A stretch of DNA of 64,000 nucleotides from assembly GCA_021740825.1 (NCBI GenBank), contig JAIOZA010000002.1:62001-126000 (forward strand), read 5' to 3'. Numbering within the stretch: the first letter of the stretch is position 1; every line of letters starts with the position of its first letter. Shown piece by piece: positions 1-64,000 of the stretch. Source of the DNA: Bacteroidia bacterium. GTDB taxonomy: Bacteria; Bacteroidota; Bacteroidia; B-17B0; Aurantibacillaceae. The position numbers and the translations under genes were made by a program. The notes below the pieces were generated by a model. It saw only the letters and a list, made by a program, of their open reading frames with translations, made no database searches and was not told the origin of the DNA.

Positions 1-2
1 CC

Positions 3-419
3 GAAAAGAAAATTTGGGGCGAAGCATTTTTAGTAGCTGATACAATTCGTTCGTTTAATTGGAAAATAACAGAAAGTAAACGTTCTATTTGCGGTTATCA
101 ATGCCGCAAGGCCATATGGCAAGCCAATGACACCACACGAATTTATGCCTGGTTTTGTTCTGAAATTGATGCCTCAATTGGCCCTGAGAGTTTTGTTGGC
201 TTACCTGGCGCAATATTAGGACTTGCAACTGAAGATGGAGGCGTTATCTATTTTGCTAAAAGTATTGATGTTGTAAAGCCTGATTTAGCTCTACTTTTAC
301 CGAAAAAATCAAAACAAAAAATATATCAATCAACTGAATTGAAAGCTCAATTAGAAAAAGATTTTGGCAAAGAGAAATGGGGCAAAATGATGATTTATAA
401 CAATTTTGCAATTTGGTAG
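3..419 (+). CDS. GLPGLI family protein, 3' part only (5' end outside window)
   Basis: Frame 3 is open from the window edge to TAG at 417-419; translation contains GPESFVGLPGAILGLATEDGGVIYFAKSI, the GLPGLI signature. Confidence 0.85.
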   Translation, partial: EKKIWGEAFLVADTIRSFNWKITESKRSICGYQCRKAIWQANDTTRIYAWFCSEIDASIGPESFVGLPGAILGLATEDGGVIYFAKSIDVVKPDLALLLPKKSKQKIYQSTELKAQLEKDFGKEKWGKMMIYNNFAIW

Positions 420-487
420 TGGCTTTTGCACTAAATCATTAATGACTTAATCGGTATATTAAATTTCTTTTTTTAAATTTGCACTGA

Positions 488-1540
488 ATGATTAGAATTG
501 GTTTTTATATAAGTTTATTTTGCTTTTTAATTAACCAAAGTTACGCACAACTTAATGTAAATGCAGGTCCTGATATAACAGTATGTATTAATACGAGTGT
601 TACTATTGGCGGAACACCGAGTGCATTTGGTGGAACACCACCATATAAATACTTGTGGCAACCCTCTACTTTTCTAGATTCTATAACTGCTGCTAATCCT
701 ACTGCTTTTAATATTACAAGCGATATAACTTATACTTTAACTGTTATAGATTTGGACAGCACTATAGTTTCAAATACAATGTATATTAATCTTGATAAAA
801 TTTTTGCTTTTAACGCGGGGATTGATACTGGTTTTTGCTACGGACAAGAGGCTGGGGTAAAAATTGGAGCACCATATAATAATAATGCATGGCATAATTT
901 CAATTGGACTCCGGCAACTGGATTAAACAGTTCCACGCTGCCTACTCCATTAGCTTCTCCTTCAGTTACTACTGTATACACTCTAACAGTATCAGATGGC
1001 TTATGTCCAGATAATATATCTCAAGTTACAGTTTCTGCTTTTTTACCGCCATATGTTGATGCAAGTGCCGATACAACTATTGATGAAGGGCAGACTATTA
1101 CCTTATATGGAATTGGAGCTACCACATTTTGGTGGCAGCCAGATTACAACATAAAATACAGGGGAACTTCAAACGCAGATGTTTGGCCTATATCATCCAC
1201 AACTTATACTTTAACCACGCAAGATCAGCACGGATGTTACGCTAATGATATTGTAACTGTTAATGTGAGAAGTGGGGAGTTACTATTTTTTTACAGCGCA
1301 TTTACACCGAATAACGATGGCGACAATGATTTTTTTTATATAGGTAACTTAAATAAATATCCTGAAAATAATTTAAAAATATACAACCGCTACGGCAAGT
1401 TAATTTATAATATTAGTAATTATGATAATTCTTGGGACGGCACTTATTTAGGCAATGCTGTGCCAACTGGCACTTACTTTTATATTTTTAATGATGGCAA
1501 AGATAAATTATATAAAGGTTCCGTAAGTATTTTAAGGTAA
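488..1540 (+). CDS. Secreted protein with gliding-motility-associated C-terminal domain (T9SS type B sorting)
   Basis: Signal peptide; C-terminus FTPNNDGDNDFFYIGNL...LKIYNRYGKLIY...WDGTYLGNAVPTGTYFYIF is the CHU_C/T9SS type B pattern. Confidence 0.9.
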   Translation: MIRIGFYISLFCFLINQSYAQLNVNAGPDITVCINTSVTIGGTPSAFGGTPPYKYLWQPSTFLDSITAANPTAFNITSDITYTLTVIDLDSTIVSNTMYINLDKIFAFNAGIDTGFCYGQEAGVKIGAPYNNNAWHNFNWTPATGLNSSTLPTPLASPSVTTVYTLTVSDGLCPDNISQVTVSAFLPPYVDASADTTIDEGQTITLYGIGATTFWWQPDYNIKYRGTSNADVWPISSTTYTLTTQDQHGCYANDIVTVNVRSGELLFFYSAFTPNNDGDNDFFYIGNLNKYPENNLKIYNRYGKLIYNISNYDNSWDGTYLGNAVPTGTYFYIFNDGKDKLYKGSVSILR

Positions 1541-1656
1541 TTTCTTCCTAAATTTTTAGTGCATTAAAAGATAAAAAAATGTGTGTAACAAGTGATCAAA
1601 ACTTGCAATAAACCCTAAATAGTTTTTTTATATTTGTTGCCAAAAAATTATACACT

Positions 1657-2595
1657 ATGTCCGCTTTAACCGCCACTCAATTTAATTTTCCGAAGCAAAA
1701 AAGTTTTTATAAAGGAAAAGTTCGTGATGTATATAACATTGATGATAAATACCTTGTAATGGTAGCAAGCGACCGTATCAGTGCTTTTGACGTTGTATTA
1801 CCAAAAGGTATTCCCTACAAAGGGCAAGTTTTAAATCAAATTGCTGCTAAGTTTTTAGAAGCAACTAAAGATATTGTGCCAAATTGGGTAGTCAATGTTC
1901 CTGATCCTGTCGTTACTATGGGGCGTGTTTGCGAACCTTTTAAAGTAGAAATGGTAATACGTGGATACTTGGCGGGGCATGCTGCCAGAACTTATGCAAA
2001 TGGCCTAAGAACGTTATGTGGCGTTACATTACCTGAAGGGCTAAAAGAAAGCGATAAATTACCTGAGCCAATTATCACTCCAACTACCAAAGCTTCGGAA
2101 GGGCATGATGAAGATATTAGCAGAGAAGAAATTTTGAAACAAGGTATTGTAGAAGAAAAATATTACGTGCAATTAGAAGATTATACAAGAAAATTATATG
2201 CTCGCGGACAAGAAATTGCCAATAAAATGGGCTTAATTTTAGTTGACACGAAATATGAATTTGGGTTATGTGATGGTAAAGTATTTTTGATGGATGAAAT
2301 TCACACACCAGATTCATCTCGTTATTTTTATTTAGATGGCTATCAGGAAAGACAAGATAAAAACGAAGAACAAAAACAATTAAGTAAAGAGTTTGTTCGT
2401 CGTTGGTTAATTGATAATGGTTTTCAAGGTAAAGAAGGGCAACAAATTCCTGAAATGAGCGATGATTGGGTGAATGAAATTTCGGAACGTTATATTGAAT
2501 TATTTGAAAAAGTAACTGGTGATAAATTCATCAAACATCCAACAGATAATTTATTGTACCGAGTTGAAAAAAATATATTAAAAGCACTCAATTAA
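1657..2595 (+). CDS. purC: Phosphoribosylaminoimidazolesuccinocarboxamide synthase
   Basis: [32 protein letters not shown]-like and VDTKYEFG motifs of SAICAR synthase. Confidence 0.96.
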
Positions 2596-2659
2596 TCGCA
2601 TCATTTATTTCTAAAACTTTCTTAACTTTCTAAACTATTTAACTTTCAAAACTTTAATT

Positions 2660-4039
2660 ATGTTCCAAAAAATCAGCAAAAATATTTTAGAAACTATTGG
2701 TAATACACCGCTTGTTAAAATAAATAATATCACAAAAGATTTGCCATGTACTGTATTGGCTAAAGTTGAAACTACTAATCCTGGCAATTCTATTAAAGAT
2801 AGAATGGCTTTAAAAATGATTGAGGATGCTGAAAAAGACGGTCGCTTAAAACCAGGAGGAACAATTATTGAAGGTACAAGCGGCAATACCGGAATGGGTT
2901 TAGCAATTGCGGCCATTATTAAGGGCTACAAATGCGTATTTACAACTACTGATAAACAAAGTAAAGAAAAAGTAGATGCCTTGCGTGCTTTTGGCGCTGA
3001 TGTTGTTGTTTGCCCTACAGATGTTGAACCAGAAGATCCAAAATCTTATTATTCAGTTTCATCACGTTTGGTAAAAGAAATTCCTAATTCATGGAAGCCA
3101 AATCAATATGATAACAAATCAAATTCGGTGGCACATTATGAGCAAACTGGACCTGAAATTTGGGAACAAACAGAAGGGAAAATTACTCACTTAGTAGTTG
3201 GTGTTGGAACAGGAGGAACAATTAGCGGAACTGGAAAATACTTAAAAGAAAAAAATCCAAATATTAAAGTTTTAGGTATTGATACTTACGGTTCAATCTT
3301 TAAAAAATTAAAAGAAACGGGCATTATCGATAAAAATGAAATTTATCCTTACATCACTGAAGGTATTGGTGAAGATTTTTTACCTGAAAACGTTGACATT
3401 AATTTAATTGATCATTTTGAAAAAGTAACCGATAGAGACGCTGCTATCATGACTCGCAGAATTCCGCGCGAAGAAGGAATTTTTGCTGGAAACTCTGCTG
3501 GTTCTGCAATGGCCGGTTTAATGCAAATGAAAGACATGTTTAAACCGGGTGATGTTGTTGTGGTTATTTTTCATGACCACGGAACACGCTATTTAGGTAA
3601 AATGTTTAATGACGATTGGATGCGTGACAGAGGTTTCTTAGAAATTAAAAAACCAAAAGCAATAGATTTAATTTCATCACACAAAAACCAAAAATTATTA
3701 ACAATTGACGCTAATTCGTCAATTTCAGATGCCTTAAGTATCATGAATAAATTTGGTATTTCTCAAATACCAGTTAAAAACGGAAACGAATTTGTTGGGT
3801 CATTAAATGATAGTTATTTATTCTCAAAATTAATTGAGGATAGTTCAATCAAAACAAAAATGGTATCAGATGTAATGCAAGCACCATTTCCTTTTGTTAA
3901 TGATCAAACGCTAATGGAAGATATTTCGAAATTAATTACACGTGAAAATAATGCTGTATTAATGACCGATTTAGCTGGAACAACTCATATTATTACAAAA
4001 CATGATTTAATACAAGGAATATCTCAAATGAGTAATTAA
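2660..4039 (+). CDS. Cystathionine beta-synthase-like PLP enzyme with C-terminal CBS domains
   Basis: ETIGNTPLVKI, NPGNSIKDRMA, EGTSGNTGMGLA, GTGGTISG motifs plus two CBS-like segments at the C-terminus. Confidence 0.92.
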   Translation: MFQKISKNILETIGNTPLVKINNITKDLPCTVLAKVETTNPGNSIKDRMALKMIEDAEKDGRLKPGGTIIEGTSGNTGMGLAIAAIIKGYKCVFTTTDKQSKEKVDALRAFGADVVVCPTDVEPEDPKSYYSVSSRLVKEIPNSWKPNQYDNKSNSVAHYEQTGPEIWEQTEGKITHLVVGVGTGGTISGTGKYLKEKNPNIKVLGIDTYGSIFKKLKETGIIDKNEIYPYITEGIGEDFLPENVDINLIDHFEKVTDRDAAIMTRRIPREEGIFAGNSAGSAMAGLMQMKDMFKPGDVVVVIFHDHGTRYLGKMFNDDWMRDRGFLEIKKPKAIDLISSHKNQKLLTIDANSSISDALSIMNKFGISQIPVKNGNEFVGSLNDSYLFSKLIEDSSIKTKMVSDVMQAPFPFVNDQTLMEDISKLITRENNAVLMTDLAGTTHIITKHDLIQGISQMSN

Positions 4040-4197
4040 CCATTTATCATTAGAGAATATCAAATCACAATAATTAACAAGCTCGAAATATATAAAAGTG
4101 TAATTTTAAATTTAACAGTTACAATTTGTAAAGATTCGCGAGATATGAATGCGAAATCTTAACTAAATAAAATCTATAAATAACAATATAATTGATC

Positions 4198-5811
4198 ATG
4201 AAAAAAATTACCTTCCTTGCATCTTTATTTTTTGTATTAGCAGCTAATGCTCAAAACAAACGTCCTGATAACTGGTTTAATTTAGATGCGGCCAAAGACT
4301 CGGTTAATGGTGTAAGTACAGAAAAAACTTATTCAGAATTATTGAAGGGAAAAAAATCAACTACGATCATTGTTGGCGTTTTAGATAGTGGTGTAGATTA
4401 TATGCACGAAGATTTAAAAGACATCATGTGGACAAATGCAAAAGAAATTGCAGGCAATGGAATTGATGATGATAAAAATGGCTACATTGATGATATTCAT
4501 GGTTGGAATTTTATGGGAAATAAAGACGGAAAAAATGTAGAAAAAGATAATTTAGAATTAACCCGTGTTTACAAATCACTTAAAGCAAAATACGATGGGA
4601 AATCTGAAAAAGATTTAGCTTCAAAAACAGATAAAAAAGAATTTAAATATTGGCAAATAGTTAAAGTAGATTATGAAAAGGAATTAGCTGAAGCAGAGGC
4701 GCAATTAAAACAATATAAATTTATAAAAGAAGCAGTAAGCGGTGTTGTTGATAAAATAAAAAAGGAAAAAAATATAGAAAAAGTAACCTTAGATGACTTA
4801 AAAGCTTTTGATGCAAAGGAGCAGCAAGATAAGCGAGGAAAAGCAATTGCCGTTGGACAAGGAACTGCTGGAATGGATGTTGATGATTTGCTAAAGGAAC
4901 TAAATGAGGCTATAGCCTCGATGGACGGCTCTCAATTAGACCTTAATTCAAATACACGTTCGATTGTTGGCGATAATTATGATGATATAAACGAAAAATA
5001 TTATGGTAATGGAGATTGTAAAGGCCCTGCTGCATTTCATGGTACCCATGTAGCTGGTATTATTGCGGCATCTCGTAAAAACGGAATTGGTGTTGATGGA
5101 ATTGCTGACAATGTTCGTATTATGAGTGTGCGCTGTGTACCTGATGGAGATGAGCGTGATAAAGATGTAGCAAATGCTATTCGTTATGCTGTTGATAATG
5201 GAGCAGTAATATTAAACATGAGTTTTGGAAAAAAATACTCACCCGGAAAAAAAGCAGTGGACGATGCTGTAAAATATGCAGAAAGTAAAGGTGTATTATT
5301 AATTCATGCCGCTGGAAATGCTTCTGATGATATTGATGAAGTCATTCATTATCCATGCAAAAAATTAGAAAATGGAAAAACTCCATCAAACTTTATGGAT
5401 ATAGGAGCATTAAGTTGGAAACCTAATGATGCTATTGCAGCGCCATTTAGTAATTATGGAAAAAAAACAGTTGACATTTTTGCCCCGGGAGTTGATATAC
5501 ATTCTACCGTACCTGATGTAAATAAATACAAAGATGCTAGTGGAACAAGTATGGCTGCTCCAGTTGTAGCTGGTGTTGCAGCCGTTTTAAAATCTTATTA
5601 TCCTGAATTAACCCCAAAGCAAATAATTAAAATTTTAACTAAATCTTCCGTTAAAACATATAAAGGCAAAAAAGTAATTAAACCAGGTACTAAAGATGAA
5701 ATGATTGAGTTTAGTGAATTATCAAAAACTGGAGGTATTGTAAACCTTTACGAAGCAATTAAAATGGCTGAAGGTATGGTTAAAGTAAAGGTAATACGTT
5801 CTACATTTTAA
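4198..5811 (+). CDS. S8 family (subtilisin-like) serine peptidase, secreted
   Basis: Signal peptide; catalytic motifs GVLDSGVDYMHEDL, FHGTHVAGIIAA, SGTSMAAPVVAG. ATG at 4198 preferred to the track's TTG at 4192. Confidence 0.92.
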   Translation: MKKITFLASLFFVLAANAQNKRPDNWFNLDAAKDSVNGVSTEKTYSELLKGKKSTTIIVGVLDSGVDYMHEDLKDIMWTNAKEIAGNGIDDDKNGYIDDIHGWNFMGNKDGKNVEKDNLELTRVYKSLKAKYDGKSEKDLASKTDKKEFKYWQIVKVDYEKELAEAEAQLKQYKFIKEAVSGVVDKIKKEKNIEKVTLDDLKAFDAKEQQDKRGKAIAVGQGTAGMDVDDLLKELNEAIASMDGSQLDLNSNTRSIVGDNYDDINEKYYGNGDCKGPAAFHGTHVAGIIAASRKNGIGVDGIADNVRIMSVRCVPDGDERDKDVANAIRYAVDNGAVILNMSFGKKYSPGKKAVDDAVKYAESKGVLLIHAAGNASDDIDEVIHYPCKKLENGKTPSNFMDIGALSWKPNDAIAAPFSNYGKKTVDIFAPGVDIHSTVPDVNKYKDASGTSMAAPVVAGVAAVLKSYYPELTPKQIIKILTKSSVKTYKGKKVIKPGTKDEMIEFSELSKTGGIVNLYEAIKMAEGMVKVKVIRSTF

Positions 5812-5860
5812 TGTAAACAATTTTGTAGAAACTCGGTTTACATGGTATATTTACAATTGA

Positions 5861-6826
5861 ATGTTACAAGGTAAACAACTTATTTTAGCTACTAAACAAT
5901 TTGCAAAAGAAAATCGTGCAAAAAGTTGGTATTATACTATTTCCACTTTTTTGCTACTGATTATTTCTTTAGTTGGTACAATTTATAATTTACATTTTCT
6001 ATTAAAATTACTGTGTAGCATTTTAGCAGGCTTTATTATTGTTCGCTTGTTTGTTATTTACCACGATCATCAGCATAAAGCCATTTTAGATAAATCGCCA
6101 TTAGCAAATTTATTATTTACAGTTTTTGGATTTTACGTATTAGCTCCAAGTGGTATTTGGAGTGCAAGCCACGATTACCATCACAAAAACAACTCAAAGT
6201 TATTTAGTGCTAGCATTGGCTCGTACCCAATTTATACAAAGCAAAAATTTGAAAAGTTAAGCAAAAGTGAACAACGTCATTATTTATTTATTCGTCATCC
6301 ATTAACTATTTTATTTGGCTATTTTTTTACGTTTATGTATGGCATGACCATTAAATCAATCATTAATCGTTTCGGCAAAAATATTGATTCACTAATTGGA
6401 TTGCTTTTACATATAACCTATCAATTTTTGGTAGTTTATTTTTTTGGATTCAAGTCTTGGATTTTATTTTGTGCTATTCCTCATTTTATCTCTGGTGCAT
6501 TGGGAAGTTATTTGTTTTATGCCCAGCACAATTTCCCTACTGTTAAATTTGTTGGTAACGAAGAATGGACATACGAAGGCGCTGCGCTAGATTCATCAAG
6601 TTTTATGGTGTTAAACCCATTAATGCATTGGTTTACGGCCAATATTGGATATCATCATGTGCATCATATGAATTCTCGAATTCCATTTTATCGCTTACCA
6701 GAAGTGATGAAATCTATTCCAGAAATGCAAACTGTAAAAACTACTTCTTTACACATGAAGGATATTATATCCTGCTTAAAATTAAAAGTGTGGGATTTTG
6801 AACAACAAAAAATGATTGGCCTTTAG
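5861..6826 (+). CDS. Fatty acid desaturase family membrane protein
   Basis: Histidine boxes HDHQH, HDYHHKNN, HHVHH with hydrophobic segments. Confidence 0.88.
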   Translation: MLQGKQLILATKQFAKENRAKSWYYTISTFLLLIISLVGTIYNLHFLLKLLCSILAGFIIVRLFVIYHDHQHKAILDKSPLANLLFTVFGFYVLAPSGIWSASHDYHHKNNSKLFSASIGSYPIYTKQKFEKLSKSEQRHYLFIRHPLTILFGYFFTFMYGMTIKSIINRFGKNIDSLIGLLLHITYQFLVVYFFGFKSWILFCAIPHFISGALGSYLFYAQHNFPTVKFVGNEEWTYEGAALDSSSFMVLNPLMHWFTANIGYHHVHHMNSRIPFYRLPEVMKSIPEMQTVKTTSLHMKDIISCLKLKVWDFEQQKMIGL

Positions 6827-6830
6827 TTCT

Positions 6831-7553
6831 TTAGTGTTTTACTGTTGATTTATTAAACTCGTCTTTGGTTAATAATAAATCATCAATCAACTTTAAAACA
6901 AATTCTAGCTGTTCTTCTTTACTAATATCCGTATTATCTAATACAATGGCATCATCAGCTTGACTTAATGGGTTCTCTTTACGAGTTGTATCATCATAAT
7001 CTCGTTTTTCTAAGCTATGCTTCACGTCATCAAACGTATGATATTCTCCTTTACTGCTTAATTCATCTAATCGTCGCTGCGTTCGAACATCATTATCTGC
7101 AGTCATAAATAATTTTAATTCGGCATCAGGGAAAACATGTGTTCCAATATCTCTGCCATCCATAATTACACCTTTACCCTTGCCAATTTCGCGTTGCAAA
7201 ATCACCATTTTTTCGCGAACTTCCTTAATTGAACTTATTGAGCTCACATTATTAGCTACTTGCATGCTGCGAATTTCTTTCTCTACATGTTCGCCATTTA
7301 AAAATACTTCTGAAGTTTTAGTAACTGTATTATAAACAAAATACACCTCAATATCATTTAGAGATTCCATAAGTTTATCGTAATCAACTAAAGAATCTTT
7401 TATAATATCATTTCTTAAACAATAAATAGCTACCGCGCGATACATAGCCCCCGTATCAATGTAATTATAGTTTAACTTTTGAGCCAATGCTTTTGCTAAC
7501 GTGCTTTTTCCGCATGAAGAATAACCATCTATAGCAACTGTAATTTTTGACAT
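6831..7553 (-). CDS. cmk: (d)CMP kinase
   Basis: IAIDGYSSCGKSTLAKALA P-loop, YIDTGAMYRA, MDGRDIGTHVFPDAELK. Confidence 0.95.
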   Translation of the reverse strand: MSKITVAIDGYSSCGKSTLAKALAQKLNYNYIDTGAMYRAVAIYCLRNDIIKDSLVDYDKLMESLNDIEVYFVYNTVTKTSEVFLNGEHVEKEIRSMQVANNVSSISSIKEVREKMVILQREIGKGKGVIMDGRDIGTHVFPDAELKLFMTADNDVRTQRRLDELSSKGEYHTFDDVKHSLEKRDYDDTTRKENPLSQADDAIVLDNTDISKEEQLEFVLKLIDDLLLTKDEFNKSTVKH

Positions 7554-7849
7554 AATACAAGGGTAAATGTATGAATTATTTGAAGATTAAAAAATACATC
7601 AAGAGTGTTCATATCAAAAAGTTTATTCAGATTAACCAGGTAAAATAAGTTTTAAAAAAAACTATTGAATGAATAATTTTTCACAAATAGTTTACGATCG
7701 ATGTTTTATTTATATTTAAAACACATTGAAAAGGAACGATAGTTCTTATGATAAGTAATTTACATACTTTATATGTTTCCACATTTGCTGAAAATAAAAA
7801 AATAATGTAATTTTGATGTATTAATAATAAATCGAAAAATAAAGAAATT

Positions 7850-8470
7850 ATGAAAAATAAAATATTAATAATTTTGCTAATTACCACTGTAAACTTATTT
7901 TGTCAGCAAAAAGCTGGAAGTACCTTAAGCAGTAATACCATAAATTTTGCAAGAATTATAAGATATACCGTTTTTGTAAAAGATACGGCAACGCTTAAAA
8001 ATGCAATACAGCGTAATGACTCAAATTATCAGATTAGTACAATTAATCAAAGCAATTCGGATTTATATATTGATCAATTATCCTTTAATCAATTTATTAA
8101 TGTAATATTTAAATATCTCAACGATAAAAATTCTAAAGCTTATCTTAGCAATGGTACACAAATAAATAAAGTGGATCTAAAAAAACGTGTAATTAAATCT
8201 GATTCAATTGCTCAAATTGTATTTGAAGCAGATGGAACTGAATCCGAGGTAAAATTATTATCTTGTGATTCTACCTATTTATACAGCGATGTAAACTCAA
8301 TAGAATTTACTGAATCATGGTATATAGATCCTAAAACCTACGAGTTAAAAAAAGAAGTTTTATCTTATTCGCTAAGGTATTTCGATTACGAAAGAGAATT
8401 TTATAGAGACGCAATAACAATATACAGAAGTGAAGAAGCTGTAAAAAAAATAAATGACTTAGTTAAGTAA
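7850..8470 (+). CDS. Hypothetical secreted protein
   Basis: Complete ORF with N-terminal signal peptide; no confident family. Confidence 0.65.
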   Translation: MKNKILIILLITTVNLFCQQKAGSTLSSNTINFARIIRYTVFVKDTATLKNAIQRNDSNYQISTINQSNSDLYIDQLSFNQFINVIFKYLNDKNSKAYLSNGTQINKVDLKKRVIKSDSIAQIVFEADGTESEVKLLSCDSTYLYSDVNSIEFTESWYIDPKTYELKKEVLSYSLRYFDYEREFYRDAITIYRSEEAVKKINDLVK

Positions 8471-8659
8471 ACAATCTTTTTATTTTTTTAAATTATTCAT
8501 AATTTTAATAGGATTTTTTGTATTTTATTTTAAATGTAATTTTATCAAAATGAATATACAACGATGCGTAATTCGAAGTTCTAAAATATATGTACTTTAT
8601 TGAACTTATTATTAATTGAATTTGATATTACAAGTTTCATAAAAAAATTATATTAGAAT

Positions 8660-9616
8660 TTAAATTACCGCTGCTCTTCTCAATCTATCATTAATTGCTA
8701 AACCAAGTCCTGTTTCTGGTAATAATTCAGCGATAATTATATCTACATCAGTTTCATCTAGCTCACGCAAAAACGAAAATAAGTTTACTGCTGCTTCTTG
8801 ATAATTTTTAGAGGACGATAAATTTTTAACTATGAGATTTTGATTTGTAAAATTTTGTTCGCCAAAAATAATAGCACCTAATTTAAAATTTGAAAATTTA
8901 ATTTGTAATTGCGTTAAATTCCCAATATAAACGGGTTTTTTAGGCGCATAATGGCTTTTTAATTGTCCAGGTGATTTTGGATTACTAGATTGATTTAACT
9001 GAATAGATACTTTGCCCACAACGGATTCAATATCATCAATTGATAATCCTCCTAAACGGTAAATAATAATTTCACCATTTTCCTCGCCAACTATTGTTGA
9101 TTCTAAACCAACTTTGCAATTTCCTCCATCTAAAATATAAGGTATTTTTTCTCCTAATTGTTTTTGAACATGCTCAGCAGATGTAGGACTTATATAACCA
9201 AATGGATTGGCGCTTGGCGCGGCAAGAGGAAATGATAATTGAGATAATAAATTTAGTGTTAACGGATGGTTAGGAATCCTAACTCCTACTCTCTCTAAAC
9301 CTGATGTTACTAAATTAGGAATAACCTCTTTTTTTGGTAATAATAAAGTTAAGGGTCCCGGCCAAAAAGTTTCTGCTAGTTTTAATAAAGAAGGATGAAT
9401 CTCAGTAACAAAATCATACACTTTTTTTAAATTGTAAGTGTGAACAATTAATGGATCAAAAGTTGGGCGTTCCTTTGCTTCAAAAATTTTTGCAACAGCA
9501 ATAGAATTCAAAGCATTGGCTGCTAAACCATAAACTGTTTCAGTTGGAATAGCTACTAAATGATTTCTCTCTAAAAAATCTTGAGCCTTTAATATATCAT
9601 TGCCAATTTCTGCCAC
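8660..9616 (-). CDS. L-threonylcarbamoyladenylate synthase (Sua5/YwlC type)
   Basis: IPTETVYGLAANA, KERPTFDPLIVH, PSANPFGYISPT, KSPGQLKSHYAP; length includes the extra Sua5 C-terminal domain. Confidence 0.93.
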   Translation of the reverse strand: MAEIGNDILKAQDFLERNHLVAIPTETVYGLAANALNSIAVAKIFEAKERPTFDPLIVHTYNLKKVYDFVTEIHPSLLKLAETFWPGPLTLLLPKKEVIPNLVTSGLERVGVRIPNHPLTLNLLSQLSFPLAAPSANPFGYISPTSAEHVQKQLGEKIPYILDGGNCKVGLESTIVGEENGEIIIYRLGGLSIDDIESVVGKVSIQLNQSSNPKSPGQLKSHYAPKKPVYIGNLTQLQIKFSNFKLGAIIFGEQNFTNQNLIVKNLSSSKNYQEAAVNLFSFLRELDETDVDIIIAELLPETGLGLAINDRLRRAAVI

Positions 9617-9660
9617 TAGGCAAATATAGGTGTTTACAGCAATATATAAAGTGCGTTTTT

Positions 9661-9790
9661 AAACCACATAGATTATTTAGGAATAGAAGGTTTGCAAAGA
9701 AGCTACGCTTTAAATATAACTGCTATTTGTAAAAACTTGCTTTCTATCAACTACTCTTACTCCTATTTTTTCTATGTCTCTATGTGGTTT
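9661..9790. repeat. 130-bp inverted-repeat (MITE-like) element
   Basis: Perfect 12-bp terminal inverted repeats AAACCACATAGA (9661-9672) and TCTATGTGGTTT (9779-9790). Confidence 0.65.
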
Positions 9791-9850
9791 TGTTCTAAAT
9801 AAAACGTTATTTTTTGTATTTTTACCCCTTTATAATTAGCACCCAATAAA

Positions 9851-12271
9851 ATGAAAATTTCCTACAACTGGTTAAAAACCTTAATAAATACTGATTTAAC
9901 GCCTGAGCAAATGGACGAGTACTTAACTTCTTCTGGTTTAGAAGTAGAAGGTATTGAATCGTTTGAAACAATTAAAGGTGGATTAAAAGGAATTGTTATA
10001 GGCGAAGTTGTTGAAAAAGAAAAACATCCTGATGCCGATAAATTAAGTATTACCAAAGTAAATGTTGGTGCTAGCGAATTATTAAATATTGTATGTGGTG
10101 CACCAAATGTAGCTTCCGGACAAAAAGTATTAGTTGCTATGATTGGCGCAAAATTATACGCAACAACGGGCGAACCATTTGAAATTAAAAAATCAAAAAT
10201 ACGGGGCGCTGCAAGCGAAGGAATGATTTGTGCCGAAGATGAAATTGGTTTAGGAACTAGTCATGATGGGATTTTAATTTTACCAGACCATGCTGTTGTG
10301 GGCACACCTGCTGCTGAGTTTTTTAAATTAGAACAGGATTATATTTTAGAAATTGGATTAACACCAAACAGAGCAGATGCCGCTTCTCATTATGGCGTTG
10401 CTAGAGATTTAGCAGCCATTTTAAATTGCAAAAATAACACTAATACGTTTCAAGCTCACTTACATAACATATTTGAATTACCTGAAGCAAGTAATATTAA
10501 CACCGTTGATATTACTATTGAAAATACAGATGCTTGTAAACGATATAGTGGATTAGTAATTTCGGGTATTACTGTAAAACCATCGCCAAATTGGTTAAAA
10601 AATTATTTATTAGCAATTGGCTTGCGTCCAATTAACAACATTGTAGATATTACCAATTTTGTATTGCATGATTTAGGACAACCGCTTCATGCTTTTGATT
10701 TAGAAAAAATTGCCGGAAATAAAATTATTGTAAAAACAGGTTTAGAAGGGACTAAATTTAAAACCTTAGATGGAACCGAACGCACCTTACTAGCAAATGA
10801 TTTAATGATTTGTAATTCGCATGAACCAATGTGTATGGCTGGTGTATTTGGTGGTTTAGAAAGTGGTGTTAGCGACAATACAACGTCAATCTTTTTAGAG
10901 GCGGCATATTTTAATCCAGCGTATGTTCGTAAAACTAGTAAACAGCATGGTTTAAAAACGGATAGTAGTTTCCGTTTTGAACGAGGAACTGATCCTGAAA
11001 TGACCATAAATGCTTTAAAACGCGCCGCTGCTTTAATCTTTGAATGTGCTGGTGGAGTTTTGAGCATGGATATCGTGGATATTTATCCAGAAAAATTAGA
11101 ACCTTTTCAAGTTGCCTTTTCATATCACAACTGCCAATCATTAATTGGAAAAGAGATTGATAAAAATACAATTAAGCACATCATTACCTCTTTGGGAATC
11201 ACAATAACTACCGAAGGAAATGATGGTTTGTTACTTTCAGTTCCTCAATACAAAACAGATGTTACCAGAGAAGCGGATGTAATTGAAGAAGTCATGCGTA
11301 TTTACGGTTATAATAATGTTGAAGAAAGCACCCAAATTAAATTTTCTGCAAGTTACGCTGATAGAGAAAAAGTAACAGCAACTGATAATACAACGGCTAA
11401 TTTATTAATTGGCTTTGGTTATAACGAAATGATGGGCTTATCCTTAACCAAGGAATCCTATTATCCAGAAGGAACACCTTTAGTTAAAATTTTAAATCCG
11501 TTAAGCTCTGACTTAAATGTGATGCGAAATTCGATGTTGTATGGTGGTTTAGAATCAGTAGCATATAACATCAATCGTAAACAAGCTGATTTAAAATTAT
11601 TTGAGTTTGGAAAAACTTATGAAAAAGTAGATGCTGATTTTAAATATGCTGAAACCAAACATTTAACGCTTTTTGTTACAGGACGTAAATATCCCGAAAA
11701 TCCTTATGGTGAAAATAATAAAGTGAATTTTGCTTTCGTAAAAGCAAGCGTAGAATCTATTTTAAATAAACTATCTATTAAATTTAAAATCAGTGAGTTA
11801 AATGATTCTAATTTTAGTTTCGGTTTATCCTATTCTCAAAAAAATAAGCACTTGGTTAGCTTTGGCTTAGTTGATAAATCTATTTGCAAAAAATTGGATG
11901 TAAACACTGAAGTTTTTTATGCTGATTTTAATTGGGATCATGTTTTATCGTTAGTTGGGAAAACAAAATTAGAATTTACAGAGATTCCTAAATTCCCAGA
12001 AGTGCGTCGCGATTTGGCTTTGTTAATTGATAAAAAAATAACCTACAAAGAAATAGAAGAATTAGCCTACAACGCAGAACGAAAACTTTTGAAAGGTGTT
12101 AATTTATTTGATATTTATGAAGGCGATAAATTAGAAGCCGGTAAAAAATCGTATGCAGTGAGTTTTATGTTGCAAGACAACGATGCTACCTTAAACGAAA
12201 AGCAAATTGAAAACGTCATGCAAAAATTAATTAAAACCTACACGGAGAAATTAGGAGCGAGTTTACGTTAA
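9851..12271 (+). CDS. pheT: Phenylalanine--tRNA ligase beta subunit
   Basis: MKISYNWLKTLI start, tRNA-binding domain, NNIVDITNFVLHDLGQPLHAFD, B5 and FDX-ACB-like C-terminus. Confidence 0.97.
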   Translation: MKISYNWLKTLINTDLTPEQMDEYLTSSGLEVEGIESFETIKGGLKGIVIGEVVEKEKHPDADKLSITKVNVGASELLNIVCGAPNVASGQKVLVAMIGAKLYATTGEPFEIKKSKIRGAASEGMICAEDEIGLGTSHDGILILPDHAVVGTPAAEFFKLEQDYILEIGLTPNRADAASHYGVARDLAAILNCKNNTNTFQAHLHNIFELPEASNINTVDITIENTDACKRYSGLVISGITVKPSPNWLKNYLLAIGLRPINNIVDITNFVLHDLGQPLHAFDLEKIAGNKIIVKTGLEGTKFKTLDGTERTLLANDLMICNSHEPMCMAGVFGGLESGVSDNTTSIFLEAAYFNPAYVRKTSKQHGLKTDSSFRFERGTDPEMTINALKRAAALIFECAGGVLSMDIVDIYPEKLEPFQVAFSYHNCQSLIGKEIDKNTIKHIITSLGITITTEGNDGLLLSVPQYKTDVTREADVIEEVMRIYGYNNVEESTQIKFSASYADREKVTATDNTTANLLIGFGYNEMMGLSLTKESYYPEGTPLVKILNPLSSDLNVMRNSMLYGGLESVAYNINRKQADLKLFEFGKTYEKVDADFKYAETKHLTLFVTGRKYPENPYGENNKVNFAFVKASVESILNKLSIKFKISELNDSNFSFGLSYSQKNKHLVSFGLVDKSICKKLDVNTEVFYADFNWDHVLSLVGKTKLEFTEIPKFPEVRRDLALLIDKKITYKEIEELAYNAERKLLKGVNLFDIYEGDKLEAGKKSYAVSFMLQDNDATLNEKQIENVMQKLIKTYTEKLGASLR

Positions 12272-12338
12272 CTATAAATCATAATTTTTCAAGTATAAAC
12301 AATTAAGTAGGCAATTGATTTTTTAATTAAATTAGTAT

Positions 12339-13037
12339 ATGCAAAAAAGAACTTCAGTATTAATCGTTTTATCGCTATCTATTTTAGTTAGCCAACTAAC
12401 TTATTCGCAAGTAAAAAAACTTGAAAAATCTGTTCCCACATTTAATGTTAAGCAAGACAATGATGCCAATTTAAAAAAATGGAGTTTAAAAGCAGGCGGA
12501 AATATCAGTGTGATCTATTTAGCTAGAAATACAAAAGATAAAAACAATGAACCTGGTTTCTGCGGAGGCGTTACATATGAAGTAAATGATTTTATTAGAG
12601 TTTCTTCTCTATACACACGCTTTAGACCTATAAATATTAAACCTACTTGGTTAGATGTGAAAGCACACACGTATGAAGCTAATATGGAAATTGTGGCAAA
12701 ATTTCCGAACAAGCAAACATTGCTATACCCTTTTGTTGGATTGAGTTATAATACTTTTTCTGGTTACTTTACAGGAGTGCTCGATTATTTAAATTTAAAA
12801 GAATATTATGCTGTAAATAGTACCATAAAAAATAATTGGTTAGGCTTAAATTTTGGTACTGGTTTAGAGCACAACTTTGGCATTTTAGGTTTCTTTATTG
12901 ATTACAGAATGCGTGTTGGAAAACAAGAAAAAGCCTTTAATATTATGGATGTATGTTATACAGCTGGATTAAAAATACGCTATCAAAAAATCCGAAATAT
13001 TAAGTATAAAGCACAAGATGCTCGATCTTTAGATTAA
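12339..13037 (+). CDS. Predicted outer-membrane beta-barrel protein
   Basis: Signal peptide and alternating aromatic beta-strand pattern; no catalytic motifs. Confidence 0.55.
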   Translation: MQKRTSVLIVLSLSILVSQLTYSQVKKLEKSVPTFNVKQDNDANLKKWSLKAGGNISVIYLARNTKDKNNEPGFCGGVTYEVNDFIRVSSLYTRFRPINIKPTWLDVKAHTYEANMEIVAKFPNKQTLLYPFVGLSYNTFSGYFTGVLDYLNLKEYYAVNSTIKNNWLGLNFGTGLEHNFGILGFFIDYRMRVGKQEKAFNIMDVCYTAGLKIRYQKIRNIKYKAQDARSLD

Positions 13038-13060
13038 ACTAATTACTCGAGTAATCTTTC

Positions 13061-14374
13061 TTAAATTAATTCACCATACAAATCAAAATCGCTGGCATCA
13101 GTAATTTTAACTTGTGCAAAATCGCCAATTCTAATATAATTTTCATCAGTGGCTTTTACTAGCACTTCGTTATCAACATCAGGACTATCAAATTCACTTC
13201 GACCAACAAAATAATCATTTTCTTTTCTATCAAATAAAACTTTGTAAGTGTTGCCAATTTTCTCTTGATTTAAACTGTACGAAATTTCTTGCTGAACTTT
13301 CATCACTGCATCAGCGCGTTCCTTTTTTACTTTTTCTTTTACATCATCTTTTAATAAATGAGCATGCGTATTTTCTTCATGCGAATACGTAAAAATACCT
13401 AAACGTTCAAATTTAGTATCAGAAACCCATTGCAACATTTCTTCATGATCTTTTTGAGTTTCACCAGGATAACCTGCAATTAAGGTTGTGCGAATGGCAA
13501 TACCCGGAACTTTATCTCTAATTTGATTTACTGTATCTATTGTTTTTTGTTTAGTAATACCTCTGCGCATACTAGTTAGCATGTTATCAGTAATATGTTG
13601 CAAAGGCATATCTAAATAATTACATACATTACTTCGCTTATTCATTACATCTAACACATCCATCGGAAAACCACTAGGAAATGCATAATGTAAACGAATC
13701 CAATCAATTCCCTCTGCATCACTTAATTGATCTACTAAATTTGCTAACTCACGTTTTTTATAAATATCTAATCCGTAATAGGTTAAATCTTGCGCAATTA
13801 ATAATAATTCGCGAGTACCTTTGCTAGCCAATAATTTTGCTCTGCTTACTAAAGTTTCTATTGGTTCCGAAATATGTTTGCCGCGCATTAAAGGAATGGC
13901 GCAAAAACTGCATGGTCTGTCGCAACCTTCACTAATTTTAAAATAAGCAAAATGGTTTGGCGTGGTTAGCAATCGCTCACCAACAAGCTCTTTTTTATAA
14001 TCAGCTTTTAATGTTTTTAATATTTTTGGCAATTCACGAGTTCCAAAGTATGCGTCCACATCGGGAATTTCTTTTTCTAAATCTGCTTTATAGCGCTCAC
14101 TCAAGCAACCAGTTACATATAATTTTTCGATGCTTCCCTCTTTTTTAGCTTCTACATAGCGCAAAATAGTATCAATACTTTCTTGTTTAGCATTTTCAAC
14201 AAAGCCACAGGTATTAATAATGACTATTTGATGGTTATCATTTTGACTTTCATGTTCAACATCAAAATTATTGGCTTTTAACTGCCCCATTAAAACTTCA
14301 CTATCTACTATATTTTTACTGCATCCCAATGTTACTACATTGACACTATTTTTTTTTCGAGTTTTTGTTTTCAT
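13061..14374 (-). CDS. rimO: Ribosomal protein S12 methylthiotransferase
   Basis: VVTLGCSKNIVDSEVLMGQL, radical-SAM CxxxCxxC EGCDRPCSFCAIP, TRAM-like C-terminus. Confidence 0.95.
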   Translation of the reverse strand: MKTKTRKKNSVNVVTLGCSKNIVDSEVLMGQLKANNFDVEHESQNDNHQIVIINTCGFVENAKQESIDTILRYVEAKKEGSIEKLYVTGCLSERYKADLEKEIPDVDAYFGTRELPKILKTLKADYKKELVGERLLTTPNHFAYFKISEGCDRPCSFCAIPLMRGKHISEPIETLVSRAKLLASKGTRELLLIAQDLTYYGLDIYKKRELANLVDQLSDAEGIDWIRLHYAFPSGFPMDVLDVMNKRSNVCNYLDMPLQHITDNMLTSMRRGITKQKTIDTVNQIRDKVPGIAIRTTLIAGYPGETQKDHEEMLQWVSDTKFERLGIFTYSHEENTHAHLLKDDVKEKVKKERADAVMKVQQEISYSLNQEKIGNTYKVLFDRKENDYFVGRSEFDSPDVDNEVLVKATDENYIRIGDFAQVKITDASDFDLYGELI

Positions 14375-14445
14375 TGTTGCGCAAAGATACCAATTTAAAA
14401 CATTTTAATTCATAGATTTTAATACATTTATATTCAAAACAAAGC

Positions 14446-14958
14446 GTGTTGCACAACGATATTATAACCACATATTTAACTGAAGAAAGAATTGAAAGCA
14501 CTTTCTTTATGATAGTTGGACTAATTACCATTGCCCTAGCATTTATTTTTTTAGGTATCATTAAATATTCTTTTTTTAAAGGGATGGCAATTCCTTTGCT
14601 TGTTTTAGGAATTATTGAGCTATCTGCTGGAGCGATTTCTTATAATCAGTCTCAAAAATATAGTAACAACATACAATTACTTAAAAAATACAATACTGAA
14701 GAAGTGCAAGCAGAAGAATTAAAACGTATGCAAATTATACTGAAAAACTATACTATTTATAGTTGGATTGAACTGTTATTAATTTGCATAGGACTTTTAT
14801 TATTTATTAGATTTAATAAATCGCCACAAACTTTTTGGAAAGGATTTGGATTAGGATTATTAATTCAAGCGATTATTTTATTTGCACTGCATTTACTAAC
14901 GGAACAAACTGGCAAAATGTATATTGAACAATTGATAAACTACCAACCACGCATATAA
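14446..14958 (+). CDS. Hypothetical integral membrane protein
   Basis: ORF with GTG start and four predicted TM segments. Confidence 0.55.
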   Translation: MLHNDIITTYLTEERIESTFFMIVGLITIALAFIFLGIIKYSFFKGMAIPLLVLGIIELSAGAISYNQSQKYSNNIQLLKKYNTEEVQAEELKRMQIILKNYTIYSWIELLLICIGLLLFIRFNKSPQTFWKGFGLGLLIQAIILFALHLLTEQTGKMYIEQLINYQPRI

Positions 14959-15143
14959 TTGCATTTGCAGTACTATAACATTCCTTTTTCAAGCTGCTGT
15001 TCTGGTTAGTTTATAAACATAAATTTCAATTTAAAAATTTTTCAAATACGGCATAATGCTATAATATATAGCAATCATGTGTTATTTGTTGAATTAATTT
15101 TATCATCTAAAAAAATCTCAATCGTAAAAAATTAATAGTAGTT

Positions 15144-15596
15144 ATGCGTGAACAAATTAATAATAAAAAAATACTGGAACCTTATCGTAAAACATTGCGC
15201 AAAAATTTGACTCCGGCAGAAGCATTTTTATGGAGGTTGCTTAAAAATAGCCAACTTGAAAACCGAAAATTTAGAAGGCAATATAGTATAGGAAATTACA
15301 TTTTAGATTTTTATTGCCCTTCCGAAAAACTTGCAATTGAGCTTGATGGAGCATCTCATTTTACACCTGAAGGAATTGAATATGATACAATAAGAACTGA
15401 ATATATAAACAGTTTTAATATTAAAGTAGTGCGGTTTGAAAACAAGTTGGTGTTTGATAATACAACCTGGGTATTAGATGAAATAAAAAGTAATTTTAGG
15501 AATGCTGTGGATTGTGGGGAATTAGAACAACCACCCCGTCCTGCGGACACCCCTCCTTATCAGGAGGGGAGCGATAAGCGGGAGTGGAAAAAATAA
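15144..15596 (+). CDS. DUF559 domain-containing protein (PD-(D/E)XK / Vsr-like endonuclease fold)
   Basis: LRKNLTPAEAFLWRLLKN...KFRRQYSIGNYILDFYCPSEKLAIELDGASH...VVRFEN; C-terminal ~21 aa are translated from a GC-rich hairpin repeat. Confidence 0.9.
   Translation: MREQINNKKILEPYRKTLRKNLTPAEAFLWRLLKNSQLENRKFRRQYSIGNYILDFYCPSEKLAIELDGASHFTPEGIEYDTIRTEYINSFNIKVVRFENKLVFDNTTWVLDEIKSNFRNAVDCGELEQPPRPADTPPYQEGSDKREWKK
15531..15575 (-). repeat. GC-rich REP-like hairpin element, copy 1 (inside DUF559 3' end)
   Basis: CCCCTCC(15550-15556)/GGAGGGG(15563-15569) stem plus GTCC(15538-15541)/GGAC(15545-15548) mini-stem. Confidence 0.8.
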
Positions 15597-15694
15597 AAAG
15601 AAAAAAATAAATTAAAAAAAAATATACCAAATCAACCTCATAGGTAATTTTACAAGTTGTTATAAATTAAACACCAATTTAAATTTAATAAGCT

Positions 15695-15738
15695 GCTCCC
15701 CTGTTTTAGGGGAGCTGTCCAGAGGACTGAGGGGTTTA
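15695..15738 (+). repeat. GC-rich REP-like hairpin element, copy 2
   Basis: GCTCCCCT(15695-15702)/AGGGGAGC(15708-15715) stem, then GTCC(15717-15720)/GGAC(15724-15727), then TGAGGGGT; same architecture as copy 1 in opposite orientation. Confidence 0.8.
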
Positions 15739-15788
15739 CACCACACCCATTTTTTTAACTTACAACTTAGGTTTTATATTAACTGAAA

Positions 15789-18530
15789 TTACTCTTTTCC
15801 TAAAAAATCTGCCCAACCTTTCCATTCAAGTTTGTAAGTATGATAAGGTGTTTTTGGTATGTCCATTGAAATTTTACCATTTTCATATAAATCCCTCCAC
15901 TCTTTAGCTGTTTTTATTTTTAGTTGTCTAGCATATAATCTTGCATCTTCAAATAATTTATAAGGACGTTGATTAGTAGCAATGTTATTAGTTCCTAACC
16001 AATCAGACCAGCTAAGCCAACCTTTATTTTTATAGATTTTATCTGGATTTGTTGGAATACCATCGTTTTTTTTCTTTTTGTTTTTGCAATAAACTCTATA
16101 CTCTTTATTACTTTTTAAATTTAAAGTTCTTACAACCTCTCTAGCCTTCTCAAAATTTAATTCTTTACCATTTCTTTTTGTATTTGAACCTAAATAATCA
16201 GCCCAACTTATCCAACCATTATTTTCATAAACACGATAAGGTGTTGAAGGAATTTCAATTGGTAATTTCCCAGACCGAATAAAATCTTTATAATCTCTAG
16301 CTGTTGTGAATTTTAATTTTTTCACATAGTTATGTGCATATTCATAATCTTTAAAAGGTGGTGGATTATATTTTGAAGGTTTAACGCCAAGCCAATCATT
16401 AATACCTTTATAACCATCAAGTTTATATGTTCGCCAAGGATTAGACGGAATATCTATTAATCTATTTTGGTTTTGGCAATAAAATTTCCATTCTAACATA
16501 GATTTTAAATATAAATTTCTAACATATTCCCTTGCTTCTTCAAAAGGCATCCAACTTAACTTAGCAAGTTTATTCCATGTTTTAAGTTGTATGCTTTCAA
16601 TTAAATCATGTGCATTTATTTTTGAGGCAATATTTACATCAATATCAAATTGTATTAAGCTATCTTTTTTATTGCCAGTTTTTCCTTTACTGATATCTCT
16701 GAAATATTCAACAATACGTTCATCATTAGATGCTAATGCTCTAATGGTGCTTAGTATTTCTTTAAATTCATCACTCTCAATAATTTCATCCGTATTATTT
16801 GTTTCAGTAAATACTGGTAAAATAACATAGCCAAACTCTTTGCCTTCTTTTTTGCGCAACGCTCTACCAACTGCTTGCACAATATCAACTGTGCTTTTAC
16901 GAGAATCTGCAAACAATACACAATCAATATTTGGTACATCAATACCTTCGGTTAAACATTTGGCATTAGTAATGATTCCTTTTTCAGTATCGGCAAATTC
17001 ATCTACAATTTTACCTCTTTCCGACGTTCGCATTGCACCCGATACATGATAGGATTTTACTTTTGCAAATTTAGGATAGGCTTTACTAAAAACAGATTGA
17101 CTTTTTTCAAAGGCTTCAGCCTTTTTTATACTCGAATGAAATGTAACCGCATGATAAATGGGATAATCAGTCATGGCTTTGCGCAAGGCAATTAAAGACG
17201 CTAACGTTCTGGCTTCTGTTTCTTTATCCCACTCTTTACCTTCGGGCTTAACAAATGCATTTTGTTGTAGTAGTTTTTTTACTTCATCATTTGAAATAAA
17301 AAGTGTAATGATTTTATAATCTGATAAAATGCCAATTTCTATGGCTTCTTTAAATGACATTTGAGCAAATGTTTCGCCATAAATGGCTGAATCATTCATG
17401 CTTAAAACCGTATCCGAAGAACCTGCATACCTTCTTTCGGTTGCAGTCATAAAAATTCGTTTTTCTACTGCTAAATTTTGTTCAAATAATAAATGACTAA
17501 ACAATTTATCTTTATCGCCAACAGTTTTATGGGCTTCATCCATTATACCCAAATTAAAACTGTGCTTGGCTATTTTACAAGCCTCTGCAATAGTTTTACC
17601 AGATTGATAGGTCGTAAAAATAATTGTCTTGTTTTTTGAATTTTCTTTTAACCAATTGGCAATGAAATTTTTATCGGTAACACATGGCACTCCAATTTCG
17701 TTGGTATGAATAGCAATATCATCATTTTTACCAATACCTTCATCACTACAAACACAAAGCCAGGCAATTGTTTCGTTATTGGCAACCGATTCTCTTAAAT
17801 ATACTTCGAGTGTTTGTTTTACTAAAGATAAAGACGGAACGGCAACAATGGTACTTTTGGATTTTAATTCTCTTGTAATCCAATAACCAGTTAAACTTTT
17901 ACCAGCACCGCAAGGAAATACTAATTTTCCTCTTGAATTATTTTCTTTTAAAAAATAATGTTTAGCTTCTTTTAAAGCTTTTGTTTGGTGAGGTTTTGGT
18001 TTATACGGAATTAGTTTTTTTTCTTTACCAGAAAGTTTATTTCTTAGCCAATCAAAAAATGTTTTATCTAATTTGCGCCATTCATCCGAGGTGCAAAATC
18101 CAATATTATTTTTTCCTTGATATATTTTCGCGTAGTCATCAACGGTAGTGCAAACCAAACAATAGGTAATATTTTCTGCAATACCAGTGCTTAAAGACAC
18201 AAAGGTTGAAATTGCCCGATGAGACAATCGTTGATCTTCCTCTTGAAGATATTTACATTGAATTGCCCAAAATTTCCCTTCTATTGTTTCTGCAATTAAA
18301 TCTATGCCTTGATCGTTTGTGGGCAGATTTAATTTTTTTAGAATAGAAGGTGTGATTTCGTTTTGTAACCAAACATTTTTAAGTTTTGATTTATAAACAG
18401 GATTGTACTCTAAATAATATTTAGTTAATTCTTCAAAAGCCTTCCCTTTTTCAAGTTTGGTTTTGGTGTCTAAAACATTCTTAAAATCTTTCCAATTATT
18501 AACTTTATTAAGGTAGGACTTTAAACTCAT
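15789..18530 (-). CDS. Mrr-like nuclease / SF2 (DEAH) helicase / C-terminal INT_rpt-like repeat protein; candidate defence effector
   Basis: N-terminal GIDLIAETIEGKFWAIQCKY (D..QxK nuclease motif); FPCGAGKS Walker A, MDEAHK, TEGIDVPNID, QAVGRALR; four repeats of about 60 aa ending NDWLG/ADYLG/SDWLG/ADFLG (about 15792-16548). Confidence 0.88.
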   Translation of the reverse strand: MSLKSYLNKVNNWKDFKNVLDTKTKLEKGKAFEELTKYYLEYNPVYKSKLKNVWLQNEITPSILKKLNLPTNDQGIDLIAETIEGKFWAIQCKYLQEEDQRLSHRAISTFVSLSTGIAENITYCLVCTTVDDYAKIYQGKNNIGFCTSDEWRKLDKTFFDWLRNKLSGKEKKLIPYKPKPHQTKALKEAKHYFLKENNSRGKLVFPCGAGKSLTGYWITRELKSKSTIVAVPSLSLVKQTLEVYLRESVANNETIAWLCVCSDEGIGKNDDIAIHTNEIGVPCVTDKNFIANWLKENSKNKTIIFTTYQSGKTIAEACKIAKHSFNLGIMDEAHKTVGDKDKLFSHLLFEQNLAVEKRIFMTATERRYAGSSDTVLSMNDSAIYGETFAQMSFKEAIEIGILSDYKIITLFISNDEVKKLLQQNAFVKPEGKEWDKETEARTLASLIALRKAMTDYPIYHAVTFHSSIKKAEAFEKSQSVFSKAYPKFAKVKSYHVSGAMRTSERGKIVDEFADTEKGIITNAKCLTEGIDVPNIDCVLFADSRKSTVDIVQAVGRALRKKEGKEFGYVILPVFTETNNTDEIIESDEFKEILSTIRALASNDERIVEYFRDISKGKTGNKKDSLIQFDIDVNIASKINAHDLIESIQLKTWNKLAKLSWMPFEEAREYVRNLYLKSMLEWKFYCQNQNRLIDIPSNPWRTYKLDGYKGINDWLGVKPSKYNPPPFKDYEYAHNYVKKLKFTTARDYKDFIRSGKLPIEIPSTPYRVYENNGWISWADYLGSNTKRNGKELNFEKAREVVRTLNLKSNKEYRVYCKNKKKKNDGIPTNPDKIYKNKGWLSWSDWLGTNNIATNQRPYKLFEDARLYARQLKIKTAKEWRDLYENGKISMDIPKTPYHTYKLEWKGWADFLGKE

Positions 18531-18664
18531 TATTTTATTAGTTATAAATCTATATAAGACATTAAAGATATAATATTATAAGATATATTTTAAAGGTACT
18601 ATAGCTATTTATAATTTCAATTAAAATCCAAATTTTCCTGCTTTTTTGTTAACTTTGCGGCAAT

Positions 18665-19975
18665 ATGTCAAACTTAGTAGCCATTGTTGGTCGCCCAAAT
18701 GTTGGAAAATCAACTCTTTTTAATAGATTAACTGAATCTCGTGAAGCCATTGTAGATGATGAACCTGGAGTAACGCGAGATAGGCATTATGGCAAATCAA
18801 ATTGGAATGGAATTGAGTTTTCTGTGGTGGATACCGGCGGTTACATTAAAGGAAGCGAAGATATTTTTGAAGGTGAAATCCGCAAACAAGTTCAAATAGC
18901 TGTTGATGAGAGTACAACTATATTATTTATGGTTGATGTAACTGATGGCGTTACTCAATTTGATAAAGATGTGGCGAATATAGTTCGCAGAAGTAAAAAA
19001 CCCGTTTTATTAGTAGTCAATAAGGTGGATAATAGCGAACGTAATTCTTATGCCGCCGAATTTTATAGTTTAGGCTTAGGCGATCCTTATTGCGTTTCTT
19101 CAAATAGCGGAATGGGTACAGGCGATTTACTTGATGCATTGGTAAAAACATTTCCGGAAGATTCAGGTGCTATTGAAGGAAGCCATTTACCTAAAATAGC
19201 TATTGTTGGAAGACCGAATGTTGGAAAGTCCTCTTTAACGAATGCCCTTTTGGGAGAAGAACGAAATATAGTAACACCAATAGCAGGTACAACGCGCGAT
19301 ACCATACATACGCGTTACAATAAATTTGGACATGATTTTTTGCTGATAGATACAGCTGGTATGCGCAAAAAAGCAAAAGTGCATGAAGATATTGAGTTTT
19401 ATAGCGTCATGAGAACCATTAAAGCTATTGAAACTTCGGATGTATGTGTATTGATGTTAGATGCCACACAAGGAATTGAATCGCAAGATTTAAATATTAT
19501 TCATTTAATAGTAAAAAATCATAAAGGAATTGTGGTTGTAGTTAATAAATGGGATTTAGTTGAAGACAAAAATACCATGACTACCAAACACTTTGAAGAG
19601 CAAATAAGAATAAGTATGATGCCTTTTAAAGATGTTCCTATTATTTTTACATCCGTTACCGAAAAACAACGAATTATGAAAGTGATCGACGTTGCAATGG
19701 AAGTATTTAGTAATAAGTCAACCAAAATACCCACTAGTAAACTAAACGAGTACTTTTTGCCTTTAATTGAGAACTTCCCACCTCCTGCAGTAAAAGGAAA
19801 AATTGTAAAAATAAAGTACGTAACGCAAATTAAAGATACTTGCGCTTTTGTATTTTTTTGTAATTCGCCACAATATTTAACGGATGCTTATAAGCGATTT
19901 TTAGAAAATAAATTCCGTGAAAGCTTTAATTTTTCAGGCGTTCCCCTATCATTTTATTTTAGGGCAAAAAGTTAA
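18665..19975 (+). CDS. der: Ribosome biogenesis GTPase Der
   Basis: Tandem GTPase domains (AIVGRPNVGKSTLFNRL and AIVGRPNVGKSSLTNAL) and KH-like C-terminus. Confidence 0.97.
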   Translation: MSNLVAIVGRPNVGKSTLFNRLTESREAIVDDEPGVTRDRHYGKSNWNGIEFSVVDTGGYIKGSEDIFEGEIRKQVQIAVDESTTILFMVDVTDGVTQFDKDVANIVRRSKKPVLLVVNKVDNSERNSYAAEFYSLGLGDPYCVSSNSGMGTGDLLDALVKTFPEDSGAIEGSHLPKIAIVGRPNVGKSSLTNALLGEERNIVTPIAGTTRDTIHTRYNKFGHDFLLIDTAGMRKKAKVHEDIEFYSVMRTIKAIETSDVCVLMLDATQGIESQDLNIIHLIVKNHKGIVVVVNKWDLVEDKNTMTTKHFEEQIRISMMPFKDVPIIFTSVTEKQRIMKVIDVAMEVFSNKSTKIPTSKLNEYFLPLIENFPPPAVKGKIVKIKYVTQIKDTCAFVFFCNSPQYLTDAYKRFLENKFRESFNFSGVPLSFYFRAKS

Positions 19976-20049
19976 TTTTGCCTTAAACTCAAAATGTTTT
20001 TTTTGTACTACACGCTATTATTCAAAATAGCACTTATACATAAATAGAG

Positions 20050-22125
<2,076 letters not shown>

Positions 22126-22152
22126 TTAAATTTGTAAGCAGAAATTAACAGG

Positions 22153-22554
22153 TTGAAAACTAAATTATTTAAAATAGTTATTTCATTGGTAGCCATCACC
22201 TACGTGTTTTCTACTATTGGTGTTTCTGTTATTTCGCATTACTGCGGAGGCGAGTTGGAAGAAGTAGCTTTGTTCTCAAAACCGACGTCTTGTTGCGGAG
22301 AAGATGAAAGTGAGATGGAAGATGGTTGTTGCAAAAACGAAATTGTACACGTTTTTTTTAAGGAAGATTTTACATTTCAAACTTTAATCAGCGACAGTAA
22401 ACCTCCTATTAGTCAACTGTTTATATTAATAGGTAATTCTATTTTTTTTTCTGAGCAAATTGTTTCAAAAACAATTTGCTTAATTAATAAAAAAACTCAT
22501 CCACCTAATCTTGTTCAACAAGATATTGTCATTACAAGCGTTTTATTAATTTGA
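22153..22554 (+). CDS. HYC_CC_PP family small secreted cysteine-rich protein
   Basis: ISHYCGGELEEVALFSKPTSCCGEDESEMEDGCCKNE motif set; TTG start. Confidence 0.8.
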   Translation: MKTKLFKIVISLVAITYVFSTIGVSVISHYCGGELEEVALFSKPTSCCGEDESEMEDGCCKNEIVHVFFKEDFTFQTLISDSKPPISQLFILIGNSIFFSEQIVSKTICLINKKTHPPNLVQQDIVITSVLLI

Positions 22555-22652
22555 TAAAGTCTCCCAATTCTTTAATTGGAGGATAAAATGGCTATGCTAT
22601 ATTGAATTATGTTCAGTGTAACGTTTAAATCAAATTTCTAAAAACTAAACCA

Positions 22653-22997
22653 ATGAAACTTATAATTATATTATTTTTAAGCTTAATTTTTTCTATAAAA
22701 ATTCAAGCACAATCTACCATCACAACTTCTACTATTTCTGTTAAAGGAAACTGCGGAGAATGCAAAGAGCGTATTGAAAATGCTGCAGATATTAAAGGTG
22801 TTAAAAACGACATTTGGAATGAAGAAACAAAAATACTAGCCGTTACTTATGATACAAAAAAGGTAACTCTTGAACAAATTGAAAAAGCAATTGCAAAAGC
22901 AGGTCATGAAACTGTTTCGCAAAAAGCAGATGATAGAGCTTATAACAAGCTTCCTTCTTGTTGTAAATATAAAACGCAAGACTGCGAGAAAAAATAA
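22653..22997 (+). CDS. Secreted heavy-metal-associated (HMA) domain protein
   Basis: Signal peptide; TISVKGNCGECKERIENA...IEKAIAKAGHET, HMA fold with CGEC metal site and extra C-terminal cysteines. Confidence 0.85.
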   Translation: MKLIIILFLSLIFSIKIQAQSTITTSTISVKGNCGECKERIENAADIKGVKNDIWNEETKILAVTYDTKKVTLEQIEKAIAKAGHETVSQKADDRAYNKLPSCCKYKTQDCEKK

Positions 22998-23002
22998 TAA
23001 CG

Positions 23003-25282
23003 ATGATAAAAAAGTTATTAGTAGTCCTTTTTGGACTTATTTGTGCTTGCCCTAATTTTGCTCAGGTAAAAGGAAAAGTGACAGAGGTTTCTTCTAGTAA
23101 GGACGCAATTGGATTGCCTGGTGTTACTATATTTTGGCTTAAGACTTCCATTGGTTCGACAACTGATACTAATGGACTATTTTCTATTTCTTCAACATCT
23201 GAAACCAACAAATTAGTTATTACTGCTATTGGTTATAAAAGTGATACGTTAGTTATAAAAGACACCACGAAATTTTTATCCATACGTTTAAAAGGCGGCG
23301 TAGATTTAACCGAAGTAGAGGTAATTTATGAATCAACTGGCACAGAGCTTTCTTATATGAATACAATTAAAGTGGAGACATTAAATGAACGTTCATTAAT
23401 GAAAGCAGCTTGTTGCAATTTATCGGAAAGTTTTGAAACCAATCCCAGCGTGGATGTAAATTTTGCGGATGCAGTTACAGGAACTAAACAAATTCAAATG
23501 CTAGGTTTATCCGGACAATATGCACAGATAACAAAAGAAAACATGCCTTACATGCGTGGCCTCGCCAATGGTTACGGTTTAAGTTTTATTCCCGGTACAT
23601 GGATACAATCAATTCAATTAAGCAAGGGAGCTGGATCAGTTATAAATGGTTACGAAAGTTTAACGGGTCAAATAAATACGGAACTTCAAAATCCGGAAAC
23701 ATCTGATAGGTTGAACTTTAACACCTATGTTAACCAAAACGCTCGTAATGAATATAACTTAAATGTGAAGCATCGTTTTAACGAAAAGTTTGCCATAGGA
23801 CTATTAACTCATGCAAATTTTAATCCATTAATGGAAGATATGAACCACGATGGTTTTTTAGATATACCAACTGGTAAACAATATAATGTGATGAATAAGT
23901 ATGCGTATAATTCAGGAAAAGGTTTTGAAGCGCAATTTGGAGGCGGCTATTTAGTTGACGAAAGAACAGGAGGTCAAATTCATTCTACAACACCTGACAC
24001 AATTGGTCACGGATTATCTCATAACAATACAGGCGCTAATAGTTTTCCACTTTATAAAATTGAAATAAAAAATAAAAAGTGGGAATTGTATAGTAAAACT
24101 GGTTTTGTCTTTCGTGATAAACCAGGAACAAGTATGGGTTTACAAATATCTTACTTAAATCATGATCAAAACAATTCCTATGGCTTTACTTCATATAAGG
24201 GGCTGCAAAAAACATTTTATGCTAATTATATATTTCAGGGAATTATTAAAACAACTGATAATACTTATAAACTTGGCGCTAGTTTCATGAATGATCAAGT
24301 AAATGAATCATATCAATTATTTAAATTTAATCGTGATGAAAAAGTAGGTGGCGCTTTTGCAGAATTTGCTCACAACAGTGGCGAAAAATTTAATATAATA
24401 GCAGGATTAAGAGCTGATTATCATAATTATTATGGACTGTTTTTTACACCAAGATTGCATTTAAGATATGCTTTCAATAAAAGTAAAACAGTATTTAGAT
24501 TAAGTGGTGGCAGAGCTTTGAAAACGGCTAATATTTTTGCGGAAAATACAGCATTAATGGCAACTTCCAGAGATTGGATTATTACAACAAGTGATTTAAA
24601 TATGCCTTACGGTTTAAAGCCTGAAACGGGTTGGAACTATGGATTAAATTTTACTCAAAAATTGAAACTGAATTTTAAAGATGCCTATATAACAGTTGAT
24701 ATATATCGCACTGATTTTACTCAACAAGTTGTTGTGGATGTAGATTATAATACGCAACAAGCTTTATTTTATAATTTAAATGGTCCATCTTTTTCAAATA
24801 CAGCTCAAATAGAATTTGGTTGGGAAATTCGTAAACGATTAAATATTAAAACCGCATACCGTTATGTGGATACAAAAGTAAGTTATAAAAATGGGCTGCT
24901 TCAAAAGGCACTAGTTTCAATTAACAGAGCCTTTGTAAATATATCCTACGAAACCAAAAGGAAGCATTGGCTATTTGATGCAACCTTGCAATTCAATGGT
25001 AAAAAACGTTTACCTCAAACATTTAATAATCCAAATGAATATCAACGCACTGAGTATTCTCCTGATTTTTATAATGTGTTAACTCAAATAACTTATATTA
25101 CAAAAATTAAAAAAGCTGATTTTAATATATATGTTGGTGCTGAAAATGCATTAGATTACAAACAGCAAAATCCAATCATAGCAAGTGATGCACCTTTTAA
25201 TAAATATTTTGATGCTAGTATGGTTTGGGGGCCTATTTACGGAAGAATGCTATACATTGGGTTGCGATTTAAGTTGAAGTAA
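23003..25282 (+). CDS. TonB-dependent outer-membrane receptor
   Basis: CarboxypepD_reg-like N-terminus, plug motif ...MRGLANGYGLSFIPGTWIQSIQLSKGAGSVINGYESLTGQINTEL, beta-barrel C-terminus. Confidence 0.92.
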   Translation: MIKKLLVVLFGLICACPNFAQVKGKVTEVSSSKDAIGLPGVTIFWLKTSIGSTTDTNGLFSISSTSETNKLVITAIGYKSDTLVIKDTTKFLSIRLKGGVDLTEVEVIYESTGTELSYMNTIKVETLNERSLMKAACCNLSESFETNPSVDVNFADAVTGTKQIQMLGLSGQYAQITKENMPYMRGLANGYGLSFIPGTWIQSIQLSKGAGSVINGYESLTGQINTELQNPETSDRLNFNTYVNQNARNEYNLNVKHRFNEKFAIGLLTHANFNPLMEDMNHDGFLDIPTGKQYNVMNKYAYNSGKGFEAQFGGGYLVDERTGGQIHSTTPDTIGHGLSHNNTGANSFPLYKIEIKNKKWELYSKTGFVFRDKPGTSMGLQISYLNHDQNNSYGFTSYKGLQKTFYANYIFQGIIKTTDNTYKLGASFMNDQVNESYQLFKFNRDEKVGGAFAEFAHNSGEKFNIIAGLRADYHNYYGLFFTPRLHLRYAFNKSKTVFRLSGGRALKTANIFAENTALMATSRDWIITTSDLNMPYGLKPETGWNYGLNFTQKLKLNFKDAYITVDIYRTDFTQQVVVDVDYNTQQALFYNLNGPSFSNTAQIEFGWEIRKRLNIKTAYRYVDTKVSYKNGLLQKALVSINRAFVNISYETKRKHWLFDATLQFNGKKRLPQTFNNPNEYQRTEYSPDFYNVLTQITYITKIKKADFNIYVGAENALDYKQQNPIIASDAPFNKYFDASMVWGPIYGRMLYIGLRFKLK

Positions 25283-25443
25283 TTTATACAAAAAAATTAA
25301 GGATTTAATTTTATTGAAATACTAATCAATTTCAATATTAAGAAGGACGTTATTGTTGTTAATAAAAAAGTTGATAAAATAAATTTAACAAATTTTAAGT
25401 GGCTTATTAATGCTGTATTTTTCAAGTAGCTAAAATTTGTCCT

Positions 25444-26694
25444 ATGAAAAAAGTTACTTTAAGCGAAAAAAAAATATCAAAAAATGATATTCCTCACACA
25501 AACAAAGATTTAAGTAAATCAAGTTTGCAGGACAAGCGAGCGATTTTTTTGCAAGACCACTTTAAAAATAACTCAAAAAATAGCGAGGCAAATGTACCTG
25601 CAAGATCAACTGATAATTCTGTACAATTTAACTTCACAAGTCCATACGAAATTGAGATTCTGAAATTAAAAGCAGAAATTGAAGATTTAAAAAAAGTTAC
25701 GAGTCAAGCTAATACTAAAAAAGATATTCAAACTGCTATGTCTGGTGTATTAGATAAAATACTTCCAGATTTTGTTCATGAAATTTCGTCACCAGTTAGC
25801 ATCTTAGATAATTCTTTAGAAAATTTATTATTTCAGTATAATAAAGTAATGAATACTTATACTGATTTGGTAAATAATGAAGGCACGAAAGATGCTGCAA
25901 TTTATATTTATCAATATACCCAGACCATCAGTCATTTTTTAGCAAATGTTAATCATAATCTTAAATTTAGAGAAAATAAAAAAGGATTAGTTTCTGAATT
26001 AAGTCGCTATAATTTTAAAAACACTCAACATGGAGCAGATCATTTAATGACTGCTGGTGTATTAAATATTGATGAAAAATTACATACAGTATTTAGTCAA
26101 GTAAGAGGAAATGAACTTTTTGATTTACTCATTTCTTTTATTTCGGTAAAACAGTCCTTTGCCATTTTAGAAACAGCCAAGTTTAAAAGTAAAAATTTAA
26201 TCGTTTCGATAAAGAATTACACAAATAGATCGTCACATTCTGTTGATGAAGTATTTAATTTAAAATCATCAATTGATTCGGCTTTAGTAATGGTTGGCCA
26301 CAGATTACGTTCTCGAAGATTTAACTTTTCATACGATGCCTCTTGCTTTATTAATGGAGATATAAAAAAACTATCTCACATTTGGATTAATTTACTCTCA
26401 AATGCTATAGAAGCTAGTAATTCAAATGGCGCAATAAATCTAAATGTGTTTGTTGAAAACGAAAATGTAGTAGTAACTGTTCAAGATGATGGTTCGGGAA
26501 TTACTGAAGAAAATTTAAAAAACATATACAAAGCAGACTTTACAACTAAATTAAATCAAGAGGGAATTGGCATGGGGCTTGACTTTTGCAAAAACTATTT
26601 AGAAAGTATTGATGCTACGATTGAGGTCATTTCTAAACCAGGTGATACAACTTTTACAGTTAGATTTTCAACATATGCAGACAGCATTAAATAA
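25444..26694 (+). CDS. Soluble sensor histidine kinase
   Basis: H-box HEISSPVSILDNSL, N-box WINLLSNAIEAS, G-boxes DDGSGIT and GIGMGLDFCK; no TM segment seen. Confidence 0.88.
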   Translation: MKKVTLSEKKISKNDIPHTNKDLSKSSLQDKRAIFLQDHFKNNSKNSEANVPARSTDNSVQFNFTSPYEIEILKLKAEIEDLKKVTSQANTKKDIQTAMSGVLDKILPDFVHEISSPVSILDNSLENLLFQYNKVMNTYTDLVNNEGTKDAAIYIYQYTQTISHFLANVNHNLKFRENKKGLVSELSRYNFKNTQHGADHLMTAGVLNIDEKLHTVFSQVRGNELFDLLISFISVKQSFAILETAKFKSKNLIVSIKNYTNRSSHSVDEVFNLKSSIDSALVMVGHRLRSRRFNFSYDASCFINGDIKKLSHIWINLLSNAIEASNSNGAINLNVFVENENVVVTVQDDGSGITEENLKNIYKADFTTKLNQEGIGMGLDFCKNYLESIDATIEVISKPGDTTFTVRFSTYADSIK

Positions 26695-27979
26695 TTTTCC
26701 ATTATCACCTATTGTTGAAATTGAATCTAGTTCAATGCAACATACTATATTAATTATTGATGATGATGCAAATTTGACACTTTCAATAAAAGAGAAATTA
26801 TATAATTTTCCAGAATATGATTTTGTAATTGAAATTGCAAATGATCCAATTGAAGGATTAGAACTGCTTAGTATTTTGCATACAGAAGGCGTTATTCCTT
26901 CTATAATTATTAGCGATTTATCAATGCCAAGTATGCAAGGTGATGATTTTTTAGAGGAATCTATGCGATATTTTCCAGATGCTAAAAAAATATTGATGTC
27001 TGGTAATCCTAATTTAGATGCTGTTGTTCATTCAGTTAATTCTGCTCATATTTTTAGAATGCTTACAAAGCCAATTCAAGAACTAGAGTTTCAATTAACC
27101 ATAAGCCAAGCCATTAAATCTATTGAACTTGATACCCAAGTTAATGAACTAAACCTTAAGTTGACGCACATTAATGCCAATTTAGAAAAAATTGTTGAAG
27201 AGAAGATATATGAACTAGCAGAAAAAAATCAACAGTTAACAGATAGTATTCATTACGCTGAATTAATTCAAAAATCGGTACTTTCATCAGAAAATGATTT
27301 CTCCGCAGATCTTCCTAATGCTTTTACGGTTATTTTTCCAAAAGATATTGTAAGTGGCGATTTTTTTTGGTACCACAACGATAATGACTATTTAAGTTAC
27401 TGTATAGCAGACTCAACTGGTCATGGGGTACCTGGTGCGTTTGTATCTTTACTTGCATACGGTGCGTTGCGTGAATCTTTTGAAAGTAATAAATTAGAAC
27501 GTGATTTAAGTTCCATAATTTGTAGTGCAAATAACCAATTTAAAAAGACTTTAAATTTTAATTTAAATAAAGATTCAGCTGAATTAGGCTATTTATTTTT
27601 TAATTGGAAAACATACGAATTAAAGTATTGTGGTTTTAAAACAACACTTTATGTTGTGCGCAAATCGGAGATACTAGAATTAAAAGGTTCTAAGATAATT
27701 TTTGGCTCTGAACATCTTGATAAAATGAATGATGATCATATTCAAAGTATGCAACTGATTCCTGGTGATACTATTTTTATGACCTCTGATGGTTACATCG
27801 ATCAATTTGGTGGAAGAGATAATAAAAAATTTGGGACCAAACGATTTAAATTGCTTATTTCTTTAATTGCTAATCATCATTACGCAAATCATCGCAACAT
27901 TTTTATTAAAGAATTTTTAAATTGGAAAGGTAATAATGAACAAACTGATGATGTAAGTGTTTTTGGACTTACTGTATAA
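26675..27979 (+). CDS. Response regulator with SpoIIE-type PP2C phosphatase domain
   Basis: Receiver ILIIDDDANL...IISDLSMPSMQGDDF...MLTKP, coiled coil, SpoIIE domain SGDFFWYHN...DSTGHGVPGAFVSLL. ATG at 26675 or 26735 preferred to the track start at 26609. Confidence 0.88.
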   Translation: MQTALNNFPLSPIVEIESSSMQHTILIIDDDANLTLSIKEKLYNFPEYDFVIEIANDPIEGLELLSILHTEGVIPSIIISDLSMPSMQGDDFLEESMRYFPDAKKILMSGNPNLDAVVHSVNSAHIFRMLTKPIQELEFQLTISQAIKSIELDTQVNELNLKLTHINANLEKIVEEKIYELAEKNQQLTDSIHYAELIQKSVLSSENDFSADLPNAFTVIFPKDIVSGDFFWYHNDNDYLSYCIADSTGHGVPGAFVSLLAYGALRESFESNKLERDLSSIICSANNQFKKTLNFNLNKDSAELGYLFFNWKTYELKYCGFKTTLYVVRKSEILELKGSKIIFGSEHLDKMNDDHIQSMQLIPGDTIFMTSDGYIDQFGGRDNKKFGTKRFKLLISLIANHHYANHRNIFIKEFLNWKGNNEQTDDVSVFGLTV

Positions 27980-27982
27980 AGA

Positions 27983-28123
27983 TTAGTGTTTTCTCTTTTT
28001 CTTATCGTGATTAAAACTTGGGCATGTTGCACATTTTTCTTTATGCTTGAATAGCGAACAGCTTGTAAGCAAGGTTGAAACTATTACAGATAATAAACTA
28101 ATTGAAATAAAATATTTTTTCAT
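27983..28123 (-). CDS. Small (46 aa) predicted lipoprotein, not in ORF track
   Basis: Reverse-strand translation MKKYFISISLLSVIVSTLLTSCSLFKHKEKCATCPSFNHDKKKRKH*; lipobox LTSC and CxxC. Confidence 0.75.
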   Translation of the reverse strand: MKKYFISISLLSVIVSTLLTSCSLFKHKEKCATCPSFNHDKKKRKH

Positions 28124-28156
28124 TAATATTTTTAAAATTTACAGTTATTTTTTTTA

Positions 28157-29131
28157 TTACTTTTTAGATTTCAAAAATCTAGCGTCAGTTAAAGATACTA
28201 AAAATGCAACTAAATCTTTTTTGTCTTGAACAGTTAATCCAAGAGGTTTTGCTAGTAATGAATCTCTATTTTTTGAATTATTTATAAAATCATCGGGGGT
28301 ATTATAATAATTGATTACATCCATTAATGTTCTAAACATCCCATTATGCATGTATGGTGATGTTAATGCAATGTTCCGTAAGCCAGAAACTTTAAATCTC
28401 CCAATATCCTCCGGATCTCGCGTTATTTTAAATCGTCCACTATCATTTAAATCTTTACCATTAAATAGGCCAATATTTCTAAAGTCATCATTTGTAAAAT
28501 CTGGACCAAAATGGCAATCAAAACACTTTCCTTTTACATTAAATATCTCTCTACCTCGCTTAGCCGAAGCAGAAAATTTAGTAGTATCGCTTGCATTCAT
28601 ATAACAATCAAAAGCCGAATTATTTGTTTCTAAAGTTCTTTCAAAACTAGCAATTGCATCTATTACAGATTTTTTATCAGCAGCATGTCCAAAAATTTTA
28701 ATAAAAAAAGTATTGTATTGAGCATGCTTATTTAATTTTTGAACAACAACAGAGAGTGGAATATCCATTTCAAGCGGATTTTCAATAGGACCTACCGCCT
28801 GCTCTTCCAAACTTTGCGACCTGCCATCCCAAAAATGAAAGTTACGCGCAGATTGATTCATGGCGCTAGGCGTGTTTCTTGCTCCTTTTAAACTATCTAT
28901 GCCAAAACTAAAAGGAGTATTATCTGCAAAAGCAAATTCTGGTTTATGACAAGAAGCGCAGCTGATTTTATTGTCACGAGATAAAATAGAATCAAAAAAT
29001 AACAACTCTCCCAACTCTTCAATAGTTGAGGGCTCCTTCAACTTAGTTTCTTTTGATTCTTTGCTACAGGAAATACAAATAATAAATAATACAATTAGAC
29101 TCAAATATTGTTTAGTGCAAAACATAAGCAA
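28157..29131 (-). CDS. Cytochrome-c peroxidase (di-haem, MauG family), predicted lipoprotein
   Basis: Two CxxCH motifs (CASCH, CFDCH), NTPSAMNQ, FWDGRSQSLEEQAVGPIENPLEM, CISC lipobox. Confidence 0.93.
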   Translation of the reverse strand: MLMFCTKQYLSLIVLFIICISCSKESKETKLKEPSTIEELGELLFFDSILSRDNKISCASCHKPEFAFADNTPFSFGIDSLKGARNTPSAMNQSARNFHFWDGRSQSLEEQAVGPIENPLEMDIPLSVVVQKLNKHAQYNTFFIKIFGHAADKKSVIDAIASFERTLETNNSAFDCYMNASDTTKFSASAKRGREIFNVKGKCFDCHFGPDFTNDDFRNIGLFNGKDLNDSGRFKITRDPEDIGRFKVSGLRNIALTSPYMHNGMFRTLMDVINYYNTPDDFINNSKNRDSLLAKPLGLTVQDKKDLVAFLVSLTDARFLKSKK

Positions 29132-29260
29132 ATATAAATTAGTAATGGCTTGTAATTAATAATTCTTTTACAAGTAAATAATCCTAATAATTAAAACAAT
29201 ATCTATTTTGAGAATTTCAAAAAAACTCAATGAGATAAAAAAATTCTTTTAAAAATACCT

Positions 29261-30496
29261 TTAATTGTAAGATTCAATGGTTTTTTTAATAATAGAAGCG
29301 CAATCTAAAATTTGCTCTTTAGTAATAACTAAGGGGGGAGCAAAACGAATAATGTCTCCGTGAGTTGGCTTAGCAAGCAAGCCATTTTCGGCTAATTTCA
29401 AACACACGTCCCACGCAGAAATTCCGTCTTTTTCTTTAATGATCATGGCATTCAACAACCCTTTTCCTCTCACTAAAGTTATTCTGTCAGATTGGATGGC
29501 TCTTAATTTTTCTCTAAACAATTCTCCTAATTTTTCCGCGTTATCAGCTAAATTTTCATCTTTTAAAACTTTTAATGCCTCAATAGCAACTACACAAGCC
29601 AAAGGATTTCCTCCATAGGTTGAACCATGCTCTCCTGGTTTAATATTTAGCATAATTTCATCATCACATAAAACAGCTGCAACAGGCAATACTCCGCCAC
29701 TCAAAGCTTTTCCTAAAATTAATATATCAGGACGAACTCCTTCATGATCACAAGCTAACATTTTACCAGTTCGCGCTAAGCCTGTTTGAACTTCATCTGC
29801 TATTAACAAAACATTATATTTTTCACATAATTCTTTTACGCCTTTTAAATATCCATAATCAGGAACAAGAACTCCCGCTTCGCCTTGTATTGGTTCAACC
29901 ATAAAAGCCGCAACATTTTTGTCTTCAAATGCCTTTTCTAATTTTTGCAAATTATTATATGGCACTACCTCAAAACCAGGCATAAAAGGACCAAATTTAT
30001 TAAAACTACTTGGATCTGTGCTGCTGGATATTGCTGCCATTGTCCTTCCCCAAAAATTACCTTCAGCAAAAATTATTTTTGCTTTATTATCCTCAATACC
30101 TTTTTTAACATAGCCCCACCTTCTTGCTAATTTAATAGCAGTTTCACCGCCTTCTACACCTGTATTCATAGGCAATACCTTGTCATATCCAAAATAATTG
30201 GTTATAAAATGCTCGTACTCACCTAGTACATTGTTATGAAAAGCTCTGGAAGTTAATGTCAGTTTTTTTGCTTGTTCTATAAGTGCCGCTATTATTCTTG
30301 GATGACAATGTCCCTGATTTACTGCGCTATAAGCCGATAAAAAATCGTAATACTGTTTACCATCAACATCCCAAACGTGAACGCCAAGGCCTTTTTCTAA
30401 AACCACAGGCAAAGGATGGTAGTTATGCGCCCCATGTTTATCTTCTAAATCTATTAAATATTGAGCTTTGGCTGATAAGTTCATTTCTGCAATCAT
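29261..30496 (-). CDS. rocD: Ornithine--oxo-acid transaminase
   Basis: [85 protein letters not shown]; start ATG at 30496 preferred. Confidence 0.94.
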
Positions 30497-30660
30497 GATA
30501 GTAAAATTTATATCTTGTAAAGATAAGATAAATGAAATTAAACTTAGCACGATTATACAAAAAAACAATTTGAGCAAATTACATATTCTATAACCTTTTT
30601 GTACCTATCTATTTTACACAATTTTTAGCTTTTTGATTAACAAATTTTAACAAGACTAAA

Positions 30661-31707
30661 ATGCCTGAAACCCCTACCATTACTAATTTTGTGACGAATT
30701 TATTAAACAAAAATATGGTAGTAGACATTAGAGAATTAAATGAGCGCATTCAGCGTGAAAGTGCGTTTGTAGATGTATTAACTTCTGAAATGAACAAAGT
30801 AATTGTGGGACAAAGCCACATGGTTGAGCGTTTGTTAATTGGTTTATTAAGTAACGGACATATTTTACTGGAAGGTGTTCCAGGTTTAGCAAAAACATTA
30901 GCCATTAATACCTTGGCAACTTGTATTGATGCTAAATTTAGCCGTATACAATTTACGCCTGATTTGTTGCCAGCCGATTTAATTGGTACCATGATTTACA
31001 ATCAAAAACAAGAGCAATTCTCTATTCGTAAAGGACCAATATTTGCAAACTTTGTTTTAGCTGATGAAATTAATCGTGCTCCGGCAAAAGTTCAATCGGC
31101 TTTATTAGAAGCCATGCAGGAAAAACAAGTAACGATTGGCGACGAAACTTTTAAACTTCCAAACCCGTTTTTAGTTTTAGCTACACAAAATCCAATTGAG
31201 CAGGAAGGAACTTATCCTTTACCAGAAGCTCAAATGGATCGTTTTATGTTAAAAGTGGTTATTTCTTATCCTACAAAAGAAGATGAACGTAAAGTAATTG
31301 CCGCTAATATTTCTCGTCAGGGAATGCCGAAAGCAAATATTGTTTTAAAACCCGAAGATATTTTAAATGCGCGTAACGTTGTAAAAGATGTTTACATGGA
31401 TGAGAAAATTGAGCGTTACATAGTTGACATTGTTTTTGCTACTCGTTTTCCTAAAGAATATAAATTAGAAAAATTTGCTCCTTTAATTTCTTACGGTGGT
31501 TCACCTCGTGCAAGTATAAACTTAGCTTTAGCGGCAAAGGCTTATGCATTTATTAAACGCAGAGGTTACGTTATTCCTGAGGATGTTCGTGCAGTTTGTT
31601 TAGATGTAATGCGTCACCGTATTGGTTTAACTTACGAGGCAGAAGCGGAAAACATTACAACTGAGCATATCATTAACGAATTATTAAACGCTGTTGAAGT
31701 TCCTTAA
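30661..31707 (+). CDS. MoxR family AAA ATPase
   Basis: GHILLEGVPGLAKTLA, LADEINRAPAKVQSALLEAMQE, ATQNPIEQEGTYPLPEAQ. Confidence 0.95.
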   Translation: MPETPTITNFVTNLLNKNMVVDIRELNERIQRESAFVDVLTSEMNKVIVGQSHMVERLLIGLLSNGHILLEGVPGLAKTLAINTLATCIDAKFSRIQFTPDLLPADLIGTMIYNQKQEQFSIRKGPIFANFVLADEINRAPAKVQSALLEAMQEKQVTIGDETFKLPNPFLVLATQNPIEQEGTYPLPEAQMDRFMLKVVISYPTKEDERKVIAANISRQGMPKANIVLKPEDILNARNVVKDVYMDEKIERYIVDIVFATRFPKEYKLEKFAPLISYGGSPRASINLALAAKAYAFIKRRGYVIPEDVRAVCLDVMRHRIGLTYEAEAENITTEHIINELLNAVEVP

Positions 31708-31789
31708 TTAGATTTTAGAAACAAGAGTTAAGAAGTAAGATTTAAAAAATCACTTCTTAAATCTTAAATCATATATCTTAAATCAAAAA

Positions 31790-32656
31790 ATGGAAACCAC
31801 CGAATTACTTAAAAAAGTAAGAAAAATAGAAATTAAAACTAAGGGTTTGAGTAACCAGATTTTTTCTGGTGAATATCACTCTGCGTTTAAAGGTCGTGGC
31901 ATGGCATTTAGTGAGGTGCGCGAATATACGCCTGGTGACGATGTAAGAACTATTGATTGGAATGTAACCGCTCGTTTAAGAACACCTTATGTAAAAGTTT
32001 TTGAAGAAGAGCGCGAGTTAAGCGTGATGATCTTAGTAGATGTAAGTGCCAGTGGAAAATTTGGAACGCAAAAACAATTTAAACAAGATTTAATTACAGA
32101 ATTATGTGCTGTAATTGCTTTTTCAGCTTCACAAAATAATGATAAAATTGGAGTGATATTTTTTAGTGACAAGATTGAGAAATTTATTCCGCCAAAAAAA
32201 GGCAAATCACATATTTTAAGAATCATACGAGAGCTTATAAATATTGAACCACAGCAAAAAGGAACAAATATTGAATTAGCTTTAAAATACTTAACTAATA
32301 TTATTAAAAAGAAAAGTATTACTTTTTTAATTTCTGATTTCAAAGATTCAAATTCGTATTCGGACGCAATGAAAATAGCCAATCGTAAACATGATTTAGT
32401 AGCTTTAAGAATTAACGATGTTCATGAAAATACTTTGCCCGATGTTGGTTTAATTAAACTAAAAGAGAACGAAACTGGAAAAATAATGTGGGTTGATACA
32501 AGCAATAAATCTTTTAGAAAACAATTAGAAATAAATGACTTAAAATTTGAAGCGCAATTAAAAGATACGTTTACAAAAAGTGGAGTTGATTATACAACCA
32601 TATTAACCCACGAAGGATATATTAAACCATTAATGACTTTATTTAAAAAGAGATAA
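31790..32656 (+). CDS. DUF58 domain-containing protein
   Basis: GRGMAFSEVREYTPGDDVRTIDWNVTARLRTPYVK signature; located directly after moxR. Confidence 0.93.
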   Translation: METTELLKKVRKIEIKTKGLSNQIFSGEYHSAFKGRGMAFSEVREYTPGDDVRTIDWNVTARLRTPYVKVFEEERELSVMILVDVSASGKFGTQKQFKQDLITELCAVIAFSASQNNDKIGVIFFSDKIEKFIPPKKGKSHILRIIRELINIEPQQKGTNIELALKYLTNIIKKKSITFLISDFKDSNSYSDAMKIANRKHDLVALRINDVHENTLPDVGLIKLKENETGKIMWVDTSNKSFRKQLEINDLKFEAQLKDTFTKSGVDYTTILTHEGYIKPLMTLFKKR

Positions 32657-32788
32657 GTGCCCCACCTAACCTCCCCGATGGAGAGGGACAGAACACTTCT
32701 CAAACAAAAATTGAAATTGAAATTGAAAAAATAAACATATATAATCGTTCCACTCCCCTCTCCAAAGGAGAGGGGTTGGGGGTGAGGC
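32657..32788. repeat. Inverted pair of GC-rich hairpin repeats between DUF58 gene and next ORF
   Basis: Copy A 32657-32691 (CCCCACCTAACCTCCCCGATGGAGAGGG) inverted relative to copy B with perfect 9-bp stem CCCCTCTCC(32755-32763)/GGAGAGGGG(32767-32775). Confidence 0.75.
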
Positions 32789-32794
32789 TACATT

Positions 32795-33763
32795 ATGACA
32801 CTAAAAAAATACATATTAATTCTTTTTGCGATACTCACAAGCATTGCTGTTCAATCTCAGATAGAAGTTCATGCTGTTATTGATTCCACATCGATTCGCA
32901 TTGGTGCTCAAACTAAATTAGATATTTATTTAAATTATGATGCTTCTGCTCAAAAAAGCATAGATGTAGTTTGGCCAGAAATTGAAGACACTCTAAAAAA
33001 AGGAATTGAAGTAATAAATATCACAAAAATAGATACTACTATTCCAAATAAAAACAAACCAAATAGTATTCAGCAACATATTCAATTAACCGTTACATCA
33101 TTTGATACCGGCGCTTACTATATTGCACCATTTAAATTTATTATTAATAAAGATACAGCAAATCCATTATTAACAGAACCACTTCACTTAATTGTAAAAA
33201 CAGTTGCAACAGATACATCCATAACAAAAATAAAAGACATTAAGCCGCCATACGATGAACCATTTAATTGGAAGTGGTATTTGCCTCAAATTTATATGGG
33301 ATTAGCAATTTTAGCAGCAATCATAATTTTGATTATTATTATTAAAAAATTAAGTAAGAAAAAACCGCAAGAAATTATTATTGAAAAACCTAAAATTCCT
33401 GCACATATTACAGCACTTGAAACTTTAGAAAAAATAAAATCAGAAGCTATTTGGAAAGAAAATAAAACAAAAGAATATTATTCATCTATTGCAGATACTG
33501 TTCGCTTATATATTGAAGAACGTTTTAATATCAATGCATTAGAGTTAACCTCTGACGAAATTATTAAAATATTTAAATCTCAGGTAGTAGACTCTGAGAG
33601 TAAATCTAAATTAAATCAAATATTAACACTCTCCGATTTTGTAAAATTCGCAAAACAAATTCCTATTGAAGCAGAACATTCATTAACCTTAAACAATGCT
33701 TTTGATTTTGTAAAAGGAACCATGCGAGAAGAAAAAAAAGAAGAAAAAGTTGTTAGTTCATAG
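32795..33763 (+). CDS. Hypothetical single-TM protein of the bat operon
   Basis: Signal peptide, beta-rich extracytoplasmic domain, TM segment, then cytoplasmic tail; operon position. Confidence 0.65.
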   Translation: MTLKKYILILFAILTSIAVQSQIEVHAVIDSTSIRIGAQTKLDIYLNYDASAQKSIDVVWPEIEDTLKKGIEVINITKIDTTIPNKNKPNSIQQHIQLTVTSFDTGAYYIAPFKFIINKDTANPLLTEPLHLIVKTVATDTSITKIKDIKPPYDEPFNWKWYLPQIYMGLAILAAIIILIIIIKKLSKKKPQEIIIEKPKIPAHITALETLEKIKSEAIWKENKTKEYYSSIADTVRLYIEERFNINALELTSDEIIKIFKSQVVDSESKSKLNQILTLSDFVKFAKQIPIEAEHSLTLNNAFDFVKGTMREEKKEEKVVSS

Positions 33764-33813
33764 TTTTTGGTTGTTTGTAATATAGTGCTGAGAAAAAAAA
33801 TATTGATTAAAGA

Positions 33814-34254
33814 ATGAGCGAAGAAAAAAATAAAGGTTTTACAAAATTGGAAGATATCATTACATGGCAAAAGTCAAAAACTTTAGTTATAGATATATAC
33901 AAAATCACTTATGAACCATTATTTAGTAAAGATTTCGGATTAAGAGATCAAATTAGAAGAGCGGCTGTTTCAGTTCCGTCAAATATTGCTGAAGGATTTG
34001 GAAGAGGTGGAACAAACGAATTTAAAAATTTTTTATCAATAGCTAAAGGGTCTTTATATGAAGTAAAAACTCAATTAATAATTGCTAATGAATTAAATTT
34101 AGTTGATAATTCATCTAAACAGAAATTAATTTCGCAAATTGAAGAAATTGCAGGATTAATTTCAGGATTAATAAAATATTTGAAAGATACAGAAATAAAA
34201 GGCTCTAAATATAGCGTCGAATCAAATAACAAAAATCAAACAACAAAAAACTAA
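33814..34254 (+). CDS. Four-helix bundle protein (23S rRNA intervening-sequence protein family)
   Basis: LEDIITWQKSK...LRDQIRRAAVSVPSNIAEGFGRGGTNEFKNFLSIAKGSLYEVKTQL signature. Confidence 0.92.
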   Translation: MSEEKNKGFTKLEDIITWQKSKTLVIDIYKITYEPLFSKDFGLRDQIRRAAVSVPSNIAEGFGRGGTNEFKNFLSIAKGSLYEVKTQLIIANELNLVDNSSKQKLISQIEEIAGLISGLIKYLKDTEIKGSKYSVESNNKNQTTKN

Positions 34255-34258
34255 CAAC

Positions 34259-35269
34259 TTGCTTTCCTACTTTAACGACATACAATTTGCTGAAAAACAA
34301 TGGTTTTGGTTATTCATAATCATTCCATTGATGATTATTTGGTATATCTATAAGTTAAAAACGTATGAAGGCGAAGTAAATTATTCATCATTTAATTTAT
34401 TTACTGGAATTAAATCTTCATTAAAAGCAAAATTCAGACATACGCTATTTATTTTAAGATTACTTTGTTTATCATTAATCATATTAGCAATTGCTCGTCC
34501 GCAATCTCGCAGTAGCTGGAAAGATACTAAAACCGAAGGAATTGATATTATTGTAAGTTTAGACGTTTCATTATCGATGTTAGCAAAAGATTTTAAACCT
34601 AACCGTTTAGAAGTTGCTAAAGAAGTGTTGAGCGATTTTATTGATGCTCGTCCAAATGACAAAATTGGTTTAGTGATTTTTGGGGGAGAAGCATTTACTC
34701 AGTGTCCATTAACAACAGATCATAAAATCATTAAAAATATGTTTGGCGATATTAAAGCCGGAATGTTAGACCAAGGTACCGCCATTGGTTTAGGACTTGC
34801 TGATGGAGTTGCTCGTGTAAAAGACAGTAAAGCAAAAAGTAAAGTCGTTATTTTAATTTCAGATGGAGTTAGTAACGTGGGGGAAATTGCACCTTTAACA
34901 GCTGCTGAAATTGCTAAGACATTTGGTGTACGAGTTTATTGTATTGGTGTTGGTAGCAAAGGAAAAGCCTTGCAACCAGTCGCCTTATATCCTAACGGAG
35001 AAATGGAATATGATTATGTGGATGTTGATATTGATGATGAAACCATGACTAAAATAAGTAAGATGACTGGCGGAAAATATTTTAGAGCAACAGACCGAGA
35101 AAGTTTAGAAAAAACATATAAGGAAATTGATTTATTAGAGAAAACAATTATTAGCGAACAAAGCTTCACCAATAAAGCCGAGCACTTTTTACCTTTAGCT
35201 ATTGGAGCATTAATTTGTTTGTTACTTGAATTTTTATTGAAACGATTTGTATTTAAAGCTATACCATAA
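34259..35269 (+). CDS. batA: VWA domain protein BatA
   Basis: VWA MIDAS DVSLSMLAKDFKPNRLEVAK; N- and C-terminal TM helices; operon context. Confidence 0.88.
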   Translation: MLSYFNDIQFAEKQWFWLFIIIPLMIIWYIYKLKTYEGEVNYSSFNLFTGIKSSLKAKFRHTLFILRLLCLSLIILAIARPQSRSSWKDTKTEGIDIIVSLDVSLSMLAKDFKPNRLEVAKEVLSDFIDARPNDKIGLVIFGGEAFTQCPLTTDHKIIKNMFGDIKAGMLDQGTAIGLGLADGVARVKDSKAKSKVVILISDGVSNVGEIAPLTAAEIAKTFGVRVYCIGVGSKGKALQPVALYPNGEMEYDYVDVDIDDETMTKISKMTGGKYFRATDRESLEKTYKEIDLLEKTIISEQSFTNKAEHFLPLAIGALICLLLEFLLKRFVFKAIP

Positions 35270-36318
35270 TGTTTAAGTTTGAAAACCCAATATTCTTTTA
35301 TGCTTTTGCAATCATACCAGTTTGCATAGCTATTTATATTTGGTATCTATATCGAGCTAAAAAGAATTTAAAAAAATTAGGTGAATTAGGTTTAATAAAT
35401 CTATTAGCTCCCGATGTATCAAAAGCTAAAAAAACTACTAAGTTTATTTTATTAATAATTGGGATTTCTTTTTTGATTTTGGGGATTTGTAATTTACAAA
35501 CCGGCTCCAAAATGAAAGATGTTAAGCGTGAAGGCGCAGATATCATGGTTTGCTTAGATGTATCAAATAGCATGTTGGCTCAGGATTTAACGCCGAACCG
35601 TTTAGAAAGATCGAAAATTGCCATTGAAAATATGGTAAATAAACTACAAGGTGATAGATTAGGAATTATTGTATTTGCAGGTGAAGCATATGTTCAATTA
35701 CCAATAACGACTGATTATAGCACCGCTAAATTATTTTTAGATGGCATTAACACAAAAATTGTTCCAACGCAAGGAACTAATATTGCTGATGCTATTAATA
35801 AAGCTGTTGAAAGTTTTGGTAAAGACGAAGGGAAAAATAAAGCCATTGTAGTAATTACTGACGGAGAAAATAATGAAGACGCAAAAGAAAGTGCTGTTGA
35901 TGCAGCAGAAGAAGCTGCAAAAAAAAATATTGTGATTCATACCATTGGGGTTGGTTCCGAATCTGGAGTTCCTATTCCAAATATAATTGATGGCGTGGTA
36001 AGTGGCTTTAAGAAAGATAATGAGGGAAATACTATTGTAACAAAATTAGACCCAAAAATATTACAAGACATTTCTTCAGCCACAAATGGTGTTTATGTTC
36101 AGGCAAGCAGCGCAGATATTGGGTTGGATGCTATTTTAAATAAAATTGCAGAACTGGATAAAAAGCAATTGGAAAGTAAAATGTACTCCGATTATGAAGA
36201 TCAATTTCAGTGGTTTTTAGGAGCAGCATTATTATTTTTAGTAATTGAATCTTTTTTATCTGAAAGGATAAGCAAATTATGGAAAAAACTGAATTTATTT
36301 GATAATGCAAAAGCATAA
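35269..36318 (+). CDS. batB: VWA domain protein BatB
   Basis: CLDVSNSMLAQDLTPNRLERSKIA, paralogous to the preceding gene and overlapping its stop. Confidence 0.88.
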   Translation: MFKFENPIFFYAFAIIPVCIAIYIWYLYRAKKNLKKLGELGLINLLAPDVSKAKKTTKFILLIIGISFLILGICNLQTGSKMKDVKREGADIMVCLDVSNSMLAQDLTPNRLERSKIAIENMVNKLQGDRLGIIVFAGEAYVQLPITTDYSTAKLFLDGINTKIVPTQGTNIADAINKAVESFGKDEGKNKAIVVITDGENNEDAKESAVDAAEEAAKKNIVIHTIGVGSESGVPIPNIIDGVVSGFKKDNEGNTIVTKLDPKILQDISSATNGVYVQASSADIGLDAILNKIAELDKKQLESKMYSDYEDQFQWFLGAALLFLVIESFLSERISKLWKKLNLFDNAKA

Positions 36319-36333
36319 AATGTTTAAAACAGA

Positions 36334-36463
36334 GAATAACATAGATAAAAAGATAACTGTGAAAAAAAGCACTTTTTCTAAAAGTTTATTCATTTTTAAA
36401 AACGGAGCTTTTTATAATGTATCATTAAGACATGCTACAAAAAACTATGTGCCTATGTGGTTT
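36334..36463. repeat. Putative degenerate copy of the 9.7-kb inverted-repeat element
   Basis: Left end has ACATAGAT (36339-36346), right end CTATGTGcCTATGTGGTTT; aligning both ends to the 9661-9790 element gives 130 bp again. Confidence 0.4.
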
Positions 36464-37213
36464 ATAATTTGTTTGTTTATATCGTTCAGTATTCAAGCTC
36501 AAGAAGAACAAAAAATAGTGTGCAATGGAAATAAATCATTTTACGCAGGTAAGCCAATAGAGGCCGCTAACTCTTATAAAAAGGCATTAAAAGAAAAACA
36601 AGATTATTATAAGGCTAATTTTAATTTAGGTGCTGCTTATTATAAAACTGCCGATTTAATAAGAACAGGTAAAATACCTTCACCAGATAAAAAAATGACA
36701 AAAGATTCGGCAGCTAATATTATCTATAACCAAGCAGCTGAACAATTTGATGTTGTTGCAAAATCCGTTTCTAATGCAGATACAATTCAAAAAGCATGGC
36801 ACAATTACGGAAATGCTAAGCTAATGCAAAAAAGTTATGAAGATGCTATTTTAGGATATAAAAAAGCATTAAAATTAAATCCAAAAGATGAAGATACTCG
36901 TTACAATTTAGCTTACGCTCAGCGCGAATTAAAAAAACAACAAGATCAACAAAAGAAAAACGATAAAGATAAGAAAGACGATAAAAAAGACGGAGATAAA
37001 CCAGAAGATAAAAAAGACAAAGGAGAAAAAGACAAAAAAGATATTAATAATCCAAACGATAAAGATAAACAAGAAGCTCAGCAGCCTCAAATGAGCAAAG
37101 AACAAGCGGAAAAAATGTTGAATGCTTTAAAGAATGACGAGAAAAAAATGCAATCACTCAGAAAGAAAAAAGGTGATCCTGCGCAAAAAGTGAAAGTAGA
37201 AAAAGATTGGTAA
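36455..37213 (+). CDS. batC: TPR protein BatC
   Basis: TPR-like NPKDEDTRYNLAYAQRELKK and Lys/Asp-rich tail; start at 36455 gives the signal peptide MWFIICLFISFSIQAQ (track start is 36299). Confidence 0.75.
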   Translation: MWFIICLFISFSIQAQEEQKIVCNGNKSFYAGKPIEAANSYKKALKEKQDYYKANFNLGAAYYKTADLIRTGKIPSPDKKMTKDSAANIIYNQAAEQFDVVAKSVSNADTIQKAWHNYGNAKLMQKSYEDAILGYKKALKLNPKDEDTRYNLAYAQRELKKQQDQQKKNDKDKKDDKKDGDKPEDKKDKGEKDKKDINNPNDKDKQEAQQPQMSKEQAEKMLNALKNDEKKMQSLRKKKGDPAQKVKVEKDW

Positions 37214-37263
37214 CAATAAGTTTTAAGTGTTTAGTGATAAGTTATAAGTTGAAACAATAGTTC

Positions 37264-37300
37264 TTTCCTCCTTTTTGGAGTTGCTCAAGAGGCGGAGGAT
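37264..37300 (+). repeat. Divergent GC-rich hairpin repeat upstream of batD
   Basis: CTCC(37268-37271)/GGAG(37277-37280) stem followed by GCTCAAGAGGC and GGAGG, same layout as the 15.7-kb element. Confidence 0.5.
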
Positions 37301-37314
37301 GTAAAAATAAAAAA

Positions 37315-39135
37315 TTGATTAAAAAATTATTCATATTCTTACTATTTATTAGCAGTTGGGCTCTAGCTCAAACGCCAACTTTTGTTGCTCAAGTAAGTAA
37401 AAACAAAGTAGCTGTTGGCGAAACATTTCAAGTAGCATTTACATTAAATGGTAGCGGAAGTAATTTAGTGTATCCAAATTTTAATGATTTCAATATTTAT
37501 TCGGGCCCAAACCAAAGTCAAAGTATGAGCATGGTTAACGGGAATATTTCTCAATCTACTACAATTTCTTTATTCATTGCTGGAAAAAAAGAAGGTAAAT
37601 TCACCATTGGTTCAGCAACAGTAATGTCTGGCAACCAAAAACTTGAGACCAAACCCATAGTTATTGAAGTTGTAAAAGGAAATCCTCAACCATCAAATTC
37701 AGGATCGCAAGGAGCTCAACAACAAAATCAAACTTCAGAAAAAAACCAATACACAAGCGAAATAAGTAATGATGATTTGTTTGTAAGAACCTACTTAAGT
37801 AAAACAAAATGTTTTCTAGGAGAGCAATTAACCTTAACCCAAAAAGTATATTCACGAGTTGATTTAAGAGGATTTCAAAACGTAAAATTCCCACCTTACA
37901 ATGGATTTTGGTCGCAACAAGAAAATAATACACAACAAATTAATTTAAAACAAGAAAATGTAAACGGCGTCATTTACAATGTAGCTGACTATAGTAAAGT
38001 GTATTTATTTCCGCAACGAAGTGGGGCGCTTGTTATTGAACCTATTGAATTAGATTGTATTGTTAGACGACAAACTAAAAGACAACCTCGTAATATTTTT
38101 GAACAATTTTTTGGCGCGGGCGGATACGAAGATGTTGTTATAAAGGTAAAAAGTAAACCTGTAAAAGTTGATGTTCAAGATTTACCTATGCAAAATAAAC
38201 CAGAAGTATTTTCAGGAGCTGTAGGTAATTTTTCATATAAAGCAGAACTTGACAAAGCGCAAGTAAAAGCAAACGAAGCCATTAATTTAAAAATTACCAT
38301 TAGTGGTCAAGGAAATATTAAATTAATTGAGCCGCTTAAATTAAACTTACCTGAGTCTTTTGAATCATATGATCCAAAAATTAATGAAAATATAAAAATT
38401 GTGGGCGGAGTAAGTGGAAGCATAACCTACAATTACCTTATTATTCCGAGAGAAAAAGGAGAATTTATAATTAATAATTTAAGTTTCAATTATTTTGATG
38501 CAGACAAAAAACAGTATGTTTCCATTCCTTCGCCCGAAATGAAATTACACGTTTTGGAAGGAGATGAGGGGAGTGCTCAAATTATTTCCCCTGAAAAAAA
38601 AGGTGTTAAAGAAAGTGAGAATGATATTCGTTATATAAAAACTGGTGATTTAGATTTACATAAAAACAATGAAGAATTTTTCTCTTCAATGACTCACTAT
38701 CTATTACTACTATTCCCTACTCTATTGTTTTTTGCAGGATTATATCTTGCAAGGCAACATGTAAAAGCCAATAGTAACATCATGGCTGTAAAAGAACGTA
38801 AAGCTGCTAAGTTGGCAAAAAAACAATTGTCGATTGCCGAAAAACATATGACACAAAATAATAAAGATTTGTTTTTTAACGAAGTACTAAATGCATTAAA
38901 TAATTATATAGGTGATAAATTTGCCTTATCTATTGTTGACCTATCAAAAGATAAAATTACAGAAATGTTACTTTTAAGAAATATTACAGATGCTACTGCG
39001 AAAAATGTAATTGAAACTTTAAATACTTGCGAATACGCCAAATATGCACCAAGTGCTGTTACAGGCGATTTACGAAAAGTTTATCAAGACACCATTGAAC
39101 TAATTTCGCAAATTGAAGAACAAATAAAAAAGTAA
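37315..39135 (+). CDS. batD: BatD family protein
   Basis: Signal peptide, repeated beta-sandwich domains (VAQVSKNKVAVGETFQVAFTLNG), C-terminal TM; TTG start. Confidence 0.88.
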   Translation: MIKKLFIFLLFISSWALAQTPTFVAQVSKNKVAVGETFQVAFTLNGSGSNLVYPNFNDFNIYSGPNQSQSMSMVNGNISQSTTISLFIAGKKEGKFTIGSATVMSGNQKLETKPIVIEVVKGNPQPSNSGSQGAQQQNQTSEKNQYTSEISNDDLFVRTYLSKTKCFLGEQLTLTQKVYSRVDLRGFQNVKFPPYNGFWSQQENNTQQINLKQENVNGVIYNVADYSKVYLFPQRSGALVIEPIELDCIVRRQTKRQPRNIFEQFFGAGGYEDVVIKVKSKPVKVDVQDLPMQNKPEVFSGAVGNFSYKAELDKAQVKANEAINLKITISGQGNIKLIEPLKLNLPESFESYDPKINENIKIVGGVSGSITYNYLIIPREKGEFIINNLSFNYFDADKKQYVSIPSPEMKLHVLEGDEGSAQIISPEKKGVKESENDIRYIKTGDLDLHKNNEEFFSSMTHYLLLLFPTLLFFAGLYLARQHVKANSNIMAVKERKAAKLAKKQLSIAEKHMTQNNKDLFFNEVLNALNNYIGDKFALSIVDLSKDKITEMLLLRNITDATAKNVIETLNTCEYAKYAPSAVTGDLRKVYQDTIELISQIEEQIKK

Positions 39136-39159
39136 ATGTGACCATTAAATAACTAGAGA

Positions 39160-39969
39160 ATGAGACAATTTAATATCACAAAAAATAGAGGGCAAAATTA
39201 CCAGTTCGAGCGAAGTGGAAAACATACTAATCACTTATTGATATTATTTTTATTTGCTTCCCTATTTTCTTTTGCAAATAATGATTTGCAGAAAAAAGCA
39301 GAAAAATTATATGCTAACAAAAATTACAAGGAATCAATTATTGCGTATGAATCAATTTTAAAAGAAGGGTTTGTGTCCTATAAATTATACTACAATTTAG
39401 GAAATGCGCACTACAAAAATAATGAATTAGGAAAGGCTATTTACAATTATGAATTAGCAAATAAACTGCAGCCAAACAACAAGGATGTTGAAACAAATTT
39501 GAGAATAGCAAATGAAAAAACAATTGACAAGATAGAAAGCCGCGAAAATTTTTTCATAGGTGCTATAAAATCTGAATTAGTAAACTCATTGTCAACAAAC
39601 GGATGGGCTTGGCTAAGTATTATTAGTTTAAGCGGATCTTTACTTTTGGCATTTATATTTTTTACGTCTAACAAATTAATTTTAAAACGGACTGGATTTT
39701 TTGTTAGCAGTACTTTATTTATATTTTTTATTATTACGATGGTATTTGGTTTTGCTGCTATTAAGAATAAACAAGCTACTAACTTTGGCATTATTTTAAA
39801 TCGGGAAATAAAAATTTATGACGAGCCAACAATTAGTTCAAAAGTGAAATTTAATTTACACGAAGGAACCAAAACGAGTATTTTAGAAACAAATGTAAAC
39901 TGGACTAATATTAAACTCGAAAATGGAAATGAAGGTTGGATAAAAACTTCAGAAATTGGATTGTTTTAG
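39160..39969 (+). CDS. batE: TPR + SH3-like domain protein BatE
   Basis: YYNLGNAHYKNNELGKAIYNYELANKLQPNNKDVETNLRIA TPR; two TM helices; C-terminal SH3-like VNWTNIKLENGNEGWI. Confidence 0.82.
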   Translation: MRQFNITKNRGQNYQFERSGKHTNHLLILFLFASLFSFANNDLQKKAEKLYANKNYKESIIAYESILKEGFVSYKLYYNLGNAHYKNNELGKAIYNYELANKLQPNNKDVETNLRIANEKTIDKIESRENFFIGAIKSELVNSLSTNGWAWLSIISLSGSLLLAFIFFTSNKLILKRTGFFVSSTLFIFFIITMVFGFAAIKNKQATNFGIILNREIKIYDEPTISSKVKFNLHEGTKTSILETNVNWTNIKLENGNEGWIKTSEIGLF

Positions 39970-40010
39970 AGTTAATAACATTTATACGTAATAGATAGTC
40001 CAAGCAGTTA

Positions 40011-40065
40011 GTCACCCTGAACTTGATTCAGGGTCTCTGAGATGCTGAATCAAGTTCAGCATGAC
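40011..40065. repeat. Double-hairpin palindromic repeat
   Basis: GTCACCCTGAACTTGATTCAGGGTC tctga GATGCTGAATCAAGTTCAGCATGAC: two 8-bp-stem hairpins in inverted orientation. Confidence 0.9.
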
Positions 40066-40124
40066 CACCATAATTGGACCAAATCATAAATCCATTTGGT
40101 ATAACTATAAAACTAAAGCAATAA

Positions 40125-40157
40125 AAAAGAGATGTAGAATTTTTCTACATCTCTTTT
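40125..40157. terminator. Bidirectional intrinsic terminator between convergent genes
   Basis: AAAAGAGATGTAGAA / TTCTACATCTCTTTT 15-bp stem with 3-nt loop and flanking A/T tracts. Confidence 0.85.
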
Positions 40158-40180
40158 ATTTTTAAAGCAGGTAAACTATT

Positions 40181-41242
40181 TTACTGCAATACAATTTTCC
40201 TAGTTTCAATGGTAACGCCTTGCGCATTGATGAGATTGACAAAATAAATACCATTGCCACCCCAAGTGCTCATATCCACATAAAATTGTTGTTGTGTAAT
40301 GGCAGACTGAAACACTTGTTGCCCCAACGCATTACTAATTTTAATTTGATGCCCCGTTAAATTAGCCAAGTTGCCATTATCAATGGTAATATGATCGTTA
40401 GTTGGGTTTGGCCAAATTTTAATAGTGTTTTGGTAAGTTACTGGGTTAAACCCAGTAAGGTTAGTATTAATTAAAAGTGTATCGGTAACTGTGATAGTTT
40501 GAAAACATAAATTACCATTATACAAACTAGTAATTTCGCTTGGTGTTAATGCGCGATTCCAAATACCGATATCGTCTAGTTTACCATTTAAAAATGCAGG
40601 AAAATTTACAGTTGTATTTTTTCCAAACAATAATGGATAACCAACCGCAGTATTAACAATCGTTGTAACATTATAGGTACCTGTAACATTATTTAATTGC
40701 ATACCATTTTGGTATACAATTATATCATTTACGGTAGGATTAACTATACTTGGCAAAATTACAACATAATGATTCCATTGGGTTATTGCTTGATTCAAAA
40801 TAAATCCTTTTGATGAAAATGCTGCGCCTACAAAAATGCCTTGATTCTGAAAATTGAATCCGCAATCAAACCTTTGACCAGAAATATTTGGACCCCAAGA
40901 TACCGCTGAATTCCCATTAACTGAGGAGCCGTTTTCATTATACCAAAATGATATAGACCTCTGAGTCTGGCCTGAAATTGATATAGCGGCACAAGAAATA
41001 AAATTACTAACCCCATCAAAACTATAAGCACTATTAACACTCCCAAACCTATCAGCTGTTAATGTCGCTCCATTAACTGTTCCGTCATTTGTGTTAACAC
41101 TTTCATCAATGGCATTGCCGTTAAAAGGCCACCAGCCTTGTAAACCATTTGTAGGCACATAATTAGGAACTGTTTGTGCTAGGCTTGTTACAGCAAATCC
41201 CGCAATAGCCAGAGCTGTTAAGAGTACACTTTTTTTAATCAT
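40181..41242 (-). CDS. LamG-like domain protein with T9SS type A C-terminal sorting domain
   Basis: LQGWWPFNGNAIDESVNTNDGTVNGAT, FLNGKLDDIGIWNRALTPSEITSLYNG, then IKIWPNPTNDHITI...GNGIYFVNLINAQG. Confidence 0.9.
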   Translation of the reverse strand: MIKKSVLLTALAIAGFAVTSLAQTVPNYVPTNGLQGWWPFNGNAIDESVNTNDGTVNGATLTADRFGSVNSAYSFDGVSNFISCAAISISGQTQRSISFWYNENGSSVNGNSAVSWGPNISGQRFDCGFNFQNQGIFVGAAFSSKGFILNQAITQWNHYVVILPSIVNPTVNDIIVYQNGMQLNNVTGTYNVTTIVNTAVGYPLLFGKNTTVNFPAFLNGKLDDIGIWNRALTPSEITSLYNGNLCFQTITVTDTLLINTNLTGFNPVTYQNTIKIWPNPTNDHITIDNGNLANLTGHQIKISNALGQQVFQSAITQQQFYVDMSTWGGNGIYFVNLINAQGVTIETRKIVLQ

Positions 41243-41314
41243 AGTATAATTTGTTTTATACTACTCTGTCCCGCAGTAGCGGTTAGTTTAAATAAATCAG
41301 CGTGAGACAGTTGC

Positions 41315-41450
41315 AAATACTCGTAGCTGAGGGAGTCGAAGCCCTTAAGACAAAGTAAAGCAACGCTCACGCTTTACCGTGAGCGTTATGCTTAAACTTC
41401 CCTGTCTTAATTGAACTTTCGACTTTTCAGCTGCAGGATGGTTAGCAAAC
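41315..41450. repeat. Long imperfect inverted repeat with internal perfect hairpin
   Basis: AACGCTCACG(41362-41371)/CGTGAGCGTT(41378-41387) inside outer pairs TTAAGACA/TGTCTTAA and AGTCGAAG/CTTTCGAC. Confidence 0.6.
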
Positions 41451-41577
41451 GCTAATGTGTTATATTAATTTAGTTTTTTATTTACTACTTTAAATTTTAT
41501 TATTAATGTTATATAAAAGTACGCTATTTTTTTAAAAATTGATATGTCAATTTTCTCTTAAAATTATAAAAACAACA

Positions 41578-43824
41578 TCACTTTTTAAACTTTCCTTTTA
41601 ATGCCGCTAATGCGGAAGTCATATCATTAGGGTCGTATGTTGCAGCTTCTTCTTTTTTTGGAGCTGTTTTTTTATGAGCACTCATCCCCTCGCCTTTCAT
41701 TGATAACGCTATTCGTTTACGTTTCACATCACATTCCGTCACGTTTACCCAAACCTGCTGTCCAACTTTTACCACCAAATTAGGATCATCTACAAAAGTA
41801 TCGCTCAGCTGAGAAATATGAACCAAACCATCTTGATGAACACCAACATCTACAAACGCTCCAAAATTAGTAACGTTGGTTACAATACCTGGCAGGCGCA
41901 TTCCTTCTCTTAAATCATCCATGCTGTGCACATGCTCATCAAAACTAAATACCTCAAAAGATTTACGTGGGTCGCGTCCTGGTTTTTCTAACTCACTCAT
42001 AATATCTTTTAAGGTTGGCAGACCAATAGAATCAGTAACATAAGACATTAAATTTATTTTTTTACGTAAGTCTTTATCTTTAATCAAATCGTCAATGCTG
42101 CAATTTAAATCGCTTGCCATTTTCTCTACAATATGATAAGCCTCGGGATGCACTGCACTTTTATCCAATGGATGAATACCATCTCTGATGCGCAAAAAAC
42201 CTGAACATTGTTCAAATACTTTATCACCCATACGATTTACTTTTAATAACTCTTTACGAGATTTAAAGGCACCATGTTCGTTACGATAGTCCACAATGTT
42301 TTTAGCTAAGCTATCGCCAATACCCGATACATAAGAAAGTAATTGCTTGGATGCTGTATTCAACTCTACACCTACTCCATTTACACAACTCATCACCACG
42401 GTATCTAATTTATTTTTCAATGCCAATTGGTCCACATCATGCTGATACTGGCCCACTCCAATTGATTTTGGATCTAATTTTACTAATTCAGCCAAAGGAT
42501 CAGCTAAACGACGACCAATAGAGACGGCGCCACGCACGGTTAAATCATACTCAGGAAATTCTTCGCGAGCCACATCTGATGCCGAATAGATTGAAGCACC
42601 TGCTTCACTCACCATAATTACCGGAATTGTTTTTGGTAATACATCAATGCTTCTAATAAATTGTTCCGTTTCGCGAGAGGCAGTTCCATTACCAATAGCA
42701 ATAGCTTCTAATTGATGCTTGGCGCATAGTGCCATTACCATATGTTGCGCATCCATTACTCTGCGTTGCGGCTCGTGCGGATAAATGACTGTTTCTTCTA
42801 ATAATTTGCCTTGTGCATCCAATGCCACCACTTTGCAACCAGACCTAAATCCAGGATCAATGGCCAACATTGATTTTTGACCTAACGGAGATGCTAATAA
42901 TAACTCACGTAAATTATCGGCAAAAACTTGTATAGCTTTTTCATCAGCCGTTTGCTTTGTCATTAAACGCATTTCTGCTTCAATGCTTGGCTGTAATAAA
43001 CGCTTGTATCCATCTTCAATAGCCAAAGCAATTTGCTCGGCACATTCGTTTCGAGAGGTGATGAATTGTTTTTTTAATTGTTCATGCGCTACTTCATCGT
43101 CAATGATGACGTCTAAAATTAATATATCTTCTTTCTCACCACGACGCATAGCTAACATGCGATGGCTTGGGCAAGACATTAATGATTCTTCCCATTCAAA
43201 ATAATCTTCAAACTTTTGCCCTTCTTCTTCTTTACCTCTAATCACCTTCGTTTTAATAATCGCTGATTTTTTAAATAGATTTCTCATACCTTCACGCGCA
43301 ACGGCATCTTCGCTTATAACCTCGGCAATAATATCTCTTGCGCCAGCTAAAGCATCATCTGGATGATCAACTCCTAATTCTTTATTTACAAATTTTAAAG
43401 CCTCAGGAAATAATTCTTTGGTTTGTTGCGCTAATATTAATTGCGCTAACGGCTCTAAACCTTTTTCGCGAGCAACTGTAGCTTTAGTACGACGTTTTGG
43501 TTTATATGGTAAATACAAATCTTCTAAGGTTGATAGTGTTTCAGCAGCAAGAATTTTATCAGATAACTCCTGTGTTAATTTACCTTGTCCTTCAATAGAT
43601 TTTAAAATACTTTCTCTACGTTGTTCTAATTGACGTAAGCGTTCTATTTCATTTTTAATCGTAATCACTTGCACTTCATCTAAACTGCCAGTCACCTCTT
43701 TACGGTAACGAGAAATAAAGGGTACCGTAGCACCTTCATCTAATAATTCAACAGTAGATTTAACTTGTTTTGCATCGATTTTTAGTTCGGCTGCAATTTT
43801 AAAAAATAATGATGCGTCGGTCAT
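41578..43824 (-). CDS. tex: Tex family RNA-binding transcriptional accessory protein
   Basis: VPFISRYRKEVTGSLDEVQ, AIDPGFRSGCKVVALD, VGQYQHDVDQ, C-terminal S1 domain. Confidence 0.95.
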   Translation of the reverse strand: MTDASLFFKIAAELKIDAKQVKSTVELLDEGATVPFISRYRKEVTGSLDEVQVITIKNEIERLRQLEQRRESILKSIEGQGKLTQELSDKILAAETLSTLEDLYLPYKPKRRTKATVAREKGLEPLAQLILAQQTKELFPEALKFVNKELGVDHPDDALAGARDIIAEVISEDAVAREGMRNLFKKSAIIKTKVIRGKEEEGQKFEDYFEWEESLMSCPSHRMLAMRRGEKEDILILDVIIDDEVAHEQLKKQFITSRNECAEQIALAIEDGYKRLLQPSIEAEMRLMTKQTADEKAIQVFADNLRELLLASPLGQKSMLAIDPGFRSGCKVVALDAQGKLLEETVIYPHEPQRRVMDAQHMVMALCAKHQLEAIAIGNGTASRETEQFIRSIDVLPKTIPVIMVSEAGASIYSASDVAREEFPEYDLTVRGAVSIGRRLADPLAELVKLDPKSIGVGQYQHDVDQLALKNKLDTVVMSCVNGVGVELNTASKQLLSYVSGIGDSLAKNIVDYRNEHGAFKSRKELLKVNRMGDKVFEQCSGFLRIRDGIHPLDKSAVHPEAYHIVEKMASDLNCSIDDLIKDKDLRKKINLMSYVTDSIGLPTLKDIMSELEKPGRDPRKSFEVFSFDEHVHSMDDLREGMRLPGIVTNVTNFGAFVDVGVHQDGLVHISQLSDTFVDDPNLVVKVGQQVWVNVTECDVKRKRIALSMKGEGMSAHKKTAPKKEEAATYDPNDMTSALAALKGKFKK

Positions 43825-44012
43825 GATAAATTATAAATTGAATACTTAAAATATTTTTGATAGTTGTTTAACAAATATAATCCTATAAAACCGTGGTTGA
43901 GTTTGGATTTATCAACAGAATAGTTTTAGATACACCATTTAAACTATTCACAATGAAAGACTTAAAATATAAAAATGTTGAAAATTATTTAGCTATGCTA
44001 TTAATAAAGAAA

Positions 44013-44666
44013 TTATGAGTTCGAGTTATTCTCAAATACTTCTACTTCTGCTAAAGGACTAAAAAGATAAATAGCGCCTGTACTAATTTCTTTGCAGCGA
44101 TAACGTTTTCTTAACTTCTCGCCCTTTTCAAAAATTCGCGAACCATTATATAAAAAATGCGTGCGATAAGGCAAATGTTCTAACAAAATCAAATGTGCAT
44201 TTGTTTCATTTGAATCATATAATTTTAAAGTACGCATTAATGTCATATCGCTACAACTTGCCGCAGCTGGATTTTGCAAATATTTTCGTAAAGCATATAA
44301 AATATCTAATGGCAAATTATCAGTAGATAAAAAAGGTGTCATTAAAACTCTAAACGCTTGTTTCCATTCGTCGCCATGCGGTAAAACTCTATTTTTATAC
44401 TGATTAAATGTATGCAGGTGCGCTATTTCGTGCACTAATGTTATAAAAAACGAATACTGATTTAAGTTATGATTTATTGTAATTGTATGATTTAGTCCAT
44501 CCCTAGGCGAAGTATAATCGCCTAATTTTGTGCTTCGCTCTTTAGTGATTTTTAATTTGAAATCAAATTCAATTATCCAAATGGCAATTTGCGGCACAGC
44601 AAACTCTGGAATATATTTTTTTAATATTTCCGAATTACGCTGTATTTGTTGCTCTCTTTGATGCAT
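44013..44666 (-). CDS. SprT-like zinc metalloprotease domain protein
   Basis: TLVHEIAHLHTF (HExxH) and HGDEWKQAFRVLM. Confidence 0.85.
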   Translation of the reverse strand: MHQREQQIQRNSEILKKYIPEFAVPQIAIWIIEFDFKLKITKERSTKLGDYTSPRDGLNHTITINHNLNQYSFFITLVHEIAHLHTFNQYKNRVLPHGDEWKQAFRVLMTPFLSTDNLPLDILYALRKYLQNPAAASCSDMTLMRTLKLYDSNETNAHLILLEHLPYRTHFLYNGSRIFEKGEKLRKRYRCKEISTGAIYLFSPLAEVEVFENNSNS

Positions 44667-44757
44667 AAAAACTATAAAAGATTAGGACTTAGGATTAAAG
44701 ATTGCATTATCTTATGTCTTTAATTTTATGTCTTTAATCTTATTTCTTTTATCAATA

Positions 44758-45780
44758 TTATGGTTTGTATTTCGATTTTTGTAAAATTTTTTGTACGTCT
44801 TTTTCGTTCATTAAATCTTCTAAAGTTACATCATCATTATGTTCCATATAAGATTTTATAATTTGCTTACCTAACCACATAGCAATTCGTGGCGGACAAT
44901 CTTTACTGATGGCTCTGGTAAAAGGTCCATCACTTGTAAATTCAGAAACTAGTTTTAAATCATTGTCATATAATTTATTATCCTTAGCAAAAAATCCCCA
45001 TAAGTTCTTTTCGTTTTTATTACAATAATTCATTTGAGCAGCAGTGTAGCCCATTTTAATGGAATCTTGAACCTCTGGTAATAAAGCATCGCAGGTATAA
45101 AATATTTTACCATAAAAAATCATATGATTTAGTAAGTTGTTTACAGGATCTGAATTATCAAACTCGGTAATTATCCAACCTCTTACTGCATCAGATAAAA
45201 CATGTTCTTTATTCATTGTTCGGGTTCTGAATTTTGGAAGCTGCATCATAGTATAAAATACATTTTCACTACCTAAATACATATCTAAACCGATTCCAAT
45301 TGTAGAATCCACGTAAACAACATTATATTGAAAGCCACTCACAAAAGTGACAAATTGTTTCGGCGTTTTGCGTTTGGGGAAAAACACTTTAAATCGTTTC
45401 ACAACCTCTGTCATTTCATCACCCAGAAACTCAATATCATTATCCGAATACATTTTAATGACATCTGAATGCGACATCTTTATATCTTTATTATTTACAA
45501 ACCGCAATAAAGTTTGAGAATACAACGAATCAACTATACCGCCATTATTTACAATAGATGAAACATATCTTGTATAAAATGTGGAGTATTTTCTTTGAAA
45601 ATCATTCATTTTTTGATAGCAATTTTCAGAAGTTAAGCAAAACACGTCTTTATCCAAACGTTTAAATTCGATTGGGTCAATTACTACTTCACTTGTATCA
45701 ATATCTAAAACGTCATGCTTACATCCAATTAAAAAATTGGTTGAGAAGGCTATTATTATCAATTTAAAAAGAGATTTCAT
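44758..45780 (-). CDS. gldB: Gliding motility lipoprotein GldB
   Basis: Lipobox (LIGC), FKRLDKDVFCL, GLDMYLGSENVFYTMMQLPKFRTRTM; close to nadE as commonly seen in Bacteroidota. Confidence 0.85.
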   Translation of the reverse strand: MKSLFKLIIIAFSTNFLIGCKHDVLDIDTSEVVIDPIEFKRLDKDVFCLTSENCYQKMNDFQRKYSTFYTRYVSSIVNNGGIVDSLYSQTLLRFVNNKDIKMSHSDVIKMYSDNDIEFLGDEMTEVVKRFKVFFPKRKTPKQFVTFVSGFQYNVVYVDSTIGIGLDMYLGSENVFYTMMQLPKFRTRTMNKEHVLSDAVRGWIITEFDNSDPVNNLLNHMIFYGKIFYTCDALLPEVQDSIKMGYTAAQMNYCNKNEKNLWGFFAKDNKLYDNDLKLVSEFTSDGPFTRAISKDCPPRIAMWLGKQIIKSYMEHNDDVTLEDLMNEKDVQKILQKSKYKP

Positions 45781-45831
45781 AACGAAAATTATATTATTTT
45801 TACAAAGTTAAATTACATAAATAAAAATTAC

Positions 45832-46722
45832 ATGAAAAAGATATTACTTATAGTTTCAAGCACAATAGTGTTAGCTAATAGTATTTTAGCTCAAGATGCG
45901 GCTGATAAAAAATACCGTTTTGGCTTGCGTGTTGCTCCTACTCCAACATGGCTAAGAAGTGATGAATCTAAATTTATCTCTAAGTCAGGGACTAAATTCG
46001 GTTTGGGATTTGGATTACAAGTAGAATTTAGGATTAATTCAACCGCCTCATTTGTTACAGGCGTTGGAGGAGATTTTTTAGGCGGTAAACAAAATTATAA
46101 TTATGATCAAGGTTATGTTCTATCAAAAGATGGTGAATACGTCGATTCAAAAACAATTGATTTTACTAAAAGTGCTGAAGAAATAAAAGTTGAAGCCCTA
46201 AAAAACGGAAATAAATTTTACGAATTAAAATCACGATCAATTAAAGCAACCTACATAACAATTCCAATTTTATTAAAACTTATGACTAAGGATATTGGTG
46301 GATTCAAATATTTCGGAATATTTGGTGGAAATATTGGAATCCAAAGCAAATTTAAAGCTACTGATGAAATAACTGAATTAACAGCTAATTTAACAGGAAC
46401 TACTACAGTTTATAATTCAGGCACAAATTCTTTAAAAATTGATGAGATGAGACCAAGTGGAGATTTAATACCCTTTAATATTGGATTAAATGCAGGTTTA
46501 GGTGCTGAATATAATTTATCTGGAAGTACATCCGTTTTTTTTAGTATTAATTATATGAGGGGTTTTATCAATAATTATCAAAAAACTTCTGATATAATGG
46601 TAGATAAAATGAAGGATAATATTAATAATAGTAATAATATAGGCAACGCTGAAGTGCCAATAAGGTCAAAACAAAGTGCATTTAGCGACGGTATACAAGT
46701 TAATATTGGTATATTGTTTTAA
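45832..46722 (+). CDS. PorT-like outer-membrane beta-barrel protein
   Basis: Signal peptide; KYRFGLRVAPTPTWLRSD, SIKATYITIPILLKLMTKDIGGFKYFGIFGGNIG. Confidence 0.75.
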   Translation: MKKILLIVSSTIVLANSILAQDAADKKYRFGLRVAPTPTWLRSDESKFISKSGTKFGLGFGLQVEFRINSTASFVTGVGGDFLGGKQNYNYDQGYVLSKDGEYVDSKTIDFTKSAEEIKVEALKNGNKFYELKSRSIKATYITIPILLKLMTKDIGGFKYFGIFGGNIGIQSKFKATDEITELTANLTGTTTVYNSGTNSLKIDEMRPSGDLIPFNIGLNAGLGAEYNLSGSTSVFFSINYMRGFINNYQKTSDIMVDKMKDNINNSNNIGNAEVPIRSKQSAFSDGIQVNIGILF

Positions 46723-46740
46723 TGAAAATGAAATTTATTT

Positions 46741-46777
46741 AAATCCCTTCCGTAACATTGCGGACGGGATTTTTTAT
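46741..46777 (+). terminator. Intrinsic terminator
   Basis: AAATCCCtTCCG taacattg CGGAcGGGATTT followed by T-rich tract. Confidence 0.8.
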
Positions 46778-46794
46778 TTTTACCAAATAAAACC

Positions 46795-47574
46795 ATGAAG
46801 GATCAAGAAATAATAAACCATATTGTAAACTGGTTAAAGGAATATTCCATAAATTCTAAAACCGAAGGTTTTGTAATTGGTGTTTCAGGCGGAATAGACT
46901 CAGCGTTAACATCAACACTTTGCGCCTTAACTGGCCAAAAAGTAATTTGTTTAAATATGCCAATCAGGCAACATCAAACAGAATATGATAGAGGAAATAA
47001 ACATATTGAATGGCTTAAAAAAAATTATCCAAAGGTTACAAGTGCCGAAGCTAACTTAACGTCTATTTTTGAAGAAATTGAAAATTCGTTTGACAAATCC
47101 ATTCAAGATTTTTTAACAATGGCAAATACCAGAGCAAGATTAAGGATGACTACTCTCTATGCTTATGCAGGGCATCATAAATTATTAGTGGCGGGGACAG
47201 GAAATAAAATTGAAGATTTTGGAATTGGGTTTTATACTAAATACGGAGATGGTGGTGTTGATGTTAGTCCAATTGCGGACTTGATGAAATCACAAGTGTA
47301 TGCATTAGCAGCTAAAGTTGGTGTTATTGATGAGATTTTAAATGCCAGGCCAACTGATGGTTTATTTGCAGATGGCAGAACGGATGAAGATCAAATTGGT
47401 GCAAGCTACGATGAATTAGAGTGGGCAATGTTGTATATCGAAAATAAAGAGACCTACACTTTGTCCGACCGTCAAAAAATAGTCATGCAAATTTATATGA
47501 GCAGAAATAAAGCTAATAAACATAAAATGGAGCCTATCCCTGTTTGTATTATTCCAAAAGAATATTTAGCTTAG
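46795..47574 (+). CDS. nadE: NAD+ synthase
   Basis: VIGVSGGIDSALTSTL, GTGNKIEDFGIGFYTKYGDGGVDVSPIADL, PTDGLFADGRTDEDQIG. Confidence 0.95.
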   Translation: MKDQEIINHIVNWLKEYSINSKTEGFVIGVSGGIDSALTSTLCALTGQKVICLNMPIRQHQTEYDRGNKHIEWLKKNYPKVTSAEANLTSIFEEIENSFDKSIQDFLTMANTRARLRMTTLYAYAGHHKLLVAGTGNKIEDFGIGFYTKYGDGGVDVSPIADLMKSQVYALAAKVGVIDEILNARPTDGLFADGRTDEDQIGASYDELEWAMLYIENKETYTLSDRQKIVMQIYMSRNKANKHKMEPIPVCIIPKEYLA

Positions 47575-47578
47575 ATTT

Positions 47579-47938
47579 ATGGAAAAACGAACCTGTATAG
47601 AATGTGGTGAAACATTTAATGGAAGAGTTGATAAAAAATTTTGTAGTGATTTATGCAGGAACTCGCACAACAATAAAATAAATAGTGATAGTACAAATTT
47701 TGTCCGCAACATCACTAATATTTTAAGAAAAAACAGAAGAATTATCGAGAGTTTATTGCCTGAAGAAACTGCTAAAGTTTCGCAACAAAAATTACTAGAT
47801 AAGGGCTTCAATTTTAATTATCACACCAATATTAGCACTACTAAAACAGGCAAAAATTATATATTTTGTTATGAATATGGTTATTTACCAATTGAAGGCA
47901 ATTATTATTTATTAGTAAAACGAAAAACAGATAGTTAG
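47579..47938 (+). CDS. Small zinc-ribbon protein
   Basis: CIECGETFNGRVDKKFCSDLCRNSHNNK four-cysteine motif. Confidence 0.75.
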   Translation: MEKRTCIECGETFNGRVDKKFCSDLCRNSHNNKINSDSTNFVRNITNILRKNRRIIESLLPEETAKVSQQKLLDKGFNFNYHTNISTTKTGKNYIFCYEYGYLPIEGNYYLLVKRKTDS

Positions 47939-47989
47939 TAAAAAAAATATCACCAACTATTTTTCATAACATTACCTTATTACTAACAA

Positions 47990-49093
47990 TTACTGAATTA
48001 CTACTTTTTTATTAATAATATTTTGACTCTTATTAAAAATTTGAACAAAGTAAATACCTGGTGCCATGTTGCCTTTTTCTATAGCAATTTGCTTGCTGTT
48101 TGCTATAAAAATTGACTTAATTTCTTGGCCAAAACTATTTGTAATTTTTATACTTGTATTTATTTGCTCCTTATCAAACGAAATGACTGTTTGCGAATTA
48201 AAAGGATTAGGATGGATAGTAACATCAAAATTAGCTAAACTACATTCTAAAGCAATAACCTGTGAATATGTGTAATTTCTGCTAAAATCCGTTTGCTTCA
48301 ATCTATAATAGGTTAGTTGCTCAAATGGTTCATCATCTTTTAATGAATAATTATTTTGTATTAAACTATTACCATCTCCGTCAATACTATCAAAAACCCT
48401 AAAATCAATTCCATTTGAAGATTTTTCTAAAGTGAAATAATCATTATTATTTTGAGTTGCTGTACTCCACCTAATTATTACATTTCCATTTAAACACTCA
48501 GTATTAAAGGCAATTAGCTCAACAGGTAATGGTTGCGTATAGTAAACTTTAATGGTAATCAAATCTATTTGTGCAAATGCACTACCACTTCCACCACCAG
48601 TTCTATTCCACGAAAACGCCAATCCAAATGCAGAACTATTAACATCAGCGGGAGTCCAAGCAGCACCCCATAAATCTGCTGAACTACCATAAAGTTGAAC
48701 ATCATCAGTTGTTGGCCAAGCGGGATTCAGAGCTTTATTTGTACCTATAAGTGCTCCTCCCTTTATCAAACTTAAAATATTATCCTTACATTTTCCGTTA
48801 ATATCGCTCCGCTCGATATTAACTTCAAAACCAGTTATAGTGGCATTTGTTGGAATTGAAAAACCAAAACCTGTGACTACTAAATAATCTGAAAAATTGC
48901 CAGTACTCCCTAAATTAATAGTATTTGAAGCATAAAGATTATCTGATACAAAAACATTTGTTCGATTTGTTGTAGCAGAAGATGATCCAGTTATTACCGT
49001 ATTCGAAGTTACACTTCCAAAATTTGGTCCTTGCGACTGGCCATTGATAATGTAAACATAAAAAATAAGAAATATAATTAAGCTATACTTCAT
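47990..49093 (-). CDS. Secreted protein with T9SS type A sorting domain
   Basis: C-terminus VTIHPNPFNSQTVISFD...MAPGIYFVQIFNKSQNIINKKVVIQ; start at ATG 49093 gives a signal peptide. Confidence 0.88.
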   Translation of the reverse strand: MKYSLIIFLIFYVYIINGQSQGPNFGSVTSNTVITGSSSATTNRTNVFVSDNLYASNTINLGSTGNFSDYLVVTGFGFSIPTNATITGFEVNIERSDINGKCKDNILSLIKGGALIGTNKALNPAWPTTDDVQLYGSSADLWGAAWTPADVNSSAFGLAFSWNRTGGGSGSAFAQIDLITIKVYYTQPLPVELIAFNTECLNGNVIIRWSTATQNNNDYFTLEKSSNGIDFRVFDSIDGDGNSLIQNNYSLKDDEPFEQLTYYRLKQTDFSRNYTYSQVIALECSLANFDVTIHPNPFNSQTVISFDKEQINTSIKITNSFGQEIKSIFIANSKQIAIEKGNMAPGIYFVQIFNKSQNIINKKVVIQ

Positions 49094-49229
49094 TTTGTTG
49101 AAGAAAATAATTTTAATAAAAATATAAAATATTTTCAAACATAACAAAACAGTTGGAAAAATTTCGATTTATTAGTATACTACAAATCAGAATTTTGTAA
49201 AAATTTATTTATCCCTAAAATACAACCAA

Positions 49230-50528
<1,299 letters not shown>

Positions 50529-50610
50529 TTAAAAAAGGTTAACGATGCGTAAAATTAAATAAAGTTTTAGTACAATGAAAAATAAAATATTAAGAGTAAT
50601 GAACGATTTA

Positions 50611-51486
50611 TTAATGGCGTTTATCTATGCCCCAAAGCAGTTTATTGCGAAGGGTTTCAAAAAAATGTTGTCCTTCTAAATTTATCATATTAAATTTAAA
50701 ATCGGCTTTCTTTATTTGTAAATCAGATTGGTTTTTTATGGTTTGTGAACGAGAATCTAAAGAAACATTAAAACTATCACTTCTTCCACTTACTTTAAAA
50801 CTCAATGTTTTATTGTTTGAAATAACCACTGGTCTTACATTTAAATTATGAGGAGCTATTGGTGTAATAATAAAATTATCAGAATCAGGCATCATAATTG
50901 GTCCGCCACAACTTAAAGAGTAGGCTGTAGAACCAGTTGGTGTTGATACAATTAAGCCATCAGCAAAATAGGAATTTAAAAAAACGCCATCTACATACGT
51001 GTCAATATTTATCATGGCACTCGATTCTTTTTTATGAATTGTAAATTCATTAAGTGCATAATTAACCTCATTAAAACAGGTTGTTTTGTCTAATTCAATT
51101 AATTCTCTTTTATCTAATGTAAATTTTTCTTTTATTAAAAGTTGAATCGCTTTAATGAAATCTTCTTTATAAACAGTTGCTAAAAATCCCAACCTACCAG
51201 TATTTACCCCTAATACAGGAATTCCTGATCTACGAACATATTCAAGGGTTTCGAGCATTGTGCCATCCCCTCCCAACGAAATAACATAATCTGCCTGTGC
51301 AATAAGTTCTTCCGAATTATGATAAATATCTACTGCAAGTGGCTTTTGTAAAGATGAATTTAAAAAATCTAAATAAGCTTTAAAAACAGTAACCTTAAAA
51401 TTTTCTTTAGAGGACAATACTATTAATTGCTCTAAATATTCAGTGTTATTATCACTTGTATTTCTTGCATATACAGCTATTGTCAT
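50611..51486 (-). CDS. nadK: NAD kinase
   Basis: VISLGGDGTMLETL, VLGVNTGRLGFLA, VSTPTGSTAYSLSCGGPI. Confidence 0.95.
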   Translation of the reverse strand: MTIAVYARNTSDNNTEYLEQLIVLSSKENFKVTVFKAYLDFLNSSLQKPLAVDIYHNSEELIAQADYVISLGGDGTMLETLEYVRRSGIPVLGVNTGRLGFLATVYKEDFIKAIQLLIKEKFTLDKRELIELDKTTCFNEVNYALNEFTIHKKESSAMINIDTYVDGVFLNSYFADGLIVSTPTGSTAYSLSCGGPIMMPDSDNFIITPIAPHNLNVRPVVISNNKTLSFKVSGRSDSFNVSLDSRSQTIKNQSDLQIKKADFKFNMINLEGQHFFETLRNKLLWGIDKRH

Positions 51487-51501
51487 AACTTTTTAAGAAA
51501 T

Positions 51502-52170
51502 CTAAATATTGAGAAAATGTAAAAATTCATCTAATTTATCTTTCATGCCATTTTCAAAATCACTGTTTTGAAAGGATGCTTTTACAACATAATTGTATCG
51601 ATAAAAGGTTTGTAATATGCGAGATATGTCTTCTTTATTTATTTTGATGGTTACTTCCATCTTTGTACTATCAGGAATTGAAGAAACATGTGCACTTAAA
51701 ATTTTAGCATCATTTCCTTCAATAATACTAGAGATTTGAGTCAATGAATAATCAGCTTGATTTACTTCCAAAACAATTACACCCCCCAAGTTTTGCACCG
51801 AGGCCATCGTTGAAATATTTTGCAATAAGCCTTTTAATGTAATGCATCCTTTGTATTGCTCCTTGTCATCTAATACAGGTATAAGTGTTAAATTAAACGA
51901 CATCATTAACTTTAATAAATCATAGGTATGCTGGTAATTATGAATTATAGGTTTTAGTAATGGAGCTTTTAGGTTGTCTATTTTTTCTTCAGGATGATTG
52001 TAGTCTATTAAATCATGCTCCGTCACTAATCCAATTAACTCTCTATCTTTTACAACAGCTAAATGAGATACTTTGAACTGTTCCATCCAATCTAAAGCCA
52101 TTTCAACTGTGTCAGTAGATTTTAAAGGAGGAATTTCGTCTGTTATTAAATCGGCAACAAGCATAAGCAA
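51502..52170 (-). CDS. CBS domain protein
   Basis: Tandem CBS motifs (LAVVKDRELIGLVTEHDLI; PVLDDKEQYKGCITLKGLL). Confidence 0.88.
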   Translation of the reverse strand: MLMLVADLITDEIPPLKSTDTVEMALDWMEQFKVSHLAVVKDRELIGLVTEHDLIDYNHPEEKIDNLKAPLLKPIIHNYQHTYDLLKLMMSFNLTLIPVLDDKEQYKGCITLKGLLQNISTMASVQNLGGVIVLEVNQADYSLTQISSIIEGNDAKILSAHVSSIPDSTKMEVTIKINKEDISRILQTFYRYNYVVKASFQNSDFENGMKDKLDEFLHFLNI

Positions 52171-52275
52171 AAGTACTATTTTATATTTAAAAAGGGTATG
52201 TAAAAGAAATTGTTTTGGTAGTGATTTTTAGAAAGTTTTTGTTTTAAAAGCTATATATTTGACTCAAATTTTTTT

Positions 52276-53445
52276 ATGATTTCTTTTGATAATACCGAAA
52301 ATGCTTTTAAATCAAAATCTAATAGTGACTTAAATCGTTCCTATTGGTTATTTAAAATGGTGAGTAATCCAACATTAGTAAATTTTGGCGCAAAATTAGC
52401 TCCATTAGGTTTAACCATTGGATTTAAAGGATTAATAAAAAATACCATTTTTAAACAATTTGTAGGTGGCGAAACTATAAATGAATGTGATATAACAATT
52501 GCAGAACTTGGAAAATATAATATTGGAACTATTTTAGATTATAGCGTTGAAGGTAAAGAAAGCGAAGCTGATTTTGATGCTTGTTGTAGGGAGACAATTG
52601 AAACGATAAATAAGGCTAAAGGCAACGAACACATTCCTTTTTCTGTTTTTAAAGTAACCGGCTTAGCTAGATTTGCATTATTAGAAAAAGTGAGTTCAGG
52701 AGAAAAATTATCTGACTTAGAAAATAACGAGTACGAAAAAGTGAAACAACGCGTTTACTTAATTTGTAAGGAAGCTCACGTATCAAACCAATCCTTATTT
52801 ATTGATGCTGAGGAAAGTTGGATTCAACCAGCTATTGATGCTTTAGCAGATGAAAATATGTTGGTGTTTAATAAAGAAAAAGCAATTGTTTACAACACCT
52901 TTCAGTTATACAGAAAAGATAGATTAGCGTTTTTAAAACATACCATTACCCAAGGAAAAGCTAATGGGATACATATTGGTGCTAAATTAGTTAGAGGTGC
53001 GTATATGGAAAAAGAACGTGCTCGTGCTATTGAAAAAAAATATCCATCTCCAATTCAAGATTCAAAAGAAAACTCTGACAGAGATTATAATTTGGCTTTA
53101 GAAGAATGTATAAAGAACATTGATATGATTGGTTTGTGTGCTGGAACTCATAACGAGAAAAGTAGTTTGTATTTGGTTGATTTATTGAGTAAATATTTGA
53201 TTTCAACTGATGATAAGCGAATTTATTTTTCGCAATTACTTGGAATGAGTGATCATATCAGTTACAATCTAACATTGTCAAATTATAATGTAGCTAAATA
53301 TGTGCCTTATGGTCCTGTAAAGGAAGTATTGCCCTATTTGATGAGAAGAGCTCAAGAAAACACTTCAGTAAAAGGACAAACGGGCAGGGAGTTGGGATTA
53401 ATTATTAAAGAAAAAGCGCGAAGAAAAAAACAAGGTAGAATTTGA
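52276..53445 (+). CDS. Proline dehydrogenase family protein
   Basis: FKVTGLAR, IGAKLVRGAYMEKERARA, CAGTHNEKSS, LLGMSDHISYNL, YGPVKEVLPYLMRRAQENTSV. Confidence 0.93.
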   Translation: MISFDNTENAFKSKSNSDLNRSYWLFKMVSNPTLVNFGAKLAPLGLTIGFKGLIKNTIFKQFVGGETINECDITIAELGKYNIGTILDYSVEGKESEADFDACCRETIETINKAKGNEHIPFSVFKVTGLARFALLEKVSSGEKLSDLENNEYEKVKQRVYLICKEAHVSNQSLFIDAEESWIQPAIDALADENMLVFNKEKAIVYNTFQLYRKDRLAFLKHTITQGKANGIHIGAKLVRGAYMEKERARAIEKKYPSPIQDSKENSDRDYNLALEECIKNIDMIGLCAGTHNEKSSLYLVDLLSKYLISTDDKRIYFSQLLGMSDHISYNLTLSNYNVAKYVPYGPVKEVLPYLMRRAQENTSVKGQTGRELGLIIKEKARRKKQGRI

Positions 53446-53450
53446 TCAAA

Positions 53451-53482
53451 AAAAAGCTCCTTCCTTTCGGAAGAAGCTTTTT
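53451..53482. terminator. Bidirectional intrinsic terminator between convergent genes
   Basis: AAAAAGCTcCTTCC tttc GGAAGaAGCTTTTT. Confidence 0.85.
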
Positions 53483-53501
53483 AAAAATTTATTACAAAAA
53501 A

Positions 53502-53654
53502 TTACTTTTTCAAATAATCAGCTACTAGTTCGTTTTGAACAATTTCCTCTCTAAATGCGTAAGCACCAGTTTTTGGCGACTTAATTACTTTAATAACTTT
53601 AGTAAAGCTATTTCCTTTACCAGTTTTTAGTGTTGCTACAACTTTCTTTGCCAT
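53502..53654 (-). CDS. DUF4295 family small protein (50 aa), not in ORF track
   Basis: MAKKVVATLKTGKGNSFTKVIKVIKSPKTGAYAFREEIVQNELVADYLKK*, directly after L33. Confidence 0.9.
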   Translation of the reverse strand: MAKKVVATLKTGKGNSFTKVIKVIKSPKTGAYAFREEIVQNELVADYLKK

Positions 53655-53674
53655 TTCTTATAAGTTTTAATGGA

Positions 53675-53857
53675 TTATTTAATCTCTTTATGAGTTGTCA
53701 TTTTTTTCAAGATCGGGTTGTACTTCTTCAACTCAATACGATCAGGAGTGTTTTTTTTGTTTTTAGTCGTAATGTAACGAGATGTCCCGTGTTTACCACT
53801 GTCTTTGTGCTCTGTGCACTCTAAAATTACTTGAATTCTATTACCTTTTTTTGCCAT
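53675..53857 (-). CDS. rpmG: 50S ribosomal protein L33
   Basis: [48 protein letters not shown]. Confidence 0.97.
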
Positions 53858-53877
53858 TTGTTTTGTTATTTATTGAA

Positions 53878-54114
53878 TTAAGCTAAAATTCCGCCTTCTA
53901 CAGCTTCTTTTAAACAAGCAAAAATTCCTTTTTTATTAATATTTTTTATAGCTGATGTAGATACGCGTAAAACAACCCATTCACCAGTTTCAGGAACAAA
54001 AAACTTTTTAGTTTTTAAGTTTACTTTAAACTGACGACGGCTTTTAGCGTTCGAGAAAGAAACATTATTTCCTTTCATCGCTTTTTTACCTGTTAATTGA
54101 CAAATACGTGACAT
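53878..54114 (-). CDS. rpmB: 50S ribosomal protein L28
   Basis: MSRICQLTGKKAMKGNNVSFSNAKSRRQFKVNL. Confidence 0.97.
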   Translation of the reverse strand: MSRICQLTGKKAMKGNNVSFSNAKSRRQFKVNLKTKKFFVPETGEWVVLRVSTSAIKNINKKGIFACLKEAVEGGILA

Positions 54115-54240
54115 ATTGTATAATCTTTAAATGTTATCCCTTAAAATAGGGACGCAAATATAGTATTTCTTTTTTAACCTACAAAAAATAGTAGGTTTTT
54201 TTCAAAAAATAATATACTTGCATCACTTTTTTTTATTTTA

Positions 54241-54297
54241 CCCCGCTAATCTCGCAGATTTCGCTGAATTTAATCTGCAAAATCTGCGTTATCTGCT
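54241..54297. repeat. AATCTGCG-word intergenic repeat
   Basis: CGCAGATT(54253-54260) inverted with AATCTGCG(54281-54288); further AATCTGC at 54272-54278 and ATCTGC at 54291-54296. Confidence 0.6.
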
Positions 54298-54308
54298 GGA
54301 AATTATTA

Positions 54309-56261
54309 TTATTTAGTAAAACGCTTTCTACGTTCTGCTCCTTCGCGGTTTCCGCTAAAAGATCTTTCTCCACTTGGTTTGTCAAATGAGCGACGCTCTC
54401 CGCCACCATTGCCACCTTCGCGGTTAAATGGTTTACGTTCTCCACCTTCTTTGTTTCCACCATAAGATGAACGACGTTCGCCACCACCAGAGTAAGAACG
54501 GCTTTCGCCACCTCCGTAAGTTTTGCGTTCTCCGCCACCATAAGATTTACGTTCTCCACCACCTTCGCGATTTCCACCGTATGAGCGACGTTCTCCGCCG
54601 CCACCGCCACCGTAAGAACGGCGACCGTCTTCTCTTGATCCACCACCGTAAGAACGTTTTTCACCGTATCCGCCAGAAGGTTTTGCTTTAGAAACTTCAA
54701 AAGAAATAACACGAGCATTAAACTCAATTCCTTTTTTGTTTAAAGCTAAGAACTCATCCACATGTTTGTTTTCTGTTTCAAAGAAAGAGAATGAATTTTT
54801 AACATCTACATTGAAAATAACACGAGCATTGATACCAGAAATCTCCACTAAGAAATCTTTGATAGAATTACGGTTAAATCCATCTAATTCGCCCATATTC
54901 ATGAAGAAACGAGTTGTTTTACCATTGTTTCCATCATTACCAATGTTTAAATCTTGCGAATTTTGGTAGTATGCATAAAAACGATTAAACTCTTCAGAAA
55001 TAAAACGTTTAATCAATTCTTCTTTCGATAAATCTTTTAATTCATCATAAATTTTTGGAAGGTAAGTTTCGATTTCATCGTCTTTTACCTCTACATTATG
55101 TAATTTATGTACTAAATGAAATAATTGTTTTTCGCAAACTGCAACGCCATCTGGCACATCCGCTTTAGTGAATGTATTTTGAATAATACGTTCGATATCA
55201 CGAATTTTATTTACTTCACGAGGAGTAACGATTGCAATAGCGATACCTGTTTTACCAGCTCTACCAGTACGACCCGAACGGTGCGTGTAGTTTTCTGCTT
55301 CTTCAGGTAAATTATAGTTAATTACGTGAGTTACATTATTAACATCAATACCACGAGCAGCTACATCTGTAGCAACTAACATTTGCAAAGTATGGCTACG
55401 GAAACGTTTCATTACTAAATCACGTTGTGCTTGAGATAAATCGCCATGTAATGCATCCGCATTATAACCATCTTTAATTAATTGATCAGCTACATCTTGA
55501 GTTTCTGCTTTTGTACGACAAAAAACAATACCAAATATATCTGGGTAAAAATCTGCAATACGTTTTAACGCAGCGTAACGATCACGTTGATTTACAGTGT
55601 AGTAAATATGTTGAATGTTTTCAGCACCTTGATTCTTTTTACCTACAGAAATTTCTAAAGGAGATTCCATGTATTTACTTGCAATACGCTCAACTTCTCG
55701 AGGCATTGTAGCAGAGAATAACCATGTATTTTTTGTTGGAGGTGTGTTACTTAAAATTTGATCTAAATCATCTTTAAAGCCCATGTTTAACATCTCATCA
55801 GCTTCATCTAATACAACTACATCTACATGAGATAAATCAATTGCTTTACGCTCAATTAAGTCGATTAAACGACCTGGAGTTGCAACAATTACTTGAGAAC
55901 CAGCTTTTATGTCGCGGATTTGCGCCATGATTGGTGCACCACCGTAAACAGCGGTTACTCTTAAACCATTAAGGAATTTTGAATAGTTAATTAAATCTTT
56001 ACTTATTTGAACACATAACTCACGAGTTGGTGCTAAAATTAAAGACTGTGTGAAGCGAGAGTTTAAATCTAACTTCATTAATAAAGGCAGGCCAAATGCT
56101 GCCGTTTTTCCTGTTCCTGTTTGTGCAAGGGCTACCATGTCGGTAGATTTATCCTTCAACTGAGGAATAGTTTGTTCTTGGATAGGCGTAGGATTTTCGA
56201 AGCCCATCTCGGTCACGGCTTTTAGGAGCATTGGCTCCAAGCCTAATTCTTGAAATGTCAT
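54309..56261 (-). CDS. DEAD-box RNA helicase with RGG/YGGG-rich C-terminal tail
   Basis: Q-motif, AQTGTGKTAAFGLP, VLDEADEML, SATMP, HRSGRTGRAGKTG; tail GGGERRSYGGNREGGGERKSYGGGE. Confidence 0.95.
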   Translation of the reverse strand: MTFQELGLEPMLLKAVTEMGFENPTPIQEQTIPQLKDKSTDMVALAQTGTGKTAAFGLPLLMKLDLNSRFTQSLILAPTRELCVQISKDLINYSKFLNGLRVTAVYGGAPIMAQIRDIKAGSQVIVATPGRLIDLIERKAIDLSHVDVVVLDEADEMLNMGFKDDLDQILSNTPPTKNTWLFSATMPREVERIASKYMESPLEISVGKKNQGAENIQHIYYTVNQRDRYAALKRIADFYPDIFGIVFCRTKAETQDVADQLIKDGYNADALHGDLSQAQRDLVMKRFRSHTLQMLVATDVAARGIDVNNVTHVINYNLPEEAENYTHRSGRTGRAGKTGIAIAIVTPREVNKIRDIERIIQNTFTKADVPDGVAVCEKQLFHLVHKLHNVEVKDDEIETYLPKIYDELKDLSKEELIKRFISEEFNRFYAYYQNSQDLNIGNDGNNGKTTRFFMNMGELDGFNRNSIKDFLVEISGINARVIFNVDVKNSFSFFETENKHVDEFLALNKKGIEFNARVISFEVSKAKPSGGYGEKRSYGGGSREDGRRSYGGGGGGERRSYGGNREGGGERKSYGGGERKTYGGGESRSYSGGGERRSSYGGNKEGGERKPFNREGGNGGGERRSFDKPSGERSFSGNREGAERRKRFTK

Positions 56262-56299
56262 TTGTTTTTGTTTAAATTATTATTACTAGCTGCTAACTA

Positions 56300-56383
56300 A
56301 GATTTAATTTCCGCAGTAGCTGTGAACATTTTATAGCCCGACGTAGGCGCGTTCACAATGTATTGGATGCAAATATTAAATCT
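56300..56383 (-). promoter_or_regulatory. Candidate structured 5' leader of the DEAD-box helicase gene
   Basis: Nested inverted repeats: AGATTTAAT(56300-56308)/ATTAAATCT(56375-56383) enclosing TGTGAAC(56321-56327)/GTTCACA(56351-56357), upstream of the start at 56261. Confidence 0.45.
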
Positions 56384-56541
56384 AATTGCGTGACAAAGGT
56401 ATTACTATTTTAGTTAATAACAAAATATTAACATTTTTTTATTTTCTATGGTGGATGAAATATAGCTACTTAATTTTTTTGAATTATTTTTGATGAAGTT
56501 AAACTATACTTAATTAGAATTTGTTACACATTTACTAAGAA

Positions 56542-57210
56542 ATGCTATATTTAAAAAAACAATATTATATTTTTATACCATTAATTTGCATCATACAATT
56601 AAATGGTGTAGCTCAAAATTATTCATATAAACAAGCTATGAATAATCAATTGTCTGCTTTTAAAACAGCAAAGGGAATAAATGATATTCAAAAATTAGCT
56701 GATGCATTTTCTTCTATTGCAATAACCGAAAAAAAAGAATGGTTACCTTATTATTATGCAAGTTTATGCAATGTTTTAGTGGCATTTGAAAAAAAAGAAT
56801 CAGAGATTGATGTGTTTTGCGATAAAGCAGAGCGTTTAGTCAAAAAGGCTGATTCACTCGAATCCTATAATTCAGAAATCTCCGTTTTAAAATCAATGAT
56901 TTGTGCTGCAAGGATTGCTGTAAATGAAAATTTGAGAACATTAAAATATGGAAGTCAATCTGTTAAATATGCAAATGAAGCTGTTAAATTAAATGCTAAT
57001 AATCCAAGAGCTTATTTAGTAAAAGCTCAAAATGTTTTTCACATGCCAGAAATATTTGGAGGTGGAGCTAAAAACGCAAAGCCTATACTAGAATTAGCAC
57101 TTGAAAAAGAAAAACAATTTAAAACGCAAACTACCTTTCATCCTAATTGGTCTAAAACCGAAATTGAAAATGAAATAAAGAAGGTAAATAAATCTCTGCT
57201 AAAAAAATAA
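56542..57210 (+). CDS. Hypothetical secreted TPR-like protein
   Basis: Signal peptide; helical repeat pattern (SVKYANEAVKLNANNPRAYLVKAQN). Confidence 0.65.
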   Translation: MLYLKKQYYIFIPLICIIQLNGVAQNYSYKQAMNNQLSAFKTAKGINDIQKLADAFSSIAITEKKEWLPYYYASLCNVLVAFEKKESEIDVFCDKAERLVKKADSLESYNSEISVLKSMICAARIAVNENLRTLKYGSQSVKYANEAVKLNANNPRAYLVKAQNVFHMPEIFGGGAKNAKPILELALEKEKQFKTQTTFHPNWSKTEIENEIKKVNKSLLKK

Positions 57211-57334
57211 AAGTTACTAAGTTTTATTTTCGCGAAAATTAATTACTCTAAACTAATTTTATTAACTAATTACTTTATAAGGTTGTTTTTTATTAAATTT
57301 CTAGTCTTTAACAGGTATTTTTAATTCTTCCAAA

Positions 57335-60193
57335 ATGATCCCATTTTTACAATACATTGCACAATACATTTTTGATCATCACGAAAATGAAACCGAGCAT
57401 TTATGTATTGTATTACCTAACAAACGAGGCGCTTTATATCTAAAACAGCATTTGGCTAAGGTTTTTCAAAAAACTATTTGGTTACCAACTATTATAAGTG
57501 CCGAAGAATTAGTAGCCGAACTGTCTGGATTGCAACAAGCGGATAGTATTGATTTAATTTGTGATTTATATCAAGTTTATACTTCTATTTTAAAAGAAAA
57601 AGCCGAACCTTTTGATGCTTTCGCAAAATGGGGAACGTTAATGTTGCAGGATTTTAATGAAGCCGATCGTTATTTAGTAGATACAAATTCATTATATCAA
57701 AATTTAAAAGAAATAAAAGAGATTGAAAACTGGAGTTTAAGTGTAGATAATTTAACTAATACTCAACAAGATTATATTGATTTTATGTTTCAAATGGGAA
57801 CTATTTACCATGAGTTCACAAAATTATTACTTCAAAAAAAACAAGCCTATCAGGGTTTAATGTATCGTAAATCAGTGGAAGGTTATAAGAATTCCGCTTA
57901 CATCAATCAATTCAATAAAATTTTAATTTGTGGTTTTAATGCCTTAAATAAAGCGGAGACTATTATTTTTTCGGAGTTGGTAAAAGATAAAAAAGCAAGG
58001 ATTATTTGGGATGCTGATAAATATTATGTTGAAAATGACACTTATGAAGCCGGATTATTTTTGCGAAAAAACTGTAGTAATAATTGGTTAGATACTAAAA
58101 CAAACATTGGTAATTACTTTAACGAAATCCCAAAACACATTGACATAGTTGCAGTTCCTAAACAAATGGGGCAAGCACAGGTGGTTGCTCATCAGCTACA
58201 CCAATGGATTAAACAAGGTAAATCGCTTAATAAAACAGCTGTTGTGTTAGCAGACGAAAGTTTATTATTCCCAATTTTAAACCAATTGCCAAAGGAAGTT
58301 GAGCATGTAAATATTACAATGGAATACCCGTTGCGGCTGTCTCCTATTTATGATTTAATTGATAATTTAATTAGTCTGCATCAGTCCACCCAAAAAGCTG
58401 GTGCTTCAAGTAGTTTTTATTTTTCTGATGTTTTTAAAATTTTGCAAAATTCTTTATTTAAAAAATATTATAAATCATTTGACCCAACTATAAATTTGCA
58501 AGTTATTATTCAAAAAATAATTGATAAAAATTATGTTTGGTTAAACAGTAAAGTGCTTGCTGAATTATTTTTAGACAATTATAAATACATTGCAAATTTA
58601 TTTAATTCCTGGTCAAATTCTTCTTACGGAATTTCGGCCATGTCTCAAATCATTTCTGTATTTAACTCATCCGATAATGAAGCGTTGCAATTGTCATCAA
58701 CAGAAAAAGAATATTTGCATGTATTTACAAAATATTTTAACCGCCTTCAATCTTTAATACAAACACATAATTATTTAGATTCATTATTAACTTTAAAAAG
58801 TTTATATAAACAAATTATTGGCTCTGCTTCAGTTCCTTTTATTGGTGAGCCTTTACAAGGATTACAAATTATGGGAGTGTTAGAAACGCGAACGCTTGAT
58901 TTTGAAAATATTATTTTATTAGGTGTTAACGAAGGGGTTTTACCTTCGGGTAAAGCGGCTAATTCATTTATTCCAAATGATTTAAAACGTTATCACGGTA
59001 TGCCTTTATATGGCGATAAAGATGCTGTTTATGCGTATCATTTTTATAGAATTTTGCAACGCGCTTCTAACGTTTTAATTACTTATAATACCGAACATAG
59101 TGTGTTGGGTTCAGGCGAAAAAAGTAGATTTATTACTCAACTACAATTCGAATTAAAAAAGTACAATCAACAGCATACTATAACAGAGCAGATGTTAAGT
59201 GGTGGCGCCTTATCTGCCAGTAATCGTAATGTTATTTCTATTTCAAAAACCGAATTAAATTTAGCTCCTATTATAAAAAAACTCACTACAAATAGTCAAT
59301 ATGATGGCTTAAGTCCTTCGGCCTTAATTAGCTATAAAGATTGTGCCTTACGTTTCTTTTTTAGATATGGAGCTGGTATTAAAGAAACCGAGGATGTTGA
59401 AGAAAGTGCCGAAGCTAATACACAAGGCTCTATTTTACACGAGAGTTTAGAGATGTTGTATAAGCCATTTATTGGAAGGGTTTTAACGGAAGAAAATATT
59501 AAAGAGTGTCTTTCTAAAACGGAAGAGTGTGTTAGTCTTATTTTTCAAAATTATTTTAGTCAACGAGAAAGCCAATTTGGAAAAAACTTTTTGCAACAAA
59601 AAGTTTTATATGAATACGTGAATAAATTATTGCGAAATGATTTAAAATTGATTCAAAATTCAAAAAAAACAAATGAATTATTAAGTTTAATTGATTTAGA
59701 AAAAACACTTTCGGCTTCATTAACTATTGATATTAATGGCGTTGAAACATTGGTTTATTTAAAAGGTTCGGCTGATAGAATTGATAAATTAGGTAATAAT
59801 ATTAGAGTTATAGATTATAAATCGTCTGTTAAAACAGATGATAAATTTAAGTTTACAAACTTTGAAGATTTGTTTAAAGACAGTAAATACAATAAAATGT
59901 TACAGCTATTTATGTATTCTTGGTTAGTGGTTAAAAACAAATTAGCAAAACCTGAAGAATTGCAACCTTGTATTATACCATTTAAAAAGTTTGAAGAACA
60001 ACCAAAATTTATATTAGAAGATGTAAAAGGTGGAGGTATTTTAAACTTTACGTCAGAATTATTAGATGAGTTTGAAAGCTATTTGAAATTAGAGATTTCG
60101 CAAATAATCTCTATCACAACAAAATTTAATCAAACGGAAGACGAAGTCAAATGCGAATACTGCTCCTATGCAAGTATTTGCAATGTAAAATAA
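57335..60193 (+). CDS. PD-(D/E)XK nuclease family protein (AddB-like)
   Basis: LQIMGVLETRTLDFENIILLGVNEGVLP, C-terminal SPSALISYKDCALRFFFRY, GSILHESLE, IRVIDYKSS, and Fe-S-like CEYCSYASIC. Confidence 0.88.
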   Translation: MIPFLQYIAQYIFDHHENETEHLCIVLPNKRGALYLKQHLAKVFQKTIWLPTIISAEELVAELSGLQQADSIDLICDLYQVYTSILKEKAEPFDAFAKWGTLMLQDFNEADRYLVDTNSLYQNLKEIKEIENWSLSVDNLTNTQQDYIDFMFQMGTIYHEFTKLLLQKKQAYQGLMYRKSVEGYKNSAYINQFNKILICGFNALNKAETIIFSELVKDKKARIIWDADKYYVENDTYEAGLFLRKNCSNNWLDTKTNIGNYFNEIPKHIDIVAVPKQMGQAQVVAHQLHQWIKQGKSLNKTAVVLADESLLFPILNQLPKEVEHVNITMEYPLRLSPIYDLIDNLISLHQSTQKAGASSSFYFSDVFKILQNSLFKKYYKSFDPTINLQVIIQKIIDKNYVWLNSKVLAELFLDNYKYIANLFNSWSNSSYGISAMSQIISVFNSSDNEALQLSSTEKEYLHVFTKYFNRLQSLIQTHNYLDSLLTLKSLYKQIIGSASVPFIGEPLQGLQIMGVLETRTLDFENIILLGVNEGVLPSGKAANSFIPNDLKRYHGMPLYGDKDAVYAYHFYRILQRASNVLITYNTEHSVLGSGEKSRFITQLQFELKKYNQQHTITEQMLSGGALSASNRNVISISKTELNLAPIIKKLTTNSQYDGLSPSALISYKDCALRFFFRYGAGIKETEDVEESAEANTQGSILHESLEMLYKPFIGRVLTEENIKECLSKTEECVSLIFQNYFSQRESQFGKNFLQQKVLYEYVNKLLRNDLKLIQNSKKTNELLSLIDLEKTLSASLTIDINGVETLVYLKGSADRIDKLGNNIRVIDYKSSVKTDDKFKFTNFEDLFKDSKYNKMLQLFMYSWLVVKNKLAKPEELQPCIIPFKKFEEQPKFILEDVKGGGILNFTSELLDEFESYLKLEISQIISITTKFNQTEDEVKCEYCSYASICNVK

Positions 60194-60194
60194 T

Positions 60195-61118
60195 TTAAAA
60201 CTTAGATCGAATTACCTTAGTTTTTGACCTTCTCAATTTATTGAAGAAATTATTTCCGTAACGTCCTCTATAAAAACTAGATTTACCTCGTATTACATAA
60301 CTATAACTTACACTCATGGTCATATAAGAATCTTTATGTGTAGGATCACCACGCTTATTAAGCGGATTGTCAATGGGATCATACATAAAATTCTTAACAA
60401 AGGCAGGATCAATATTTGTTAATTCTCCAGTACGCGTTGCCAATGCAGCAGCCTCAGGACTCTGAGTTGAAGGATCTACATAAGTTCCGCTAATATCATC
60501 TAAATAATCCGTAAAAGTTGTTCTATAATTAAGTTCATAACCAATACGATGCTTTTTACGAAACGTGAAATAAAAGCCAACACCCGCAGGTATATTAATT
60601 CCAATAGGAGAATACCTTACTCCCTCTGTTTGTAAAGGTCTCAGTTTAACATAAGATCCGTCAACATATGCTTTTGGATTTGTATAAAACATGCCCAAAC
60701 CTCCAAAAAAATAAGCTCTAAAACCAACTTTATTTCTATAAGTATTTCCTACGTCGTTGTCTTCAAAAAAGAAAACCTGACCAGTAGCTGCTAAATCAAA
60801 CATATCATTCCTGAAATTTAGATTTCGAGCATTTCTTGCTGGGTTACTTGATAATTTATCATCACCCGCGATACGTAAATAATCTAACGCTACTTTCACT
60901 GATAATTTTGGATTAACTTTGTACCTTGCAAAACCACCAACATTTAAGCGTGTTTTAGCGAATTTCATATCTGCAACAAAATCGCGTCGAGTTTTTTCTT
61001 TACCACCAATATCTCCTAAATAGTTAGAAGCGCCAAGTGAAAAACCATAATCCCATAGCCATTGTGCCTCAGCAACTGATGAAGTAAATAGAACAATAAA
61101 AATAAAAATGTATTTCAT
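60195..61118 (-). CDS. DUF6089-like outer-membrane protein
   Basis: WLWDYGFSLGASNYLGDIGGKEKTRRDFVADMKFAKTRLNVGGFARYKVNPKLSVKVALDYLRIAGDD pattern; signal peptide. Confidence 0.8.
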   Translation of the reverse strand: MKYIFIFIVLFTSSVAEAQWLWDYGFSLGASNYLGDIGGKEKTRRDFVADMKFAKTRLNVGGFARYKVNPKLSVKVALDYLRIAGDDKLSSNPARNARNLNFRNDMFDLAATGQVFFFEDNDVGNTYRNKVGFRAYFFGGLGMFYTNPKAYVDGSYVKLRPLQTEGVRYSPIGINIPAGVGFYFTFRKKHRIGYELNYRTTFTDYLDDISGTYVDPSTQSPEAAALATRTGELTNIDPAFVKNFMYDPIDNPLNKRGDPTHKDSYMTMSVSYSYVIRGKSSFYRGRYGNNFFNKLRRSKTKVIRSKF

Positions 61119-61185
61119 TTAATAATGATAAAATTAATAGACAAAAATAATAAAATCTTTAACTTTAGCCAAAATAATATTACAA

Positions 61186-62130
61186 ATGAAAACAATTAAT
61201 CAGTTATTTAATATTAAATATCCGATAGTACAGGGAGGTATGATTTGGTGCAGCGGATGGGAACTTGCTTCAGCTGTTTCAGATGCTGGCGGATTAGGAT
61301 TAATTGGTTCGGGATCAATGTATCCAGAAATACTAAGGGAACAAATAATAAAGTGTAAAAAGGCCACAAATAAGCCGTTTGGCGTTAATATTCCTTTGCT
61401 ATATCCAAATATTGAAGAACATATACAAATTGTCATAGACGAAGGCGTCAAAATTGTGTTTACATCTGCCGGAAATCCGAAAACATGGACTAAGCATTTA
61501 AAAGACAATGGTATAACAGTAGTTCATGTGGTATCAAATGTTAAATTTGCTCTAAAATGCGAAGAAGCAGGTGTTGATGCAATAGTTGCAGAAGGATTTG
61601 AGGCAGGCGGACATAATGGAAGAGAAGAAACTACGACTTTAGTTTTATTACCACTTGTTAAAAAGTCAATTACTATTCCGTTAATTGCAGCTGGAGGAAT
61701 TAGTTCTGGAAAGGCTATTGCCGCAGCGTTTGCATTAGGAGCAAATGGTGTTCAAATTGGAAGTCGATTTGTTTGTTCAAATGAATCGTCGGCTCATAGT
61801 AATTTTAAAAATGCTATTATTGATTCAAAAGAAGGAGATACTCAGTTATCGTTAAAACAATTAACTCCTGTAAGATTATTAAAAAACTCCTTTTATAACC
61901 AAGTAACTGAACTTGAAAAAAAATGTGCTTCAATTGAAGAGTTATCTGCCCTGTTAGGTCGTGGAAGAGCAAAAAAAGGAATGTTTGAAGGAGATTTGAC
62001 TGAAGGCGAATTAGAAATTGGACAAGTATCAGGAGCGATGGACAAAATACAATCTGTTCAAGAAATATTTGACGAATTAATTACAGAATATAACGAAACT
62101 CTAAAATCATTAGAAAATAATTATTTCTAA
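61186..62130 (+). CDS. Nitronate monooxygenase family flavoprotein
   Basis: YPIVQGGMIWCSGWELASAVSDAGGLGLIGSG, AEGFEAGGHNGRE, LIAAGGISSGKAIAAAFALGANGVQIGSRF. Confidence 0.92.
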   Translation: MKTINQLFNIKYPIVQGGMIWCSGWELASAVSDAGGLGLIGSGSMYPEILREQIIKCKKATNKPFGVNIPLLYPNIEEHIQIVIDEGVKIVFTSAGNPKTWTKHLKDNGITVVHVVSNVKFALKCEEAGVDAIVAEGFEAGGHNGREETTTLVLLPLVKKSITIPLIAAGGISSGKAIAAAFALGANGVQIGSRFVCSNESSAHSNFKNAIIDSKEGDTQLSLKQLTPVRLLKNSFYNQVTELEKKCASIEELSALLGRGRAKKGMFEGDLTEGELEIGQVSGAMDKIQSVQEIFDELITEYNETLKSLENNYF

Positions 62131-62363
62131 TTTTTTTATACTGCAAAATTAGTCTACACTAAATTACATATGTATGCTTGCTATTTGCTTAATCAATCAT
62201 ACTCTTTAGCAAAACAATCAAAATATAAAGAAATACAAATTTCCTAATTTTATAAACTAGGTCTTTATTAACTCAATGTGAAGAGTTTGGGCATTTCCAG
62301 ACTTCACTTGAAGTTTAATAAAAATCATAAAAAATCAGTATTTTTGAGTTAGAATAAGCCAAT

Positions 62364-63269
62364 ATGTCAATCAAAGTAAATAATATCACAAAAATATACG
62401 GAACTCAAAAAGCGTTAAACAATGTTTCTTTTGAAATTGGTACCAATGAAATTGTAGGATTTTTAGGGCCAAATGGTGCGGGAAAAAGTACCATGATGAA
62501 AATTCTTACTTGTTATATTCCACCAACCGAAGGATTTGCAACCGTTTGTGGTTTTAACACCAACGACCAAAGTATTGAAGTACGTAAACAAGTTGGCTAT
62601 TTACCGGAGCATAATCCATTGTATTTGGATATGTATGTAAAAGAATTCTTGCAATTTATTGGCGGATTATATAAAATAAAAAACGCCAAAGAACGCGTTA
62701 AAGAAATGATTGACGCTACTGGTTTGCAGTTAGAACAAAATAAAAAAATTGGTGCATTATCAAAAGGCTATAGGCAACGGGTTGGTTTAGCTCAGGCCAT
62801 GATTCATGACCCAAAAGTATTAATTATGGATGAGCCAACTACTGGTTTAGACCCAAATCAATTGGAAGAGATTCGTAGCCTTATCAAAAAACTAGGGAAA
62901 CAAAAAACTGTAATGCTTAGTACGCATATTATGCAGGAAGTAGAAGCTGTGTGTGATAGAGTTATAATTATTAATAAAGGGGAAATTGTAGCCAACGATA
63001 CTACACAAACCCTCCAACAAAATACAACCAAACAAATTATTACGGTAGAGTTTGACAAAGAGGTTTCCTTTAATACACTTAAATCTATTAATGGTGTAGA
63101 AGATGCCATTTTAATAGAAGGAAAAACTTGGAAGATAATTTCTGATTTAGAAAAAGATGTTCGTAAGGAATTATTTAATTACGCAGTTAAACATAATATT
63201 GGAATATTGACTCTTAATAAAGAAGAACAAAAATTAGAAGATGTTTTTAAAGCATTGACTAAAAAATAA
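62364..63269 (+). CDS. gldA: Gliding-motility-type ABC transporter ATP-binding protein GldA
   Basis: GFLGPNGAGKSTMMKIL, LSKGYRQRVGLAQAMIHDPKVLIMDEPTTGLDPNQLEEIR. Confidence 0.88.
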   Translation: MSIKVNNITKIYGTQKALNNVSFEIGTNEIVGFLGPNGAGKSTMMKILTCYIPPTEGFATVCGFNTNDQSIEVRKQVGYLPEHNPLYLDMYVKEFLQFIGGLYKIKNAKERVKEMIDATGLQLEQNKKIGALSKGYRQRVGLAQAMIHDPKVLIMDEPTTGLDPNQLEEIRSLIKKLGKQKTVMLSTHIMQEVEAVCDRVIIINKGEIVANDTTQTLQQNTTKQIITVEFDKEVSFNTLKSINGVEDAILIEGKTWKIISDLEKDVRKELFNYAVKHNIGILTLNKEEQKLEDVFKALTKK

Positions 63270-64000
63270 ATGCAAAATAAAAATTATAACATCTATTCTG
63301 CTGGTAAATTTATTACCACTAATCATATTCTTGAAATAGTAAATCCATTTGATCAATCGTTAGTAGCAACAACCTATTTAGCGGATAATATTATTTTAGA
63401 TGAAGCTATCGAAAAAGCTTTATCTGTAAAAGATGAACTAAGTAATTTATCTTCACAAAAAAAACATGATATCCTAAAGCAAATTTCTAACGAGATTTTT
63501 GCGAACAGAAATTATTTAGCAAACATATTAAGTATAGAAAGTGCGAAGCCATTAAAATATGCATTAGCAGAAATAGATCGTTCGGCACACACTTTTTTAA
63601 TTGCAGCTGAAGAAAGCAAAAAAAATTCAACAGAAAACTTAGTATTAGAAAGAATTTCAGGTGCTGAAAAAAGAGAGGGCATTATTCATTATTTCCCAAT
63701 TGGATTAATTGCTGGTATTGCTCCATTTAATTTTCCGATGAATTTAGCTGTACATAAAATTGCACCCGCCATTGCAAGTGGTTGTCCAATTATTTTAAAA
63801 CCAGCAAGTCGTACACCATTATCTTGTTTGGAGTTAGCAAAAATTATTGATAAAACAGAACTACCAAAAGGAGCTATTTCTATTTTACCAATGGATAGAG
63901 AAACCGGTAATTTACTGGTAACCGATGAGCGCTTTAAATTATTAAGTTTTACGGGCTCACCAGACGTTGGCTGGAAAATGAAAAGCAAAAGCGGCAAAAA
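63270..64000 (+). CDS. Aldehyde dehydrogenase family protein, 5' part (runs off window)
   Basis: ATG at 63270 follows the gldA stop; FPIGLIAGIAPFNFPMNLAVHKIAPAIASGCPIILKPASRTPLSCLEL, LLSFTGSPDVGWKMK. Confidence 0.9.
   Translation, partial: MQNKNYNIYSAGKFITTNHILEIVNPFDQSLVATTYLADNIILDEAIEKALSVKDELSNLSSQKKHDILKQISNEIFANRNYLANILSIESAKPLKYALAEIDRSAHTFLIAAEESKKNSTENLVLERISGAEKREGIIHYFPIGLIAGIAPFNFPMNLAVHKIAPAIASGCPIILKPASRTPLSCLELAKIIDKTELPKGAISILPMDRETGNLLVTDERFKLLSFTGSPDVGWKMKSKSGK

Follow-up and report, generated by a model that had tools for sequence, protein, structure and literature searches.

DUF559 nuclease genes and the hairpin repeats that bracket them look like a previously undescribed kind of mobile element

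In at least a dozen bacterial phyla, inverted hairpin repeats bracket DUF559 nuclease genes, and gene and repeats therefore look like one mobile element, of a kind previously undescribed. This exceeds what the first-pass annotation had made of a single pair of hairpins in the window, by which we mean the whole 64,000-nucleotide stretch of DNA from a Bacteroidia bacterium that was analysed (contig JAIOZA010000002.1, positions 62,001 to 126,000). In our judgement the DUF559 gene and its cognate inverted hairpin half-elements probably constitute one mobile cassette, with a nuclease of the Vsr/homing type and with solo hairpin doublets as its gene-less form.

The hairpin pair and the DUF559 gene of the window

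The first-pass annotation described two hairpins in opposite orientation, with a GTCCnnnGGAC mini-stem and a GGGGT motif. Direct inspection of the sequence confirmed the pair at the noted positions, with its sequences, its coordinates and both motifs. The features are as follows.

15144 to 15596, + strand: DUF559 (PF04480) nuclease gene, 150 amino acids (Pfam 2.5e-29; domain at about 15183 to 15494)
15527 to 15575, - strand: copy 1 half-element, sequence ATCGCTCCCCTCCTgataAGGAGGGGTGTCCgcaGGACGGGGTGGTTGT (R1 64 bits as a seed member; shuffle z -4.2; translated in frame)
15530 to 15537, - strand: copy 1 inner box, GGGGTGGT on the - strand and ACCACCCC on the + strand
15538 to 15548: copy 1 mini-hairpin GTCC-tgc-GGAC, the covarying slot of the hairpin family
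15550 to 15569: copy 1 main hairpin, 8-bp stem CCCCTCCT/AGGAGGGG with loop tatc; + strand CCCCTCCTtatcAGGAGGGG
15689 to 15738, + strand: copy 2 half-element (R1 36.2 bits, E 3.5e-9, outside the seed)
15695 to 15715: copy 2 main hairpin GCTCCCCT-gtttt-AGGGGAGC; whole + strand GCTCCCCTgttttAGGGGAGC
15717 to 15727: copy 2 mini-hairpin GTCC-aga-GGAC, read directly from the sequence
15731 to 15735, + strand: copy 2 box GGGGT, facing outward

The copies are arranged hairpin to hairpin with their boxes (GGGGT and ACCACCCC) at the outer edges; their main stem sequences differ and the GTCC/GGAC mini-stem is common to both. Copy 1 is convergent in orientation, its inner box GGGGTGGT being directed at the DUF559 gene. 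The pair had been said to straddle the stop codon of that gene, and its two members do lie on either side of the stop (15594-15596), but copy 1 does not itself cross it: this copy is contained entirely within the open reading frame, where it codes for part of the C-terminal tail, and copy 2 is located downstream.

Both hairpins are members of one repeat family. The covariance model R1, built from a 28-sequence alignment of half-elements mostly from other species, scores copy 1 at 64 bits with copy 1 itself as one of the 28 seed sequences, and recovers copy 2, which is not among the seed, at 36 bits (E 3.5e-9). All other R1 matches in the window are weak, and a third one at 32749-32789 (+ strand) reaches 19 bits (E 0.001). 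On the + strand, none of 200 shuffles folds as well as copy 1 (z -4.2). The fold of copy 2 stands out less, with two to four of 200 shuffles equalling it (z -2.6). A terminator reading was rejected, neither site being terminator-like, as was an Rfam identity, no known Rfam family having matched either copy.

Strict pattern searches of the window's own genome found no copies beyond the known pair, and pattern and R1 searches together leave essentially two clear copies of the element in that genome, both at its sole DUF559 gene (genome search). The downstream end of the window cassette is a doublet (copies 1 and 2), like those at loci L044 and L050, and the flank search recognised no upstream (left) end. 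The window copy is best explained as a remnant or variant whose right end is a hairpin doublet and whose left end is missing or decayed. About 50 bp from copy 2 ends a large restriction-like open reading frame (15789-18530, - strand) with Mrr_cat_2 and ResIII helicase domains and a PADLOC REase_MTase_IIG match (2.6e-95) across its N-terminal part; DUF559 cassettes of other genomes are likewise often in or beside restriction genes.

Compared with the PDB, a profile built from 37 DUF559 domains matched NGO0050 of N. gonorrhoeae (3hrl) at E 4e-28 and, at E 0.007, I-Bth0305I (3r3p), which is a homing endonuclease. The AlphaFold2 model of the window protein (pLDDT 82) returned the same two structures as its top two in Foldseek, with a target-normalised TM-score of 0.76 to I-Bth0305I and with Vsr lower in the list. 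By profile and by Foldseek, the predicted core is a Vsr/EDxHD-like PD-(D/E)XK nuclease fold; the C-terminal tail, coded in part by copy 1, is predicted to be disordered in the model. Residues E26, D55, E66, D68, H72 and D81 are invariant across the 37 sequences, and E26, D55, H72 and D81 are what we take to be the EDxHD catalytic residues; the invariant residues are consistent with an active site of the Vsr/EDxHD type. Phyla are intermixed in the DUF559 tree, which has few columns and is resolved only in part. There the window copy falls in a group, with support of 91, whose other members are a Nitrospirota copy and one that is unclassified.

The hairpin family and its association with DUF559

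The family was assembled from DUF559 relatives fetched from GTDB genomes, whose genes are adjoined by related half-elements. A half-element is C-rich and comprises a main hairpin, an optional covarying mini-hairpin and a conserved inner box GGGGTGGT, the consensus being AGCTCCCCTCCTT-nnn-AAGGAGGGG-TG-(mini-hairpin)-CGGGGTGGTT. An insert of at least 10 nt stands ahead of the box in 58 of 127 half-elements, the other 69 having a short link of a few nucleotides. In 51 of the 58 the insert pairs into a mini-stem 4 bp or longer, and 23 distinct arm sequences occur among these. Pairing in the two stems reaches 96% across the 28-sequence alignment and falls to 44-66% when the partner is slid, and stem covariation is 0.203 versus 0.092 in shuffles, a level reached by none of 500. 

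The mini-hairpin slot is occupied differently in an orthologous region of two close relatives (G070 and G074; loci L234 and L250), where another repeat, of the CTTCGACTCCGCTCAGTG type, fills it in one of the two, as if repeats nest there. At locus L149 (G070:C83:5500-8800), hairpin doublets are arrayed in tandem over positions 822-2106, the repeat unit measuring about 170 bp.

At 78 DUF559 loci from about 12 phyla, the 250 bp ahead of the gene contain 70 hairpins in total and the 250 bp that follow the domain contain 80; each other 250-bp bin out to 3 kb holds 0-6 (about one). When the upstream flank is compared with the reverse-complemented downstream flank, the median score is 18.5 (97 loci) versus 9 for 280 control windows of the same loci, and bracketing by an inverted repeat exceeds the control 99th percentile, which served as the threshold, in 70 of the 97 loci (p 2e-30); the 27 loci below it include Neisseria and two Sphingomonas loci. 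The set included plasmid loci picked solely for their DUF559 match. Bracketed loci span several phyla, including cyanobacteria, Deinococcus and rhizobia, and have unrelated stem sequences (four Deinococcus loci and Azospirillum lipoferum are among them), with arms of 40 nt and perfect in Pseudanabaena and of about 114 nt in Sinorhizobium. The two ends of a locus are cognate: pitted against 12 foreign ends, the partner end from the same locus scored best in 46 of 96 loci, compared with an expectation of about 7.

Proximity of the element to DUF559, as first proposed for the window, is likewise upheld by the model: of the 150 R1 matches listed for 60 relatives, 36, from at least 17 genomes, are no more than 500 bp away from a DUF559 domain, against an expectation of 0.19, and 29 of these 36 direct their box at the gene. 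Half-elements at eight Pontibacter loci (L056, L061, L062, L064, L067, L069, L076 and L081) are reversed relative to the gene, with boxes outward, which makes a second stable arrangement.

The hairpin CCCCTCCT-N3-7-AGGAGGGG is present in 51 of 297 genomes of the phylum. DUF559 occurs in 47 of these 51 versus 123 of the 246 without the hairpin (odds ratio 11.8, p 5e-9), and stratification of the 297 genomes by family gives a Mantel-Haenszel odds ratio of 11.2 (p 0.003). R1 matches, the counts of which are lower bounds, were found in at least 27 of 60 relatives, and DUF559 in 24 of these 27 versus 16 of the 33 without matches. Two observations had been named beforehand as telling against a link, namely copies distributed independently of DUF559 and genomes rich in the element that lack it; for the most part, neither was borne out. 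The association within genomes and families speaks against independence, but most solo hairpins are far from DUF559, and they outnumber gene-bearing copies by far (124 hairpins and 4 DUF559 genes in G070). Hairpin genomes nearly all have DUF559, but G065, which is 97% complete, holds 8 copies with no DUF559 detected, and the same was found for three genomes with 1-3 copies.

Signs of mobility and competing explanations

Type IIG enzymes are interrupted in frame by the full unit, in the order LKNAYY-(hairpin, DUF559, hairpin)-LQTLPNIDINIK, and the joined flanks match uninterrupted orthologues at 94, 89 and 67% identity (an example reads LKNAYYKNNTELETLPNIDINIK). Uninterrupted forms exist for type ISP enzymes as well, and HsdS and HsdM-like reading frames also carry in-frame cassette interruptions. 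The hpa operon of Deinococcus has cassettes 70-79% identical at three different junctions in three species; that of NW-56 lies between an oxidoreductase gene and hpaE, genes that overlap in D. proteolyticus. Solo doublets (G070, G222) have the polarity of gene-bearing ends; where the gene would be, they have a spacer some tens of bp long. Doublets and arrays of short palindromes occur in G070 and G222, and the window's own genome holds the pair only. The inserts end in palindromes (AGCT, AATT) or in an inverted pair (AGTT/AACT). No direct repeat of the target-site duplication type was seen at insert ends or in the G070/G074 comparison, where none is readable because the orthologous intergenic regions are scrambled by other repeats; these sites show turnover and no clean empty site.

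Several single loci may be recorded here. L008 and L009 have identical DUF559 domains and apparently the same interrupted Type IIG region; they come from metagenome bins named Chitinophaga pinensis and Chryseobacterium gleum, so that either recent transfer or bin contamination is indicated. In Deinococcus psychrotolerans (L260) a bracketed DUF559 gene lies between paaD and paaZ, an insertion into a core operon. In a Sphingomonas (L267) a DUF559 gene lies between NAD(P) transhydrogenase genes, likewise an insertion into a core operon, with no bracketing repeat found.

From these observations we infer, in keeping with the original proposal, that DUF559 acts on the element or spreads it, and that it is the catalyst of movement. 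The nuclease would recognise the hairpin ends, possibly in single-stranded or cruciform form, and would cut beside them or at the target. The cut unit, or its gene-less doublet, might then be copied through repair or replication, and the cassette would insert between operon genes and, in large enzymes, in frame within loops that tolerate it. The best explanation of the solo doublets is that they are the gene-less form of the cassette, either non-autonomous derivatives or empty sites.

The main rival to the mobile-cassette reading is homing into repeats, in which the doublets would be an independent family and a free-standing DUF559 homing endonuclease, cutting between the halves, would be copied in by repair; solo doublets would therefore be empty target sites and not deletion products. 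The resemblance of the fold to I-Bth0305I agrees with homing, as do the polarity that solo doublets share with the ends of the gene-bearing form and the large excess of solos, for which G070 is an example. Pure homing into a pre-existing repeat, however, does not predict that the hairpins should be almost restricted to DUF559 genomes, and it is also at odds with ends that are cognate per locus, with stems that differ between phyla, and with hairpins carried along on insertion into enzyme genes. We consider homing of this kind unlikely. It is very unlikely, in our view, that the hairpins instead serve the gene or its host (in RNA stability, regulation, insulation or as defence cut sites) in an association that is not mobile. 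Copies do sit at gene ends, and DUF559 lies beside or inside restriction genes at many loci and next to one in the window, but within a single operon the cassette, ends included, is found at different junctions, and relatives lack it, solo copies are scattered far from DUF559, and the window copies lack terminator character.

The parallel with REPIN/RAYT systems drawn in the first-pass annotation is apt as a description of organisation, but HUH transposases do not account for the element. Were these ordinary REP/REPIN elements moved by RAYT/IS200-type HUH transposases, with DUF559 merely a frequent neighbour, the REPIN-like inverted doublets and arrays would be expected, and the RAYT/IS200 transposase family Y1_Tnp is indeed common in the phylum (209 of 297 genomes). 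A search of the window's genome, however, found no Y1_Tnp (PF01797), the GTAG tag is absent, and within families the hairpin follows DUF559 and not Y1_Tnp, for which the same stratified test gives an odds ratio of 1.7 (p 0.51). RAYT/Y1_Tnp was rejected as the mover on this family-stratified co-occurrence, and we find such an origin scarcely credible.

Relation to known elements and biological meaning

Known relatives in organisation are REPtrons, in which REP/REPIN sequences accompany RAYT (TnpA-REP) tyrosine HUH transposases, and the TIR-flanked TIRtrons (PMC3733652). REP/REPIN-RAYT systems and the DUF559 cassette have in common short hairpin repeats in inverted doublets and arrays, one small nuclease gene flanked by repeat copies, scattered solo copies and occasional insertion within genes. 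They differ in that the cassette nuclease is Vsr-like PD-(D/E)XK and not Y1/HUH, in that the hairpins carry neither a GTAG nor a CGTC terminal tag (alignment consensus AGCTCCCCTCCTT..AAGGAGGGGTG..CGGGGTGGTT compared with the definitions in PMC3733652), in the conserved GGGGTGGT box and covarying mini-hairpin, and in having neither a linked Y1/HUH transposase nor within-family tracking of Y1_Tnp. In its working the cassette resembles a REPtron, but two of the features that define one are lacking, namely an HUH transposase and a GTAG/CGTC tag.

EDxHD/Vsr homing endonucleases (I-Bth0305I, PDB 3r3p) share the fold by profile (E 0.007) and by structure (TM-score 0.76), and a selfish spread like theirs is plausible for DUF559. 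Unlike them, DUF559 lies outside an intron or intein (no intron family matched at the window locus), is bracketed by its own hairpins and is inserted as a cassette at many unrelated sites. CGTC-tagged REPs (including RPE-4/RPE-6 and dRS3), which have no dedicated transposase according to a 2013 survey (PMC3733652), are similar in being palindromic, in having no known enzyme, and in occurring across several phyla, Bacteroidetes among them, and sometimes within genes; their consensus of CGTC tag, AT-starting stem and CCA tail sets them apart, and as to a link with DUF559, the single Neisseria locus examined had no bracketing repeat. Rickettsia palindromic elements, too, are translated in frame within protein genes, just as the present repeats are within DUF559 itself and restriction enzymes, but the DUF559 insertion is able to carry an entire nuclease domain. 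Inverted ends common to long and short forms recall MITEs and their parent insertion sequences, from which the cassette differs in having no DDE transposase and no visible target-site duplication. In the open-access literature covered by our search, no title of a paper mentioning DUF559, and none of the abstracts inspected, concerned repeats or mobile elements.

Interspersed palindromes without a known enzyme are common in bacterial genomes, and the very common DUF559 nuclease family has no assigned function; with the two linked, each gains a testable role. If DUF559 is the mover, the elements would be a new class and a nuclease superfamily would be added to those that move short repeats. More tentatively, and with somewhat less than even confidence, we suggest that DUF559 proteins may be the mobilising enzymes of a separate class of transposable elements, defined by hairpin ends and a sole protein of Vsr/homing-type PD-(D/E)XK fold, that is spread over a dozen or more phyla and is the source of a large share of the C-rich interspersed palindromes without a known transposase. 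Mobility would account for DUF559 domains inside restriction enzymes and metabolic operons, and the compact pair of about 120 residues and a hairpin of about 50 bases is suited to assays of hairpin-guided DNA cutting and integration.
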